From positions 62,001-126,000 of the forward strand of contig LDWW01000003.1 in the NCBI GenBank assembly GCA_001045525.1: 64,000 nt of DNA, read 5' to 3'. The position numbers and the translations under genes are program-made. The stretch comes from Chitinispirillum alkaliphilum (GTDB lineage Bacteria > Fibrobacterota > Chitinivibrionia > Chitinivibrionales > Chitinispirillaceae). The notes beneath the pieces were generated by a model. That model saw only the letters and a program-made list of their open reading frames with translations, was not told the origin of the DNA and searched no databases. Shown piece after piece: positions 1 to 64,000 of this stretch. The stretch's first letter is position 1. Every line of letters starts with the position of its first letter.

Positions 1-1189
1 CTCTGAGTTTTTCTACACTCGTGTGCTTTGGTTGGAACACAACATTTGCACAGTTGAATTTTTTTAGATCTATTGGATGAAGAAATCTATTTTCCTTCTG
101 TATTGTTTTCCAGAAATCGGTGTTGGGAAATGGGGTAGCGATAAAAAACTCTGCAGTTTTTATCCCTGCTTTATGACAGAACTCAAGAATCAGATCAAAC
201 TGGTCCTCACGGCAGGAATCAAACCCAACTCCAAAAGAGCCGAAAAACCTTATACCCCTGTCTTCCAGTTGTTTTACAAGATCAATTGTTCTTTGCCATA
301 TGCCCGGATGCCTTCCATAAAATCTGGAGGAGAAAGGGTCACTGGCGAAAACTGTATACATACTTTTGGCTCCTCCCCTTGCTAGTGCATCCAGAAATTG
401 CGGATCACTGTTCATAGCCGGAGAGCAGGAAAGAAACATGTTTACATTGAAGTCTTTTATCCTCTCACAAAGTTCCAGCATATAGCGCTGGAGCCTTGGG
501 CGGTTAAGCATAATCATATCATCTGTTATGTAAAACTCCTGACCTGAAAGCGCCCTGATTTCTTCCACAACGGTTTCCATAGGGCGTAACCTCACCCTTT
601 TCCCCTGATAATGTGGCACATTGCACCATTCGCAGCTGAATGGACACCCTCTGGTTACAGAAATAAGAGAGGCGTGCCAGTCATACTTTTCCTCGATATT
701 GAAAATACCTGTTTTGGGTGAAGCGATAAGCTCTTCTGCCGGTAGTTGTTGGGCTTTGTAAACAGGTTTAAGCTCTCTGTTCCTGGCATCCTCGATAATT
801 GTGTTCCATATAGTATCAGCTTCACCGATACATACACTTGTACAGTGTTTCGCTGAATCTTCGGGGTCCATTGAGGGGTGCATGCCACCCATTACAACCT
901 GCTTATTTCGTTTTAAGAATTCGTCACCAATTTCATAGGCGTATCCGGCCTGGGGGGTAAAATAGCTTATAGCTATAAGATCACTGTCATCTTCGAAATC
1001 AATCGGTTCTATATTCTGATCAACTATTTTCCACTCGATATCCATGGGGAGAAGATTTATCAATATTGGTATACCCATGGCCGGAGGCATTCGAAATGAC
1101 CATGTTGCTGCAATAGCAGGCATTTCAGCCAGTTCCGGATAAGTTTCCAGAAATTTTTCAAACTTTGGATATATAAACGTAATTTTCAT
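1..1189 (-). CDS. B12-binding domain radical SAM protein (3'-truncated by window edge)
   Basis: I translated this by hand; it is open at the left edge, so only the first ~396 residues are visible. The N-terminal ~150 residues look like a cobalamin-binding Rossmann domain (MKITFIYP start, later MGGMHPSMDPED and an IGEAD segment), without a classical DxHxxG. The radical SAM motif follows as Cys182-x3-Cys186-x2-Cys189 (GCPFSCEWC), which binds the 4Fe-4S cluster that cleaves SAM. Family members carry out methylations or other radical rearrangements on lipids, cofactors or natural products; the substrate cannot be read here. The ATG at 1189 lies one base after the stop of the upstream secreted-protein gene, so it is the third gene of an operon with that gene and the RND exporter. 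Confidence 0.88.
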   Translation of the reverse strand, partial: MKITFIYPKFEKFLETYPELAEMPAIAATWSFRMPPAMGIPILINLLPMDIEWKIVDQNIEPIDFEDDSDLIAISYFTPQAGYAYEIGDEFLKRNKQVVMGGMHPSMDPEDSAKHCTSVCIGEADTIWNTIIEDARNRELKPVYKAQQLPAEELIASPKTGIFNIEEKYDWHASLISVTRGCPFSCEWCNVPHYQGKRVRLRPMETVVEEIRALSGQEFYITDDMIMLNRPRLQRYMLELCERIKDFNVNMFLSCSPAMNSDPQFLDALARGGAKSMYTVFASDPFSSRFYGRHPGIWQRTIDLVKQLEDRGIRFFGSFGVGFDSCREDQFDLILEFCHKAGIKTAEFFIATPFPNTDFWKTIQKENRFLHPIDLKKFNCANVVFQPKHTSVEKLR

Positions 1190-1190
1190 C

Positions 1191-1610
1191 TTAGTTCGAT
1201 TCTGGTGTACATTCAGCAGGGTGATTTGTATTAGTTGATTTTTGTGTGGTTTTGGTTTCTCTGACTATTTTTAACCACTCGGATGGGATTTCAATCTCCT
1301 CGCTGTTTATGCTAAAGAAAACCGGCTGGGCTTCGATCACATTCTCATCTTTCCATCTGAAGTTGTAATTCATTTCGATTTCTATGTCTTCGTTGCTTAC
1401 TACTGCACTGAGAGTTGTATCTGTTATCGAATAAGTTCCGGCGCCCTGCATCGATTCTTCGGTGCTGCTGGTAACATACAGTGAATCGTTATTTTTAAAA
1501 GTCAAAGTCAGACCATCTTCTTCGGAAAACCAAACACCTTCTATATTTTCAGATTGTGAACTTGCAAAAGTAATGGAGAATAGTGCCACAGTGAGAATGA
1601 GTGATTTCAA
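1191..1610 (-). CDS. small secreted protein, unknown function
   Basis: A 139-residue protein with a clear signal peptide (MKSLILTVALFSITFASSQ) and then an acidic, beta-rich body (EGVWFSEEDGLTLTFKNND, later GAGTYSITDTTLSAVV) resembling small lipocalin-like or META-like beta domains; I do not recognise a named family. The start is TTG at 1610, whose TTGA overlaps the stop of the RND exporter gene, with a strong AGGGGGT ribosome site just upstream. It sits between the exporter and the radical SAM gene, so a periplasmic role in handling the same molecule is plausible but inferred. Confidence 0.72.
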   Translation of the reverse strand: MKSLILTVALFSITFASSQSENIEGVWFSEEDGLTLTFKNNDSLYVTSSTEESMQGAGTYSITDTTLSAVVSNEDIEIEMNYNFRWKDENVIEAQPVFFSINSEEIEIPSEWLKIVRETKTTQKSTNTNHPAECTPESN

Positions 1611-3874
1611 GTCGTACCCCCTGATTTGAAATGTGTGTTGTTTTTGACCCCAAAAACAGAAACTAATATTGTAATAAACAAAATCGAAAAAAGAGCACTG
1701 ATAAACATTGAAGCAAATACAAGTATTCCAAAATCCCTAACTGGCGGAAATGTGGAAAAACTAAGCACCAGGAAACCAAGCCCCACTATCATGGTGTTGA
1801 AAGCGATAGGGGTGCCCTTTCTTTTCAGAGACTTCATCAGCGCTTCTTTTGTTTGAAAATCATTTTTTAAATGTAAAAAACCGGAAAGGAAATGGATAGA
1901 GTAGTCAATTCCTATTCCGATACAGGTGTTCATGGTTATTACAGTAACAAGGTTAATATTTACACCCATTACGCCCATCAGGGCATAGACAAAAGCAGTG
2001 GAGAGGATTATTGGCAGAATGGAAAAAAGCCCGGCTCTCACAGATCGGAAAAAAATCATCAGACACAGAAAAACTGGTATAAATGTAAAGATAAGACTTG
2101 CTATCTGGGTTTTTATCAGAACAGAGGCCATTGATTCATTAAGTATGGTAGGGCCGCTTATCAGTATATCAAATTGAGGGAATTCGTTTACTACATATTC
2201 TTCGATATTTGAAGTTATTGTAAGGGGTTTTAGTTCGGGGTTGCTTTGAAATGTTGCATTCAGCCGTACTTTGGTTTTGTCTTCCGAGATCCACTGGTTC
2301 AGGTAATTACGGAAATTTTCACTGAGAAGTGACCCCGAGCCGGTAATAAGAGATATCGCAGGGTTTGAAATCTCTCTATTGCTCAGAAGCATACTCATTC
2401 TGTTCAACAGCGGAAGAGCTGAAGTTACATTGCCAATTCCTTGCTGTGAACTGATATACTGGTTTATCTGCTCTATTGCGTTCCATTTCTCCTCACTATC
2501 CATTCTCTCTTCACTTGAAAGTACAATGGAGAAGAACCTTGTTCCACCAAACTGTTCTTCAATGAAAGAATCAGATTGTCTCAGAAATGAGTTTTCGGGA
2601 AGCATAGAGATCGGATTGGTTTCAACATTCACCCTCAGGAAACCAACTATAAAAAAGAAAAATAGAGGAATAAGAAGAGCAAATCTTAATTTGCTGTTTG
2701 TGGCGAATTCGCCAAAACCTTTCCAGAAATTTTCCAGGGCTGCCTCTTCAGCAGTATGTGAATTGTAAATCGCTCGGCTCTTATCAGAATAAAGGAAGAG
2801 TGGCAGTAGTATGGTGTTGAAGAGAAATGCGAACAAAACAGCTATGCCTGTGAATATTCCAAAATGTCTTGTCCAGGATATATCCGAAAAGGCAAATGAG
2901 AAAAAACCGGCACATGTAGTAAGGGAAGTCAGCAGACAGGGGATCAGAAGTTCCTCATAGGTCTTTTGTAATGAAACATACACATTATGCCCTTTTTTGT
3001 TCATAATTGTGAATGTTCTTAGCAAATGGATCGCATCAGCAACACCAATAGGAAAAAGAATTACCGGAATAATCGAGATTACAATTGAAAAGGGAGTTCC
3101 TGTCAGGCTTAGAATGCCAAAAGTCCATATCAGCGCGACGATATTGACCGATAATGCTGCTGCGACAAATCTGAACCGTCTGAAAACCCTGTATAACAGA
3201 AGGAAAATGACAAAAAAACAGATCGGGAGGAGCAGGGAGAAATCCCGTTTCATAGACTTATCGATGAAATAGGACACACCACCTTCACTGGTTACATAGG
3301 TACTGATACCGTCTTTTTGATCAAGCTGGTCGGAATACTCGATAACCTGTTCCATAAGCCTGGAACGATCAACATCTTCTGTCAAACCAATGATGAGACA
3401 CAGAACACTCTGGTCATCGGAGATGAAAAACTCGGTGAGATTTCTGTTATCCCCCAATCTCTGATTCAGCTCCTCAGCGGAGAACGTATGGTCTTTGGGT
3501 ATAAGGTAATCATTGCTTATGCCCAGAAAGCCTCTTCGGACCGGAACCTGCACATTGTGAAGTCCAGAGACCGAGGCAACATCTTTGAGCTGAGTAAACC
3601 ACTGTGACCAGCTTCTAAGCGAATCAGCCTTTTCATTAAGGTCTGCATCTTCAAACTCAGCAATAAACAGAACAGTATAGGGGCTTGGAAACTCTTCCTT
3701 GAGTGCTTCATAATCGAGTTTTGCTTGCAGGTTAGGGGGGATTGCATTGAATGTATCATTGTCAACAATGATTTTTGTGCACTGGTAACCCATGAAAATC
3801 GTCAATGCTAGTATCAAAGGCCAGGTTATTTTACGGTACTTAATGAGCTGGTTAACAAAAGAGCTGATCGACAC
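1607..3874 (-). CDS. RND/MMPL-superfamily exporter
   Basis: About 755 residues with the RND/MMPL plan: one N-terminal membrane helix, a large periplasmic loop, a block of five or six helices with the family-typical GVADAIHLL segment, a helix near the middle, a second large loop, and a final helix block with GIGIDYSIHFL. The duplicated GxxxDxxxH-type segments are typical of the predicted-exporter branch that includes HpnN-like lipid transporters. It would use the proton gradient to move a hydrophobic molecule towards the outer membrane. I prefer the GTG at 3874 because TGGAG lies about 6 bases before it; a TTG at 3904 would add ten residues but has no good ribosome site. First gene of a three-gene operon. 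Confidence 0.85.
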   Translation of the reverse strand: MSISSFVNQLIKYRKITWPLILALTIFMGYQCTKIIVDNDTFNAIPPNLQAKLDYEALKEEFPSPYTVLFIAEFEDADLNEKADSLRSWSQWFTQLKDVASVSGLHNVQVPVRRGFLGISNDYLIPKDHTFSAEELNQRLGDNRNLTEFFISDDQSVLCLIIGLTEDVDRSRLMEQVIEYSDQLDQKDGISTYVTSEGGVSYFIDKSMKRDFSLLLPICFFVIFLLLYRVFRRFRFVAAALSVNIVALIWTFGILSLTGTPFSIVISIIPVILFPIGVADAIHLLRTFTIMNKKGHNVYVSLQKTYEELLIPCLLTSLTTCAGFFSFAFSDISWTRHFGIFTGIAVLFAFLFNTILLPLFLYSDKSRAIYNSHTAEEAALENFWKGFGEFATNSKLRFALLIPLFFFFIVGFLRVNVETNPISMLPENSFLRQSDSFIEEQFGGTRFFSIVLSSEERMDSEEKWNAIEQINQYISSQQGIGNVTSALPLLNRMSMLLSNREISNPAISLITGSGSLLSENFRNYLNQWISEDKTKVRLNATFQSNPELKPLTITSNIEEYVVNEFPQFDILISGPTILNESMASVLIKTQIASLIFTFIPVFLCLMIFFRSVRAGLFSILPIILSTAFVYALMGVMGVNINLVTVITMNTCIGIGIDYSIHFLSGFLHLKNDFQTKEALMKSLKRKGTPIAFNTMIVGLGFLVLSFSTFPPVRDFGILVFASMFISALFSILFITILVSVFGVKNNTHFKSGGTT

Positions 3875-4373
3875 ATTTACTCCAGTGAAAAACTGATCTG
3901 ACAATATCGAAAATAAATAAATTAATTACCATGTGTTACAAAATTAGTGAAATTACCTTTATAATTATACCTGCTTGAAAAATACTACCTTTAAGCCACT
4001 GCTACCAACTTATTTAACCGTTTCACGGGAAAAAGCGTTCAATCCGGAAAACTGCGATCTTTTTTGTGTTGGGTTTTATCAAAAATTCACATATGGGATA
4101 ATATATCGCCTGTATTAACAATTAAGCAAGCCTGAACTGCTTTTAACTTGCCAACATGCAAACACATCCAGCTCTATTTTATGGGGGGGGGAGAATGCTT
4201 ACTATATTGTAGGCTTTTCACTTACACTGTTGCTTTTTTGCCTTGTAGTTACTTTTTATCCCGAAAACGTCCCTTTTTGACAGAAAGTGACTGGACAACC
4301 TATCGTTCCCCCTGGTGGCAGCTCTATTATTCTTCAAAATACTTTAGTCCTGTTAAAAATCCCGCTAACGGGG
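3875..4373. other. gene-poor spacer with a G9 tract
   Basis: No supportable gene. The stretch is AT-rich at its left end, contains a run of nine G at 4183-4191, and short open frames there show no recognisable motif. An inverted repeat AATCCC/GGGATT lies near 4360-4376, just before the decayed CapA-like sequence. The promoter of the minus-strand exporter operon should be near 3880-3960, but I cannot pick convincing -35/-10 boxes. Confidence 0.5.
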
Positions 4374-4897
4374 ATTAAAGAAGTGTTTTTCAGTTCAGAT
4401 CGTGAGAATCGGGAGGTTGAATTTGAGTATTATCCCCTGGAGCGGCTGATCAGAAGAGCTCATGATCTGCTTGATGCCGGTGATGATATCATTATAGGGC
4501 ATCATCCCCATATTATTAACACTGTTGAACGGTATAGAACAGCTGATGGGCGTAGTGGAGTTATATTTTATTCACTGGGCAACATAACAGCCTGGGCATT
4601 GAAGCTACAGATTTAGAAACTGAGTCAAGTTGCAGAAATAACTCTTGAAACAGGTGTGAGTGATGACGGTAAAAAGGTGGTGCGGATAAAGGATGTAACA
4701 GTGATGCCTGTGGTGCATATGTTTAGACGAGAAAATAAAAGAGTATAACACAAAATTTTTCCGCTGTTAAGATATGCAGAGCAGGCCAAGAGGGGGATAT
4801 TCCGCGAGATTGCAGTGGTGCAGAAGTGAAAAAGCTGCTGTCTTTGGAAAAAGAATTCAGAACTCATTTCTATCAGGATGGGATTAATTACATTTAA
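4374..4897 (+). pseudogene. decayed CapA-like (poly-gamma-glutamate/capsule family) gene, C-terminal part
   Basis: The frame at 4374-4616 reads YYPLERLIRRAHDLLDAGDD then IIIGHHPHIINTVERY and GVIFYSLGNI, which is the C-terminal signature of the CapA metallophosphatase-like family (GHHPH ... YSLGN). In the same frame there are a TAG at 4614 and a TAA at 4746, and the last readable part (VKKLLSLEKEFRTHF, ending at 4897) is in another frame, so at least two nonsense changes and one frameshift are present. The N-terminal half of the family is not found upstream. It is a remnant rather than a working gene. Confidence 0.75.
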
Positions 4898-4974
4898 GAT
4901 AGGTGATTTTCTGGCATTTTGTAGTGAATGAGTGTATTTTTCTTAACCAGGATTTTTAAACTGAGGATTATATA

Positions 4975-5457
4975 ATGTTAGTTCAAGTTGAAGTAGTATC
5001 ATTTGCTGTTGATCCGGACAAAAATTCTCCGCTTATAATCTTACAGGAAACCGGGGGTTCAAGGTCACTTTCCGTACCAATCGCACCGCTTGATGCCAGT
5101 GCAATTGCAATGCACTCACTTCAGGCTGCTGAACCTGGAAAGCCGCTCACAATTGATCTGGTTAAACTGATTGTTGATCAGCTCGGAGGGGAACTTGCCA
5201 GGGTTGTCATATACGATTATAGCGAGCAGGTCTATCTAACACGTTTACAGGTAAGTGTGGGGGATTCGGTTAAAATTATAGATTGCAGACCCTCTGATGC
5301 AATAAGTTTGGCTTTAAGGAGCCGGTGTCCTATTTTGGTCAATGACTCGGTTTTTGACAGGATTCAGACGAGTAATAACCTCAGTGAGGCTGAAATCCTC
5401 AGAAATAACATATCATCTATAGAAACAATGCAATTTGGTCGGTATATTCTGGAGTAA
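4975..5457 (+). CDS. bifunctional nuclease family protein (DUF151)
   Basis: 160 residues matching the BFN/DUF151 family along its length: LQVEVVSF-type start, ETGGSRSLSVPI, then LARVVIYDYSEQVYLTRLQV and the family-typical DCRPSDAISLALRSRCPILV. Characterised members have been linked to nuclease activity, but the bacterial role is unsettled. The ATG is preceded by GAGG at about 8 bases. It opens a run of eight same-strand genes and is followed only 9 bases later by the LpoA-like gene. Confidence 0.87.
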   Translation: MLVQVEVVSFAVDPDKNSPLIILQETGGSRSLSVPIAPLDASAIAMHSLQAAEPGKPLTIDLVKLIVDQLGGELARVVIYDYSEQVYLTRLQVSVGDSVKIIDCRPSDAISLALRSRCPILVNDSVFDRIQTSNNLSEAEILRNNISSIETMQFGRYILE

Positions 5458-5466
5458 AATTATACT

Positions 5467-7254
5467 ATGAAAAACTTTGTACTATTATTGTTGTTCTGTT
5501 CTGTGTTCTCTCTTCGGGCTTCTGATGGCTCTGCAGTGTTTGAAAGTGCTATGGAGTATTACAAAAATCAGCAATATGGATCAACTGTAAATGTTATCCG
5601 TGACCACTTGCGTGAACATGGCAGAGACCCTGAAGCTGAAAGGTTGGTTCCTCTCATAATCGAGGCCTACATCAGAACTGAGGAATATGGACCGGTTGAA
5701 AATCTGGTCAGTATGTACTCAAAAAGATTCCAACAGTCATCTTTTCTCCCCAGACTCTATTATCTTGACGGGGTTGCGTCTTCCCGACAGAATGAGTTCA
5801 GAAAAGGTATTCAATCTTTCTCAAAAGCCCTGAAGCTGGGTGTGAACCGTGAACTTGACTCTCTGATAATGGTGACCACAGGGAAAATCGCTGCAAACAG
5901 TATGGGCATGAATGAGCTTACAGAGCTTGCTTCCGATGAAACTCTTCATCCACGAATTCTCGAAACTATACGGTTTTATACTGTAACAAAACAGCATTCA
6001 GCCGGATATCACGCACGGGCAGAAAAAAATGCCACCAATTTTCTAAAACTCTACCCCCGTTCAGATTATGCACCGCAGATCAGGCAAATTGCCCACAGAC
6101 CTGCATCTTCAGACAGGGGAGTAGTAGATGTAGCAGTTCTTGCACCTCTATCCGGTGAAGCTGATTTTTTCGGAAAAAAAATGGTACAGGGAATACAGAC
6201 TGCATTTGATAACCACAACAGAAACTCCTCTCGTCAATTACGGATTGTAACTTATGATACAGAGGGCAATATGGTTACAACTGCGCATAGGTCAAGAGAG
6301 ATTCTTCAGAGAGGAAATCAAAGAGTGGTGATAGGACCTGTGCTTAGTGATAATGCGGTTGTCAGTGCTTCTTTGTTTTCTGGAAACAATATTCTGATGG
6401 TTACCCCGACTGCAAGTGAGCAGGGGTTAGCCGGACTTGGGGATAACATCTTTCAGATGAATATCACTTTTGGTACTCTCGGACAGAGTATTGCCCGCTA
6501 TGCTGTTGAAAACCTCAATATCCGTGAATTTGCTGTCATATCACCAAATTCTCAATATGGAAGATTAACAACAGACCATTTTCTAAACGAACTTAGAAAC
6601 TACAATGATGTCAGTGTTGTACATGTGGAATATTTTGAAGAGGGTATTCATGATTTCGCTGAACAGATAAGAAATCTCCGCAGGGCTTTGATCAGGCGCC
6701 GTCTTGATACCATGGCTGCTGAAGAGGGTCTGGTGAGAACTGTTGGTTCAAACCGGCGACTGAGGGAAGAGAACTTCGCCGATTCCACACTTTCAATCGG
6801 TGGAATATTTATGCCTATTGAATCTGAGGACGTGGTGATGCTTGCCCCGCAGTTGGTGTTCCATCGCCTGCGTACCCAAATGCTGGGTTCGAGCGGGTGG
6901 CACAACAAGCTTGTTACTGATGAAGCAAGGCAGTATGTAAATGATGCTGTTTTGTCCACTGCTTTTCAGATAAACGAAGAGAGCAGTGAGTGGAAAAGTT
7001 TTGAAAGGGCATACAAAAGAAGATACAATGAGGAGCCAAACAGGGTTTCTGCAATGGGGTTTGATGCTGCTCAGTTGGTAATTAGAGCTGTAAACGAATC
7101 TGGCGGTAACTTCAACCGTCTGAAAAATTCCCTTTCAAACATCACCAACTTCCAGGGTCTGGCCGGAACTGTTTCCTTTAACAGTGAGTGCGGGGCAAAT
7201 CAGGAAGCTGTTATAATGAGAATTGTTGAAGATGGGTTCATAAGGGTTTATTAG
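5467..7254 (+). CDS. LpoA-like protein: TPR region plus periplasmic binding-protein fold
   Basis: 595 residues: signal peptide (MKNFVLLLLFCSVFSLRAS), an N-terminal helical TPR-like part up to about residue 210, then a type-1 periplasmic-binding fold starting VDVAVLAPLSGEADFFGKKM with VIGPVLSDNAVVSAS and the segment NRVSAMGFDAAQLVIRAV. This order matches the penicillin-binding-protein activator (LpoA)/branched-chain amino-acid-binding-like family. No lipobox Cys is seen at the signal cleavage site, unlike classical LpoA. Lying directly before ftsX and an envC-like gene supports an envelope role, such as regulating peptidoglycan synthesis, rather than nutrient uptake; this is inference. Confidence 0.75.
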   Translation: MKNFVLLLLFCSVFSLRASDGSAVFESAMEYYKNQQYGSTVNVIRDHLREHGRDPEAERLVPLIIEAYIRTEEYGPVENLVSMYSKRFQQSSFLPRLYYLDGVASSRQNEFRKGIQSFSKALKLGVNRELDSLIMVTTGKIAANSMGMNELTELASDETLHPRILETIRFYTVTKQHSAGYHARAEKNATNFLKLYPRSDYAPQIRQIAHRPASSDRGVVDVAVLAPLSGEADFFGKKMVQGIQTAFDNHNRNSSRQLRIVTYDTEGNMVTTAHRSREILQRGNQRVVIGPVLSDNAVVSASLFSGNNILMVTPTASEQGLAGLGDNIFQMNITFGTLGQSIARYAVENLNIREFAVISPNSQYGRLTTDHFLNELRNYNDVSVVHVEYFEEGIHDFAEQIRNLRRALIRRRLDTMAAEEGLVRTVGSNRRLREENFADSTLSIGGIFMPIESEDVVMLAPQLVFHRLRTQMLGSSGWHNKLVTDEARQYVNDAVLSTAFQINEESSEWKSFERAYKRRYNEEPNRVSAMGFDAAQLVIRAVNESGGNFNRLKNSLSNITNFQGLAGTVSFNSECGANQEAVIMRIVEDGFIRVY

Positions 7255-7297
7255 ATATAGCCTGTTTTTGATCGTAAATCTTTCTCGGGGTGGTTAG

Positions 7298-8152
7298 ATG
7301 GGGAGCTTACTGTATTTTGTAACCGAAGCAGTGAGGGGGTGTTATCAGGCTAAACTGATGACATTCGTTTCTGTGTTGACAATTGCAGTCTCCATGCTTC
7401 TCATTAGCGGTGTGATTCTTGGTATAATAAACACTGATGCACTTCTGAGACGTTCAGAGGATCAGGCTGATCTTGCGGTCTATCTCACAGTGAGGGCATC
7501 AGAAGATCATTCTCTTCAAAATACAATTCTTGAGAAGATCGGTTCAAAAAAGCAGGTTCAGGATGTGATACTCATTTCCCAAACTGATGCATGGAACCGC
7601 TTTGAAGAAATGTATGGATCAGAGATCCTTGAATCTGTTGATGAGAATCCGTTTCCCGCCTCAATTGAAATAACTCTCAAGGAGGGATATCAAAGCAGTG
7701 CTGAAATCTCTGAATTTAAATATGCCATCTCTGAGCTTGAAGGGATAGAAGCTGTTCAGTATGCGAGGGAATGGGTTGATTTTGTAGGCAGAATGCGCAG
7801 TTATTTCTTTTATGTTTCTTTGGGATTAAGTCTGCTGATAATGCTTGCGCTGCATGCAATGATCTCAAATACCATTAAGCTTACAATCTACGCCAGAAAA
7901 GAACTGGTAAGGAATATGCATTATGTTGGTGCTACCGATTTTTTCATAAAAGCACCATTTCTGCTTGAAGGAATGTTGCAGGGAGGTATCGGAGCTTCAG
8001 TTTCAGTTGCCGTCATTTATTCCCTTAAGGTGGTTTTTCCAAATCTTCCCCTCTACTGGGGTACTGATTTTCTACCTCCTCTTATTCTTTCCATAGGAGT
8101 ACTTTTCGGTTGGCTTGGAAGTCAGAGCGCAGTTCGAAAATTTCTGGTGTGA
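7298..8152 (+). CDS. ftsX: cell division protein FtsX
   Basis: 284 residues with the FtsX layout: N-terminal cytoplasmic stretch and first helix (TFVSVLTIAVSMLLISGVIL), a periplasmic domain of ~130 residues (DLAVYLTV ... AVQYAREWVDFVGRM), then three more helices (FFYVSLGLSLLIMLALHAMI, the segment around LLEGMLQGGIGASVSVAVIY, and LPPLILSIGVLFGWLG). FtsX with the ATPase FtsE forms a type VII ABC system that turns on a murein hydrolase activator at the septum. The next gene is just such an activator. No ftsE lies next to it, which is unusual since ftsEX normally form one operon. Confidence 0.92.
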   Translation: MGSLLYFVTEAVRGCYQAKLMTFVSVLTIAVSMLLISGVILGIINTDALLRRSEDQADLAVYLTVRASEDHSLQNTILEKIGSKKQVQDVILISQTDAWNRFEEMYGSEILESVDENPFPASIEITLKEGYQSSAEISEFKYAISELEGIEAVQYAREWVDFVGRMRSYFFYVSLGLSLLIMLALHAMISNTIKLTIYARKELVRNMHYVGATDFFIKAPFLLEGMLQGGIGASVSVAVIYSLKVVFPNLPLYWGTDFLPPLILSIGVLFGWLGSQSAVRKFLV

Positions 8153-9330
8153 TATTTTTATTCCTTTCTTTTGTCTTGTCCATCTCTTTGTATGGTCAAA
8201 ATTCGGAAGGTGAATCTGTTATTGCACGTTTTGATCAGGAGATCACACAAAAAAGCGATGCTCTTGATTCCATAAGAGTTGCTTTGGAGAAGGGGCGTAA
8301 AAGATTAAGCGAGCTTCAGGAACAGGAGGGAAACTATTTAAGCAGACTTGAGCAGCTAGAACAAAATATTGCTGCATCAAATCTCTTTTTAGACCTTGTG
8401 ACTGATCAGATCGACTCGGTAAGCTTAGTTATTGGGGAACTTAAATCAGATCTTTACCGGTCGGAGTCAGAATTGGCCCTGAATCAGGAGCTTATGAAAA
8501 GACGGCTGCGTCAGGCATATATGAGGGGAGATTATAACATGCTTCAGGTTCTTCTCTCAGCCCGGTCGCCACTCGATATGATACATCGGGTAAGATATCT
8601 CCAGGAGCTTAACAGATACGATCAGAGACTTGCTCAGAGCATAAGGGAAACAATTGAAGATATTGCGGCCAAACGCACCCAACAGGAGAAAAAGAAAAAC
8701 GAGCTCAATGAATTGTATGAATCCAGAAAAGAGGAGCAATCAGAACTCTTAACAGAGGTCGAAAACCGATCCTCCGTTCTTGAGGAGATTCGAAATGAAC
8801 AAAGCGCCTATGAAGCGATGGTGAAGGAGCTCGAAGAGGCACAGCGTGAGTTGGATGGAATAATTGACCAGCTCGAAGTCGACCGGCAGAAAGTCAGGGA
8901 AGAACTGGAACGCAAAGCTGTTGTCCATTTTGAAAATCTCAAAGGCAAATTGCCCTGGCCTGTTCGGGGGAGAGTTATTGCAGAATTCGGGCAGATTACT
9001 CATCCGGTTTACAAAACAGTCACCATGAACAACGGAATAGATATCGAGGCTTCCGGGGGCGATGAGGTGAAGAGCGTGGCTTTTGGCTCTGTGGCTTACG
9101 TTGGATGGATGAGAGGGCTTGGCAGGTTGGTTATTGTAGAACATCAGGGTGGTTTCGTTACTATTTACGCCCACCTTGGGGAGATAAATGTTGTGCAGGA
9201 TGAAATGGTAAATCAGGGAACTGTATTGGGGAAAGTGGGAGACACTGGTGCACTTGAAGGAAGTAAACTACATTTTTCCATCAGAAAATCAACCGAGACT
9301 TTTGATCCGATGGATTGGTTGTCAAAATAA
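8110..9330 (+). CDS. envC: EnvC-like murein hydrolase activator (coiled coil plus M23/LytM domain)
   Basis: About 406 residues: signal segment (VIFLFLSFVLSISLYGQ), a long coiled coil from about 30 to 280 (ISELQEQEG-type heptads), then a LytM/M23 domain beginning LPWPVRGRVIAEFG with NGIDIEASGGDEV, VEHQGGFVTIYAHLGEINV and LHFSIRKS. In EnvC the LytM domain is catalytically inert and activates amidases; here the HxGxD-type metal motif is NGIDI, also lacking the His, so an activator role fits. The TTG at 8110 gives a charged signal n-region and has AGGAG upstream; a GTG at 8149 would give a 4-base GTGA overlap with ftsX. I keep the longer form. Confidence 0.88.
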   Translation: MAWKSERSSKISGVIFLFLSFVLSISLYGQNSEGESVIARFDQEITQKSDALDSIRVALEKGRKRLSELQEQEGNYLSRLEQLEQNIAASNLFLDLVTDQIDSVSLVIGELKSDLYRSESELALNQELMKRRLRQAYMRGDYNMLQVLLSARSPLDMIHRVRYLQELNRYDQRLAQSIRETIEDIAAKRTQQEKKKNELNELYESRKEEQSELLTEVENRSSVLEEIRNEQSAYEAMVKELEEAQRELDGIIDQLEVDRQKVREELERKAVVHFENLKGKLPWPVRGRVIAEFGQITHPVYKTVTMNNGIDIEASGGDEVKSVAFGSVAYVGWMRGLGRLVIVEHQGGFVTIYAHLGEINVVQDEMVNQGTVLGKVGDTGALEGSKLHFSIRKSTETFDPMDWLSK

Positions 9331-9365
9331 AATCAGTTCTATAAGCTGGGGAGCCTTAAAGAATA

Positions 9366-10493
9366 ATGTTTACAGAAGTTAAATGGAAAAGGTTGGTAGG
9401 GCAGGAGCGTGTGCGGGATGTTCTGAGTAATGCGCTTTCAAACGACCAGCTTGGGCATGCGTATCTGTTTTGCGGGGAGAGAGGGTGTGGTAAATTTACT
9501 GCTGCACTGGAATTCGCCATGGCTCTGCTTTGTTTTGATCCTTCCGGTAAGCCCTGCTACCAGTGTGATTCCTGCAGGCGTGTGTTGAAATATTCACACC
9601 CCGATCTTCATCTGGTTATGCCTGTGGCTTTGCCCAAAGAGTGTAAATCGGATAATAAGCTTACAGATAAGGGATGGGATTTTATCTCTCAAAAGGCAAA
9701 AGAGAGAATCGAAAATACCTATTTGCTTGAGGAGTTTTCGTCTGTTCCTGAAATCCCGGTTGATTGGATCAGGGAGATGAATCAGTCCGTCACCAGAGGA
9801 GCAATGGAGGGTGGATACAATATCGTCATCATGGATGGTGTTGAGCTGATGCGCAAAGAGGCTGCAAATGCAATGCTTAAGACACTTGAAGAACCTCCTG
9901 AGAGAACTGTGATGATTGTAATCACCGAAAAGATAAATGCAGTTCTCCCCACAATCGTTTCAAGGTGCCAGGTAATCCGTTTTGCCTATCAGACCCCGGA
10001 GCTTTTGCGGTCTGAGCTCGCAGCCAAACTCTCTGTAAACATCTCAGATCCCTCTCTTGATACCTTGATCCATGCCGGCTCTTACGGAAAAGCCCTTGCA
10101 CTCAACGAAAATCGCCCTGATGAAGCGTTGAAGTCTGCTGCGCAGTTTTGGAGAGCATGCACAACTCTGGACATGGATAAGGTGATTGAGCAGATTGACA
10201 GTTTCCCTGTCAAGGGCAGTATGGGGATTTATGAGAATTTTTTCATCTACTTGCTTCAACTTATCCATTTTGCATTTTTGGGCAGGTATGCTGATACGGA
10301 AAACTATTTTAAAGTCGTTAATCCTTCGTACCGAATCGAATTACCCTCTGACGTCTCTCTAAGGAGAGTGGAGATGATAATAAACTCCTGTCAGGAATCT
10401 CTCGATGCGCTGAGAATACGGGGAAACAGCACATTGGTTTTAATTGAATTTGCATTTTCTTTGATGGAGATATTAAATGACGAAAAACAGTAA
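9366..10493 (+). CDS. holB: DNA polymerase III delta' subunit
   Basis: 375 residues of the clamp-loader AAA+ family: GQERVRDVLSNALSNDQLGHAYLF, a P-loop-like GERGCGKFTAA (Walker A with Lys and Phe/Thr rather than KT), a four-Cys zinc module CYQCDSCRRV with an earlier Cys, VIMDGVELMRKEAANAMLKTLEEPP and the ILPTIVSRCQ-type SRC sensor segment (VLPTIVSRCQVIRF). These are hallmarks of delta'. It helps load the beta clamp during replication. The next gene, ricT, begins inside its last 17 bases, as in the holB-ricT order of Firmicutes. Confidence 0.93.
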   Translation: MFTEVKWKRLVGQERVRDVLSNALSNDQLGHAYLFCGERGCGKFTAALEFAMALLCFDPSGKPCYQCDSCRRVLKYSHPDLHLVMPVALPKECKSDNKLTDKGWDFISQKAKERIENTYLLEEFSSVPEIPVDWIREMNQSVTRGAMEGGYNIVIMDGVELMRKEAANAMLKTLEEPPERTVMIVITEKINAVLPTIVSRCQVIRFAYQTPELLRSELAAKLSVNISDPSLDTLIHAGSYGKALALNENRPDEALKSAAQFWRACTTLDMDKVIEQIDSFPVKGSMGIYENFFIYLLQLIHFAFLGRYADTENYFKVVNPSYRIELPSDVSLRRVEMIINSCQESLDALRIRGNSTLVLIEFAFSLMEILNDEKQ

Positions 10494-11301
10494 ATTAGTC
10501 GAAGTGGTCTTTAAAGGTGAGCGGAAAGCCATCTACAGGGACCATAACGAATTGGATATAATAGAAGGGGAGTATGTAATAGTAGAAGCTGAACGTGGTC
10601 AGGACATGGGGAAAGCTTCCCTTATAGGTGCACTTGTGCGTTTGAAAAAAGGCAAGGGGGAAACAAGGAGTATCGTAAGAATTGCCAAAGAGAATGATAT
10701 TGAGATACTCAGAAAAAATCAGGAAAAAGAAAAATCAGCCTTTCAGGTGTGCAGAGAGAAGATAAAGCACTTTAAACTGGAGATGAAACTGGTTGGAGTT
10801 GAGATACAGTTTGACGGCAGTAAAATCACCTTCTATTTTACTGCTGCCCAGCGGGTCGATTTCAGAGAGCTGGTTAAGGATCTTGCATCTGTGTACAGGA
10901 CCAGAATTGAACTGCGGCAAATTGGGGTCAGGGATGAAGCAAAAAGAGTTGGGGGATGTGGTATATGTGGGCGAAAACAGTGTTGCAACTCTTTTCTAAC
11001 TGAATTTGAACAGATAACCACACAGATGGCTAAGGATCAGCAACTTGCTCTTAATCCCACCAAAATATCGGGTAACTGCGGAAGACTTCTATGTTGTCTT
11101 CGTTATGAAAATGAGCAATACCAGGAGATATTTGCAGAATTCCCCCCCGTTGGCAGCAAAGTTACCATTGACGAAAAGCAGGGTACTTTGAGTTACATCA
11201 ATATTTTCGAGAACAAGGGGCTTGTGCATTTCAGCAACGGTTCACAACAGTGGTTGCCTCCCCAAGAGTTTAAGAAAGGAACTTTTGAATATGCCAGTTG
11301 A
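10477..11301 (+). CDS. ricT: PSP1-domain protein RicT/YaaT
   Basis: 274 residues with the PSP1 C-terminal domain: RVDFRELVKDLASVYRTRIE, the Cys-rich GGCGICGRKQCCNSF, and later GNCGRLLCCLRYE. In Bacillus, RicT (YaaT) acts with RicA and RicF in a Fe-S-containing complex that stimulates RNase Y processing and phosphorelay; whether that role holds here is unknown. GGAG lies 7 bases before the ATG, and the gene overlaps holB by 17 bases and metG by 11, so the three genes are translationally linked. Confidence 0.92.
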   Translation: MTKNSKLVEVVFKGERKAIYRDHNELDIIEGEYVIVEAERGQDMGKASLIGALVRLKKGKGETRSIVRIAKENDIEILRKNQEKEKSAFQVCREKIKHFKLEMKLVGVEIQFDGSKITFYFTAAQRVDFRELVKDLASVYRTRIELRQIGVRDEAKRVGGCGICGRKQCCNSFLTEFEQITTQMAKDQQLALNPTKISGNCGRLLCCLRYENEQYQEIFAEFPPVGSKVTIDEKQGTLSYINIFENKGLVHFSNGSQQWLPPQEFKKGTFEYAS

Positions 11302-13309
11302 ATCCAGGCAAAAAAAACGACTTCTGGTTACCAGTGCTCTCCCATATGCCAATGGAGATATCCACCTTGGTCATCTTCTGGAAGTGGTGCAGACCGATAT
11401 TTTCGTACGCTTTAACCGTTTACTGGGAAATGAAGTTCTCTATGTGTGTGCCGATGACACACATGGAACCCCCATTGAACTTAATGCTTTAAGCCAGAAA
11501 ATCACGCCTGAAGAACTCATTGATAAGGTTCATAAAAATCACATAAGAGATTATGCCGGCTTCGATATCAGCTTTGACATATTCTATACCACAAACTCTG
11601 AAGAGAATCGTCGCTATGCGGAGATGATATATGAAAGCATTCGGAAAAATGGTCAGATAGCAGAGCGGGAAATCAATCAGTACTATTGTGAGCACGATAA
11701 GCGTTTTCTGCCCGACCGCTTCATCATAGGAGTTTGTCCAAGGTGTGAAGCTGCGGAACAGTATGGTGATGTATGTGAAGTTTGTGGGGCAACGTATGAA
11801 ACAACTGAGCTTATTGAGCCCAGATGTTTCATTTGCTCAAGCACTCCGGTGATGAAGACTTCAACACACCTCTACGTACAGCTTGAAAAGAATGAAGAGT
11901 TTCTCAGGGAATTTATCTCTGCACCGGGTGTTATTCAGGATGATATGAGAAATTTTGTGCAATCATGGATTGATGAAGGGTTGAGGGAGTGGTGCATATC
12001 CCGTGACGGACCATATTTCGGATTTAAAATTCCAGGTACCGAAAACAAGTTTTTTTATGTGTGGCTTGATGCTCCCATCGGATATCTCTCTTCCACTGAT
12101 CGATGGTGTAAGGATAACGGAAGGTCTGTGGAAGAGTTCTGGGGTAAAGAGAGCGGAACTGAAATCGTACACTTCATAGGGAAGGATATTGTCTATTTTC
12201 ATGCGCTTTTCTGGCCGGTTATGTTGAAAAATTCAGGCTTTTCTGTCCCCTCGAGTGTAAAGGTGCATGGGTTCCTCAATATACAGGGTGAAAAGATGTC
12301 CAAAACACGGGGAACATTCATTCTTGCCAGTGATTTTATAAGTAAAGTCAAACACCCACAGGCTTGTGAATTTTTAAGATTTTATTTCGGTTCAAAACTC
12401 GCCCTCACAACTGCAGATATTGATCTGAATAAGGGGGAGCTTATTAGTCGGGTTAATACTACATTGGCTAATAATATCGGAAACCTCCATCACAGGACTA
12501 TGGTTTTCTGTGAGCGGTATTTCGATTCAATGGTTCCCGATGCCCCATGGGACAAGGAAATTGAATCAAAAGTAAATACCATGGCGCAGGAGATAGAGGA
12601 ATGTTATAATCGCTGCGATTTCAAATCCGTAGTTGAGAAGATTCACTTCCTGGGAAGTCTTGGAAATAAATTCTACCAGGATTCAAAACCCTGGGAATTG
12701 GTCAAAACTGATATGAATGCTGCTGCACTGGTTATGGTAACATGTGTTAATCTGATCAAGGCTCTGGCAGTATTCCTCAAACCCATAACACCTCAGTTGA
12801 GTTCGGGTGTGGAAAAACTCTTCGGTATAGAGTTTTGCTGGAATGATTACCGGTTTTCACTATCAGGTGTAAAGTTGGGTAAAATCGAAAAGATGGTTAA
12901 ACCCCTTGAATCGGAAGACCTTGTTGCACTCTTTGCTCAGACCGCAGCAAAAAAGGTTGAAGAGAAAGATGAGCGTGAAAACGGGCTGATAAGTATCGAA
13001 TCGTTCGCTGCTGTTGATCTGCGGATTGGTAAGGTGATCTCGGCTGTAAAGGTGGAAAAATCAAATAAACTGCTGTGTCTACAGGTAGAGATTGGCAAAG
13101 AGAAAAGGCAAATTGTCGCCGGGATAGCAAAAAACTACAAACCGGAAGAAATCACAGGTCAGATGGTTGTGGTGGTTGCAAACCTAAAGCCCGCTAAACT
13201 GTTTGGAATTGAATCACAGGGCATGCTCCTTGCGGCAAAAGATGCTTCGGGGTCACTTGTACTTGTACAGCCACAGAGGAACGTTAACAGCGGGGCAAAA
13301 GTCCAATGA
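11291..13309 (+). CDS. metG: methionyl-tRNA synthetase
   Basis: 672 residues. The catalytic core opens with RLLVTSALPYANGDIHLGHL (HIGH variant HLGH), a zinc-knuckle insertion with CPRC...CEVC and CFIC pairs, and the KMSKT loop (GEKMSKTRG). The anticodon-binding domain follows, and the C-terminal ~110 residues (ISIESFAAVDLRIGKVISA) are the OB-fold Trbp111-like tRNA-binding domain. It charges tRNA-Met. I start at the ATG 11291 because AAAGGA lies about 9 bases upstream and the extra 23 codons in front do not resemble the family. Overlaps ricT by 11 bases and recJ by 4. Confidence 0.96.
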   Translation: MPVESRQKKRLLVTSALPYANGDIHLGHLLEVVQTDIFVRFNRLLGNEVLYVCADDTHGTPIELNALSQKITPEELIDKVHKNHIRDYAGFDISFDIFYTTNSEENRRYAEMIYESIRKNGQIAEREINQYYCEHDKRFLPDRFIIGVCPRCEAAEQYGDVCEVCGATYETTELIEPRCFICSSTPVMKTSTHLYVQLEKNEEFLREFISAPGVIQDDMRNFVQSWIDEGLREWCISRDGPYFGFKIPGTENKFFYVWLDAPIGYLSSTDRWCKDNGRSVEEFWGKESGTEIVHFIGKDIVYFHALFWPVMLKNSGFSVPSSVKVHGFLNIQGEKMSKTRGTFILASDFISKVKHPQACEFLRFYFGSKLALTTADIDLNKGELISRVNTTLANNIGNLHHRTMVFCERYFDSMVPDAPWDKEIESKVNTMAQEIEECYNRCDFKSVVEKIHFLGSLGNKFYQDSKPWELVKTDMNAAALVMVTCVNLIKALAVFLKPITPQLSSGVEKLFGIEFCWNDYRFSLSGVKLGKIEKMVKPLESEDLVALFAQTAAKKVEEKDERENGLISIESFAAVDLRIGKVISAVKVEKSNKLLCLQVEIGKEKRQIVAGIAKNYKPEEITGQMVVVVANLKPAKLFGIESQGMLLAAKDASGSLVLVQPQRNVNSGAKVQ

Positions 13310-15021
13310 GCCTTCTATGGGCATCTAAAGAGAATATAAGACTCAGAGAAGCGGATAGTGAAATAACACAGCTTATTGCCTATGAACTGAACATCCCCTC
13401 TTCACTTGCTTCAGTTCTTGCAGGGCGCAATCTAAGGGATTTTGAATCATGTAAAAGGTATTTCAGGCCCGAGCTGTCCCATACCCATGACCCTTTCATT
13501 TTTACCCATATGGAAAGAGCGGCCAGGAGAATACTGGATGCAATTAAATCGGGTGAGCCGATAACCGTGTATGGGGATTACGATGTCGACGGGGTCACTT
13601 CCACAGTTCTTGTGGTTAGAGTGCTGCGTCAGCTTGGGGCTAAATGTGATTATCACCTTCCCAACAGGTTAGTTGACGGGTACGGAATTTCGAAAAGCAG
13701 TATAAAGCAGATCGCTCAAAATGGGACCAGGCTGATTGTGACCGTCGATTGTGGGATCACAGCCATTGATGAGGTAAGAGAAGCTTCCTCTCTGGGGATC
13801 GATTGCATTATTACCGATCACCACGAACCCAAAGAAACTCTCCCCGATGCCTTGGCTATCATCGATCACAAGGTACCCGGCTGTCCCTACCCGGATAAGT
13901 CTTTGGCTGGTGTGGGGGTTGCGTTCAAGCTGTGCCAGGCTCTGGCTGTGTTAAGCGGACGTGGCGAGGAGCTGTGGATTAAATTACTTGATCTGGTTGC
14001 GCTTGGAACTGCAGCGGATATTGTCCCCATGCTCGGAGAAAACAGGGTAATAGCTTCTTTGGGTTTTGAGCAGATGACTAAAACTGAAAACACAGGTTTG
14101 AAAGCCCTTATAGAGGTACAGGGGTTGACAGGAAGAAATTTGTCTACTGCAGAAGCTGTGTTCCAGCTTGCCCCATGTATCAATGCTGTAGGACGTTTGG
14201 GGGATCCTAAAAGGGGAGTTGAGCTGTTATTAACTGATGATCCGGCTTTGGCAAGACTCTATGCTGCTGAATTAAGGGAGACAAACCTTGAGCGCAGAGC
14301 GCTTGACAGTTCAGTCGCACAGGAGGCTTTCGAATGGGTTGAGAAAAACTGCAGACCAGATGATGATTTTGCACTTGTACTGGGAAACCCCGATTGGCAT
14401 GTAGGTGTTATCGGTATAGTGGCTTCAAAACTCGTGGAGAAATATCACAGACCTACGGTTCTTTTTTCTGTCGATAATAACGGCATGGCGCGGGGGTCGG
14501 GCAGAAGCATACCAGGATTCCATTTGCTTAATGCACTCAATGACTGTGGTGACATTTTGAGCAGTTATGGAGGACACGCTGCTGCTGCTGGAGTCAGTAT
14601 ACAGCAGGGAAAAATTGAGCAGTTCAGAGAAAAGTTTAATGAAACCGTCAAAAAAAGTATCGACAGGGATGATCTTGTACGCCATGTTACTGCCGACGCA
14701 GAAGTGTCGATAACCTCTCTCACCCCAAAATTTCTGAGGATAATCAAACAAATGGCACCCTTTGGGCCCGGTAATATGCGTCCTGTTTTTCTCTGTAAGG
14801 ATCTTCAGAATCGATATGCACCAAGGGTGGTGGGCAGAAAACATCTTAAGCTTGCCTTAACCAGAGAAGGTATGGTGATGGATGCGATTGCGTTCAATTT
14901 TGGTGAGCGGATAGCAGAAATCAGTAAATCCGAATCGTTGCAGATTGCATTTTCACTGGAAGAAAATGTGTGGAACGGCAAGACATCTCTGCAAATGAAC
15001 GTCAAGGGTATTTGCTCCTGA
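13306..15021 (+). CDS. recJ: single-stranded-DNA exonuclease RecJ
   Basis: 571 residues, the usual RecJ length. Motifs in order: VYGDYDVDGVTSTV (DHH motif I), VDCGITAIDEV, ITDHHEPKETLPDALAIIDHK (the DHH motif), GTAADIVPM, INAVGRLGD, and the DHHA1 part GIVASKLVEKYHRPTVLF, GRSIPGFHLLNAL, YGGHAAAAGVS. It degrades ssDNA 5'-3' in recombination and mismatch/base-excision repair. Its ATG overlaps the metG stop as ATGA. Last gene of the eight-gene run; no clear terminator follows. Confidence 0.95.
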   Translation: MSLLWASKENIRLREADSEITQLIAYELNIPSSLASVLAGRNLRDFESCKRYFRPELSHTHDPFIFTHMERAARRILDAIKSGEPITVYGDYDVDGVTSTVLVVRVLRQLGAKCDYHLPNRLVDGYGISKSSIKQIAQNGTRLIVTVDCGITAIDEVREASSLGIDCIITDHHEPKETLPDALAIIDHKVPGCPYPDKSLAGVGVAFKLCQALAVLSGRGEELWIKLLDLVALGTAADIVPMLGENRVIASLGFEQMTKTENTGLKALIEVQGLTGRNLSTAEAVFQLAPCINAVGRLGDPKRGVELLLTDDPALARLYAAELRETNLERRALDSSVAQEAFEWVEKNCRPDDDFALVLGNPDWHVGVIGIVASKLVEKYHRPTVLFSVDNNGMARGSGRSIPGFHLLNALNDCGDILSSYGGHAAAAGVSIQQGKIEQFREKFNETVKKSIDRDDLVRHVTADAEVSITSLTPKFLRIIKQMAPFGPGNMRPVFLCKDLQNRYAPRVVGRKHLKLALTREGMVMDAIAFNFGERIAEISKSESLQIAFSLEENVWNGKTSLQMNVKGICS

Positions 15022-15294
15022 GTGACAATTACCCTGATCTTATTGAATTGATGCTTCTTATACTTTGTGGATCTGGTTCTGAATCTGATATGTCAGTCAA
15101 CCCAAACCGCTTGCCCCCCCCCTCAAAATGTAAAGCCATCTTTTTTTTATGGCATCCCTGAAGACTGCAATTTAATCCATTTGTTGCTGTTGTTTTTTGA
15201 AATAGGAGAAGGCTTGCATTTGCAGCTTTTGTATGATAACATATTCATAAATTCACATATTTCTGAAAAGCCTGGATCTTAAGCGGGGAAGCAT
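15022..15294. other. intergenic spacer with a C9 tract
   Basis: Contains nine C in a row at 15114-15122, then a weak hairpin (GCCAT, T-rich loop, ATGGC) near 15134-15153. This hairpin could serve as a poor terminator for recJ. No gene is seen. The GH18 gene follows with GGGGAAG ahead of its ATG. Confidence 0.4.
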
Positions 15295-16638
15295 ATGAAA
15301 ACAGGGCTGTTTGTTCTGGTTGCATTGTTGTTTTCTACAGTGTATTCTGCTGAGACAAAAGTTGTGGGGTATTATTATGCCATTGATTCCAGCGCTATTA
15401 AAACCTATGACTTTTCAAAACTGACTCATATTGTAGCCTCCTTTGTAACTGCTGCTCCCGATGGTACAATTATTTTTGACAGGTACATTGGTCATGAACC
15501 CTACATAAAGATGGTAACGGAGAAGGCCAGAAGTGAAGGGGCTATTCCTATGATTTCTCTGGGTACAACTTCAGGAGCCTGGGAGATGACTAAAAACGCA
15601 CACTCAAGAGCAAAATTTATTGAAGAGATTATCTACTGGTGTGTAGAAAACGATATTTCGGGAATAGATCTTGACCTGGAGGGCTTTTCACAGGAGTTTT
15701 CTTCCGGAAATGAACCTACCTTTTTTCCTTACTATTACGAGTTGCTGTCGAATGAATTACGGGCAGCTATGCCTGATTCAATGATTCTGACCGCCGCTGT
15801 AGGAGCATCTACATGGAACGGAAGTCAGTGGACAGATGGACTTTTAGCCAATATGGATTTCATAAATGTAATGGTTTACGATCTTGCATTAAGCTGGGTT
15901 GGAACTCCGGTAGTAAATCACTCCACCTTTGATCACCATACTACTGCTGCACAGTACTGGCACTATACACGAGGAATCCCCAAAGAAAAAATCGTTATGG
16001 GATTACCTTTTTATGCAAGAGGGTGGGATCGTGACAATAATGTTATGTACACTGAGAACAGTCCCTGGGGTGCTGTACGGGGGTTTAACTACAACGATTT
16101 GGTTAATCGTTTCTCTATCCCCGCGCATATCGATACCATTGATCTCTACCCGGACACCACCATCCTTTTCCCCCGCTCAGATGGGGTCGTGGGAACAAGC
16201 ACCCTGTTTTTCAACAATATCGATATGGTGAGACGAAAAACTGAGTGGACGATTGAAAATGGATATGGTGGGATGATGTTCTGGGAAATTCCGGGGGATT
16301 TGCCATATTCAGATGAACGGTCGCTTATAAGAGCTGTATATCATACCCTGTATCCTGAAAACAGTATACATTCTTCCACAAATCTTTCCCGCTTTGATAA
16401 AATGTACACTGTGACAGATAACAATATTATTTACATTAGAGGGTTGCAGTCAAATCATAATATTGATGCTGCACTTTTTGCTCTATCCGGCAGAAAATTG
16501 AGACTGAGCAGATTGATAAAACAGGATTCGCAGATTGCCATTAGCCTCAATGAGTGTGCAATTTCTACGGGATTATTTCTTCTCAGAATCAGAGATGACA
16601 CATTTGAAAGAACCGTTCCTGTGCTGATAGGGAAATAA
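15295..16638 (+). CDS. secreted GH18 chitinase-like glycosidase with C-terminal sorting-like domain
   Basis: 447 residues. Signal peptide to about residue 19 (FVLVALLFSTVYSAE), then a GH18 TIM barrel: VVGYYYAID, LTHIVASF, and the catalytic strand GIDLDLEGF with Asp125, Asp127 and the acid Glu129. The first Asp of the usual DGxDxDxE is Ser122. Later FINVMVYDLA, KIVMGLPFYARGW and GYGGMMFWEI fit GH18 barrels that cut GlcNAc polymers or related glycans. The last ~75 residues (ALFALSGRKLRL ... TGLFLLRIRDD) form a type-A sorting-like beta domain. It stands alone; substrate (chitin versus peptidoglycan or glycoprotein) is open. Confidence 0.87.
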   Translation: MKTGLFVLVALLFSTVYSAETKVVGYYYAIDSSAIKTYDFSKLTHIVASFVTAAPDGTIIFDRYIGHEPYIKMVTEKARSEGAIPMISLGTTSGAWEMTKNAHSRAKFIEEIIYWCVENDISGIDLDLEGFSQEFSSGNEPTFFPYYYELLSNELRAAMPDSMILTAAVGASTWNGSQWTDGLLANMDFINVMVYDLALSWVGTPVVNHSTFDHHTTAAQYWHYTRGIPKEKIVMGLPFYARGWDRDNNVMYTENSPWGAVRGFNYNDLVNRFSIPAHIDTIDLYPDTTILFPRSDGVVGTSTLFFNNIDMVRRKTEWTIENGYGGMMFWEIPGDLPYSDERSLIRAVYHTLYPENSIHSSTNLSRFDKMYTVTDNNIIYIRGLQSNHNIDAALFALSGRKLRLSRLIKQDSQIAISLNECAISTGLFLLRIRDDTFERTVPVLIGK

Positions 16639-16703
16639 AAGAATTTACATATATCAGTTTGTAAAGGACGAGTTTCAGACCGCTCACCCTAACCCGAACA
16701 CAA

Positions 16704-17168
16704 TCAGTTGTGGGGACCAAGTTTATAGAGGTTTTCCTGAATCGTGCCCATTGGGCAAATTGAACACCAGGCTCTGTGGTTGTATTTAACACCAAGGTAA
16801 ATTGCCACAATCGAAGTCGCAAAGCACATGCCCCACAAAACCCTTCCTAAGGAAGGTAAACTTTCAACTGTATTTATACTTCTGAAGATCATCAGACCCA
16901 TAAGCACGGCCACAACACTCCACTTAAAGAGTTTGCTGCGGAAAAGTCGAGGCAACTTATTTCTTAAGGTTACTCTTGACATACCTGTATCTAAAAATGC
17001 GCCTCTGGGACAAACATTCCCGCACACCCATCTGCCTTTGAAAGGGCTGATTGATACACCCAGGAGCATTACCACTCCAACCCCAAGGCCCAATAACGGG
17101 TACTTCCATCCAAATAAAGCTATAATTAAAAATATTCCTGTCAAAGCAATCTTTCTTGCACGTTTCAT
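16704..17168 (-). CDS. membrane 4Fe-4S protein of the NapH/Fer4_5 type
   Basis: 154 residues with about four membrane helices (IALTGIFLIIALFGWKY, LGLGVGVVMLLGVSI, WSVVAVLMGLMIF, the segment near MCFATSIVAIYLGV). Two cysteine motifs flank them: CGNVCPRGAFLD (Cx3CP) and CSICPMGTIQE (Cx2CP), as in the polyferredoxin-like NapH/NosR membrane domain, but no separate 2x4Fe-4S ferredoxin domain is present. It would pass electrons at the membrane; the partner is unknown. AGAGGAGG precedes the ATG. A near-copy of the ArsR-gene palindrome lies about 30-45 bases upstream, suggesting control by the adjacent ArsR protein. Confidence 0.8.
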   Translation of the reverse strand: MKRARKIALTGIFLIIALFGWKYPLLGLGVGVVMLLGVSISPFKGRWVCGNVCPRGAFLDTGMSRVTLRNKLPRLFRSKLFKWSVVAVLMGLMIFRSINTVESLPSLGRVLWGMCFATSIVAIYLGVKYNHRAWCSICPMGTIQENLYKLGPHN

Positions 17169-17197
17169 GACCGCCTCCTCTGGCTGGGAATTATAAA

Positions 17198-17215
17198 AAT
17201 TGATATATATGAATA
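17198..17215. promoter_or_regulatory. candidate ArsR operator upstream of the Fe-S protein gene
   Basis: AATTGATATATATGAATA here matches 16 of 18 positions of the perfect palindrome over the ArsR start codon (17499-17516). It lies between the ArsR stop and the Fe-S gene's ribosome site, where a repressor could block transcription. AT-rich sequence makes chance similarity possible, but the shared core and placement argue for a real site. Confidence 0.55.
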
Positions 17216-17241
17216 AATGAATATTTGGTTGAAAAAAATAT

Positions 17242-17505
17242 CTACTTGAAAAACCTGATTATTTGTTCGTCTATTACCTTGTAACAGGTATTGACCCCAT
17301 CTTTTTGAGCCTCGATTATACCGACTCTTTTCAATATAGAGAGATGTTGACTAACTGTAGGTTGAGGAAGATTCAGTTTTTCGCTCATTTTATTTACATT
17401 GCATCTGTCTGAGTGATGTTTGATCAATCTTTCAACGATTGTTAATCTAACGGGATGGCCAAGTGCCTTGAATTTTTCACTTAATGCTTTGGTTTTATTA
17501 TTCAT
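17242..17505 (-). CDS. ArsR-family transcriptional regulator
   Basis: 87 residues from the ATG at 17505; a longer frame to 17541 would add 12 hydrophobic residues that do not fit the family. Typical winged-helix: ALSEKFKALGHPVRLTIVERL, recognition part LPQPTVSQHLSILKRVGIIEAQKDG, then the wing (VNTCYKVID). It has Cys35 and Cys74, which could sense a metal, sulfide or redox change; the classical CxC metal site is absent. Its start codon is inside an 18-base palindrome, so autoregulation is likely. The next gene on this strand is the membrane Fe-S protein. Confidence 0.88.
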   Translation of the reverse strand: MNNKTKALSEKFKALGHPVRLTIVERLIKHHSDRCNVNKMSEKLNLPQPTVSQHLSILKRVGIIEAQKDGVNTCYKVIDEQIIRFFK

Positions 17506-17516
17506 ATATATGAATA
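17499..17516. promoter_or_regulatory. perfect 18-bp palindrome over the ArsR start (autoregulatory operator candidate)
   Basis: TATTCATATATATGAATA reads the same on both strands and spans the ArsR ATG (CAT at 17503-17505). ArsR repressors typically bind AT-rich inverted repeats at their own promoters. A 16/18 copy lies before the downstream Fe-S gene. Confidence 0.65.
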
Positions 17517-17547
17517 TACCTATAAAAGAACATAAAAGCAATATTTT

Positions 17548-17634
17548 CTGACTGGTAGCGGGGGAAAGTTTCTTGCAACCGAAGAAATCGATCCAAAACT
17601 CTCACGTGATGTAGATAGTTTGGTTCTGAACTGA
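17548..17634 (+). other. possible 3' remnant of a lost gene
   Basis: One frame reads GSGGKFLATEEIDPKLSRD and VDSLVLN then TGA: 28 codons of protein-like composition with no start (a TAA stands 4 codons upstream). It is not part of the ArsR or prohibitin genes. I do not recognise the family. It may be the end of a gene removed by deletion, or chance. Confidence 0.3.
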
Positions 17635-17748
17635 TGTTTAATGTATTTTAGGAGCAAAATAAGAGAAACCTGCCACTTCACCCGAAATTTAGGTTGTTAT
17701 TTTCCACACTTCTAAAAAGCGGGACACAGGTAAGAGGATTATAAGAAT

Positions 17749-18657
17749 ATGTTAACTCCTGATGAACAAATAGAAAAGTATCTCTCTCAAAGGAAAAAGA
17801 AAAAAATGGATCAGCACAAAGTTACTCAAATCAAACAGACCCTGAAAAAAGGCCCGGTATGGGTTATTTGGCTATTGGGGATACTTGTTATCGTGGTGCT
17901 TTTCTTCAGCCCCTGGGTTGTGATCGGAGCCGGAGAGAGAGGGGTTATTATGAATTTCGGAGCTGTACAAGAGACAGTTCTCAATGAGGGTTTGCATTTC
18001 AGGATTCCTGTTGTGCAGGAGATTGTTTCTATTGATGTAAAGGTTCAGAAATTGGTAACAAGGGCTGCAGCTGCGTCTTCGGACCTGCAGGAAGTAAGCT
18101 CAGAGGTTGCGCTGAATTATCATGTGATTCCGGACAGGGCAAATATCGTATACCAGCAGATCGGGACTGAATTTAAGGACAGAATAATTGACCCTGCGAT
18201 TCAGGAAGTTGTAAAGGCGGTAACTGCTCTTTACACAGCAGAAGAATTGATAACCAAAAGACCGCAGGTAAGCGAAGCCATGAGAGAGGCTCTCTCCCTT
18301 AGACTGCTCAATCACAACATTGCAGTTGATGCTTTTTCCATTGTGGGTTTCAGCTTTTCTCAAACCTTTGTAGAAGCTATTGAAGCGAAACAGACAGCAG
18401 AACAACATGCGCTCAAAGCAAAGAGAGATTTGGAAAGAGTAAAGATTGAAGCGGAACAAAAAGTTGCTGCTGCATCAGCGGAAGCTGAGGCTTTGAGACT
18501 TCAGAGAGCAAATATCTCCTCAGACCTAATAGAGCTCAGAAGGGTTGAGGCGACAATCAGAGCTATTGAGAAATGGAATGGTGTGCTGCCCAATGTAACG
18601 GGAGGTTCAGTACCATTTATCAGTGTCGGAGAAAGTGATAATAAACAGCAGAGATAG
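17749..18657 (+). CDS. prohibitin/SPFH-family membrane protein
   Basis: 302 residues: charged cytoplasmic N-terminus with KKKK, one membrane helix (WVIWLLGILVIVVLFFSPWVV), then the SPFH/band-7 domain (GERGVIMNFGAVQETVLNEG, LHFRIPVVQEIVSIDVKVQK, the segment HVIPDRANIVYQQIG) and a C-terminal coiled coil (KAKRDLERVKIEAEQKVAAA). This is the prohibitin type; family members assemble into large ring-like cages at the membrane and can regulate FtsH-type proteases. AGAGG lies ~10 bases before the ATG. ung follows 17 bases later. Confidence 0.9.
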   Translation: MLTPDEQIEKYLSQRKKKKMDQHKVTQIKQTLKKGPVWVIWLLGILVIVVLFFSPWVVIGAGERGVIMNFGAVQETVLNEGLHFRIPVVQEIVSIDVKVQKLVTRAAAASSDLQEVSSEVALNYHVIPDRANIVYQQIGTEFKDRIIDPAIQEVVKAVTALYTAEELITKRPQVSEAMREALSLRLLNHNIAVDAFSIVGFSFSQTFVEAIEAKQTAEQHALKAKRDLERVKIEAEQKVAAASAEAEALRLQRANISSDLIELRRVEATIRAIEKWNGVLPNVTGGSVPFISVGESDNKQQR

Positions 18658-18674
18658 TTAGGTCAGAGACAAAA

Positions 18675-19343
18675 GTGGATCCTAAAATTGGAAAAAGCTG
18701 GAAGAAACATCTGGCCGCAGAGTTTGAGTCTGAATACTTTCGGTCCCTGGAAGTGTTTCTTTTGGAAGAGAAAAAGAAATACTCTGTATATCCTCCGGGA
18801 CCAAAAGTGTTCTCAGCTTTTGATCATACACCGTTTGATAAGACAAAAGTTGTTATACTTGGTCAAGACCCCTATCATGGGGACGGGCAAGCTAACGGGC
18901 TCTGTTTTTCGGTTAATGAGGGCATAAAAAGACCTCCATCGCTAATCAATATTTTCAAGGAACTGCACAGTGACACCGGTGTTCAAATCCCCCAAAACGG
19001 TAATTTGGAGAAATGGGCAAAACAGGGGGTTCTTCTACTTAATGCAACACTTACGGTCAGAGCTCGTCAGGCCGGTTCTCATCAAAAGAAGGGATGGGAA
19101 AAGTTTACCGATCAGGTGATACGGACCTTATCAGAAAAGAAGAGCGGGTTGGTGTTTTTATTATGGGGTAATTATGCCCGGGCCAAAGAAACTCTTATAA
19201 ACAGTTCAATCCATCATATACTTAAAGCTCCCCATCCATCACCATTTTCAGCCGACAGGGGATTTTTCGGATGCCGCCATTTTTCCAAAACAAATCAGAT
19301 CCTCAGAGCACAGGGGATGGGTGAAATCGACTGGAGTCTCTGA
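18675..19343 (+). CDS. ung: uracil-DNA glycosylase (family 1)
   Basis: 222 residues with the UNG signatures: VVILGQDPYHGDGQANGLCFSV (water-activating Asp in GQDPYH), VLLLNATLTV, LVFLLWGNYA, and HPSPFSADRGFFGCRHFSK (the Leu/Ser loop entering DNA). It removes uracil from DNA. The start is a GTG at 18675, giving MDPKIGKSWKKHLAAEF, which matches family N-termini. It probably shares a transcript with the prohibitin-like gene. Confidence 0.95.
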   Translation: MDPKIGKSWKKHLAAEFESEYFRSLEVFLLEEKKKYSVYPPGPKVFSAFDHTPFDKTKVVILGQDPYHGDGQANGLCFSVNEGIKRPPSLINIFKELHSDTGVQIPQNGNLEKWAKQGVLLLNATLTVRARQAGSHQKKGWEKFTDQVIRTLSEKKSGLVFLLWGNYARAKETLINSSIHHILKAPHPSPFSADRGFFGCRHFSKTNQILRAQGMGEIDWSL

Positions 19344-19391
19344 GAAGAATTTCTTGTCTGATCCACCCAAACCCAATAAAGCTCCACAGTA

Positions 19392-19589
19392 TTAACGACC
19401 GCTTTCTGCTTCTTTTGCCGCTAATTGTGAAAATTTCTGCATAAGCAAAGTCATTATCCCCGCAGAAGATGAGGATAGAAAGAGTTTAATATGAAATGGC
19501 AGAGGTAAGAGAAGGATTGAAACTGCATAGATCCATGAAAAGGAGATAAAAAGTGAACCTGAAAAGAGTGAAACTGCCTGTTTTCTCAT
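19392..19589 (-). CDS. small two-helix membrane protein, unknown
   Basis: 65 residues from the ATG at 19589 (AGGAAC about 8 bases upstream): MRKQAVSLFSGSLFISFSWI, then two hydrophobic segments joined by a short turn (PLPFHIK) and a charged tail (QLAAKEAESGR). A TTG at 19622 would add 11 polar residues. No family recognised; the ATP synthase subunit I type has similar size, but no atp genes are near. It may be a genuine small gene, or a chance hydrophobic frame. Confidence 0.45.
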   Translation of the reverse strand: MRKQAVSLFSGSLFISFSWIYAVSILLLPLPFHIKLFLSSSSAGIMTLLMQKFSQLAAKEAESGR

Positions 19590-19733
19590 AAGATTTGTTC
19601 CTGATCTTTCATTGAAATCCAAAATTACTGTAGTTGCTGTATCGTATTACGGTTTTGCTCCCATTTCATTTACATTTATTTTCTGAAGTATTGGGGATGA
19701 GAAAGTTATCTTCTATAAAAAACTATAAATTCT

Positions 19734-19742
19734 TGCTATAGT
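19734..19742 (+). promoter_or_regulatory. extended -10 promoter element
   Basis: TGCTATAGT fits the extended -10 pattern TGnTATAAT at 8 of 9 positions. No good -35 box lies 17 bases upstream, which extended -10 promoters can tolerate. Transcription would start near 19749 and run into the terminator at 19966-19992, giving a ~245-base RNA. Confidence 0.45.
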
Positions 19743-19748
19743 AAAGTT

Positions 19749-19992
19749 GTGGATTCTATTTTTAATGTCTTACCTTGTGGATATGCTCTGGTTCTATGAT
19801 CACCGGGAGAAACTCCGGATGAGGTACATTCAACCATTTGAATGTGTGTCTCGAGCTAAAGAAAAATCGGTCTTACACGGTCCGTATGTCTGTTGTTACA
19901 ATTTGAAGTATGCTGCGATTGAGAGTGATCAGCGGCTGTGCCCATAACTTTAAGGTGAGTTTAAGAATCGCACCATCACTGTGCGATTTTTC
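19749..19992 (+). ncRNA. candidate structured small RNA of unknown class
   Basis: The segment between an extended -10 and a strong terminator folds by eye into nested helices: CTTACCTT (19769-19776) with AAGGTGAG (19952-19959) as a closing stem with one G-U; TGATCAC (19797-19803) with GTGATCA (19925-19931); an inner hairpin CCGGGAGAAACTCCGG near 19803-19818 (six pairs, one bulged G); and ACATTCAA-CCAT-TTGAATGT near 19826-19845. The ~190-base body is about 6S RNA size, but I do not see its conserved central bubble and do not assign it. A competing 66-codon frame (19747-19947, no ribosome site) contains DHREKLRMRYIQPFECVS and cannot be excluded. Confidence 0.4.
19966..19992 (+). terminator. rho-independent terminator
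   Basis: Perfect 8-base stem AATCGCAC (19966-19973) and GTGCGATT (19981-19988), seven-base loop, then a T-rich tail. It lies about 50 bases before the ABC exporter gene and so ends an upstream plus-strand transcript, most simply the candidate small RNA. Confidence 0.8.
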
Positions 19993-20043
19993 TGTATGGA
20001 AAAACTCTCCTGAGGGGATCCGTTAAATATTGGAGAGTTTTTG

Positions 20044-21873
20044 ATGAGTGACTCGGCAGACAGAATAAAAGTTCAGAAAAAAGCTGCCTTCACCGGTCTC
20101 TTACGATTAGCTTCACAAGAGAAAAAGCTGCTTTGTGGTACAGTTTTGGTGCTTGTTACTGCGGTGTCGCTGGATGCTGTGGCTAAGATGACCATACGCA
20201 ATGTGGTGGATGGTGTTCTTGATCTGCATCTGGATCTGTCAGGGCTTTTGATGGTGACTCTTCTTTATCTCGGGCTGATAACAGCTCAGGGTTTCTTTTC
20301 ATTTCTGGAGGGAAGAGGGCGTACTTTGGCTGCAGAAAATCTTGCCCGGTCCCTTAGAGAAAAGCTCTATGACCATATTCAAAGGCTCTCCTTTTCCTTT
20401 CATGACAGGACCTCCTCTGGTGAGCTGGTGCAAAGAACCACCTCGGATGTGGATACAGTACGTCGTTTCTTTGCCGACCATATATTGGGTTTTATAAGGA
20501 TCGTTTTCCTATTTGTAATTCATTTTATAGCACTTTCTATTATAAGTTTGAAACTGGCGTTGATCGCATCTGTAATTGTACCGGTGATTATCTTCGTTTC
20601 GGTTTTCTTTTTCGGACGCATATACCGCGCCTACAGCGAGTATCAGGATCAGGAAGCAGTGTTAACCACATTTGTTCAGGAGAATATAGTGGGTAACCGT
20701 GTCGTGCGTTCCTTTGCAAGGCATGACCATGAGAACCACAATTTTGACAAACACAATGCTAGGCACCGCGACAAGGGATACAGGGTGGTGTTCTGGCACA
20801 CTTTGTACTGGCCCCTGGCTTATCTGCTTTGTGGAATGCAGATGATCGGAGCTACACTGTTTGCCGGTCTTATGGTTATAAGAGGGGAGTTAACTCTTGG
20901 CAGCATGATAGCCGGCTCCTTTCTGATCAATTCCCTTATCTGGCCAATGCAGGATATGGGCAGACTTATTACTGAAATTTCAAGAGGCATTGTGTCCTTT
21001 GGGAGAATAAAGGATATACTTGACGAAAAAACTGAGGGTAAAGATGAGGAGCCGGGGATAATACTTGAACAGATCAGGGGTGAAGTCACCTTTGATAAGG
21101 TTTGTTTCTGCTATGTTGACGACACCCCGGTTCTCAATGATGTCTCTTTTACCTGCAAACCCGGAGAGACCATTGCGCTGTTGGGCAAGACCGGTTGTGG
21201 CAAGAGTTCGATTATCAATCTCTTACTCCGTTTCTATGATGTTACTGCCGGTGAGATCAGGCTCGATGGTGTGAATCTAAGGAAGCTTGACCGGGAGAGT
21301 TTAAGAAAGCAGATCGGTTTGGTTGAGCAGGATCCTTTTCTTTTTACCGATACAATTGAGGGGAACATCGCATACGGTGTTCATAGAAATGTCACTCGTA
21401 AGGAGGTTGAAGAGGCTGCGGACGCTGCAGCGATCCATAGCTCCATAATGGAGCTTAAGGATGGTTACGAAACCCTGGTTGGGGAAAAGGGGGTGAGTCT
21501 CTCAGGCGGACAGAAACAGCGTATCGCAATTGCACGTGCTCTGCTTAAAAATCCCCATATCCTTATTCTCGACGATTCAACTTCTGCAGTTGACGCCTGT
21601 ACAGAGAGCCTGATCCAAAGATCACTTGACAGACTGATGCAGGGACGCACCACTTTTATCATCGCTCACAGGGTGCAGACTCTCATGAAGGCTGATAAGA
21701 TTCTGGTCATGGAACAGGGGTGTGTTACCCAGTGGGGTAATCACAGGGAGCTTATGAGTAAACCAGGTTTTTACAGAAGAATTATCGGAATACAAGCCCG
21801 TTGTGAAGAGCAGGCAAAAAAAGAAATCATGCAAGGCAGAAAAAAAAGCCTGAACCCTGAGGTGTCGCAATGA
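20044..21873 (+). CDS. ABC exporter half-transporter, degenerate-site subunit
   Basis: 609 residues: six-helix type I exporter domain (to about 330) then one ATPase domain. Motifs: Walker A GKTGCGKSS, Q-loop VEQDPFLF, signature LSGGQKQR, Walker B ILILDDSTSAVD, switch IIAHRV. The residue after Walker B is Asp instead of the catalytic Glu, which marks the inactive ATP site of heterodimeric exporters such as TM287/288. The ATG at 20044 has GGAGAG about 8 bases before it. Its end overlaps the second subunit as ATGA. The cargo (drug, lipid or peptide) cannot be told. Confidence 0.92.
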   Translation: MSDSADRIKVQKKAAFTGLLRLASQEKKLLCGTVLVLVTAVSLDAVAKMTIRNVVDGVLDLHLDLSGLLMVTLLYLGLITAQGFFSFLEGRGRTLAAENLARSLREKLYDHIQRLSFSFHDRTSSGELVQRTTSDVDTVRRFFADHILGFIRIVFLFVIHFIALSIISLKLALIASVIVPVIIFVSVFFFGRIYRAYSEYQDQEAVLTTFVQENIVGNRVVRSFARHDHENHNFDKHNARHRDKGYRVVFWHTLYWPLAYLLCGMQMIGATLFAGLMVIRGELTLGSMIAGSFLINSLIWPMQDMGRLITEISRGIVSFGRIKDILDEKTEGKDEEPGIILEQIRGEVTFDKVCFCYVDDTPVLNDVSFTCKPGETIALLGKTGCGKSSIINLLLRFYDVTAGEIRLDGVNLRKLDRESLRKQIGLVEQDPFLFTDTIEGNIAYGVHRNVTRKEVEEAADAAAIHSSIMELKDGYETLVGEKGVSLSGGQKQRIAIARALLKNPHILILDDSTSAVDACTESLIQRSLDRLMQGRTTFIIAHRVQTLMKADKILVMEQGCVTQWGNHRELMSKPGFYRRIIGIQARCEEQAKKEIMQGRKKSLNPEVSQ

Positions 21874-23663
21874 CTGACAGACGTTTGGAAGAGGATTTGT
21901 TCAAGGGAGAATTCAGGGGGCACACCTTTTTGCGCATTTTAAAGTTTGCCCGGCCGCACTGGCCCCTTATGGCCGGCTTTTTGGTTGCTATTACCTTCAC
22001 TGCCTTTCTGGATTCTCTTAACACCTACATTTCCCGCTTTGTTATTGACAGAGGGGTTATACCGGGGGATGCCGAGCAGCTTTTGAGATGGGGGGGGATA
22101 CTTGGGGGATTTTTTCTGCTCAACAGCTTAAGTTTCCTTGTCTTTTTCACCTGTGCCGGAAGACTGGGAGAGCTCCTGCAATATGATATCAGACGAAAAA
22201 TGTTTGAGCATCTCCAGGCAATGTCCTTTTCTTTTTTTGATAAAACCTCATCGGGGTGGCTCCTTTCGCGTATTACAAGTGACAGTCAGCGTATTGCCAG
22301 ACTGGCTTCGTGGATGTTTCTTGATATTGTGTGGGGTTCGGTAAATATAGTTTTGGCTTTCATTTTCATGGCCTCGATGAATATAAGGCTGACTCTGATT
22401 CTGGGAGCAGTAGCTCCTCTGCTTGTGTTTACCGCATTGCTCTTTAAGCGTCGAATAATCGTGGAGTTCAGGAAGGTGCGTGCAATTAATTCCCGCATTA
22501 CACATGCTTTTTCTGAAAATATCGCAGGGGTGAAAGTTGTAAAAGCTTTAAACCGGGAAGAGAAAAACTTAAACAGTTTTCAGAAAATGACACACGATAT
22601 ACACAGTGCCTCGTTCCGAGCTGGCTGGCTCTCTGCACTCTTTTTGCCTCTGGTGCAGTTCATTACCACTCTTGGAGTCGCTGCAATTCTTCTGGCTGGA
22701 GGATGGCAGTTGATGGATGGCTATTTGAGTCCGGGGGAGTTTAGAGCTTTTATAGGTTACATAACCTTTATGATGTGGCCGGTTCTGGATCTGGCACGGG
22801 TGATGGGCGAAATGCAGCAATCAGTGGCAAGTGCCGAGCGGGTTTTTACCCTGCTTGACACTCATTCAGAGATAAAGGATTCTCCCGGCGCTATGACAAA
22901 AGCAGCTTTTGTCGGGAGTGTGGAATTTCAGGGTGTGACCTTTAGCTATAACAGTGACAACCCGGTCATAAAGGGGATAGATCTGAAAGTAGAGCCGGGT
23001 CAGATGGTTGCTCTGATTGGGCCAACCGGGGGGGGCAAATCGACTATGGTTAATCTGGTGGCCCGTTTCTATGAGCCGCTCTCCGGACGTATACTCTTTG
23101 ATGGCAGGGATTACCGTGACTACACCCAGGCTGCTTTGCAGAGCCGCATAGGTGTGGTATTACAGCACCCACACCTCTTCTCCGGCACAGTGAGGGATAA
23201 CATTATTTACGGTAATCTGGATGCAAGTGAGAGGCAGATCATTGATGCTGCAATGATGGCCAATGCACACGAGAGCATATGTTCCCTGCCCGGGGGGTAT
23301 GAAAGTGAAGTTGGTGAAGGGGGAAGCCGGTTATCGATAGGCCAAAGACAGCTGATCAGTTTGGCAAGGGTTTTCGTATCCAATCCGGATCTGATTATTA
23401 TGGATGAGGCAACAAGCTCCATAGACTCTCTTACGGAACATAAGATTCAGCAGGGGATTACCACTCTGTTAAAGGGGCGGACAAGTTTTATCATAGCTCA
23501 CAGACTCTCCACCATACGAAACGCAGACCGAATCCTGGTTATTGAAGGAGGGCACATTGTTGAAGATGGGTGTCATGAAGATCTGTTGAAGAATGGGGGG
23601 AGTTACCATTCTCTGTATACAACTCAGATGAAAGAAGAGTGGTCTGCGGCTTTGGGGTTCTGA
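21870..23663 (+). CDS. ABC exporter half-transporter, catalytic partner subunit
   Basis: 597 residues with the same exporter fold. Walker A GPTGGGKST, Q-loop LQHPHLFSG, Walker B LIIMDEATSSID with a normal catalytic Glu, switch IIAHRLSTIR. Its signature is LSIGQRQ instead of LSGGQ. Paired with the first subunit, the sound site is this protein's Walker motifs with the partner's LSGGQ, while the degenerate site is the partner's Asp Walker B with this protein's LSIGQ, exactly the arrangement known for asymmetric heterodimers. It begins in a 4-base overlap, ensuring equal expression. Confidence 0.92.
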   Translation: MTDRRLEEDLFKGEFRGHTFLRILKFARPHWPLMAGFLVAITFTAFLDSLNTYISRFVIDRGVIPGDAEQLLRWGGILGGFFLLNSLSFLVFFTCAGRLGELLQYDIRRKMFEHLQAMSFSFFDKTSSGWLLSRITSDSQRIARLASWMFLDIVWGSVNIVLAFIFMASMNIRLTLILGAVAPLLVFTALLFKRRIIVEFRKVRAINSRITHAFSENIAGVKVVKALNREEKNLNSFQKMTHDIHSASFRAGWLSALFLPLVQFITTLGVAAILLAGGWQLMDGYLSPGEFRAFIGYITFMMWPVLDLARVMGEMQQSVASAERVFTLLDTHSEIKDSPGAMTKAAFVGSVEFQGVTFSYNSDNPVIKGIDLKVEPGQMVALIGPTGGGKSTMVNLVARFYEPLSGRILFDGRDYRDYTQAALQSRIGVVLQHPHLFSGTVRDNIIYGNLDASERQIIDAAMMANAHESICSLPGGYESEVGEGGSRLSIGQRQLISLARVFVSNPDLIIMDEATSSIDSLTEHKIQQGITTLLKGRTSFIIAHRLSTIRNADRILVIEGGHIVEDGCHEDLLKNGGSYHSLYTTQMKEEWSAALGF

Positions 23664-23731
23664 AAGAGGGGGTGGGGAAGTGGTATGTTTTTTGCTCTTT
23701 AAAAAGAGTGCACCTTTTGCTCGGAGGTACC

Positions 23732-24121
23732 ATGTTTTTTTATGTGGAATTTCTAATAGCGTTATTAGTTGCCCTCTTTTTTACTTCACTTATTGCAGCC
23801 GGTTTAAGGAAATCGGGTTCAAAAGGGCGTATACTTTCAATTTTCTTTTTGATTTTACTCTCCGCGTGGGCGGGGGCGGTCTGGATCACCCCTGTTGACC
23901 AGGATTTCAGTAGCATATTTATTGTGGTTACGGTTGTGGTGGGGCTTATTGCAGCGCTTATTCTTGCCGTTTCAGCCTATCCAAACTACCCTATTTTCCA
24001 GAGAGAGGAAAGGTCAAGTCAACCTCAGCAAACAGCAAAATCAAAATACGCAGGTGCCTTTTTCTGGGTATTGTTAGTAATACTGATTGCAGCAATTTTA
24101 GGGGGCTATTTAATTCGTTAA
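23732..24121 (+). CDS. small multi-helix membrane protein, unknown
   Basis: 129 residues from the ATG at 23732, which has GGAGGT just upstream; the frame continues 31 codons further up but without family sense. Four hydrophobic segments: FLIALLVALFFTSLIAAGL, ILSIFFLILLSAWAGAVWI, IFIVVTVVVGLIAALILAVS and FFWVLLVILIAAILGGYLI, separated by short charged loops. No family recognised. It follows the exporter genes by about 70 bases and may be cotranscribed. Confidence 0.7.
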   Translation: MFFYVEFLIALLVALFFTSLIAAGLRKSGSKGRILSIFFLILLSAWAGAVWITPVDQDFSSIFIVVTVVVGLIAALILAVSAYPNYPIFQREERSSQPQQTAKSKYAGAFFWVLLVILIAAILGGYLIR

Positions 24122-24150
24122 TTATCGTGGGAGTAATAAAAAGAACTGAA

Positions 24151-24225
<75 letters not shown>

Positions 24226-24234
24226 CTCTGTAAT

Positions 24235-24266
24235 CAAAAAAGGCTTCCTTCTCATAAAGGAAACCT
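24235..24266 (-). terminator. rho-independent terminator between the two tRNA genes
   Basis: Reading the minus strand: AGGTTTCCTT, six-base loop, AAGGAAGCCT with one G-U pair, followed by six T. It would end the tRNA-Gly transcript before tRNA-Cys, so the two tRNAs are probably separate transcripts, or tRNA-Cys depends on read-through. Confidence 0.75.
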
Positions 24267-24272
24267 AAACTT

Positions 24273-24347
24273 TGGAGCGAGAGAAGGGATTTGAACCCTC
24301 GACAACCACCTTGGCAAGGTGGGGCTCTACCACTGAGCTACTCTCGC
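24273..24347 (-). tRNA. tRNA-Gly (GCC)
   Basis: Acceptor GCGAGAG pairs with CTCTCGC; D arm GCTCAGTGGTAGAGC; anticodon stem CCACC/GGTGG with loop TTGCCAA, anticodon GCC; T arm GAGGG-TTCAAAT-CCCTT. CCA is encoded at 24273-24275. Confidence 0.97.
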
Positions 24348-24899
24348 TTGATTAGATAAATAATATAGATTTTTGCAGTATCTATGTCAATGAATTTTGT
24401 CGGTTTTGCCAAAAAAAAAATCGTTTTCGCGCAAAATTCTACCTTTTCATGCAAAAAAAAGAATCATCAATATACCAATAACCGCCTTAGCCTTATCCAA
24501 AATAAAAAAACTGATTATTTCTCTATGCTGTATTCAATCTGATCGCGAGCAAATAGAGAGGAGGGCTGCTACACACCAAAAAATAGGGGTGCAGTAATAT
24601 CGGCAGTGGGAACATTTGATTGTATTAACCTTTTATGCATAAACTGTTCTGGCCTGATTGAGTTTTGCTTGAACGTCCAGACCCGTCTGCATCTGGATTT
24701 GTTTGTAGGTGATGGTAACGGGGAAGTTGTACTTCCGTAGGACCGAGGCTGTCAGTTTTGGTTGTTGCGGGTAGGAAAAGGAATAGCGGAAAAACCCGGT
24801 CGGGATATTTAAACGGGTAATCGGGCATAAGAATTTATCCATAGTGGTTGTTCTTACACTTGAAAAAGATAAAACAGCTGAACCGGCGCAGGTTTTGTT
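24348..24899. other. gene-poor spacer, possible decayed minus-strand frame
   Basis: Mostly without features. AT-rich from 24348 to about 24600, with an A10 run near 24410. A minus-strand frame at 24633-24842 reads SYPQQPKLTASVLRKYNFPV and TYKQIQMQTGLDVQAKLNQA, protein-like but unrecognised and without a ribosome site; it may be a gene fragment. The promoter of tRNA-Gly should lie just right of 24347. Confidence 0.4.
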
Positions 24900-25274
24900 T
24901 CAGGATTCAAGCAAGTGTTTAATTGTGTCAATGAGCTGGTTGAGATCAAAAGGCTTTGTAACATACGCATCAGCTTGAAGAATAGATCTTCCGATCATTT
25001 TGTCTTTATCTGTGTCTTTGGCTGTAAGCATCAGTACTTTTGCGCTCTCATCATTGTCCTTAATGATCTTACATATTTCCCACCCATCCATTTCCGGCAT
25101 CATTACATCAAGAATCACAAGACTTGGCTTTATAGTTTCATATGATTCCAATGCATCCAAACCGCTGGTAAAAGAGTTTACTGTGAATCCCCTTAGTTTG
25201 AGATTAACTGAAACAAGTTCCAAAATAAAAGGGTCATCGTCAATCACCATGATTTTTTGATCAAAGTTAAGCAT
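24900..25274 (-). CDS. stand-alone response-regulator receiver protein
   Basis: 124 residues from the ATG at 25274; the open frame runs further up but the extra residues do not resemble the family. A CheY-like receiver: acidic pair in MVIDDDPFILELV, phospho-acceptor Asp in LVILDVMMPEMDGWEIC, switch Thr in VLMLTAKD and Lys in AYVTKPFD. No output domain and no histidine kinase nearby, so it probably acts by protein-protein contact, for example in motility, polarity or a phosphorelay. Confidence 0.88.
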   Translation of the reverse strand: MLNFDQKIMVIDDDPFILELVSVNLKLRGFTVNSFTSGLDALESYETIKPSLVILDVMMPEMDGWEICKIIKDNDESAKVLMLTAKDTDKDKMIGRSILQADAYVTKPFDLNQLIDTIKHLLES

Positions 25275-25615
25275 TATACAACTCGAAAAATGGAAACAAA
25301 AATGAACGTATACCAGAGAACATATTGCTCTCACTTTGACTACGGTTGAAATGGTTTGCATATTTCGCCTGGGATCGTCTTTTAGTATACCTGCATAACT
25401 CAAGCCAGAAATGGATCTTTTAGGAAAAAATTTCCGAAAATCCACTTGATTATGGCGGGGCTGTTTTGGGCTATACCTGGATTATTCTATATAATAGTCA
25501 GCACTACAATGATAGCCGTAATAAAATAAATAGTTAAGCGAATTTCTATACCCCGACTCATCAATTATTTTAAATTTAAATAAACTGAGAGATGAACTTT
25601 TTCTTTGAGGTTAAA

Positions 25616-26815
25616 ATGTACACTCCAAGTCAGAATGTTTTGAAAAAGTATGCTGATGTACTGGTGAAATTTGCACTCAACAGTGGAAAAGGGATTAAGA
25701 AGGGTGAGGTAGTCTACCTGGTAACTCAAACTCCGGGAATTCCGCTTGCCAAAGAGGTGTATCGGGCTGTGCTGGAGAAGGGTGGACATGTCTTGCTTAA
25801 TATTCTCGATGATGATTTTAAACTGATGTTTGTTGAACAGGCCTCAAAGCAGCAGCTTTCTTTTTTTCCGGAAAAATACTACAAAGGTATTGCCGATACC
25901 GTTGACCATTGGGTTAGGATACTGGCTGATAAGGATCCTATGTTTCTGAAAAATGCCGATCCCAAAAAAGTGATGCTTTCAAATCAGGCAAACAGGCCTT
26001 TCAGGCAATGGCTTGATCAAAAAGAGGACAGAGGGGAGTTTACCTGGACACTTTGTCTGTATGGAACCGAAGGAAATGCTAAAGAGGCGGGGATGAGTCT
26101 TCAGGCATATTGGAATCAGATTAAAAAAGCTTGTTTTCTCAATGAAGCAGATCCTCTGAAGAAGTGGCGCTCTGTTCACACTCAGATGCAAAAGGTTATT
26201 GATAAACTTAACAGTATGCCTATTGATAGGGTTCACGTTGAGGCGAAAGAAACGGATATCTGGATAAAGATCGGGGAGAGAAGAAAGTGGCTGGGCGGAA
26301 GTGGAAGAAACATCCCCAGTTTTGAAATATTCACCTCACCAGACTGGCGCGGGACAGAAGGAAAGATCTATTTCGATCTCCCGCTTTACAGATATGGCAA
26401 TATCATTAAAGATATCAGACTTGAATTTAAAAACGGCAAAATTGTAAAAGCAACCGCTTCGGAGAATGAAAAATTCCTCAAAGAGATGATAAAACAGAAA
26501 AATGCTGACAAAATTGGTGAGTTTTCACTTACTGATACGCGTTTTTCAAAAATAAGCGAAGTTATGGCCGACACATTGTATGATGAAAATTTTGGTGGCA
26601 AATACGGTAACACTCACTTAGCTGTTGGGAAATCGTACCACGATACCTATGATGGTGATCTGTCCAAAATTTCAGAAGAACAACTTGAGGAACTTGGGTT
26701 TAATCATTCTGTGGAGCATACTGATATTATTTCATCCTCTGATCGGTTGGTTACAGCGGTCATGAAGGATGGAACAGAAAAGGTTATTTACAGGAAGGGA
26801 AAGTTCACATTGTAA
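25616..26815 (+). CDS. M29-family (thermophilic type) aminopeptidase
   Basis: 399 residues from the ATG at 25616 (GAGG about 8 bases before). It follows the aminopeptidase T/S family: LNSGKGIKKGEVVYLVTQTP start, NIPSFEIFTSPDWRGTEGKI with a metal-binding Glu, ENEKFLKEMI, and the C-terminal metal segment GKYGNTHLAVGKSY plus HSVEHTDII with conserved His and Asp. These cytosolic metalloenzymes remove N-terminal amino acids from peptides. It stands alone, with DUF2400 about 45 bases downstream. Confidence 0.9.
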   Translation: MYTPSQNVLKKYADVLVKFALNSGKGIKKGEVVYLVTQTPGIPLAKEVYRAVLEKGGHVLLNILDDDFKLMFVEQASKQQLSFFPEKYYKGIADTVDHWVRILADKDPMFLKNADPKKVMLSNQANRPFRQWLDQKEDRGEFTWTLCLYGTEGNAKEAGMSLQAYWNQIKKACFLNEADPLKKWRSVHTQMQKVIDKLNSMPIDRVHVEAKETDIWIKIGERRKWLGGSGRNIPSFEIFTSPDWRGTEGKIYFDLPLYRYGNIIKDIRLEFKNGKIVKATASENEKFLKEMIKQKNADKIGEFSLTDTRFSKISEVMADTLYDENFGGKYGNTHLAVGKSYHDTYDGDLSKISEEQLEELGFNHSVEHTDIISSSDRLVTAVMKDGTEKVIYRKGKFTL

Positions 26816-26861
26816 TACTATGTATCCGGTATATCGATTGTGAATTTATGGAATATAACAG

Positions 26862-27707
26862 GTGATATCCAAAAGAAAACTCAGCCCTAAAGGAAAACGA
26901 ACTGATTCCAAAAATCTGATCAAATTCAGAGATCATTTTGAGTCGCTTTATACACTTTACCACAAAAACAGTTATTTAGGACTTGATCCACTGATATGCG
27001 TACATGATTTTTCTGAAGAACCGGATTTGGAGATTGCAGGCTTTTTGTGTTCGGCACTTGCTTATGGCAGAGTGGAAAATATTATATCCAGCTTACGTAA
27101 GATATTCTCTGTTATCCCTGAGGGACCGGCTCAATTTGCCCTGAATACAACGTTTGAGGAAAAAAAGAGACGACTTAGTGGTTTCAGGCACAGGTTCAAC
27201 GATTCTGTTGATACTGCGCTCTTATTTGAGACTCTTGGGCAGATTGTAAAAAGGTCTGGGTCTGTTGAGGCCGCTTTTATTGAATGTGTAGAAAACGGGG
27301 CACCGTTCGAGCAGCGTCTGATACATTTTGTCAAAATGATAAGATTACTTGCAGAGTCGCTGTATGGGAGAAAAAAGGGTTTTGAGTATCTTGTGCCCTC
27401 TCCTGGTGATGGTAGCGCATGTAAACGATTGCTTTTGTATATGCGCTGGATGGTCAGGGCAAGAGACGGAATAGATCTTGGTGTTTGGAGAAAAATTCCT
27501 CCCTCAGAGCTGATTTTCCCTGTTGACACTCATGTGGCCAAAATAGCCTCTTTTTATGGTATTACTAAGCGAAAAAGCGTCGATTGGAAAATGGCATGTC
27601 AGATAACTGATTTTTTCAGAGAATTTGATCCCCATGATCCGGTAAAATATGATTTTTCTTTATGCAGGGCAGGAATGGTCGATTTCAGAAAAGGTGCAGA
27701 GAATTGA
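26862..27707 (+). CDS. DUF2400 / TIGR02757-family protein
   Basis: 281 residues from a GTG start. It matches the TIGR02757 family: PLICVHDFSEEPDLEIAGFL, CSALAYGRVENIISSLRKI, GFRHRFNDS, KRLLLYMRWMVRARDGIDLG, then LIFPVDTHVAKIASFYGITKR and DFSLCRAGM. The VDTHVxR-like segment (VDTHVAK) and helical make-up suggest a distant kinship to HhH-GPD DNA glycosylases, but the family's function is not established. ptsI begins inside its stop codon. Confidence 0.88.
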   Translation: MISKRKLSPKGKRTDSKNLIKFRDHFESLYTLYHKNSYLGLDPLICVHDFSEEPDLEIAGFLCSALAYGRVENIISSLRKIFSVIPEGPAQFALNTTFEEKKRRLSGFRHRFNDSVDTALLFETLGQIVKRSGSVEAAFIECVENGAPFEQRLIHFVKMIRLLAESLYGRKKGFEYLVPSPGDGSACKRLLLYMRWMVRARDGIDLGVWRKIPPSELIFPVDTHVAKIASFYGITKRKSVDWKMACQITDFFREFDPHDPVKYDFSLCRAGMVDFRKGAEN

Positions 27708-29350
27708 ATAAAAAAATTCCTCTTGTAAACAGAAGGTACATCGGGATTTCAATTAATAGCGGGAATGTAACCGGGGAGGTGTGTAAATATTCCTCTCAGC
27801 GGCATAGGTTTATCTCCCAATTTTCTCTTTCTACAGATCAGGCAATCAAAGAGGAGCTTGAGAAGTTTGAGGAAGTGATAGTGCTCTGCAGCCATGAGTT
27901 AAACAGAATAGCAAGTGATGTAGCCAAAAAAATCGGTAAAGCTGAGGCCGAAATTTTCCTTACACAAAAGCACATCATGAATGACCCCAAGATAGTCTCT
28001 GCTATAAGGGGTGCAGTAGTTAATGGGCGAAAAAATCTGGAATGGGCGATATCTGAAATATTGAACAGTTATGAGGAGAAGTTTTCAAACATTGACAACC
28101 AATACCTCAGGGAGAGATCATCTGACATAAGTGAGATACGGAACAGGCTCTTAAACAGGCTTACAGACAAGAAAAACGGTTTCGTTTGCCACGGTCACGA
28201 AAGTTGTACAAAAGGCAAATACAGAGTTATTATTGCTGAGGAGCTTACACCAGAAATGGTGGTAAAAATGGATCTTGATAATGTACTGGGGATTGTCACC
28301 GAGAAGGGCGGAATGACTTCTCATGCCGCAATTATTGCCCGTTCAATAGGTATACCAGCCGTATCCGGGGTTATAGACATACTTGATAACGCAAAGTGCG
28401 GCGATTCCATTCTCATTGATGGCGATAACGGATTGGTTTTTCTGAATCCTGATGATCAGATAAAGTCTCAGTATGTTTCTGATGAACAGGAACCGGCAGA
28501 TCTGGTATGTGCATTGAAAACACCTGAGGGTTTGGAGGTGATGGCAAATGCAAGCAGTGTTGAGGATGTAATGCTTGCCGGAAAGGTCAAGGCTGATGGG
28601 GTAGGGCTGTTCAGAACTGAAATAATGTTCATCAAAGACAGGCATTTACTTAGTGAGTCTGAGCAGTATCTCTACTATCGCAAAGTTTATGACGCAATGG
28701 AAGGTAAACCAGTCACATTCAGGCTCCTTGACGCAGGGGGAGATAAACAACTTCCATTTCTGAAATATGAGCAGGAACAAAATCCCTTCCTTGGATGGAG
28801 AGGGGCAAGGTTTCTTCTTGGAAACCCTGAGATCCTCACAACCCAACTTACTGCACTCGTGCGACTCAGCACACTTGGGAAAGTGAGAATAATGTTTCCC
28901 ATGGTTGTTGACAGCATACAATCAGAACAGCTCATCAAATTCACAAGAGAAATTGTTGGCAAGTGTGAATCTGTTCCTGAAAACCTCTCCCTGGGAGCGA
29001 TGTTTGAAATACCCAGTGCATTTCTCGAAGCCAAAAAGATACTGAGTCTTTTTGACTTTGGCTCCATCGGCTCTAATGATCTTATTCAATATTTATTTGC
29101 TATTGACAGAGGTAATGCTCTTGTGGCTGGGGAGTACAATCCTGATCACCCTGCGCTTTGGACCCTGTTGAAGGATCTGGCCCAGAATGCTGCAGCTCTT
29201 AATAAGCCATTATCGTTGTGTGGAGAAATGGCTGCAAGAGAAGGGATGTCTTCGAGACTGGTTGACATAAAAATTAAATCTGTTAGTGTTGCACCGCGAC
29301 TTATCCCAAGGGTCAGAAATGAGCTGGCGCACCATGCGGGACAACTGTAA
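27704..29350 (+). CDS. ptsI: PTS enzyme I (phosphoenolpyruvate-protein phosphotransferase)
   Basis: About 548 residues. N-terminal helical HPr-binding part (HIMNDPKIVSAIRGAVVNG), phospho-His loop KGGMTSHAAIIARSIGIPAV, PEP barrel motifs GVGLFRTEIMFI, LRLLDAGGDKQLPFL-type segment, GSIGSNDLIQYLFAIDR and the Cys loop CGEMAAR. It passes phosphate from PEP to HPr. I choose TTG at 27704, which overlaps the previous stop and has AAGGTG about 7 bases upstream; the frame also opens at an ATG 27662 inside DUF2400. No HPr or EII gene is near, so a regulatory PTS is possible. Confidence 0.92.
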   Translation: MNKKIPLVNRRYIGISINSGNVTGEVCKYSSQRHRFISQFSLSTDQAIKEELEKFEEVIVLCSHELNRIASDVAKKIGKAEAEIFLTQKHIMNDPKIVSAIRGAVVNGRKNLEWAISEILNSYEEKFSNIDNQYLRERSSDISEIRNRLLNRLTDKKNGFVCHGHESCTKGKYRVIIAEELTPEMVVKMDLDNVLGIVTEKGGMTSHAAIIARSIGIPAVSGVIDILDNAKCGDSILIDGDNGLVFLNPDDQIKSQYVSDEQEPADLVCALKTPEGLEVMANASSVEDVMLAGKVKADGVGLFRTEIMFIKDRHLLSESEQYLYYRKVYDAMEGKPVTFRLLDAGGDKQLPFLKYEQEQNPFLGWRGARFLLGNPEILTTQLTALVRLSTLGKVRIMFPMVVDSIQSEQLIKFTREIVGKCESVPENLSLGAMFEIPSAFLEAKKILSLFDFGSIGSNDLIQYLFAIDRGNALVAGEYNPDHPALWTLLKDLAQNAAALNKPLSLCGEMAAREGMSSRLVDIKIKSVSVAPRLIPRVRNELAHHAGQL

Positions 29351-29370
29351 AAGAGAAAAGGTAACGCGCG

Positions 29371-30936
29371 TTAATCTCTTTGTGTCACCCTGAATCTGTT
29401 AAAGTCAATATTGTATTTACTTATCTTGTATTGAATTATTCTCTTTGTTGTACCAAGCAGTTTCGCTGCTTCAGTCTGGTTACCTTCTGTATCTTTCAGT
29501 GCCTCGATTATCAGTTCCCGTTCATATGCGGCGACCATGTTTTCAAAGGTATCCAGGCGTTTTCCCTGAACTGGCATATTTTTTAGTTGAAGGGTCGGTG
29601 GGAGGTCATGGCCTCCTATTACAGTATCAGTGGAAACAATTACAGAGCGCTCGATCACATTTTCAAGCTCTCTGACATTTCCCGGCCAGTGGTAGGCTGA
29701 GAGCATATCTATTGCAGCTGTTGAGATTCTTTCCAAGTGTTTATCGTGTAGTTTGCTGTACTTTTTGACAAAATAATCCGCAAGCAACAGTTTGTCTGCT
29801 CCTCTTTCTCTGAGCGGGGGAATAAATATAGTGAATACATTTATCCTGTAGTAAAGATCTTCCCTGAACCTTCCCTCTTTGACATCAAGCTCTAAGTTTC
29901 GGTTTGTGGCACAGATCAGACGCAGATCGATTTTCACAGGCTCTGTACCGCCGACTCTTTGAAATTCTTTCTCCTGGACAGCTCTAAGAAGCCTTGCCTG
30001 AGCGGAGTGCGTCATTTCGCCTATTTCATCAAGAAAAAGAGTACCCTTATTTGCTGCTTCAAATTTACCGATCCTTTTAGCTGTAGCTCCTGTAAAAGCC
30101 CCTTTTTCGTGGCCAAAAAGTTCACTTTAGAGAAGTGATTCGGGAAGTGCAGCACAGTTTACCGCTATGAAAGAACCATCTTTAAACTGGCTTTTCTGGT
30201 GAATTGCTCTTGCAACAAGTTCCTTACCTGTGCCTGTTTCACCCCGAATCAGCACTGTTGTATTTGAGGGTGAAACCTGTGCGATATGACGATACACATC
30301 TCTCATGGTTGAGCTGTTTCCGATCATCTGATCTGGTTTACCCTTAACCTCAAGTGAACGGCGGAGCTGGGAATTCTCTTGTTCAAGTTTATGTATATGG
30401 TTGTAATGTTTTCGTCTTAGCTGAACGGTTTGAGCGATAAGATCCGAAACTGCCTGCAAAAAATTTATCTCGTTTTCAAGGCTCATAGAGCCTTCAACAG
30501 CAACTCTGTCAACCGAGAGTGCACCAACAATGGTATCACCGGACTTTATCGGAACACATAAAAACGAGAGTTCTGATTGTTCCAATCCCTTTCGGGCGCC
30601 TGTGCGGTCGAGAAATGTTGGTTCTCTGTCGAGAGTGGGGATTGCGATGGGGCGTCCGGTGGAGACAACTCTGCCGGTAATCCCTTCTCCAGGTCTGTAC
30701 ACTCCTCTTTTTTTCTCATCCTCATTTATTCCAAGAGCAACATCTACTGCCATCTCTTTGTTATCGGGGCTCAGTATGGTAATCATTCCCCGTTTCATCC
30801 CTGCATTGGATTCAAGCGTTTGCAGTATGGAGTTCATTGTTTTCTCGAGAGGCTGATCGGATGCCAGAAGGTGAGCAATTTGGTAGAGAACCGCAAGACC
30901 GTTGAAGCTGAGTTCCTGTTGCATTTGTGGTAACAT
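29371..30936 (-). pseudogene. NifA-like sigma-54 activator (GAF + AAA+ + Fis HTH) interrupted by an in-frame ochre codon
   Basis: One frame carries a full ~520-codon activator: GAF domain (about 15-165), AAA+ domain with Walker [15 protein letters not shown] loop and Walker [10 protein letters not shown], and a C-terminal Fis-type HTH ([20 protein letters not shown]). At 30127-30129 the codon between PESLL and [11 protein letters not shown] is TAA, where the family has Glu (GAA), so a single base change. Both sides are otherwise intact and in the same frame. As written, the protein stops before the GAFTGA loop and cannot contact sigma-54. Very recent mutation, sequencing error or read-through are all possible. 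Confidence 0.85.
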
Positions 30937-31090
30937 AGTGAAAATAACCTAATCTATATATCTCGTTTAAATGGAAAAATACAAATTAGTAAGCGGTCTT
31001 ATCAATCTACACTTCAAATTCAGCCTTAAAGTGGTGTGTTCCATTTATTATTTTCTCTATTCACTTTATACAATTGGAAAAAATGTGGCG

Positions 31091-31543
31091 ATGATACTGA
31101 ATTTCTCCTGGGTTATTCCATCCAAACTCTCCGGCTGCTCTTTGCCCAGAGGTCAAAAAGATATTGAATTTCTGTATTCTCAGGGGGTAAAGAGGCTTGT
31201 CTCCCTTAAAAGACCATCTGATGAAATCTCGGTTATTTGTGAGCAACAGGGTTTGAAGTGGACATATTTTGGAATAACTGATTTTTCTGTTCCGAATAAT
31301 GATTATGAGTTTGATGAACTTGTAAACTCCATAATTTCCGATATGGATAATGGGATCCCCTGTTGTGTCCATTGCCATGCAGGGATTGGACGCACTGGGA
31401 TGTTGCTGGCCTGTATTTTGGGTAAATATTTCAAAATCAGTGCTGAGAAAGCTATTCAGGCAGTCAAAAAAACAAGATCTGCAATAGATACCGGTGAACA
31501 GGTCGAATATGTGTACAACTACTTAAGGGAATATGAAAACTGA
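31091..31543 (+). CDS. dual-specificity/tyrosine protein phosphatase
   Basis: 150 residues from the ATG at 31091; the frame is open upstream but the extra hydrophobic residues do not fit the family. The P-loop is VHCHAGIGRTGMLLACIL (HCxAGxGRTG, catalytic Cys and Arg), preceded by a plausible general-acid region ITDFSVPNND. N-terminus FSWVIPSKLSGCSLPRGQKD and GVKRLVSLKRP fit the DSP/PTP-like family found in archaea and bacteria. It removes phosphate from Tyr or other phospho-groups; the substrate is unknown. Overlaps the dGTPase gene by 11 bases. Confidence 0.87.
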   Translation: MILNFSWVIPSKLSGCSLPRGQKDIEFLYSQGVKRLVSLKRPSDEISVICEQQGLKWTYFGITDFSVPNNDYEFDELVNSIISDMDNGIPCCVHCHAGIGRTGMLLACILGKYFKISAEKAIQAVKKTRSAIDTGEQVEYVYNYLREYEN

Positions 31544-32699
31544 ATTTGATATAAGCAAATTTCTTCTTGAGGATGAAGAGAAGCTCAGTGCGTTTGCCAA
31601 AAAGAGCAGTGAGTCCCTTGGTCGCTGTTTCCCGATGAAACGGGATCCCTTCAGACTTGAGTTTGCGCGGGATGAAACCCGTATTCTTCACTCACCACCT
31701 TTCAGGCGTTTAAAGCACAAAACCCAGGTTTTCCTTTCTCCATACAACGATCATATTTGTACCAGAATGGAGCATGTTCTCCATGTCTCGAGTATTGCCT
31801 CTGTCATAGGCCGTTGTCTCAGTCTCAATACTGATCTGATCAATGCTATTGCCAAAGGTCACGATCTCGGTCACCCTCCCTTTGGGCATGCAGGGGAGAG
31901 AGTGTTAAACAATATCCTCACTGAGAAAAATGTCCCCGATGGCTTCAAACATGAAATTCACGGGCTTAGAGTGGTGGATAAACTTACAAACTACGGCAAG
32001 GGGCTTAATCTCACCTATGAGGTCAGGGATGGAATAATCACCCATTGTGGTGAAAGCTTTGATAAAGTTATTTACCCCCAGAGAGATCGGAATTTGTATG
32101 AATTGGAGAAAATAACTGACAGAAACCATCATCCGGCAACTCTTGAAGGGTGTCTTGTTCGTTTGGTGGACAGAATTGCCTATCTGGGTAGGGATTTAGA
32201 GGATGCGATCAAGGCTGGATTGATTGGAAAAAGCGATATCCCTTCAGAAGTGGCAAAAAATCTGGGTCATGATAACGGAAAAATCATTGGCTCTTTTGTT
32301 AATGATGTTATCTCAAGCAGCATTGAAAGAGATGCTATCGGGATGAGCGAAGAGGTATTTGAGCTGATGAAACTGCTCAAAGAGTTCAATTACGAACGGA
32401 TCTATCTGCATCCTGAAGTAGAGCGCAAGTCAGATAAAGCTGTAAGGATGATTGAGTACCTTTTCTATGAGCTGGAAAAGATGTATCAAAACACCGATCG
32501 TGGCACAAATCATCTATTGGTTCAAAATATTGTAAGAGAAACTCCGGTTTTAGGCACGTTTTTCGACTTTCTAAAGAACATTAACTATAACAAAGAAACA
32601 CCCACCTGGAGAATAATCACCGATTATATCGCCGGAATGACTGATATATTTGCAGAAAGAACTTTTGCTCAACTCTTCATGCCTTCACCAGTTATATAA
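31533..32699 (+). CDS. dgt: deoxyguanosinetriphosphate triphosphohydrolase-like HD protein
   Basis: 388 residues of the Dgt/HD family: RDETRILHSPPFRRLKHKTQ, RMEHVLHVSSIA with the first His, GHDLGHPPFGHAGE with the HD pair, and GIITHCGE, then VRLVDRIAYLGRDLEDAIKAG with the last Asp. These metal enzymes cut dNTPs to nucleoside and triphosphate, trimming dNTP pools; some homologues limit phages. Linked by overlap to the phosphatase gene upstream. Confidence 0.92.
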   Translation: MKTEFDISKFLLEDEEKLSAFAKKSSESLGRCFPMKRDPFRLEFARDETRILHSPPFRRLKHKTQVFLSPYNDHICTRMEHVLHVSSIASVIGRCLSLNTDLINAIAKGHDLGHPPFGHAGERVLNNILTEKNVPDGFKHEIHGLRVVDKLTNYGKGLNLTYEVRDGIITHCGESFDKVIYPQRDRNLYELEKITDRNHHPATLEGCLVRLVDRIAYLGRDLEDAIKAGLIGKSDIPSEVAKNLGHDNGKIIGSFVNDVISSSIERDAIGMSEEVFELMKLLKEFNYERIYLHPEVERKSDKAVRMIEYLFYELEKMYQNTDRGTNHLLVQNIVRETPVLGTFFDFLKNINYNKETPTWRIITDYIAGMTDIFAERTFAQLFMPSPVI

Positions 32700-32715
32700 T
32701 GAATTGAGGCGCTGT

Positions 32716-32958
32716 ATGAGCAAATGTGGTGAAAGTCGTGGGATCATATCCCGGATCATAGACTCGATTGGCACCAAAAAGGTCAAACCGTGTCCAAAGT
32801 GCGGTTCCACAATTGTTGAACTCTACGATCCGTTTTTTTTCTCTCCACTAAGAACTGTTAAAGGTAAGCGCAGACTTATATGCAGATCCTGCCGGTTCAT
32901 ATGGCGTACTTCAAGGAAAAAAAGTTCTGCCTTTGAACGTTTCAAGCAGGGAATGTGA
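32716..32958 (+). CDS. small zinc-ribbon protein
   Basis: 80 residues from the ATG at 32716 with GAGG about 8 bases before it. CPKCGSTIVELYDPF and later CRSCRFIWR give a Cx2C...Cx2C zinc ribbon, with a basic C-terminal tail (RTSRKKSSAFERFKQ) suited to nucleic-acid binding. No specific family recognised. It follows the dGTPase by 16 bases and is likely in the same transcript. Confidence 0.72.
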   Translation: MSKCGESRGIISRIIDSIGTKKVKPCPKCGSTIVELYDPFFFSPLRTVKGKRRLICRSCRFIWRTSRKKSSAFERFKQGM

Positions 32959-33157
32959 GAAAAAAAGCTCTGTGGTCTTATCAAAAACAGATGTTTTCTT
33001 ATCCTTTTAGGTTTATTCAAAAAAATCATGTGCATTTATCTGCTCAATTAGTTATAATTTTTTGAGAAAGGTCACAGTTTCTGTGATCCTTCCATTATTT
33101 CCATTTGAGAATGAAAACAACTTAACCATTTCAGTATTAAACGATTAAGGAAGAGTG

Positions 33158-34879
33158 ATGAATAAACTGCAACTCATTGTTATTTCAGCCTTTTTACTTT
33201 TTAATACCACTTTTTCAGGGGAACATGACTACGCCCTGGCACAACACCTCTCTACTTACTTTCTGGGTGCGCAGAGATGCGGCGACACAAAGTCATGGAT
33301 ACGCCCCTCAGGAGGTTGTCATCTTACGGACGGGCAATTGTTGGGAAGAGATCTGACGGGTGGATGGCACGATTGCGGTGATTACATAAAATTCCATGTA
33401 ACCGGTCCCTATGCTGCCTATATGTACTTATATGGTTACGATAATTTTCCTGAAATCTACCCCGATAACTATTCTCAGGCCTATTCCGCTCCGCCCTCAA
33501 ATGGAATACCGGATGTTTTGGATGAAGTCAAAATACAAACCGATTACCTGATAAGAACCGTAAACGGTAATCGTGCCTACTGGCAGATAGGCGACATGAG
33601 AGATCACAATGTGTTTACCGATGCCATAACAAATTCAAATCAGAATCTCTATAACGGTAGTCATATCAGACCTGTCTACTCTGCTACCAGCGGAAGATCA
33701 AATGCCTTTGGAGATGCCGCTTCTGCACTTGCACTGATGTCCATTGTGTACAGGGAGTTTGATGAAGAGTATGCTGATAAATGTCTCAAGGCTGCAATCG
33801 AGTACTATAACATTGCTACCACTAATCCATCAAATACAGCAGATGCTGATAACAGCGCATATAATTGGAAAGGGAGAGCAGACTGGGAGGATAACGTAGG
33901 TCTGGCAGCGATAACCCTGTACAGGGCAACGGGAGAAGCCGCTTACCGCAATGCCGCAATTCAATACGCAAATCCCCTTAGCGAGTGGCGAAATTTTGAA
34001 TACGGGGAGATGCACCACATTCTTTTTCTCGAACTCTACAGGGTGACAAATAATAATATGTGGCTTAACAGAGTCTCAAACTGGGTAAATCGTATGGAAT
34101 TACAACCCTGCGGCTATCACCACAACACCAACTGGGGTTCTCTTCGAAATGCCGGGAATGCGGCTCTTTTGGCTGCACTCTATCATATGTATACCGGGGA
34201 TCAGGATGCATATGATTTTGCCAAAAGAAATGTGGATTTTATACTGGGCAGCCATGATGGTTTTAAACTCAATGACAGCACATATCAGTTGCCAAAGAAT
34301 TTTTCCTTTCTTATAGGTTACAACGAGCTTGGTGGTGGTTACCCTCAGTTCCCTCACCATGCTGCAGCCTTCGGAAAATCTTCAAACGCCTGGGGCAAAT
34401 ATTGGGAGGAAGAGGCTAATCCCGGAACACATCAGTATGAGTTTAAACTTTTGGGGGGGCTTGCAGGGGGACCCCAAAGACCCTGTTCACTGTTTATTGA
34501 CAATATAGATGACTATGTTTCGAGTGAATACTGTATCTACTACAATGCAGCCTTTACCGGTGCTGTTGCCTATATTAACTTAATAGAAAATGATGAAAAC
34601 CGTGTTATTACCTCAAACAATGCTTCCGTTGCCAGTGGCTTTTCACTGAATGTGAATAGTCGCGGGGATTTAAATTTCAACGTTCCCGGCAAGGATAATT
34701 ACTCTATCGCTTTGTATCAGATGAATGGTAAGAGGGTTAAAACCGTGGTAAACGAAATGTTTCAGGCTGGTTCACATACCCTCTCGATTGAAACCGGGAG
34801 GCTCCCATCCGGTGTGTACCTGGTGCGCTTGCGCAACGAGTCAGAATCGGTTGTAGCACGTATGCATATTGGAAGATAG
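33158..34879 (+). CDS. secreted GH9 cellulase with C-terminal sorting-like domain
   Basis: 573 residues from ATG 33158 (AAGGAAG upstream; GTG 33155 is less likely). Signal peptide to about 20, then a GH9 (alpha/alpha)6 barrel: GGWHDCGDYIKFHV with catalytic Asp72 and Asp75, ADWEDNVGLAAITLY, HHNTNWGSLRNAGNAALLAA, PQFPHHAAAFG and the acid-bearing end DDYVSSEYCIYYNAAFTGA. The last ~75 residues (VPGKDNYSIALYQMNGKRVK ... SGVYLVRLRNES) resemble the type-A sorting domain of T9SS-like exporters. It would hydrolyse beta-1,4-glucans outside the cell. A terminator follows. Confidence 0.93.
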   Translation: MNKLQLIVISAFLLFNTTFSGEHDYALAQHLSTYFLGAQRCGDTKSWIRPSGGCHLTDGQLLGRDLTGGWHDCGDYIKFHVTGPYAAYMYLYGYDNFPEIYPDNYSQAYSAPPSNGIPDVLDEVKIQTDYLIRTVNGNRAYWQIGDMRDHNVFTDAITNSNQNLYNGSHIRPVYSATSGRSNAFGDAASALALMSIVYREFDEEYADKCLKAAIEYYNIATTNPSNTADADNSAYNWKGRADWEDNVGLAAITLYRATGEAAYRNAAIQYANPLSEWRNFEYGEMHHILFLELYRVTNNNMWLNRVSNWVNRMELQPCGYHHNTNWGSLRNAGNAALLAALYHMYTGDQDAYDFAKRNVDFILGSHDGFKLNDSTYQLPKNFSFLIGYNELGGGYPQFPHHAAAFGKSSNAWGKYWEEEANPGTHQYEFKLLGGLAGGPQRPCSLFIDNIDDYVSSEYCIYYNAAFTGAVAYINLIENDENRVITSNNASVASGFSLNVNSRGDLNFNVPGKDNYSIALYQMNGKRVKTVVNEMFQAGSHTLSIETGRLPSGVYLVRLRNESESVVARMHIGR

Positions 34880-34932
34880 CTGATTGAAGAGTGACTTATT
34901 ATGTAGGTGCAAAATACTTTAAGTAAATTTTT

Positions 34933-34976
34933 AGCCCTGCCAGATTTGTAACAGATCATGGCAGGGCTTTTTTTTT
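34933..34976 (+). terminator. rho-independent terminator after the GH9 gene
   Basis: Perfect 10-base stem AGCCCTGCCA (34933-34942) and TGGCAGGGCT (34959-34968), 16-base loop, then a run of T. It ends the cellulase transcript before the convergent nth gene. Confidence 0.9.
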
Positions 34977-34979
34977 AAC

Positions 34980-35648
34980 TCATTTTGAATTTTTTTTCAC
35001 TCCGACTTTGCTGCAATAGATTGCAATCGGGCATCTTGGACATTTCGGGTTAATTGGAGTGCAGGTGTTTTGTCCAAAAGAGACAAAGTATGAGTTGAAT
35101 GTAACCCAGTATTTTTCCGGGAAATGTGTCCTTAGTTTCATTTCAGTTTCGTGGGGAGTTTTTGACTGAAGATACCCAAGCCGGTTGAAAATTCTGTGTA
35201 CATGTATGTCAACACAAACAGCTGGTTTATTAAATGCCACAGCAACAACAAGATTGGCTGTTTTCCGGCCCACCCCGGGAAGTTTCACCAGCTCATCTAC
35301 GGTATGGGGTATTGAACCCTGGAAAAGGGAGTCAAGAACCTCGGGTAACTTCTTAAGATGTTTTGCTTTTTCTTTATAGAATCCTACCGGATAGATTAGT
35401 TTTTCCAGTTCAGACTGAGAGATACTTTTCAGGTCTTCGGGTGATGTTACATGCTGAAAAAGTCTCAGTGCAGCAGTTGTAGTGGTTTCATCCCGTGTTC
35501 TGGCACTCATGATTGTGGTAATAAGTACTTTGAAAGGATCGTTTGTCTGTGCTTCGATGAGGTCGACAACCGGCATCCGGTGTTTGCGGAATTCTTTCTC
35601 TAATATGTGGTAAACAGTGTCAATTTTTACGTTATCATAGAGATTCAT
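34980..35648 (-). CDS. nth: endonuclease III
   Basis: 222 residues from ATG 35648; a frame runs further upstream but is only the shadow of the preceding gene. HhH motif LVKLPGVGRKTANLVV with catalytic Lys129, VCVDIHVHRIFNRLG with catalytic Asp147, and a C-terminal 4Fe-4S loop CTPINPKCPRCPIAIYC (C-x6-C-x2-C-x5-C). It removes oxidised pyrimidines and nicks abasic sites. Overlaps the envelope-protein gene by 14 bases; last of a six-gene minus-strand run. Confidence 0.95.
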   Translation of the reverse strand: MNLYDNVKIDTVYHILEKEFRKHRMPVVDLIEAQTNDPFKVLITTIMSARTRDETTTTAALRLFQHVTSPEDLKSISQSELEKLIYPVGFYKEKAKHLKKLPEVLDSLFQGSIPHTVDELVKLPGVGRKTANLVVAVAFNKPAVCVDIHVHRIFNRLGYLQSKTPHETEMKLRTHFPEKYWVTFNSYFVSFGQNTCTPINPKCPRCPIAIYCSKVGVKKNSK

Positions 35649-36633
35649 AAGAATCACGGGTCTTTTCTGTTTGAGAATTGATACCGTAAAGAAGTGATAC
35701 ATTAAGTTCCAGGCGATTGGACACAAATGAAAGGGGCTCTGATGCTCTGGAAGCTCTGGGGTTGAGTTCTCCGCGCAATAATTCCCTGTTTTCTTTTGAA
35801 AAGCGGGTGAACCAGGAGCCGCTGTAATAAAGACCAATCTTCAGGTTTGATCTGTTGTCAATAGCACGGAGTGTGGTTATTCCAAGTTTCCATGACAGTG
35901 CGGTGCCGTTTGAAGCTAAACTGTTTTGATTTTTAAGAACAGAATCCCTTACCGAGTTGGCAACCTGGTTATCATCTGAAGCATCGGAGACAGTGTTTCC
36001 AACTGAAATCCTGGAAAAAGGGCTTATGGAGAGGGCTGCAGAAAAATAGCTGTTATCAACTCCGGTGATCTGAAAGTACTGTTGAGGAATCGCTTTGTGT
36101 ATCCCCATCTCCAAAGCAAGAGAAGTAAATCGTATTGATTCACCTAAATTTAGTTTCTGTTCAAGTGAATCATCCTTGATAGTGATGGTGGACTGGAATT
36201 TTTTACCTGTAGTGAAAAAGCTCACACCTGCAGAAATCATGCTGTTTTCTGTTGCACGAACCACGCTTAATCCTATAGGGATCGATATATTGAAAGGGTC
36301 TGCTTTCTGAGTTATCTGGTAGGAGAGCGTTGAGGAATCTGAGTATTGAATCGGGTAGTTTTTCTGCAACCCAAAAGTTCCAAGCGAATCAGGCAGAGCT
36401 GCCTGCCAAAGCGAGAATGCTTCAATGCCTCCAAGTGTGAAAGCAACACCCGGTCCCCAGAAATAATTTGCTGCCGGGAGTGAATTAACTGTATCGGATT
36501 GGACTTTTTCAGTGATGGGTATGTTTTCCTCAGAGTTATGCATATCAACAGCTGTTTCTTCTGCAGATAGTTGGTTGTATGCAAAAAAAAGGAGAGCAGA
36601 AATCCTGCACAAAATTTTAATTGATCTAATCAT
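35635..36633 (-). CDS. secreted envelope protein, possibly beta-barrel
   Basis: 332 residues from ATG 36633, two bases after the stop of the PP2C gene. Signal peptide MIRSIKILCRISALLFFAYN with a cleavage near LSAEE, then alternating polar/hydrophobic beta-strand-like segments (SLALEMGIHKAIPQQYFQIT, YFSAALSISPFSRISVG, SALSWKLGITTL-like, LKIGLYYSGSWFTRF) and a final ELNVSLLYGINSQ. This suggests an outer-membrane protein, but no named family is recognised. Its place next to ddl and tsaB gives no clear clue. Confidence 0.65.
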   Translation of the reverse strand: MIRSIKILCRISALLFFAYNQLSAEETAVDMHNSEENIPITEKVQSDTVNSLPAANYFWGPGVAFTLGGIEAFSLWQAALPDSLGTFGLQKNYPIQYSDSSTLSYQITQKADPFNISIPIGLSVVRATENSMISAGVSFFTTGKKFQSTITIKDDSLEQKLNLGESIRFTSLALEMGIHKAIPQQYFQITGVDNSYFSAALSISPFSRISVGNTVSDASDDNQVANSVRDSVLKNQNSLASNGTALSWKLGITTLRAIDNRSNLKIGLYYSGSWFTRFSKENRELLRGELNPRASRASEPLSFVSNRLELNVSLLYGINSQTEKTRDSYESL

Positions 36634-36635
36634 TT

Positions 36636-37904
36636 TCAACAAATCTCAGCAATTATCAGTGTGTAATCATCTTCTCTGTCATAGGCAGAGAGATTCTTTT
36701 TAATTGAGCCGATTATGTCAGAAAAAGGAGTATCGGCTGTTTGACGGATTAGTTTTTTAAAGTTATCATAGCCAAAGACATCGTGTAATCTGTTTTCTTT
36801 ATCCACTACATCATAGATTCCATCGGTGAAAAAATAAAATCTGTCACCTGGTTTGAATTGAAATGATGCAGGCTGGAATTCTGCATCGTTTATAATACCG
36901 AGAAATGAGCCGTTACATGACAATGTCTCCATATCTCCGTTTTTTCTTACCACAATCGGATCCGGATGACCGGCCCGGCTGTAATTAAGCGTATTTGTCT
37001 CAAAGTCAAATATACACCAAAAACAGGTAAGGTAATGACTGGTATGGATGTTTCTGCACAGGTCACTGTTCATTCGTTGCAGAAGCTCTGAAGTTGTCAG
37101 TGCCGGGCTCATATGGTTGTCAAGGGACATTTTTGAGATTGTGCCAACTAAAGCCGATGAAAGTCCGTGCCCTGAAGCATCTCCAATGAAAAGACCTATT
37201 CGGGTATCGGATATCCTGATAAAATCGTATATGTCACCGCCGACTTCACTTATCGGTTTGTATATTACATCAAATTTTATCCTGTCAATTTCCGGTAGTT
37301 TTGAAGGGAGCAGGCCCTGTTGGATTTGCCTGGCAAGGTTTAGTTCCTCCCGGATACTTTTATTTGCAGCTCTGAGTTTCTGTGTAGTATTGGCGAGTGT
37401 TTGATTTCTTCTCTCAAGATCTATTTTTAGCTTTTCCAATGCAGTTATGTCCCTGATGTGTTCGATGATCAGGTATTCATTTTTCTTCTCAGACCGGACC
37501 GGGAAAGGAGTAAATCTGATTGACACAGCTCCGGATCCGCTGGGGTGCTCAGAGTGCTGGAGGAAAAGACTGCACTGTTTTGTCTGGGTTTGTTCAAGCT
37601 GACAGTCATCACAAACAGTGCTGCGATTTCTTAGAACAGTATAGCATTTTTGTCCTATGGAATGTTTATATTGACGATTGATAAGCTTTGCGTAGGCTTT
37701 GTTTATTCTGATGACTGTGTAGTCATTTGAAATTACAGCCAGAGGATCCCCAACTGCATCAAGCATATTCTGAAGATCGAGTTTACTTTTGTATATCAGG
37801 TGAAGAGGGTATCTGGTGTATACAGCGTAGAGAAGGGCTGTGGCTATGACAATGCCGGATAGCAGAAATAAAATCATGTTTTCTGATAGAAAACTGAAAA
37901 TCAT
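36636..37904 (-). CDS. PAS-containing PP2C (RsbU/SpoIIE-type) serine phosphatase
   Basis: 422 residues: N-terminal membrane helix (MILFLLSGIVIATALLYAVY), a PAS-like domain from about 45 to 150 with four Cys (CYTVL, CDDC and so on), a coiled linker, then a SpoIIE/PP2C phosphatase with ISEVGGDIYDFI, GLFIGDASGHGLSSALV, YFFTDGIYDVVD and DDYTLIIAEI carrying the metal-binding Asp residues. Such enzymes reset anti-sigma/anti-anti-sigma switches, but no partner is seen nearby. Starts inside a 4-base overlap with tsaB. Confidence 0.9.
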   Translation of the reverse strand: MIFSFLSENMILFLLSGIVIATALLYAVYTRYPLHLIYKSKLDLQNMLDAVGDPLAVISNDYTVIRINKAYAKLINRQYKHSIGQKCYTVLRNRSTVCDDCQLEQTQTKQCSLFLQHSEHPSGSGAVSIRFTPFPVRSEKKNEYLIIEHIRDITALEKLKIDLERRNQTLANTTQKLRAANKSIREELNLARQIQQGLLPSKLPEIDRIKFDVIYKPISEVGGDIYDFIRISDTRIGLFIGDASGHGLSSALVGTISKMSLDNHMSPALTTSELLQRMNSDLCRNIHTSHYLTCFWCIFDFETNTLNYSRAGHPDPIVVRKNGDMETLSCNGSFLGIINDAEFQPASFQFKPGDRFYFFTDGIYDVVDKENRLHDVFGYDNFKKLIRQTADTPFSDIIGSIKKNLSAYDREDDYTLIIAEIC

Positions 37905-38602
37905 CCAGCCGCCTTTATCTGTGCAGAGGAAAGTCTCAAATACTCAGGTTCCAGAACAGAGGCACTTACCCATGAGTCTTCTTCATCGATGATATTGTAT
38001 GCAGCCTGAGAAACAGAAAGTCCGCGGTGAACAGGATATGTTTCAACGGGGAAATGGTTTGGGTTACTTTCAAGTATCTTAAAGATTGTGCTTCTAGAAT
38101 ACCCCATGGTGTCAGTAATTATGATGTCCTGTGGGTCTGAAGCGGCAACAAGCATGGAATCAATATGGCTGATCGTATCGGGGCTCAGACGGGTAACCGT
38201 ACCATCTCCGTTTGAGAGAAATGAGGCCCAGAAAATCTCATCCCGTCTGGCATCAATTGCAGAGAAGATTTTGGTGCCTTTTTTGGCTTTGAATGTGTTT
38301 GCAAGCACGAAAAGACTTGAGAAGGGGGCAACTGGTTTTTTACTCCCAAGGCAGAAACCTTTTACAAATGATATACCTATTCTTAAACCCGTAAAAGATC
38401 CCGGACCTGTAGTGATACCTACATGGGTTATCTCCTCTGCTGTGATCTTGTTTAGCTGAAGCACCATTTTAACGCCCTGAGCAATATGTTCGGCGTGGGA
38501 GTTGGGGATAAATCTTGACATGGAAACTGCAGCCTGGCCATCCTTATAAATACCGATTCCAAGATCTGTTGAGGAGGTATCTATGCTTAATATAATGCTC
38601 AT
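37901..38602 (-). CDS. tsaB: tRNA threonylcarbamoyladenosine biosynthesis protein TsaB
   Basis: 233 residues from ATG 38602 (overlapping the ddl stop as ATGA). ASKHA-fold signs: IILSIDTSSTDLGIGIYKDG, NSHAEHIAQGVKMVL, VGITTGPGSFTGLRIGISFVKG and FSAIDARRDEIFWA. TsaB pairs with TsaD and TsaE to make t6A37 in ANN-reading tRNAs. TsaD is not in the window. Confidence 0.92.
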   Translation of the reverse strand: MSIILSIDTSSTDLGIGIYKDGQAAVSMSRFIPNSHAEHIAQGVKMVLQLNKITAEEITHVGITTGPGSFTGLRIGISFVKGFCLGSKKPVAPFSSLFVLANTFKAKKGTKIFSAIDARRDEIFWASFLSNGDGTVTRLSPDTISHIDSMLVAASDPQDIIITDTMGYSRSTIFKILESNPNHFPVETYPVHRGLSVSQAAYNIIDEEDSWVSASVLEPEYLRLSSAQIKAAG

Positions 38603-39648
38603 GACACACATTCCTTTTCAGATTCAACAGTGATAGTGGAGATTATTTTGTCAAGAAGCTTTGAAAAGGATCCGCCTTCGGCCTTGAACTCTTTTGGTAA
38701 CAGTGAATTTGAGGTCATTCCAGGCAGTGTGTTTGTTTCCAGAACATAAAGTCTGGATTCTGAATAGATCATATCTGTTCTGGAATATCCGCTGCATCCA
38801 AGAAGCTTATGTGCTATCAGTGCCACTTCCTTAACTTGCTCAAGCAGCTCAAAGGGATGGGGAGCGGGGACAAGTTCCAGAGAAGCACCGTCGCTGTACT
38901 TGGCATCATAATCGAAAAACTTTGAATTCAGAGGGCGTATTTCTACAGGAGGCAAAGCGTATAGTCCTTTTTGGCTATCCTGAAGCACACCACAGGAGAA
39001 TTCCGTTCCCTTTATGGTTGTCTCGACAAGAATATCATCCGATTCCTCCAAAAGGTTTTCCAATAACACCATAAGTGACTTTTTATCATTTGCACTTCCA
39101 AGAAGTCTGCTGGATCCCGATTGAGGGCATTTGGCAAACATGGGAAATCCATGCGTTTGAATCAGATCCTCAACTGTGATATCGGGATTGTTCCTGCCAA
39201 AGATAGAGTAGGGGGCAACTGTAAGTCCTCCCGTTTCGTATAATACTTTGGAAGTGATTTTGTTCATTGCAACAGCACTTGAATATACCCCTGAACCGCT
39301 GTAGGGTATATTCAATGTTTCAAGGTAGCCCTGAATGACACCATCTTCACCGAATGTGCCATGAAGTGCAAGCAGGGCCGCATCACAATCACCCCAGATC
39401 TCTTCGCAGCTAAAGGGACTCAAAGGCCCCTTGAACAGGGGTGAGGATTCCGGACTGCTCAGTTCCTGAAAATCAGGTGTTGTCTGGTCAATATCGCAGA
39501 AAAAAAACTGTTTTTCTCTGGATATAACTACGGCCCTGATTCTGTATTTGTCCTTATTCAGGTGGGTCAGTATCTCCTCTCCGGAGCGTAGTGATACTTC
39601 GTGCTCAGCGGAAGGACCGCCCATCAATACATTTACCTGCATTTTCAT
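38599..39648 (-). CDS. ddl: D-alanine--D-alanine ligase
   Basis: 349 residues: [49 protein letters not shown]-grasp segments [39 protein letters not shown] and the final [17 protein letters not shown] (usual NTxPGMT). It makes D-Ala-D-Ala for peptidoglycan. ATG 39648 overlaps glyS as ATGA. Confidence 0.95.
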
Positions 39649-40967
39649 TTTTTGTCTTTCATCTTTTTATTTATAACACTAACTATGGAATCCATGGCAA
39701 CCCTGTATTGCTCACGACTGTCACGTTCTCTGAGAGTCACGCTCTGATCTTCAAGGGTCTGATTATCTATTGTGATACAATAAGGTGTACCAATTTCATC
39801 CTGCCGGGCATAACGACGACCAATTGAGGATGTCAGGTCCATTTGTGATTTGATAGAATTGTCAAGCAGATCCTCATAAATCTTTTCAGCAATATCGGGC
39901 ATGCCGTCGCGTTTTACAAGTGGCAGCACGGCAGCTTTAACCGGTGCTATGGCCGGATGAAACTTCATTACAGTTCTGGCCTCCTTACCTTCACCCTCAA
40001 CTCCATAGGCATCCACCAGAAATGCAAGAGTCGCTCTGTCGGCGCCGGCAGCCGGCTCAACCACGTAGGGGAAATAGTGCTGCTTTGTGGCTTCATCATA
40101 ATATGCGAGACTTTTCCCACTGAATTCAGTGTGTTGCTTGAGGTCAAAATCTGTACGGTTTGCGATACCTTCCAGTTCGCTCCATCCAAACGGGAACAGG
40201 TACTCAACATCGACACAGGCCTTCGCATAGTGAGCAAGCTCATCCTTTTCATGATCGCGCATCCGCAGGTGTTCGGGATTAATACCGTTATCAATATACC
40301 ACTGAAGTCTCTGTTCACTCCAGTACTTGTACCATTTTTCATCTTCACCGGGAGGGACAAAAAACTCCATCTCCATCTGTTCAAATTCTCGTGTACGGTA
40401 GATAAAATTACCGGGAGTGATTTCATTTCTGAAGCTTTTGCCGATCTGAGCAATACCAAAAGGAGGTTTTAATCTTGAGGACTGCTGAACATTGAGGAAA
40501 TTAACAAAAATACCCTGAGCGGTTTCCGGACGCATGAAAACTGTGGCGGAGCTGTCTTCCACCGGGCCCATAAATGTCTTGAACATGAGATTGAATTTTC
40601 TGATGTCTGTGAATTCACCACTGCACTTTGGACACTTCTCAAGACTTTCGAGATGGTCGGCACGAAAGCGCTCTTTACATTTTTTACAATCTACCATTGG
40701 ATCGGAGAACCCTGAAAGATGACCCGATGCTTCCCAAACTCTTGGGTGCATAAGAATAGATGCATCGAGGCCGACGATATCACGCCGGTTTGTAACCATC
40801 GATTTCCACCAGGATTCTTTGATATTGCGTTTGAGTTCAACTCCCAGTGGACCATAATCCCAGCAACTGTTAAGTCCGCCATAGATCTCACTCGATTGAA
40901 AAATAAACCCTCTGCGCTTGCATAAACTAACTACCGTACTCATGAGATCGGGGCTTTTTGCGGCCAT
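39645..40967 (-). CDS. glyS: glycyl-tRNA synthetase (dimeric type)
   Basis: 440 residues of the alpha2 class II enzyme: [20 protein letters not shown], motif 1/2 region [33 protein letters not shown], zinc pair [16 protein letters not shown], and motif 3 [13 protein letters not shown], followed by the anticodon-binding domain [15 protein letters not shown] strong GGAGG lies before ATG 40967. First gene of the run glyS-ddl-tsaB-PP2C-envelope-nth, each joined by a few bases. Confidence 0.96.
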
Positions 40968-41380
40968 TGGAATTCCTCCGTATTTGGTTTGCTTACTATT
41001 ATATGAAATAAACTATCAAAATACGTTCAGGCATCGTTTTTCGGCAACGTGACTTCGAATTTGAGTAAAATAAAATTGCCAGAAAACTAAACCCCTCTGC
41101 ATCTTGTGTTCTTTTCGCGAAATGGAAGAATTCTACATATTCTGAAATTCCTGCATGCGATTATAATTTGAACTCCAGCCAAGTATTCAGAACCCTCTGA
41201 AATCCCCCTATCTTCAAAGAAATCAGTTTCTTTTGTATCTACCTGTGAAAAAGAGAGTGAGTGGAGAGTTGTTTTAAAGGTCACAAATGTGACTTTTGAG
41301 TCAATAAAAAAAACTTTGTGTCGTAGTTTAACCCAGAACAGCTGGATTAAAATGCAATGTTTTCAGAAAAGGAGGTAAGA
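40968..41380. other. divergent intergenic region
   Basis: Holds the upstream regions of glyS (minus) and the efflux operon (plus), including a 22-base near-palindrome at 41276-41297. I see no gene and no T-box leader before glyS. Confidence 0.5.
41276..41297. promoter_or_regulatory. near-palindrome upstream of the efflux operon (candidate TetR operator)
   Basis: AAAGGTCACAAATGTGACTTTT pairs with itself except one inner position; the core GTCACA-AA-TGTGAC is a perfect inverted repeat with two-base spacer. It lies about 85 bases before the tolC-like ATG, where the operon's TetR-type regulator could bind. No copy is seen before the tetR gene itself. Confidence 0.45.
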
Positions 41381-42778
41381 ATGATCAAAAAAAAGGTAAG
41401 TGTGTTGTTTATTCTAAGCGGATTTTTATCTGTTTGTGCGATGAGTCTTCAGGAGATGAAGGAGCATGCGTTTCTTAACTCTGAAAAGGTTCAGCAGATT
41501 GAACTGAGTCTTCTCAGAGCAGAAAGTTTGAAAAGAGAGTATTATGCAAAGGGTTTTCCTGAGATAAATTTAGGACTAAAATACCTTTACCAACCCCGTG
41601 CATATAACCCCTTTGATTTCGGGCCTTTTCCTTCCGTTCTGGAGATGATGGATCCAACACAGGAGGGGTATTTAAATGATGCGATGCTGGCCGGAACCCT
41701 TGATCAGCTTTTTTCAAATCTTGATTTGGCTCCCAAGCAGCAGGCTTTGCAATGGGAGATTACTGCAACGCAGCCGATCTTTGCCCAGGGCAAAATAACT
41801 GCAGGTGTCAGGATTGCAAAACTCTATACTGAGATGATTTCACTGCAGCATCAACAGTTACTCTCAGAGTTGGCAGAGCAGATAAGTCATTCATATTTTA
41901 AGGCTCTTGTTGCTGAGGAGAATCTGGTGACCCAAAGAAGAGCTGTGGAGCTTTCGGAAGAGGCGCATCGGCTTTCGGTGAGAAGGTATGAGGTTGGAAA
42001 GGGTACCTTGCTTGATACCCTTAACAGCCGGTACACCCTGCAGAGAGACATTTACTCTTTGCGAGAGGCGGAAAAAAACCGAAGACTTGCAGTTCAGCAA
42101 CTCCTAACAACTGTTTCGTTTGATCTTTGCCCTGATTCTTTTCTGCTCTCAGATTCACTTTCAGAAAATTACCTGCCCACAACATTTGACCAGGCACATG
42201 AGGTGATGCTTCAAAGCAACCATTCCCTTCAGGTACTTCGAAAGGGAGAGCTCCTGCAGCAGAGACAGACACATTTGATGAGGACCGATTATTTCCCCAC
42301 TGTATTTGCAGGAGCAACAGCCGGGCAGATAAGTCAGCATGATGCATTTGGTGATATAAACCTCAGGAGTGATGCCTGGGATGTGAAAATATTTGCAGGG
42401 GTAAATGTTCCGGTATGGAACGGTGGGCAACGAAGGCATCGCATGGCCCAGGCGTATACGGAGGAGCTGAAAATAGCAAGCCAGATTAAAGAGATTGAAG
42501 ATTTGCTGACGCTTGCCTTAAGCGCTGCATTTGAGGAGTATCAGCTTGCAATCGAGAATCTCTCAGCAGTAAGGGAGATGAAAGCTGTTGCTGAGAAGGC
42601 AAGTTCGGTTGCCCAAAGAGCGTTTGAAGTGGGACATATAACTCAGCTCGAGTTGAATCAAAATCACCAGAATGTCAACCTTACACGCCTTGCATATACC
42701 GATGCTCTTTATCGTCTATCAAAAGCCCAGGTAAAAATTCAGAAACTCACCGGTAACCCTCAGTTAATTCATAATTAA
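41381..42778 (+). CDS. TolC-family outer-membrane efflux protein
   Basis: 465 residues from ATG 41381 (GGAGG about 5 bases before). Signal peptide (VSVLFILSGFLSVCAMS), then the duplicated helical hairpin of the OEP family: LLRAESLKREYYAKGFPEIN, FKALVAEENLVTQRRAVELS, and a second repeat LSAAFEEYQLAIENLSAVRE with VAQRAFEVGHITQLELNQ. Forms the outer-membrane duct of a tripartite pump with the next two genes. Confidence 0.92.
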   Translation: MIKKKVSVLFILSGFLSVCAMSLQEMKEHAFLNSEKVQQIELSLLRAESLKREYYAKGFPEINLGLKYLYQPRAYNPFDFGPFPSVLEMMDPTQEGYLNDAMLAGTLDQLFSNLDLAPKQQALQWEITATQPIFAQGKITAGVRIAKLYTEMISLQHQQLLSELAEQISHSYFKALVAEENLVTQRRAVELSEEAHRLSVRRYEVGKGTLLDTLNSRYTLQRDIYSLREAEKNRRLAVQQLLTTVSFDLCPDSFLLSDSLSENYLPTTFDQAHEVMLQSNHSLQVLRKGELLQQRQTHLMRTDYFPTVFAGATAGQISQHDAFGDINLRSDAWDVKIFAGVNVPVWNGGQRRHRMAQAYTEELKIASQIKEIEDLLTLALSAAFEEYQLAIENLSAVREMKAVAEKASSVAQRAFEVGHITQLELNQNHQNVNLTRLAYTDALYRLSKAQVKIQKLTGNPQLIHN

Positions 42779-42791
42779 TAAGGAGATTTGT

Positions 42792-43814
42792 ATGGGAACA
42801 AAAAAAATTATCTGTATTGCAGTTGCAATCATAGGATGTGGGGGTGAAACTACCACTCCGAATCTGACGATTGAGAATATGCAGGCAAAGCAGGGTATCC
42901 CCGTTGAGGTGCAAATGCCAAAAGTTCAAACATTGCAGTCTGTTCATAGTGCAGGCGGTACAGTGGAAGGAATCCGTCAGACCTATCTCTCAACAGCAGC
43001 ACCGGGAACAGTTAAAAATATACCGGTTTCAATAGGAAATACTGTTCGGCGGGGAGGTTTGCTTGCTTCCATGGAGTTTGATGAGGGTGCCCCGTTGGGT
43101 GTGGCTCAGAGTGCCTACGTTTATGCATCAGAAAGCCTCAATCGTGTAGAACAGCTCTATCTGGAGGGTGCTGTTTCCAGGGGGGAAGTTGAAAAGGTCA
43201 GGGCTCAGTACCAGAGGGCAAAGCATCAAAAAGGGCAGGCTTCAGTAGCGCAGTTTATAAGAGCTCCTTTTGCGGGCACTGTTATGGACATACTCAGAAG
43301 TGAAGGGACGAAGGTTGATGCAAAAACACCTCTGGTCCTGTTGTCTGATTTGTCTGAAGTAAAAATAGACCTGCGGGTGCATAACAGAGCAGTTAAAAAT
43401 TACCAAAAGGGTCAGAGTGCCTATATAATTAAAGATAACGGAGACTCTTTGGCGGGTACAATCGAGCATGTATCTCTCAGTGCTCATCCTCTTACACACG
43501 GGTTTACCGTAACTGTACGGTTTCCAAACTGTGAACAGTTGCTTCTTCCCGGTATGTACCGTCAGGTCCACACCGTAACTGAGCGGAGAAGTGAAGCGGT
43601 TAGTGTTCCGGTTGAATCACTGTTCACTGAGGATGGTAAATGGTATCTGTATACTGTTTCAGATGGGCATGCGGTGAAAAAAATGGTCGAGCCTGGAATT
43701 CTGGATAACGGATACAGGGAAATCTCCTCTGGTTTAGGGTATGACGAAAAAGTTATAGTCAGGGGTATTTCCCAGATTGCGGATGGTTCAAAAATAAAAG
43801 TGGTAAACAGATAG
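42792..43814 (+). CDS. RND pump periplasmic adaptor, lipoprotein
   Basis: 340 residues. N-terminal signal ends in a lipobox-like AIIGC, so it is likely lipid-anchored. Then HlyD/MFP architecture: STAAPGTVKNIPVSIGNTVR (lipoyl half-motif), a short coiled-coil hairpin around 100-140, IRAPFAGTVMDILRSEGTKV (second lipoyl half) and a beta-barrel plus membrane-proximal domain. AAGGAG precedes the ATG. It bridges the TolC-like duct and the RND transporter. Confidence 0.92.
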   Translation: MGTKKIICIAVAIIGCGGETTTPNLTIENMQAKQGIPVEVQMPKVQTLQSVHSAGGTVEGIRQTYLSTAAPGTVKNIPVSIGNTVRRGGLLASMEFDEGAPLGVAQSAYVYASESLNRVEQLYLEGAVSRGEVEKVRAQYQRAKHQKGQASVAQFIRAPFAGTVMDILRSEGTKVDAKTPLVLLSDLSEVKIDLRVHNRAVKNYQKGQSAYIIKDNGDSLAGTIEHVSLSAHPLTHGFTVTVRFPNCEQLLLPGMYRQVHTVTERRSEAVSVPVESLFTEDGKWYLYTVSDGHAVKKMVEPGILDNGYREISSGLGYDEKVIVRGISQIADGSKIKVVNR

Positions 43815-43823
43815 GGAGGAGAG

Positions 43824-46800
43824 ATGAATTTACCGGGAATGAGTGTGCGACGTCCCCTTGCTGTAACAATGATTGTACTTGCATTTACCATGTTTGGGAT
43901 AGTATCCTGGAGTAAACTTCCGCTTGACAGCCTCCCTGATATGGAACTTCCATTTATAACTGTTCAGCTGATATACCCAGGTGCAGGTCCTGAGGAGATT
44001 GAAGCTTCTGTTATTGGGCCAATCGAGGATCAGGTGAATGTGATAGCGGGTATAAAAAACATAACCGCCTATTGTATGGAAAATGGCGGGTTTATGCTTT
44101 TGGAGTTTCTGGATCATATAGATCCTGATATCGCGTCGATCGAAGTTAAGGACAGAATCGATCAGATTATGGGTGATCTTCCCTCAGATCTTAGGAACCC
44201 TGTGATATCCAAATTCAATCCCAATGACAGGCCCGTATTTACTTTGGCTGTAAGAGGGGATATGGATCCTGCAGAACTTAGGAAATATGTTGATGATCAT
44301 CTTAAAGATGAATTTAGCAGAATCCCCGGAGTGGCAAACGTAGACGTTATAGGAGGAAGAGAAAGAGAGATTCATGTGAATCTCGATAAGCAAGCCCTGG
44401 CAGCGCATGGTTTGTCAATTTTCCAGATTATTCCATTTCTTCAAAGTCAGAATGTAACGATACCGGGCGGTTTTATATCAGACCAAAACAAGGAATATAC
44501 TGTAAAGCTCGATGGTGAGTTTACTTCTCTGGATCAGATAAAAAGTCTCAAAATCCCTGTTTACAAGGATTTCGGTTCTGCTCAGGCAAGCTATCAGGTG
44601 GTGCTTGGAGAGGAGTTGGCTGAGATCAGGGATGGTTACAAAGATGTGCGTAATATGGCTCGTTTCAACGGACAGGAATGTGTACAGATATTGATAAATA
44701 AGTCAAGTGATGCAAATATTGTGGAAACCGTTGAGCAGATACAAATTTATGTAGAACAGCTGGAAAAAAATCTTCCGGATGGTATATACATGGATGTGGT
44801 TCAGAGTCGCGCCACATTTATTGAGAATACTATCAGGGATACTTACGCCAATATTGTCATGGGTATCATTCTTACTTCTCTTATTCTTCTGGTATTTTTA
44901 GGGGATCTGCGTCTGACGCTGATTGCTGCGGTTACAATTCCAATCTCAATTATTACAACTATGATTGGGCTTGAGGTGTTCGGTATCTCACTGAATATTG
45001 TTACGATGATGTCGCTGACTGCTTCTGTTGGGATTCTTGTAACAAACGCAATTATTGTGATTGAAAACATAGTTCGTCACAAAGAGTTTGGGGTAGAAAC
45101 AGATCACGCCGCAGAAGTTGGTACAAATGAGATTATGACAGCGGTACTTGCTTCAACCTTAACTAATCTCGCTGTTTTCATTCCGATCGCTTCTACAACG
45201 GGTATTACTGAAAGTGTGTTTAAAACTCTTGGGTTGACTGTTGTTTTCGCTTCAGTCTCATCGCTTTTACTCTCATTCACTCTTGTACCGTTGATGGCTT
45301 CAAAGCTGCTCAGAAAGGGACGTGAACAAAAGCGTGAGAGGGTGTTTAATCGTGCGTTTTATTATCTGGAAAAAAACTATGTGTATCTGTTAAACAGAAT
45401 CCTAAAAAAAAGAGTGCTCAAAGCTCTGCTGGTAGGTGGCACTGTGTCATTATTTCTCTTTTCGGTAGTTGTAATACTGCCATCACTGGGAAGAGAATTT
45501 ATGCCTGCAATGGATAATGGATTTTTCCAGGTCGACATTAAACTGCCCCCCGGCACACCGTTACCTGTTACCGAACAGGTGGTGGAAGAGGTAGAAAGAA
45601 GACTGATGGAAACACCACATCTTGTGGCTGTGTCCTCTGTTCTCGGAGGACAAAATATTGAAACAGGTGTACAGTATGCCACTGTTCAGGTTGAAGTCAC
45701 CCCCGAGACAGAACGTGATGTTTCTGTGATTGACATTGTTACTTTTATGCGACCACGTTTTGCCGATATACCTGATGCGCATATTGTCCTTGATCCCCGT
45801 CCCGACAGGATAAGTAAAGGGGATATCACTATTGAACTTAGTTCCGATAATCTCGACTCGCTGCTTGCATACAAAGAGAGCACCATAGAACTGCTCAGAA
45901 ATATCGGTACTCTTACCGATATTAACAGTTCATGGAGAGGAACAAAACCAGAAATTCTCATTACACCTGACCGCAACAAAATTGAACACTTTGGTCTTTC
46001 GCCCAATATTGCGCAATCTGCAACGGTTCAGATGATCGGAGGTATGCTTCGTTTCAACATAACTGGGGATGATAATGCGATATTCCGGGAAAATGGTCAG
46101 GAATATCCAATAAGAGTGCGTCTGGATGAGAAACACAGAAAAACTCCTCAGGACATTGCATCGTTTCTTGTGCCCACTCCAAGGGGAATGGTTCAGTTGA
46201 ATGAGATAGCTGAGGTTCGTGAAGTGCCATCCATTTCGGCTCTCACACGTAAAAACCGGATGCTTATGGTGGATGTTTCCTGTAACATAACCGAGGGGAC
46301 AACCGGAAAAATGATCGGAGAAATCGATCACTTATTAAGTCAGGCTCATATACCTGATGGGTGCAGTTATCACTTCGGAGGAAACGAAGATCTCAGACAG
46401 GAAACAAATGATCAGCTGACATTTGCTGCAATTCTGGCTGTTGCGCTTACTCTTATGTTGCTTGTCGCCATACTGGAATCTTTTTCCCGCGGTTTGGTGA
46501 TATTTCTGACTATTCCGATGGGTTTGATAGGGGTAATCTGGTTTCTTTTCATTACCGGTAACACCCTTTCGATTATCTCCAGTATTTCAGTTATCATGTT
46601 GATCGGGATCGTGGTAAACAATGCAATCATCCTGATTGACTATGCTCAAAGAGAGAGTGGAAAGCGGAAAATCTCACCCAGAACAGCTATTCTTGGTGCT
46701 GCGAGAACAAAGCTAAAAGCTATTCTCATGGCAAACCTGGCAATTATTGCCTCAATGATACCAATTGCGCTTGGTATAGGGTCTGGGGGTAGTTTCAGGG

Positions 46801-46913
46801 CACCTTTTGCAATAACTGCAATCGGTGGTGTTATTGTTTCTACTGCACTTACTCTCTTTGTAATCCCTGTACTGTATGTGTGGACAGCTTCGAAGTCCAA
46901 AAAGAGTAAGTGA
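43824..46913 (+). CDS. HAE1-type RND efflux transporter
   Basis: 1029 residues, the full AcrB-like length. Features: VRRPLAVTMIVLAFTMFGIV (TM1), DSLPDMELPFITVQLIYPGAGPEE, porter domains, TM4 motif VGILVTNAIIVIENIVRH (GI..DN-like region; note Asn in place of one family Asp), SLGREFMPAMDNGFFQVDIKLPPG, and GIVVNNAIILIDYA near TM10. It pumps drugs, bile-type or lipophilic compounds out using the proton gradient. AGGGAGGAG precedes the ATG. A terminator follows. Confidence 0.94.
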   Translation: MNLPGMSVRRPLAVTMIVLAFTMFGIVSWSKLPLDSLPDMELPFITVQLIYPGAGPEEIEASVIGPIEDQVNVIAGIKNITAYCMENGGFMLLEFLDHIDPDIASIEVKDRIDQIMGDLPSDLRNPVISKFNPNDRPVFTLAVRGDMDPAELRKYVDDHLKDEFSRIPGVANVDVIGGREREIHVNLDKQALAAHGLSIFQIIPFLQSQNVTIPGGFISDQNKEYTVKLDGEFTSLDQIKSLKIPVYKDFGSAQASYQVVLGEELAEIRDGYKDVRNMARFNGQECVQILINKSSDANIVETVEQIQIYVEQLEKNLPDGIYMDVVQSRATFIENTIRDTYANIVMGIILTSLILLVFLGDLRLTLIAAVTIPISIITTMIGLEVFGISLNIVTMMSLTASVGILVTNAIIVIENIVRHKEFGVETDHAAEVGTNEIMTAVLASTLTNLAVFIPIASTTGITESVFKTLGLTVVFASVSSLLLSFTLVPLMASKLLRKGREQKRERVFNRAFYYLEKNYVYLLNRILKKRVLKALLVGGTVSLFLFSVVVILPSLGREFMPAMDNGFFQVDIKLPPGTPLPVTEQVVEEVERRLMETPHLVAVSSVLGGQNIETGVQYATVQVEVTPETERDVSVIDIVTFMRPRFADIPDAHIVLDPRPDRISKGDITIELSSDNLDSLLAYKESTIELLRNIGTLTDINSSWRGTKPEILITPDRNKIEHFGLSPNIAQSATVQMIGGMLRFNITGDDNAIFRENGQEYPIRVRLDEKHRKTPQDIASFLVPTPRGMVQLNEIAEVREVPSISALTRKNRMLMVDVSCNITEGTTGKMIGEIDHLLSQAHIPDGCSYHFGGNEDLRQETNDQLTFAAILAVALTLMLLVAILESFSRGLVIFLTIPMGLIGVIWFLFITGNTLSIISSISVIMLIGIVVNNAIILIDYAQRESGKRKISPRTAILGAARTKLKAILMANLAIIASMIPIALGIGSGGSFRAPFAITAIGGVIVSTALTLFVIPVLYVWTASKSKKSK

Positions 46914-46921
46914 ATGTAGGG

Positions 46922-46955
46922 GAGAGTGCTGAAGATGCAGCGCTCTCTCTTTTTC
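46922..46955 (+). terminator. rho-independent terminator after the RND pump gene
   Basis: GAGAGTGCTG (46922-46931) and CAGCGCTCTC (46938-46947) pair with one G-U, six-base loop, then TCTTTTT. It ends the efflux operon before the tetR gene, so tetR probably has its own promoter. Confidence 0.85.
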
Positions 46956-47123
46956 AAAAACGGTCAACTTGCAGTCGCATATACCCGTGCAGAGTTTTGT
47001 AATGTAAACAATTGATGTGTTTATATGAATACCTTCCCTTGCGCTCTTCTTTGCTTTTTTTTATAATAGGTAATCAATATCTTTCACTATCAGTTTGTTT
47101 TGGGTATACCTAAAGGAGAGTGT

Positions 47124-47789
47124 ATGGAGCGCAGGCGCAAAGAGCGTATATCTAAGATTCGTGATATCAAAAACAATCTAATTCTTGATGCTGCGCTTAC
47201 GGTGTTTTCCGCAAAAGGATTTCATTCAACCCGTCTTGACGATATAGCCAAAGAAGCCGGGTTTTCCAAAGCTGCTCTGTACAACTACTATAAAGACAAG
47301 GAAAATATATTCTTTGCGTTGGCACTGCGGGAGTTTGAAAAAACAGGAGAATGCTTTGTTGAGGATCCATCCTGCTCCATCTCCCAAACTAATGATTTTA
47401 CTACAAATCTCAACAACTATATAAAATCAATACTTCAGACATTCCACTCCAACTTCACTTTTTTGCTAACCCTTGATGAAATGCAGTTCTACTCTGTTTT
47501 CAATATCCAGGAGAATGGTTCCCCGCTTGATGAAATAAAACGGGATCTTTTTAGTGAGAGGAAGAGATTAAGAGAGTATATAATCAATTCTGTTAACTGG
47601 GCAAAAGAGAGTTCTGAAATAGACTCGCCCCTATCTACGGATCGAATTGTATCCTGTATCGAGGGGCTTCTCTTTGGTGTATTCAGGGAATGGCGCCGCA
47701 AACAGCAGGCAGAAAGTATTGATCAGACAACCGAGGATCTTACCAGATTTATACGCCATGGCTGCCAAATCAGGGGACAGGGAAATTAA
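47124..47789 (+). CDS. TetR-family transcriptional regulator
   Basis: 221 residues from ATG 47124, which has GGAG about 7 bases before. N-terminal HTH: NNLILDAALTVFSAKGFHST, RLDDIAKEAGFSKAALYNYY and KDKENIFFALALREFEKTGE; a helical ligand domain follows. Its place just after the tolC/adaptor/RND genes makes it their likely repressor, released by a pump substrate. Confidence 0.92.
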   Translation: MERRRKERISKIRDIKNNLILDAALTVFSAKGFHSTRLDDIAKEAGFSKAALYNYYKDKENIFFALALREFEKTGECFVEDPSCSISQTNDFTTNLNNYIKSILQTFHSNFTFLLTLDEMQFYSVFNIQENGSPLDEIKRDLFSERKRLREYIINSVNWAKESSEIDSPLSTDRIVSCIEGLLFGVFREWRRKQQAESIDQTTEDLTRFIRHGCQIRGQGN

Positions 47790-47902
47790 TCATTTCATTT
47801 ATACATTGCCTGTTTCATATTGCATAGATACCAGGTTTGGTACTATTTTGGGATTTAACTTGTGGTCCGAACAGTTTTCTTTAATGGAGAAGCAGTATTC
47901 CC

Positions 47903-48937
47903 GTGCATACAGATGAATTTTCTTATGATCTTCCAGAGAGGCTTATAGCTCAGGAACCCTTAGCCCAGCGTGACAGTTGTCGTCTTCTTCACATAAACAG
48001 ACAATCTCAAACAATCAATCACAATCGATTCACAGACATTCTGGATATTCTGAAACCAGGGGATCGTCTTGTACTCAACAATACCAGAGTAATTCCTGCG
48101 CGACTGTCGTTCAGGAAATCAACAGGTGCAGCTCTGGAGGTGTTTTTTACAGAGAGAATCGATTCTCTTCACTGGAAAGCGCTTCTTAAACCTGCAAGAA
48201 AAGTCCCGCCAGGATCTGAAATGGAGCTTGAAGCAGACCCGGGGGTAAAAGTAAGGGTTGAAGAGATTTATCCGGGAGGGGAGAGGAAGTTGTTTTTGCT
48301 CCGGGGTAGTGATTCCTTTGAGGAAATAATCGATGAATATGGCAGTATACCTCTTCCTCATTACATAGAGAGAGAAAGTACCAGGGAGGATCGGGAGCAG
48401 TATCAGACTGTTTTTGCCAGGGTTTCGGGAGCTGTTGCGGCCCCTACGGCCGGACTTCACTTTACCGAGTCGTTGCTGGAGTCTGTGAAGAAAAAGGGGG
48501 TTGATATCTCTTTTGTGACTCTGCATGTGGGAATCGGCACATTCAGACCTGTTAAAGTTTCCGATCCCCGCAAGCATGATATTCATCAGGAAAGATATGA
48601 GCTGAGCGGGCAGGCCGCAGACGAGATAAACGGAACGTGGGAAAAGGGTGGCAGGGTTGTTGCAATTGGCACTACGGTTACCCGGGTTCTTGAGCATTGT
48701 GCGGTTGAATTTCATAGGGTTGAACCCTCATCGGGAGAAACTAAACTGATGATTCTTCCTCCTTATGAATTCAGGGCTGTTGATGTATTGTTGACAAATT
48801 TTCATCTGCCACGGTCAACACTACTTATGCTGGTGAGTGCTCTTGCTTCTAAAGAGCTGATCCTTAAAGCCTATAGAGAAGCAGTGAACCAGGAGTATCG
48901 ATTCTTCAGCTATGGTGATGCTATGATTATCACATGA
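47903..48937 (+). CDS. queA: S-adenosylmethionine:tRNA ribosyltransferase-isomerase
   Basis: 344 residues from GTG 47903 with GGAGAAG about 10 bases upstream. Family hallmarks: DEFSYDLPERLIAQEPLAQRD, LVLNNTRVIPARL, PLPHYIERESTREDREQYQT, GAVAAPTAGLHFTESLL, THLHVGIGTFRPV-type VTLHVGIGTFRPV, and VDVLLTNFHLPRSTLLMLVSAL. It makes epoxyqueuosine from preQ1-tRNA. Partners Tgt and QueG are not in the window. Confidence 0.95.
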   Translation: MHTDEFSYDLPERLIAQEPLAQRDSCRLLHINRQSQTINHNRFTDILDILKPGDRLVLNNTRVIPARLSFRKSTGAALEVFFTERIDSLHWKALLKPARKVPPGSEMELEADPGVKVRVEEIYPGGERKLFLLRGSDSFEEIIDEYGSIPLPHYIERESTREDREQYQTVFARVSGAVAAPTAGLHFTESLLESVKKKGVDISFVTLHVGIGTFRPVKVSDPRKHDIHQERYELSGQAADEINGTWEKGGRVVAIGTTVTRVLEHCAVEFHRVEPSSGETKLMILPPYEFRAVDVLLTNFHLPRSTLLMLVSALASKELILKAYREAVNQEYRFFSYGDAMIIT

Positions 48938-49065
48938 TCAGAGTGTGGTTTCTCTTGGAGTTTAGGGGTGAAATAGCTTATTTTTTGCTGTTCGCTCAAA
49001 TAAAAGATGACCAAATATAATTGTCAATCTATCTATAAAAACCCTCAACTAAAGGATCTGTCCAA

Positions 49066-50721
49066 ATGAACAGAGCAGTTTCTTCTCTTCAAGCTGTGCG
49101 TAGTGCTTACAAACCAAAGCTGCCCGAAGTTTTCGCCAAATATGGAAGTAAAGTAAAAGCTTCTACCGGTGAATCAACCACATCAATTTCAGATCAGGAT
49201 CAGATCAAGGCGTTGTTTCCAAACACCTACGGTCTTCCTTTGGTGACCTTTGAAGCTCCTTTAGAATCTGAGCCCGCTCCGTTAAAAGCGGGTGTGATAC
49301 TCTCTGGCGGACAGGCACCAGGAGGACACAATGTGATTGCCGGTATTTATGACGGGCTTAAAAATATAAATGACAAAAGTGAACTCTATGGCTTCCTCGG
49401 TGGGCCAAGCGGACTTACTGACAATGAATACATCCTGTTCACAGATGAAAAAATCGATGAGTACAGAAACACCGGCGGTTTCGATATAATCGGATCCGGT
49501 CGTACAAAACTTGAAACAGAAGAACAGTTTGATCAGGTTATTAACAACTGCAAAAAACTGGGTATAACTGCACTGGTAGTTATCGGTGGCGATGACTCAA
49601 ATACAAACGCATGTATGCTTGCAGAGTACTGCTTGAAGAAAAACAGCGGCATTCAGGTTATCGGGTGTCCAAAAACAATTGATGGGGACCTGAAAAACCA
49701 GTGGATTGAAACTTCATTTGGCTTTGACACTGCCACCAAGGTGTATGCAGAACTGATTGGAAATATCCAGCGTGATGCAAATTCCGCCAAAAAATACTGG
49801 CATTTTATAAAACTCATGGGACGCAGTGCCTCTCATATAGCTCTTGAATGTGCGCTTAAAACCCGCCCCAATATCACACTGATCTCTGAGGAGATACTTG
49901 AAAAGAAAAAGACCCTTAAAGAGGTGGTGGTTGATATAGCAGAAGTGGTAAGGAAGCGCTCTGATGCAGGGAAAAATTTCGGTGTGGTGCTTATACCTGA
50001 AGGACTCATTGAATTTATTCCTGAAATGAAAAAGCTCATAGCGGAACTAAATGATCTGCTGGCTGCAAATGAGGAGTATTTTGAAACGCTCCCAGACGTA
50101 GACAAATTTCAGTACGTCAACAGTAAGCTGGCTGCCGATACTTCATATGCTTTTTCAAGTCTGCCCCGCTCTATTCAGTACCAGCTTTTAGCTGACCGTG
50201 ATCCGCATGGAAATGTACAGGTTTCACGTATCGAGACAGAGAAACTTCTTATCGATATGGTTGAAAACACTTTAAGTGAGTGGAAGTCCAAAGGGGAGTT
50301 CAAGGGCAAATTCAATGCTCTCAATCACTTCTTTGGTTACGAGGGGCGTTGTGCTGCGCCATCCAATTTCGATGCTGATTACTGTTACAGTCTTGGTTAC
50401 AGTGCCTCTGCTCTTGTCAATGCAGGTAAATCAGGATACCTTTCATCTGTACGCAACCTGACTCAGCCGGTCGAGAAATGGATTGCAGGAGGAATTCCTC
50501 TGACAATGATGATGAATCTTGAGCGTCGTCATGGAAAAGATAAGCCTGTTATAAAAAAAGCCCTTGTTGAGCTTGACGGTAAGCCTTATCTCACTTTGGT
50601 TGAGAACAGGGAAAAATGGGCAACACAAGATAGTTACCTCTATCCGGGGCCGATTCAGTACTTTGGACCAGGTGAAGTGTGTGACATCACTACTGAGACT
50701 ATCAAGCTTGAAAGAAGCTAA
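49066..50721 (+). CDS. pyrophosphate-dependent 6-phosphofructokinase (long type)
   Basis: 551 residues, as for the long PPi-PFK group. Motifs: GVILSGGQAPGGHNVIAG, VVIGGDDSNTNACMLAEY (GGDD, the Asp that favours PPi over ATP), PKTIDGDLKNQW (TIDGD catalytic loop with the Lys of PPi enzymes), FIKLMGRSASHIALECAL, and PEGLIEFIPE. It makes fructose-1,6-bisphosphate reversibly and saves ATP. AAAGGA lies about 9 bases upstream of the ATG; a strong terminator follows. Confidence 0.94.
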   Translation: MNRAVSSLQAVRSAYKPKLPEVFAKYGSKVKASTGESTTSISDQDQIKALFPNTYGLPLVTFEAPLESEPAPLKAGVILSGGQAPGGHNVIAGIYDGLKNINDKSELYGFLGGPSGLTDNEYILFTDEKIDEYRNTGGFDIIGSGRTKLETEEQFDQVINNCKKLGITALVVIGGDDSNTNACMLAEYCLKKNSGIQVIGCPKTIDGDLKNQWIETSFGFDTATKVYAELIGNIQRDANSAKKYWHFIKLMGRSASHIALECALKTRPNITLISEEILEKKKTLKEVVVDIAEVVRKRSDAGKNFGVVLIPEGLIEFIPEMKKLIAELNDLLAANEEYFETLPDVDKFQYVNSKLAADTSYAFSSLPRSIQYQLLADRDPHGNVQVSRIETEKLLIDMVENTLSEWKSKGEFKGKFNALNHFFGYEGRCAAPSNFDADYCYSLGYSASALVNAGKSGYLSSVRNLTQPVEKWIAGGIPLTMMMNLERRHGKDKPVIKKALVELDGKPYLTLVENREKWATQDSYLYPGPIQYFGPGEVCDITTETIKLERS

Positions 50722-50751
50722 AAAACGGTTTTAAAGAACGATAGTGCAAGG

Positions 50752-50788
50752 GGTACAGAGAGGGGGTTTTCTCTCTGTACCTTTTTTT
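50752..50788 (+). terminator. rho-independent terminator after PPi-PFK
   Basis: Perfect 11-base stem GGTACAGAGAG (50752-50762) and CTCTCTGTACC (50771-50781) with an eight-base loop and T7 tail. Confidence 0.93.
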
Positions 50789-51238
50789 TATTCCAAAAAA
50801 AAGGCCTGTGTTGTGCCTTCGCGGCTAAACCGTATAGGAAGGCTGGCTCCCAGTCTTATTTTAACGCTTATGGGGAATTTGACCCTAAGTTGCTTGTCAC
50901 GATCCACTCACATTGATGCGCACTGATACAGCCCCTTGTGCTGAAAGCGAAAAAATAGTTGCAGGAAAAGTTACCTGGGGTGCCGGAAGAACCGGTTTGC
51001 ACGCGGAAAGAGCACATTTCGGTGCTGGAAATAATGGAAAAAAGGGATGCTGGAAGGGGTAAATAAGTGCCTGAAACATTAGGTGATCGATTCTCATTTC
51101 TGACTTAAGTGTGGATAGTTAGAAAAGAGTGTTGGCACCCGATTTATACCCTCAAATGATGGAGGTATGGATGCCAGCACAAAGAGAAATACCAAAAACT
51201 GCTTTGTAGATATCACCCGACCCAACCGGCAAGTCTTC
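50789..51238. other. intergenic region with loosely repeated motifs and a long hairpin
   Basis: About 450 bases without a convincing gene. A purine-rich stretch near 50945-51060 repeats forms of GTGCCGGAA/GTGCTGGAA/ATGCTGGAA. An imperfect hairpin spans 51129-51180. Two frames read protein-like (MDASTKRNTKNCFVDITRPN near 51172 on plus; a Pro-rich frame on minus near 50900-51097) but neither has a ribosome site or known family. Confidence 0.4.
51129..51180 (-). terminator. possible terminator hairpin for the sugar-kinase gene
   Basis: On minus: GTGCTGGCA at 51180-51172 pairs with TGCCAACAC at 51137-51129 (one G-U), with an inner ATACCTCC/GAGGGTAT stem. The next minus-strand bases are CTCTTTTC, a modest T-rich tail. 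It lies 60 bases after the kinase stop. Confidence 0.4.
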
Positions 51239-52177
51239 TTAGGTGTTCAGATCATCGGTTGTTGGGAGTGAGTCGATACCACCGCCTTTTAGACCTTTGA
51301 ATAGTGCAACACCGTTTGCAAACTCTGCAGCGGTGAAGGGGTCGAAACCACGTGCGATACAATGGAGAAAGCCGCCGTTGAAAGCACTGCCGATCAGGGT
51401 GGTGTTCTTAAGTGATTCGGTGGGTGTTTGATGCGGGAATTCTTCAATTTTCCCATCATACCCTACAAGACAGCCCCCGGCCCCGGTTTTAACCACTACA
51501 ATGTGTACTCCTCTGTCCCATAGAAATCCGATTACATCAAGGGGGCGCTCATATCCAAAGAGTGCTTTTGTTTCATCGGGAGCTGAGGTGAAGATTACAT
51601 CGAGCAGGGGAAGAACACCCCACAGGCACTCCTTTGCATCATCCAGACTCCATCTCTGGAGTCGCAGGTTTGGATCGTAGGCTACCATTATGTCATTGCT
51701 GTGTGCAAAGTGGAATGCCTTGAAAATTGTGTGTCTGGTTGATTTTGAAACAGACTGGAGTTCGCTTGAAGCGTAGATGATTTTGCAGTTTTCAATTAGA
51801 TCATCATAGATCATTGATGGGGCGATTTGTTTGGAAGAGCTTCCCGGATGGTGAACAAGATACTCCCTTACATCCGGATACCTTGAGGATGTAAAATAGA
51901 TTCCGTTATATCCCTGGCTTGTAACCACATGGTCTATGTTTATTCCCTGAGAGAGGAGGCGTTCCCGTATAAAGGAGTGGAAAGAATCTCTGGCCACAGA
52001 GGAGACCAGTTGGACTCCTGAGCCAAGGCGTGCAGCAGTAGCGGCTACGAGAAGATCAGCGCCACCGATATCTTTTTCAAATTTCTCATTATGTATAATA
52101 TCTCCCTCACAGCGAAACTCCACAAAGCTTTCGCCTATGACAAGAAGATCATAATCCCTGATATGAATTGGTTTCAT
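51239..52177 (-). CDS. PfkB-family sugar kinase homologue lacking the catalytic Asp
   Basis: 312 residues of the ribokinase/PfkB family, closest in feel to 2-keto-3-deoxygluconate kinases: LLVIGESFVEF, GGADLLVAATAARLG, VAYDPNLRLQRW, VVKTGAGGCLVGY. The anion-hole motif GAGD at the active site is replaced by LIGS (261-264) in TTLIGSAFNGGF, so the catalytic Asp is Ser264 (codon 51386-51388). Reading frame and fold motifs are otherwise intact. The protein may bind sugar or nucleotide without kinase activity, act as a regulator, or use another base. pdxB and gnd lie divergently next door. Confidence 0.85.
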   Translation of the reverse strand: MKPIHIRDYDLLVIGESFVEFRCEGDIIHNEKFEKDIGGADLLVAATAARLGSGVQLVSSVARDSFHSFIRERLLSQGINIDHVVTSQGYNGIYFTSSRYPDVREYLVHHPGSSSKQIAPSMIYDDLIENCKIIYASSELQSVSKSTRHTIFKAFHFAHSNDIMVAYDPNLRLQRWSLDDAKECLWGVLPLLDVIFTSAPDETKALFGYERPLDVIGFLWDRGVHIVVVKTGAGGCLVGYDGKIEEFPHQTPTESLKNTTLIGSAFNGGFLHCIARGFDPFTAAEFANGVALFKGLKGGGIDSLPTTDDLNT

Positions 52178-52411
52178 ACAACCCCTGACTGACAGTCAAA
52201 TGCAAATGGAAACGGACAAACTGTTGAGTGCGTTAAAGTGTTTGGTTTAAATATAATTAAGAGTGGTAGTTGAACGAAAATGGAATAAAACTCATTGTTC
52301 ATAAATTTGCAGATATTCAAAACGTAATGGAATTCAATCATATGATATGATGATGCAAAGAGTTATTTTAAAATCAGATAATATTACCATTAATTATCCG
52401 GATAAACAGAG
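52178..52411. promoter_or_regulatory. divergent promoter region between the sugar-kinase gene and pdxB
   Basis: A 13-base odd palindrome TGACTGACAGTCA lies at 52186-52198, just before the kinase start and overlapping its ribosome-site region. No clear -35/-10 pair can be picked. Confidence 0.3.
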
Positions 52412-53587
52412 ATGAACATAATAGCAGATCAGAATATTCTTTTTGCCGCCGAATCATTTGCTGAGCTTGGTGAAGTGACGGTGCTACCCAGCTACAAAAT
52501 TAATCGTGAAGAGTTGAAGAAGGCAGATATCGCACTGGTGAGGTCGGTTACTCCTGTGGGTAAAGAGTTGCTGGAAGATACACCGGTACGTTTTGTTGCC
52601 AGTGCCACTATCGGCATAGATCATGTGGATCTGGATTATCTCCGTGAAAGAAGTATCGGATTTGCCCATGCTCCAGGTTCCAATGCCGATTCTGTGGCGG
52701 AGTATGTGTTGGCTTCCATTTTGGAAACAACCGGAAAAACTGCTTCAGAGCTTTCGGGACTAAAAATTGCAATTATAGGTGTTGGAAATGTGGGGAGCAA
52801 GGTATGCAGGATTGCTACATCCCTTGGGATGGAATGTTTGCTTTATGATCCACCCAAAAAGCAGTTGACCGGAAGCGGAATCTATCTTCCCTTAGAACAG
52901 GTGCTAAGCGAAGCTGACATTATCACTCTTCATGTGCCGCTTGAAATGTCGGAACCATATTCAACTTATCACATGGTAAATAAAGACTTCATGTCCATGA
53001 TAAAGAATAAACCAATTCTGATCAATACAAGCAGGGGCAAAGTTATAGACGAAAAGGAGTTCCGTCAAAGTCGTGACTGTTTTGGGCCTGTTGTTTTTGA
53101 TGTCTGGGATAATGAACCTTCCATAAACACTGAAACTGTCCGTATGGTTGATATTGCAACTCCCCATATCGCAGGGTATTCCTTTGATGGCAAGGTGAGG
53201 GGGACAGAGATGATTCAAAGTTCTACCTGTGCGTTTTTCTTTCAGAAACAAAACTGGTTTGTGGATAAGGAGCAGATTTCAAATATATGCGAAACACTTG
53301 ACTTGTCTGAGTCGGGTGATCCTGTAACAGATGCTGTGAGAAGTGCTTACCAGATAAAGAAAGATGATGAGCAGTTCAGGGCGATTTTTTCGGTCAGCAA
53401 AGAGATGCAGCACTCATTTTTCGAAGAGTTCAGGAAAAATTACCACAGAAGATACGAGTTCCCTCACTTTTTGACCCTTCTTTCTGAAAAACAGAAAGAG
53501 GAGATGGAGATCCTCTCTCAGCTGCGATTCCCCGCAGAGCTTAAATCCGGGGTGGATGATACTGTTGAATCGGTAAGCAGTACATGA
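52412..53587 (+). CDS. pdxB: 4-phosphoerythronate dehydrogenase
   Basis: 391 residues: MNIIADQNILFAAESFAELG, VRSVTPVGKELLEDTPVRFVA, ATIGIDHVDLDYL, APGSNADSVAEYV, NAD loop IIGVGNVGSKV, and the C-terminal PdxB domain after about 290. The NTSRGKVIDEKEFRQS and PHIAGYSFDGKVRG segments match PdxB rather than SerA. It oxidises 4-phosphoerythronate in the DXP-independent-branch of pyridoxal phosphate synthesis (the E. coli route). Partners SerC/PdxA are not in the window. Confidence 0.93.
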   Translation: MNIIADQNILFAAESFAELGEVTVLPSYKINREELKKADIALVRSVTPVGKELLEDTPVRFVASATIGIDHVDLDYLRERSIGFAHAPGSNADSVAEYVLASILETTGKTASELSGLKIAIIGVGNVGSKVCRIATSLGMECLLYDPPKKQLTGSGIYLPLEQVLSEADIITLHVPLEMSEPYSTYHMVNKDFMSMIKNKPILINTSRGKVIDEKEFRQSRDCFGPVVFDVWDNEPSINTETVRMVDIATPHIAGYSFDGKVRGTEMIQSSTCAFFFQKQNWFVDKEQISNICETLDLSESGDPVTDAVRSAYQIKKDDEQFRAIFSVSKEMQHSFFEEFRKNYHRRYEFPHFLTLLSEKQKEEMEILSQLRFPAELKSGVDDTVESVSST

Positions 53588-53646
53588 TTTTGGGAGATCT
53601 CTCATTGAAGTTATGACAATTTCAGGTATATGACTGAGAGGTACAA

Positions 53647-55104
53647 ATGAGCTTAGAGTGTGATATCGGGGTTATTGGGTTGGCTGTCATGGGGCAAAAC
53701 CTCATTCTTAATATGAATGATAAGGGGTTTTCTGTAGCCGTGTACAACAGGTCTGCATCCAGAACTGAGCAGTTTCTCTCTTCCGGGGCAAGGGGCAGAT
53801 CAGATATTGTGGCCTCGTACAGCATAGAAGAGTTTTGCTCTCTTCTCTCATCACCCAGAAAAATAATGCTTATGGTCAAAGCGGGGGAGGCCGTTGATGA
53901 TTTTATTCAGCAGCTCCTGCCACATCTCTCAGCTGGTGATATTATAATTGATGGAGGGAACAGTTTCTACGTAGATACCATTAGGCGAACCGAATATCTG
54001 GCCGGAAAAGAGATACTTTTTATCGGATCTGGAATAAGCGGGGGGGAAGAGGGGGCGCGGCATGGGCCCTCCATAATGCCGGGTGGAAACAGTCATGCAT
54101 GGGATCAGGTAAAAAAGATTTTCTCTTCAATATGTGCCAGAACGCCTCAGGGGGAACTGTGTTGCGACTGGGTTGGTCCTGACGGTGCGGGGCATTATGT
54201 GAAGATGATCCATAATGGAATCGAATATGGGGATATGCAGCTTATAAGTGAAGCGTATTCTTTGCTTAAAAATGTTGTTGGTTTGAATCACCAGCAAATG
54301 GGTGAGGTATTCAGGAACTGGAACTCTACAGAGCTGAAGAGCTATCTGATAGAGATCACTGCTGACATAATGAATTATAAGGATATTGATAACTCACCGC
54401 TTCTTACCAAAATATTGGATGTTGCAACTCAGAAAGGTACCGGTAAATGGACCGGTATAAACTCCTTTGAGCTTGGTGTTCCGGTTACTTTGATTTCTGA
54501 GGCTGTATATGCCCGTGCTGTTTCAGAGCTTAAGGAGGAGCGTAGCGTGGCTTCGGGGCAATTTTCAAATCCCGGGTTTAAATACAGTGAAGAGAAAGAT
54601 GAGTTGGTGGAGCACATAAGAGAGGCTCTGCTGGCTTCAAAAATCATCTCTTATGCTCAGGGGTTTATGCTCCTGAGAGCGGCTTCCGAGCACTACTCAT
54701 GGAATCTCGATTATGGGAAAATCGCTCTTCTGTGGCGGGAAGGGTGTATCATACGAAGTGTTTTTCTCGATAAAATCAAGCAGGCATTTGTGAATTCCCC
54801 CGATCTCAAAAACCTCATCCTCGACCCCTATTTCAAAACGATTATAGAATCCACCCAAGCCTCATGGCGTAAGGTAGTATCCGTTGCCGTGCAAGCCGGT
54901 ATTTCTGTTCCAGCATTCTCAACCGCATTAAGTTTTTTTGATGGATACAGAACCCCTAACTCCGCTGCTAATCTCATACAGGCACAGCGTGATTATTTCG
55001 GCGCACACACCTATAAGCGAAACGACAGACCCGGCGATCAGTTCTTTCACACAAACTGGAGTGGCAGAGGAGGAGAGGCCACATCCGGATCAGGTCTGGT
55101 GTGA
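53647..55104 (+). CDS. gnd: 6-phosphogluconate dehydrogenase, decarboxylating
   Basis: 485 residues: IGVIGLAVMGQNLILNMNDKGF (NADP fold), GNSFYVDTIRRTEYL, GSGISGGEEGARHGPSIMPGG, GAGHYVKMIHNGIEYGDMQL with the catalytic Lys, SLLTKILDVATQKGTGKWT-type segment and SANLIQAQRDYFGAHTYKR. It makes ribulose-5-phosphate and NADPH in the pentose phosphate pathway. GAGAGG lies just before the ATG. Confidence 0.96.
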   Translation: MSLECDIGVIGLAVMGQNLILNMNDKGFSVAVYNRSASRTEQFLSSGARGRSDIVASYSIEEFCSLLSSPRKIMLMVKAGEAVDDFIQQLLPHLSAGDIIIDGGNSFYVDTIRRTEYLAGKEILFIGSGISGGEEGARHGPSIMPGGNSHAWDQVKKIFSSICARTPQGELCCDWVGPDGAGHYVKMIHNGIEYGDMQLISEAYSLLKNVVGLNHQQMGEVFRNWNSTELKSYLIEITADIMNYKDIDNSPLLTKILDVATQKGTGKWTGINSFELGVPVTLISEAVYARAVSELKEERSVASGQFSNPGFKYSEEKDELVEHIREALLASKIISYAQGFMLLRAASEHYSWNLDYGKIALLWREGCIIRSVFLDKIKQAFVNSPDLKNLILDPYFKTIIESTQASWRKVVSVAVQAGISVPAFSTALSFFDGYRTPNSAANLIQAQRDYFGAHTYKRNDRPGDQFFHTNWSGRGGEATSGSGLV

Positions 55105-55180
55105 TTTTTGATTTAATTAAGAATAGAGTGTGAGAATGTCTGAAAAATAAATTTCTAAACCTTAAAAGGTGTGTGTTGTT

Positions 55181-55972
55181 TTGCCTGAAATGCCGGATGT
55201 TGAACAATGCAGAAAGTTTGTCCAAAGCAGGGCACTTCACAAAAAGATTTCCCACATAGAAGTTTTAAACGACAAAGTACTCTCTTCGGGTACTCACCCC
55301 ACATCCCTAAACCGCTCTTTGAACGGAAAACTCTTCAAATCAGCTCTCAGACATGGAAAACACCTCATACTCAGCACTGGTGAAAATGTTTGTATGAATA
55401 TGCATTTCGGTATGACCGGTTGCCTGCGGTATGAAAAAGAAACTGAGTCCACCCAATCTTATGATAAATTGGTTGTTGTTTTTTCAAACAGGGACAGGCT
55501 GGTTTATGTAAGCAAAAGAATGCTTGGCAGGGTAGGGTTATGCAAAACTTTGAGCAGCTTTCTGTCTGAACACAAACTGGGACCAGATGCATTATCCATT
55601 AGTGAGGATGAGTTCATCGGTTTTCTTTCCAAGAAGAAGACATCTGTAAAGCAGGCTCTCATGGATCAAAGCAGGATTGCAGGTATAGGAAATGAGTATT
55701 CTGATGAAATCCTTTTTCAGGCCAGGCTTCATCCTTTAAAGATAGCGGCGGATCTCTCTGAAGAGGAAAAGCATACTCTGTACTATAAGATGGGTGAAGT
55801 TTTAAATTTTTCGATTCAAAATGATGCACAAAGCTCCAGGTTCCCGGAAAACTGGATTCTAAAGTTCAGGAAGAGCGGGGCAAAATGTGGGGGTTGCGGT
55901 GGGAAAGTGGAACAGATAAAGGTGTCGGGCAGAACTGCCTATTTCTGTCCAAAATGTCAGAAACAGAAATAA
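55181..55972 (+). CDS. mutM: formamidopyrimidine-DNA glycosylase family protein (Fpg/Nei)
   Basis: 263 residues from TTG 55181. I choose this start because it gives MPEMPDVEQCRKF, placing the catalytic Pro at position 2 and Glu at 3 as in MPELPEVE of the family; upstream ATG-like codons would bury them. Then MNMHFGMTGCLR, KQALMDQSRIAGIGNEYSDEI (H2TH), WILKFRKSGAKC and the FPG zinc finger CGGCGGKVEQ...CPKC. It excises oxidised bases. Fpg versus Nei type is not decided. Confidence 0.9.
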   Translation: MPEMPDVEQCRKFVQSRALHKKISHIEVLNDKVLSSGTHPTSLNRSLNGKLFKSALRHGKHLILSTGENVCMNMHFGMTGCLRYEKETESTQSYDKLVVVFSNRDRLVYVSKRMLGRVGLCKTLSSFLSEHKLGPDALSISEDEFIGFLSKKKTSVKQALMDQSRIAGIGNEYSDEILFQARLHPLKIAADLSEEEKHTLYYKMGEVLNFSIQNDAQSSRFPENWILKFRKSGAKCGGCGGKVEQIKVSGRTAYFCPKCQKQK

Positions 55973-55977
55973 AACTT

Positions 55978-56409
55978 TCAGTTTGTTTTTGCCGCTGTTC
56001 CCAGGTTGAAGTCTGTTTTTTGAAACTGCTCCGTTTGGGCCTCATAGGGTGAGATTTGAGCTTCACAGAGTGCTTTTATGATCAACTTGAAAAAGTCGTT
56101 TCCACCCTTTTCTATGATTTGGTAATTGTTTTTTTCCTTGGTTACAGTATGAGAATCTCCGCTGACCAAAATTGAAGGTACATGTGGATAGATTGAAAAG
56201 ACAGTATCCAGAAATTCAACCCCGTTCATAAACGGCATATTGTAATCGCTTATAATAAAGGAGGGAATTTGACTGTTTTCGATAAACTGGAGGGCATCTT
56301 TAGGGTTTTCAAAGGTAATCACATTGGGATAACCTGCGTTAAGCAGTACTGTTTTTATTACAGTCAGAGCTATTTCCATGTCATCGACTATTATAATAGG
56401 GCCAGTCAA
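55978..56409 (-). CDS. stand-alone receiver-domain protein
   Basis: 143 residues from TTG 56409 with AAAGGAG about 7 bases upstream. CheY-like: IIIVDDMEIALTVIKTVL, phospho-site FIISDYNMPFMNGVEFLD, ILVSGDSHT and the Lys in YQIIEKGGNDFFK. A ~25-residue extension after the fold (SPYEAQTEQFQKTDFN) has no known motif. No kinase nearby. Converges with the glycosylase gene, stops six bases apart. Confidence 0.85.
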   Translation of the reverse strand: MTGPIIIVDDMEIALTVIKTVLLNAGYPNVITFENPKDALQFIENSQIPSFIISDYNMPFMNGVEFLDTVFSIYPHVPSILVSGDSHTVTKEKNNYQIIEKGGNDFFKLIIKALCEAQISPYEAQTEQFQKTDFNLGTAAKTN

Positions 56410-56709
56410 TTAAAACTCCTTTATCCTGGTTAAACGCTTTTTTTTGTACTTTGTACATAGAGCAATATCCTTGCCAGTGGATATGTGTGTTGGTCAAACC
56501 TCTTTGTAAATTTAAGGATCCTTCCATTCTGTTAAAACTGAGCGTGTTTTTACAATTCTGAAGAAAATAGGTTTCAGTGCTTTGGATTTATTTTGATCTA
56601 TAAAATATTATTCTAAAAATTTCATTGTCATTATGAGAATTGTTTAAAGTGCAATGTGTGTGGACACAAATGTCTACATTTACCCTGAAACCTATTTATC
56701 CTCTGTTTA
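56410..56709. other. spacer between enolase and the receiver gene
   Basis: About 300 bases, AT-rich, holding the promoter side of the receiver gene and the downstream side of enolase. I see no gene and no clear terminator. Confidence 0.4.
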
Positions 56710-57975
56710 TTACTTCAGTTTTGAAAATTCTGCTCTCTCTCCAAGCTGCTGTTCTATTCTAAGGAGCTGATTATATTTCGCCACTCTTTCGGATCTGGCG
56801 GGAGCACCGCTTTTGATCTGACCTACACCGGAAGCCACAGAGATATCGGCGAGGAAAGTATCTTCCGTTTCGCCGCTGCGGTGTGAAAACATGCAACTAT
56901 AGGAGTTTGATCCGGCGAGTTTTATAGTGTCTATAGTTTCACTTACAGTACCGATCTGATTGAGTTTAATAAGAATTGAATTGGCAGCTTTTTTTTCTAT
57001 TCCAGTTGCAAGAATAGCTTTGTTTGTCACAAACAGATCATCACCTACGAGCTGAACTTTTTCACCCAGTTCAGCTGTGAGCTGCTGCCACCCTTCCCAG
57101 TCATGCTCTGAAAGTGGGTCTTCGATTGAAATTATGGGATAATTTTCAATCAATGAGCGGTAGAAATCAATCATACCCTCTGCCTTAAGAGTTTTTTTAT
57201 CTGCTTTGAGAATATAATCTCCGAATTCATAAAACTCACTTGCTGCGGCATCCATTGCCAGGGCGATATCTTCACCAGCCTTAAAACCAGCCTTTTCAAT
57301 CGCAGTCATTATGAGCTCCAGGGCTTCTCTGTTTGAGTTAAGTTCGGGTGCAAAACCTCCTTCATCCCCAATACCTGTTTGCAGATTCTTTGATTTAAGC
57401 ACACTTTTCAGGGAGTGATAGGTTTCAGTTCCAAACCGAAGGGCTTCAGAGAAACTTGGGGCACCAACAGGGGCGATCATAAATTCCTGTATATCCACAT
57501 TGGTGTCGGCATGAGCACCACCGTTAAGAATATTGAAAAAAGGCACCGGTAAGCGGAGATTTCCATCAGTTGCCAGATGCTCATACAGAGGTTTTCCCTT
57601 ATCCAAAGCGGCTACCTTTGAAACTGCCATGGATGTTCCGAGTATTGCATTTGCACCAAGGTTCCCCTTATTCTCACTGCCATCAAGCTCGATAAGGGTT
57701 TTGTCGATAAGGCTTTGCTCATAGGGCTCCATTCCATCGAGAGCTTTTGCGATTACTTTATTCACGTTTTCAACGGCCTTGAGAACACCTTTTCCCATAT
57801 ACCTTGAAGGATCCTTGTCTCTGAGCTCAAGGGCTTCCTTGCTTCCGGTTGAAGCTCCGGAAGGTACAGAGGAAATTGCCCTGAGACCGTTATCCAAAAC
57901 AATTTCCACTTCTACCGTGGGGTTGCCACGTGAATCAAGTATTTCTCTTCCTTTAATGTGTGTAATCCGGGACAT
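56710..57975 (-). CDS. eno: enolase
   Basis: 421 residues. [96 protein letters not shown] (metal Glu), [27 protein letters not shown] and the Ser-His loop [18 protein letters not shown]. It interconverts 2-phosphoglycerate and PEP. AAGGAGATAAG precedes the ATG. Confidence 0.97.
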
Positions 57976-58177
57976 CTTATCTCCTTTTTTAGGGTTATGT
58001 AATGAGAGCAGGGATTGTTAGGCGTGCGCATATTATTCAAGCAAATCGGGTGCTAATCAAAAGAGTAAAAGTTTGACACGCAGGGAGGAGATTTAAGGCG
58101 CAACTTTTTTCATCCTGAACTATATTATTGCACTCTTCTAAAGGAACTTAATTTTAAAATCAGGAGCGGTTTTTTAT

Positions 58178-61081
58178 ATGGCAAGAAAGAAAGGTTTTTC
58201 TCATGATGATCAGTTTTCACCTCAGATGTATCACCGTGAGGAGGCTTTTTTAAAAAAGCAAACAGATCGTTTCAGGGAGTTTAAACCGGGGCAGCGCTGG
58301 GTAAGTGAAATGGAACCTGAGCTTGGTTTGGGAGAAGTGACCCTGGTGGATGGCAGATTTGTAACGGTAGCATTTCATGGTGGGGGAGATATTCGTCGTT
58401 ATGCAAAGGAGAATGCACCGCTTATTCGTATGATAGTGCAGCCCGGATCCCAGATTCAGCTGAAAAGCGGAGAAAAGTGTGCTGTTACTGCAAGCCGGGA
58501 GAGTGATGAGGGTATTGTTTTGTACTCCACAGACAAAGGCGAAATAGCAGAAAGGGAGCTTTCTGAAAAAATGAGGAGTGTGGGGGCTATAGACCGATTG
58601 TTGTCGGGAGATTATGATCCCCTTGTCAGTTTCGACCTTCGATTGAAAACATTGAAGCTTCGCAGCCGGATTGAGAGTTCTGATGTGATTGGTTTTGTTG
58701 GCCCGCGCATAGAATTGATTCCTCATCAGCTCTATATCTCAAATGAGGTTTGTTCCCGTCATATAAGGCGCACTCTTCTATCGGATGAGGTGGGATTGGG
58801 AAAGACGATTGAATCCTGTCTTATACTTCATAATCTGGCAGTAAGTGGCAGGGTTGACAGAGTGCTGATAATGGTACCGGAAAACCTTGTACATGTGTGG
58901 TTTGTAGAGCTGCTCAGGAAATTCAATCTTTCTTTTCGAATTTTCAACCAGGAATTTTTCAAACAAAAATCTAACTGGGAGGTAAATCCGTTTTTAGAAG
59001 ATCAGAATATTCTTTGTGACTGGAACTACATGAGTGAAAATCCTGAGATTTCTGATATGGCAAAAGCGGCCGGATGGGATCTTCTTATTGTTGATGAGGT
59101 TCATCATGCAAGAGAGGGTAGCCACTTCTTTAAGCTCCTTAAAAAGCTCACTGTGAGCTGTCGTGATATCTTGTTTCTCAGTGCCACACCTGAACAATAC
59201 GGTACCAGGGAACATTTCCTCAAACTCCAGCTTCTCGATCGGAACAGATATTCTGATTACAACTCTTTTTTGGCACAAACTCAAACCCATTCGCTCCTTG
59301 CGGATATTACGGGACGCTTACTCGACGGGAAATCATTAGATGAGAGAAGTATTGGTTTTATAAAAAAAATTCCCAATCTGGGAGAAACTGTTGATTATGC
59401 TAAACTCCAGGAAGACCGCACACAAAGAGAAAAACTGGTGAAAGAACTTCTGGACAGGTTTGGGTTTGGTAGATCTATTTTCAGAAACACACGTGCGGCA
59501 GTCGGGGGATTTCCCTCCAGGGAAGTACGAATATTTCCACTCAGTGCTGATAGTAAAATAACAAAAAATGTAAGGAATGAGTACGTTGCAGAAAACAGGC
59601 TGCGAGTTGATGAGAGTGAGGAAATTGCTTTTCGGGCGGATCCCAGAATTTCATATCTCGTAAAATTGCTAAAAGATAACAGTAATGAAAAATTTGTCCT
59701 GATTTGTAGGACAAAAGAGAAAGTTGTTGCTCTGAATGAAGCACTGAGCCGGAGTATCTCTGTTAAAACAGCTCTGTTTCATGAGCAATTAACCCTCATA
59801 CAGCGCGACCGCAATGCAGCATGGTTTTCTGAAGAGGAAGGGGCACGCATTCTTCTCTGTTCTGAAATTGGGAGTGAGGGCAGAAATTTCCAGTTTGCAC
59901 ACCACCTTGTGCTGTTTGATCTTCCCCCTGACCCCTCTCTTATTGAGCAAAGAATTGGTCGTCTTGATCGTATCGGTCAATCCGGCCCAATAATCATCCA
60001 TGTGCCATTCATTGTAAACACCCCCTACGAAATTTTGGCCAGATGGTTTCATGAGGGATTGGATCTATTCGGCTCTTCGGTGCCTGGTATTAATGAAATG
60101 TTTGACAGTATGGCTGAGTCGGTGCAAAAGACTATCAGCATGATGACAGATGCCGAAGAGGATGTGTCAGGGATGCTTGAAAAATTGATTTCTGATACTA
60201 AGAATGTTAAGAATGAGATTACTGTTCGTCTCGAGGCCAGCCGGGACAGACTTCTGGAGCTGCACTCTTTCAGGCCTCAGGAAGCTAAAGGGTTGGTTAA
60301 TTCGATTCACAGGGCTGATGGTGATGAGGAGTTGGAAAATGTAACAGTGCAACTCTTAGAGGAGCAGGGGATGCATGTTGAGCAGGCTGGGGAAAGGGTG
60401 TATCGTCTTTTCAATGAGGGTTACTCTGAGATAGAGTTTTTTGGATTGAAGGAATCACGGCCCATGGTTACTTTTGATCGTACTACTGCTCTCCACAGAG
60501 AGGATTATGAGTTTTTCACCATGGATCACCCTTCTCTCAAGGGGCTGTTTGATTCTTATCTGGGATCAATTAGCGGAAACAGTTCTCTTTGCTCCTATCA
60601 TGGGAGCAGCTCCTTTCAGCTTGTGCTTGAAGCTGCTTTTGTGATTGAGTGCGACGCTCCGACTTCACTTAATGCAAACAGATTTCTACCTTCAGTTCCG
60701 GTTGTCGTTGCCATTGACCAGAGTCTTAAGGATCGCAGTCAGGAAGTGGATACTGATAAATTTAGAAGTAAACTGCGATCACTTGGGGTTCATCCAATAG
60801 TGACAAACCAGCGGTTCAAAGATGAACTGTTTCCATTACTTTACGATAAATTGGAAGAGCGGGCACGGGATGCTGCAGATATACACATAAAGAATGGTTA
60901 TGATGCTATGGAGAGAGTAATTAGCTCAGAACTCCAGAGACTGAGATATTTTCAATCAATAAACAGTTCAGTATCTCCCGAAGAGATTAAATTGATGGAA
61001 AATCAGAGAAATGCGTTACGCCTTGCAATAAAAGAGGCTGTTCTCAGACTTGATGCAATTAAGATCATAGTGAAAGTGTAA
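58178..61081 (+). CDS. rapA: RNA polymerase-associated SNF2-family ATPase RapA
   Basis: 967 residues, the same length class as E. coli RapA, and matching it from end to end: GQRWVSEMEPELGLGEVTLV (Tudor-like NTD), LIPHQLYISNEVCSRHIRRT, LLSDEVGLGKTIESCLILHN (Walker A), VDEVHHAREGSH, ATPEQYGTREHFLKLQLLDR, GFGRSIFRNTRAAVGGFPSR, LCSEIGSEGRNFQFAHHLVL, EQRIGRLDRIGQ, and the C-terminal LNANRFLPSVPV and ENQRNALRLAIKEAV-LRLDAI. It recycles stalled RNA polymerase. Complete match supports full function. Confidence 0.95.
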   Translation: MARKKGFSHDDQFSPQMYHREEAFLKKQTDRFREFKPGQRWVSEMEPELGLGEVTLVDGRFVTVAFHGGGDIRRYAKENAPLIRMIVQPGSQIQLKSGEKCAVTASRESDEGIVLYSTDKGEIAERELSEKMRSVGAIDRLLSGDYDPLVSFDLRLKTLKLRSRIESSDVIGFVGPRIELIPHQLYISNEVCSRHIRRTLLSDEVGLGKTIESCLILHNLAVSGRVDRVLIMVPENLVHVWFVELLRKFNLSFRIFNQEFFKQKSNWEVNPFLEDQNILCDWNYMSENPEISDMAKAAGWDLLIVDEVHHAREGSHFFKLLKKLTVSCRDILFLSATPEQYGTREHFLKLQLLDRNRYSDYNSFLAQTQTHSLLADITGRLLDGKSLDERSIGFIKKIPNLGETVDYAKLQEDRTQREKLVKELLDRFGFGRSIFRNTRAAVGGFPSREVRIFPLSADSKITKNVRNEYVAENRLRVDESEEIAFRADPRISYLVKLLKDNSNEKFVLICRTKEKVVALNEALSRSISVKTALFHEQLTLIQRDRNAAWFSEEEGARILLCSEIGSEGRNFQFAHHLVLFDLPPDPSLIEQRIGRLDRIGQSGPIIIHVPFIVNTPYEILARWFHEGLDLFGSSVPGINEMFDSMAESVQKTISMMTDAEEDVSGMLEKLISDTKNVKNEITVRLEASRDRLLELHSFRPQEAKGLVNSIHRADGDEELENVTVQLLEEQGMHVEQAGERVYRLFNEGYSEIEFFGLKESRPMVTFDRTTALHREDYEFFTMDHPSLKGLFDSYLGSISGNSSLCSYHGSSSFQLVLEAAFVIECDAPTSLNANRFLPSVPVVVAIDQSLKDRSQEVDTDKFRSKLRSLGVHPIVTNQRFKDELFPLLYDKLEERARDAADIHIKNGYDAMERVISSELQRLRYFQSINSSVSPEEIKLMENQRNALRLAIKEAVLRLDAIKIIVKV

Positions 61082-61152
61082 GCGGATAATGAGTTTTTGG
61101 TGTTTTACAAAAGAAAAGAATTGCAAAGCTTTTTAAGACAGAGCTAAGAAAA

Positions 61153-61182
61153 ACGGGGGAACTGTTTGCGCAGGTCCCCCGT
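61153..61182 (-). terminator. rho-independent terminator for the M16 gene pair
   Basis: ACGGGGGAACTG (61153-61164) pairs with CAGGTCCCCCGT (61171-61182) with one mismatch and a six-base loop. Reading minus, the stem is followed by TTTTTCTT, so it ends the M16 operon; on plus the tail is weak. Confidence 0.75.
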
Positions 61183-61218
61183 AAATTTTGTATCTGCCGT
61201 TTTCGGTATTAATCTGTT

Positions 61219-62712
61219 TTATGGCAACGTTTCAATCTCATTGATTGAGATAAATTTTTTGTTTTCGATTCCGCTTAGATCAAACCTTTTTGATTCAGGA
61301 AGTCTGTTCAATATGGTTGAGTCTGCAATAATGGTATAGGTAAAGTTATCAGGGTTAAGGTATTTCCTTGCCACATTGTTTATATCTTCAACCGTTAATT
61401 TGTTTATCTCTTCCGGGTAGAGAACAAAATGATCTTGACTGCGACTGTACATCTCATTCCAGGCATAGGTTGAAGTGATATCTCCGGCAGAACGAAACAT
61501 TGAAGGCAGTTGTGCGAGAAGGGCTGTTTTAGCGCTTTGTAATTCTTCTTCTGTTACACCTTCCATGATTATTCTTTCAATCTCTTCATAGATAAGATCG
61601 ATTGCAAGGGGCAGAGTTTCCTTTCTTGTATTGAATTCAATGAACAGGGTTCCGGGATAGAGATAATTTGATTCAGCTCTTGAATGTATTGAGTAGGTGA
61701 GTCCTGCATCTGAGCGGATTTTTGTACCCAGCCGTGAGGTGAAACCTCCACCGCCAAGAATCATATTGAGCAGTGAAACAGAGTAATAGTCCGGGTGCGG
61801 ACGTTTGAAAAGAGGCAGGGCCATTCTTACATAAGCCTGATTGATAGGTCTGTGTACTATGAGTGCTTTTGTTTCAGGCCGGATCTCTATATTGTCAAAA
61901 GGTGTAAGCGAGGTTGTCTGCTCTGCCTGGGGAAAAATGCTCTCGAGTTTAGCGATGGTTTTTCCTTTGTCTATTTTTCCCGCAACAGATAACACGATAT
62001 TATCTGTTTTAAAAACCTTATCGTGCAGAGATTTGAGATCCTCGCGTGAAATGTTTTCTATGGAAGATGCGGTTGTCATTCTTGATGCATTACTTCCGGT
62101 ATACTGCTGTTTCTGGAATGCGGCATTGAGTGCTGGTGCTGGATTTACAAATCGGTGGCGCAGAGATTCCCTGATCAGACGTTTTTCTCTTTCAACCCTC
62201 TCCTCCTCAAATGCCGGATGAAAGAACATCTGCTCCATAATGCTCAGTGCTGTATCCTGGTACTCAGAGAGAAATGTTCCTTTGAATGTTATGTGTGATT
62301 CGGATTGAGAAAAGGAAAAGTTTATTGCCATAAGGTCAAGGAACTCATTAAGTGAATCAGCAGAAATCTCTTCTGTCCCGCCCAGTCGCAGAAGTCTGCT
62401 CATCAGTGTTCCAAGCCCTTCTTTTCCTTCCGGATCGTTAAGAGAACTGTAGTTTATATAAGCGGTGATTTCTACTATTGGCAGTGTTGAATCAACTGCA
62501 ATATAGCTTCTTAGTCCATTGTTGAGAATATGTCGGTACTGTTGGGCACTGGGGACACTCCAGTCTCTTGATTCAAAGTTTAAATTTAAAGGGTGAGATG
62601 GAATATTGTGTTCAACAATCTCTTCTTCCGGCAGGCGACCAGCTCCAAGAGCAGAACCTGAGATTAGGAGCAAACTAAACAGCATTGATAAACAGATCGT
62701 TCTGGTTTTCAT
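61219..62712 (-). CDS. M16 peptidase-family subunit without the zinc motif
   Basis: 497 residues with a signal peptide (TICLSMLFSLLLISGSALGAG). M16 fold: LNNGLRSYIAVDSTLPIVEI, EREKRLIRESLRHRFVNP, NIVLSVAGKIDKGK, VRMALPLFKRPHPDYYSVSL, GGGGFTSRLGTKIRSDAGLTYSIHS (the R..Y substrate segment). Where catalytic members have HxxEH, this has GLGTLMSRLLRLGG, so it cannot bind zinc. It resembles the non-catalytic partners of bacterial M16 pairs. The adjacent upstream M16 gene is the likely catalytic partner. Confidence 0.9.
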   Translation of the reverse strand: MKTRTICLSMLFSLLLISGSALGAGRLPEEEIVEHNIPSHPLNLNFESRDWSVPSAQQYRHILNNGLRSYIAVDSTLPIVEITAYINYSSLNDPEGKEGLGTLMSRLLRLGGTEEISADSLNEFLDLMAINFSFSQSESHITFKGTFLSEYQDTALSIMEQMFFHPAFEEERVEREKRLIRESLRHRFVNPAPALNAAFQKQQYTGSNASRMTTASSIENISREDLKSLHDKVFKTDNIVLSVAGKIDKGKTIAKLESIFPQAEQTTSLTPFDNIEIRPETKALIVHRPINQAYVRMALPLFKRPHPDYYSVSLLNMILGGGGFTSRLGTKIRSDAGLTYSIHSRAESNYLYPGTLFIEFNTRKETLPLAIDLIYEEIERIIMEGVTEEELQSAKTALLAQLPSMFRSAGDITSTYAWNEMYSRSQDHFVLYPEEINKLTVEDINNVARKYLNPDNFTYTIIADSTILNRLPESKRFDLSGIENKKFISINEIETLP

Positions 62713-62761
62713 CTATAAACTTCCTTTCGTCAGTTTTCAAATTTGGCACATTTCTATTCAG

Positions 62762-64000
62762 TTATTCTGATGTTTTTTCGTTATTCTCAGTCATATCATC
62801 CCTGACATCTGGAAGAAGATAGCCAATTGTTGCAAGTTCCGGTATAAGATAGAAAGAGGCGATGTAGGGTATATTTTGAACTCCAACCCGGGAAATTTTT
62901 TCCGGATATTCCAGTAGATTCTGCCAGCTTCCAAGCCTTTCAAACCTGGCAAGGCGGTCGGAGAGACCTTCAAGGCTTTTAAGTCCCTCAGCAAAAGAGA
63001 ACCTGATTTGATTTGTGATTCTTAGCATTTCTCTTGAGGAAGGTTTTTCATCTATGAGTTTTGCAAGCTCTTCAAGGATGATTTTTTCAACCAGTTTAGG
63101 GTCTGAATCCTCTTTTAACTGTGCCCATACGTGAAAATAACCGTTGTGAAGTCTTTTGGAGTTGAATGCTCCTGCATTGACACATAATTCTTCTGTGTCT
63201 ACAAGTCTTCTGTACAGCCTGCCGGTTCTGCCGGAAAGAATGCCTTGTATAATATCAAGTGCATACAAGTCTTCATGAGGATAACCCGGTGTGTGGAACA
63301 GTATATCTACTCTGGGCTCTACATCAGAGTGTACTGTCAAACGTGTCTGCCCGATGGGAGTGGGCTCTCTGGTGACCACCGGATCTGCGGGCTGATCAGA
63401 TTTGGGTATGTGCCCAAAATAGCGTTCTATCTTTTCAAATTCACTTTCAGGATCAACATTCCCAACAAGCACAATCAGTGCATTTTCAGGGGTGTAATAC
63501 TGATTAATATACCGCATCAGTTTCTGGGGTGTATAAGCCCTGATGTCAGATTCCCAGCCAATCACTGGCTGGCGGTAGGGGTGTGCGACGAAAAACAGAG
63601 AATTTAGCCGTTCCCAGTAAAGGTGAAGTGGTCTGTTGTCATAACGCATTTTGCGCTCCTCTATAACAACTTCCAGTTCACTATGGAACTCCCGCAACAC
63701 AGGGTTTTCCATCCTGTCGGACTCTATCCAGTAAAACAATTCTGTTTTATTCTGAGGGAGTGTGACGATGTAGGCGGTCATCTCATTTGAGGTCCATGCG
63801 TTAAGTCTTGTTCCACCGTGATTTCTGTATAATTCCCAGATCTCATCTTTATTTATGTACTCCCTCTGCTGCTCAAGCAGTTCAAATATTTCCGCTCTGT
63901 AATTATTGACCACCGAGTCTTCTGCACCACTGAGCCGGGCTGTCTGCATTATTGCATCCAAAGAGTCGATTGCATTCAGGAAGGGTATCTCTTTTTCGTA
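62762..64000 (-). CDS. M16 zinc peptidase (5'-truncated by window edge)
   Basis: The frame stays open to the right edge (its last visible residues are YEKEIPFLNAIDS before LDAIMQ), so the N-terminus with the expected HxxEH lies outside. Visible: WIESDRMENPVLREFHSELE and VVIEERKMRYDNRP (the distal zinc Glu with the EExxxRxDN segment), AHPYRQPVIGWESDI, ENALIVLVGNVDPESEFEKI, and PRVDILFHTPGYPHEDLYAL with GRTGRLYRRLV. It is probably the catalytic, periplasmic half of an M16 pair with the gene 49 bases downstream. Confidence 0.9.
   Translation of the reverse strand, partial: YEKEIPFLNAIDSLDAIMQTARLSGAEDSVVNNYRAEIFELLEQQREYINKDEIWELYRNHGGTRLNAWTSNEMTAYIVTLPQNKTELFYWIESDRMENPVLREFHSELEVVIEERKMRYDNRPLHLYWERLNSLFFVAHPYRQPVIGWESDIRAYTPQKLMRYINQYYTPENALIVLVGNVDPESEFEKIERYFGHIPKSDQPADPVVTREPTPIGQTRLTVHSDVEPRVDILFHTPGYPHEDLYALDIIQGILSGRTGRLYRRLVDTEELCVNAGAFNSKRLHNGYFHVWAQLKEDSDPKLVEKIILEELAKLIDEKPSSREMLRITNQIRFSFAEGLKSLEGLSDRLARFERLGSWQNLLEYPEKISRVGVQNIPYIASFYLIPELATIGYLLPDVRDDMTENNEKTSE

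Follow-up and report, generated by a model that had tools for sequence, protein, structure and literature searches.

A PfkB-family gene without the catalytic aspartate

An open reading frame that starts with ATG and codes for a 312-amino-acid protein of the PfkB family lies on the minus strand of the window, i.e., the whole stretch of 64,000 nucleotides that was analyzed (Table 1). Pfam assigned residues 13-306 to PF00294 (E 1.4e-28, 100.6 bits, curated cut-off 25.8). Where 2-keto-3-deoxygluconate (KDG) kinases have the sequence DxxGAGDAF, the alignment placed the stretch ...NTTLIGSAFNGGFLH..., a second excerpt of which is ...TLIGSAFNGGFLH...; codon 264 is AGT, which reads ACT on the plus strand. 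The earlier note on this DNA had claimed that a serine takes the place of the catalytic aspartate, turning GAGD into LIGS, in a gene with a sound reading frame. The sequence and the alignment with KDG kinases confirmed the substitution, and the frame is open over its whole length. The note had also described the other motifs as sound, which holds only in part. Besides the Asp, GAGD has lost its first G and its A, another residue stands in for the Asn of GGxxxN, and the position of fructokinase Lys201, ahead of the conserved Glu, has changed too.

Table 1. Location of the PfkB-family gene, its active-site motifs, and the divergent neighbor in the window.
Feature	Positions	Strand	Basis
PfkB-family protein, 312 aa, degenerate catalytic motif, pseudokinase candidate	51239..52177	-	ORF, translation, Pfam, AF2
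L261-I262-G263-S264, at the place of the GAGD anion hole and catalytic base	51386..51397	-	sequence, KDG kinase alignment, column counts
Ser264 codon AGT, replacing the catalytic Asp	51386..51388	-	sequence, orthologue column counts
K230-T-G232-A-G-G235, nucleotide-loop glycines; G232 in 36/36	51473..51490	-	column counts
E202, Glu of NxxE-type motif, 36/36	51572..51574	-	column counts
D168-P-N170-L-R172, sugar/divalent-metal motif	51662..51676	-	alignment; VcFRK D172/N174/R176
L43, at the place of the sugar-binding Asn of GGxxxN (KDG kinases, fructokinase)	52049..52051	-	alignment; VcFRK N49
G38-G39, di-glycine hinge, invariant in 34/34 readable orthologues	52061..52066	-	column counts
pdxB-like 2-hydroxyacid dehydrogenase with DUF3410, divergent neighbor	52412..53587	+	commonest neighbor, 16 neighborhoods

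A single loss of the aspartate preceded the diversification of the order

A set of 167 Fibrobacterota genomes was searched for orthologues at E<=1e-20. They were found in 36, all of them within the order to which the window belongs (36/40 genomes of this order versus 0/127 of the other Fibrobacterota). Relatives with names belong to Chitinispirillum, Chitinispirillaceae, and Chitinivibrionales; a Chitinispirillum has been described in culture (PMC4814513). Every one of the order's 20 genomes with completeness >=90% and contamination <=5% carries the gene. Of the four genomes that lack it, three are incomplete assemblies (70-86%). In the fourth, G007, the glycosyltransferase-like gene that is found downstream is cut by a contig edge and the orthologue may sit in an assembly gap. 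A scan of contigs with exact peptide patterns recovered 13 loci of the clade, which come from genomes already in the set (L041-L053) and were counted once, plus one distant Novosphingobium kinase. Viral contigs, scanned with A1 and with two individual KDG kinases, yielded no relatives.

Two of the 36 orthologues (G005 and G018) are truncated at the site by the end of their contig, leaving 34 in which residue 264 can be read. It is Ser in 32, Ala in two, and Asp in none, as the alignment of orthologues proposed in the earlier note to check the conservation of LIGS made clear; orthologues with GAGD, which that note named as grounds for discarding its claim, were not found among the 34. The Ser264 codon is mostly AGY, with TCN in four genomes (G028, G033, G037, and G039). 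In a maximum-likelihood tree of 42 rows, a single branch with support of 100/100 separated the 35 rows of the order from seven outgroup kinases. A truncated orthologue of 220 aa (G030) was left out of the tree and of the codon count, in which 33 rows required four changes of codon class at residue 264, one of them to Ala. The tree requires a single loss of Asp and shows that the catalytic residue disappeared once, prior to the diversification of the order.

The aspartate was present in all 47 PfkB-type proteins inspected outside the clade, including the three others encoded in the window genome. This set (L054, L096, L097, L099-L137 less L098, L165-L167, L171, and L179) contains some biased controls: L165, L166, L167, and L171 were found with patterns that include GAGD, and L135-L137 came from a scan that allowed GD or GS. 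Control L099, of 515 aa, is a more distant member of the superfamily.

The two orthologues with Ala (L084 and L094, genus g17 of family f7) form the most divergent pair, with the motif SYSGAV and a branch length of 3.48 changes per column. The role of the protein may have shifted in this lineage.

The gene is under strong selection. The pN/pS ratios of 10 orthologue pairs ranged from 0.05 to 0.28, although synonymous sites were saturated in several pairs, so the low values are rough. The protein was more conserved than PdxB in 105/105 genome pairs, than Gnd in 25/28, than the ADP-ribosylglycohydrolase described below in 65/66, and than the glycosyltransferase-like protein in 36/36; the pairs in these comparisons are not independent. 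The low pN/pS ratios and a conservation above that of the neighboring proteins are not what a decaying relic would show, and the earlier view that the protein is kept held up, with the gene present in 36/40 genomes of the order. A lone mutation, a sequencing error, or a pseudogene in the window genome was ruled out, its probability being practically nil, by the absence of the aspartate from 34/34 orthologues of many assemblies, by their open frames, and by pN/pS ratios well under 1.

Fold and ancestry

A structural model was predicted with AF2 from 22 sequences (pLDDT 91.8, pTM 0.92); another one, from 11 close sequences, had a pLDDT of 47 and was set aside. The top PDB matches of the model were PfkB kinases, which spanned model residues 9-312. 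The model thus predicts that the full ribokinase-type fold has been kept. The best match was the KDG kinase 2v78 (Z 41.6, rmsd 1.6 Å, 296 residues aligned), in agreement with the results of the sequence searches. The fold is shared almost over its full length with the KdgK proteins of S. solfataricus (2v78), S. tokodaii (2dcn), and T. thermophilus (1v19/1v1b), with Z 40-42 and rmsd 1.6-1.8 Å, as are the DPNLRLxxW motif, the GG hinge, E202, and the glycine loop. However, these enzymes have GAGD where the window protein has LIGS, and their sugar-binding Asn of GGxxxN is replaced here. The nearest sequences outside the clade were plasmid-borne KDG-kinase-like proteins, with 25-28% identity. The score against the NCBIfam KDG/KDGal kinase model NF040938 was 110.7 bits, below its cut-off of 400. 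The ancestor was probably a KDG-kinase-like protein.

KDPG aldolase (PF01081) was found in 10/40 genomes of the order, a search of the window genome with PF01081 found no match, and in G003 the aldolase gene adjoins that of a separate kinase that keeps the Asp (GGGD). The scarcity of the aldolase and the separate kinase of G003 argue that most of the order does not now use the protein for KDG catabolism, and a KDG kinase acting in an Entner-Doudoroff-type branch was rejected for most of its genomes.

The ligand pocket is kept while part of the catalytic apparatus is gone

The active-site residues of the V. cholerae fructokinase (VcFRK), which include N49, D172, N174, and R176 in the part of the literature dealing with this enzyme (PMC6240065), were used as reference, and 17 positions were placed on the window protein by motif anchoring. 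Eight of them fall within the 24 invariant columns among 312 (Fisher p 5.7e-6), namely E16, G39, D168, N170, R172, E202, G232, and G263. Residues D168, N170, and R172 are each present in 36/36 orthologues, and E16, GG, DxNxR, and E202, which belong to the sugar and metal sites, are invariant or almost so. The side chains that hold the sugar and the divalent metal in relatives have thus been kept, and the part of the earlier note that envisaged a sugar-binding protein without kinase activity fits this pocket. Other positions diverged. In orthologues the position of the GGxxxN Asn is occupied by a hydrophobic residue, Tyr, or Phe, and once by Thr; the loss of this Asn may have abolished binding of the ancestral sugar. 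The position of VcFRK Lys201, ahead of E202, is mostly Pro, that of Glu204 is Pro, and the GA of GAGD has become mostly L followed by I, V, or A, so half of the phosphate nest is gone.

Since the residue on which normal kinase chemistry depends has been lost, the function of the protein is probably sensing or scaffolding and not phosphorylation. Binding of a ligand without turnover is plausible, given that the D-to-N substitution in E. coli Pfk-2 is described as abrogating activity and affecting substrate binding only mildly (PMC5405513). Nonetheless, D168, N170, R172, and E202 also handle metal and phosphate, and their conservation fits an active enzyme too. The protein could then still be a kinase that uses another base or none, with Ser264 or another invariant side chain activating the hydroxyl while the metal and Arg172 position the ATP. 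The presence of these four residues and of the glycine-loop G232 in 36/36 orthologues, and the retention of Ser in 32/34 through both codon classes, are consistent with such an enzyme, as is the tolerance of the superfamily to residues other than Asp at this location. The motif of E. coli ThiD is GTGC, which we take to occupy the place of GAGD, with Cys at the position of the base. This Cys is catalytic, and the substrates of the ThiD/HMP kinase branch are different. However, ThiD retains the leading Gly, while in the window protein the GA of the phosphate nest is replaced by L and I/V/A; moreover, Ser gave way to Ala in 2/34 orthologues, and neither the sugar-binding Asn nor the Lys that in fructokinase precedes the equivalent of E202 is present. 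We consider an altered kinase unlikely, though well worth keeping in mind.

Another alternative is that the protein has lost ligand binding altogether and persists as a scaffold or structural subunit. Pseudoenzymes with sugar-kinase folds are known. The plant proteins FLN1 and FLN2 are of the PfkB type, and the portion of PMC5405513 that deals with them reports that no kinase activity was detected; a structural role has been proposed for PEP-associated proteins, among them FLN1, within the large complex of the plastid RNA polymerase (PMC5405513, PMC3409070, PMC4036507). The likeness to the window protein lies in a role other than measured catalysis and is not drawn at the Asp site, and the FLNs differ in being eukaryotic components of the plastid RNA polymerase complex. 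The FLN chains 8w9z and 8xzv matched weakly and over part of the length (E about 3e-4). Conservation of the window protein is high over its entire length, beyond the pocket, which is consistent with a scaffold, but the invariant columns are enriched in pocket residues, which a ligand-free scaffold would not need. A role of this kind is quite improbable.

The gene neighborhood varies around a stable pfkB gene

The earlier note had placed the protein as a regulator of the gnd/pdxB region. Within the 32 neighborhoods compared, in one of which the pfkB gene was missed by the ORF caller, pdxB was found in 16 and gnd in eight; several of them are cut by contig ends. The pfkB gene stays where neither adjoins it. 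Pfam recognized no DNA-binding domain in the protein, PF00294 (residues 13-306 of 312) being the sole domain. A transcription regulator of gnd/pdxB was rejected in view of this absence and of the variable neighborhood, so this part of the proposal did not stand.

Linkage to two other genes was stronger than that to pdxB or gnd. Orthologues of a DraG-type ADP-ribosylglycohydrolase were identified in 14/40 genomes of the order, counting strong matches and not weaker paralogues, and the gene was always located upstream of pfkB on the same strand, within about 510 bases, with a small ORF in between in three genomes. A glycosyltransferase-like gene (PF13524) matched in 16/40 genomes: 13 directly downstream of pfkB, two elsewhere, and one a fragment at a contig edge. 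Many of the junctions between pfkB and these accessory genes overlap by 4 or 1 bases. The order-wide search of 40 genomes found neither gene in the window genome. They are also absent from most other genomes, and a general requirement of pfkB for them was rejected.

The string ADP-ribosylglycohydrolase gene-pfkB-glycosyltransferase-like gene occurs in L068, L070, L072, L076, L077, L081, and others; both accessory genes come and go, and pfkB stays. One ADP-ribosylglycohydrolase orthologue (G017:C108:188-1174) has an in-frame TAG and is possibly a decaying copy or an assembly error. In L065, L067, L069, L077, and L080, pfkB adjoins a conserved cluster on the opposite strand that, as named by eye, codes for a TPR/TonB-like protein, a GGDEF sensor, an NtrC-like regulator, a PAS histidine kinase, a small protein perhaps similar to FlgN, and a TPR protein. 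In the window, a gene for a 551-aa PFK-family protein (PF00365, by its length perhaps PPi-dependent) at 49066-50721 is convergent with pfkB across 517 bases. An efflux-type run at 43824-47789 includes, also as named by eye, a 1029-aa RND-like transporter (43824-46913) and a TetR-like regulator (47100-47789).

The coupled genes raise the possibility that the protein, for which the earlier note had alternatively suggested a new enzyme activity, catalyzes other chemistry, e.g., hydrolysis, isomerization, or reverse phosphate transfer, on the product of the ADP-ribosylglycohydrolase or of the glycosyltransferase-like enzyme. Its slow evolution is typical of enzymes, a LIGS-type motif is conserved where GAGD stood, and the ADP-ribosylglycohydrolase gene is directly upstream in the 14 genomes. 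Against this, pfkB is still there in the majority of genomes, that of the window included, from which the coupled enzymes are absent, and no candidate catalytic set was recognized in the protein. We regard this reading as improbable.

The arrangement has a parallel in E. coli, where yegU, which codes for an ADP-ribosylglycohydrolase, precedes the pfkB gene yegV and overlaps it by 4 bases. YegV, however, keeps GAGD and is barely similar to the window protein. The yegTUV operon is associated with a transporter and the repressor GgaR, a reported ADP-glucose sensor, and its three genes are presented as lacking a clear function in the passages of PMC10819704 that concern them. Ligands of the ADP-sugar or ADP-ribose type are a lead only, as the window genome has neither partner.

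An order-wide pseudokinase as a putative metabolite sensor

On balance, we favor a clade-wide PfkB pseudokinase of KDG-kinase-like descent that binds a ligand and acts as a sensor or adaptor. The ligand would be a small sugar-acid or nucleotide-sugar-like molecule, bound with or without ATP/Mg and left unphosphorylated. Closure of the lid, driven by the ligand as in active relatives, would alter the contact with a partner protein, and through this change the pseudokinase would sense a metabolite or act as an adaptor. Some members of the order may employ as partners the ADP-ribosylglycohydrolase and glycosyltransferase-like proteins, whose genes are translationally coupled to pfkB; these proteins cannot be the general partners since their genes are missing from most genomes. 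A more tentative extension, possible but doubtful, is a core metabolite switch common to the whole order, in which the dead sugar kinase would read the pool of a sugar acid or of ADP-sugar/ADP-ribose by means of an intact pocket, lid closure would control the partners, and the accessory effectors would be specific to lineages.

No description of a bacterial PfkB pseudokinase or pseudoenzyme was found in the literature searched. Although the protein studied here is without the catalytic base and half of its phosphate nest, it is better conserved than the central enzymes encoded next to it. The automatic annotation "sugar kinase" would misstate the function of a PfkB-family protein throughout a whole order and, if metabolite sensing is its true role, the protein would be a bacterial PfkB pseudokinase.
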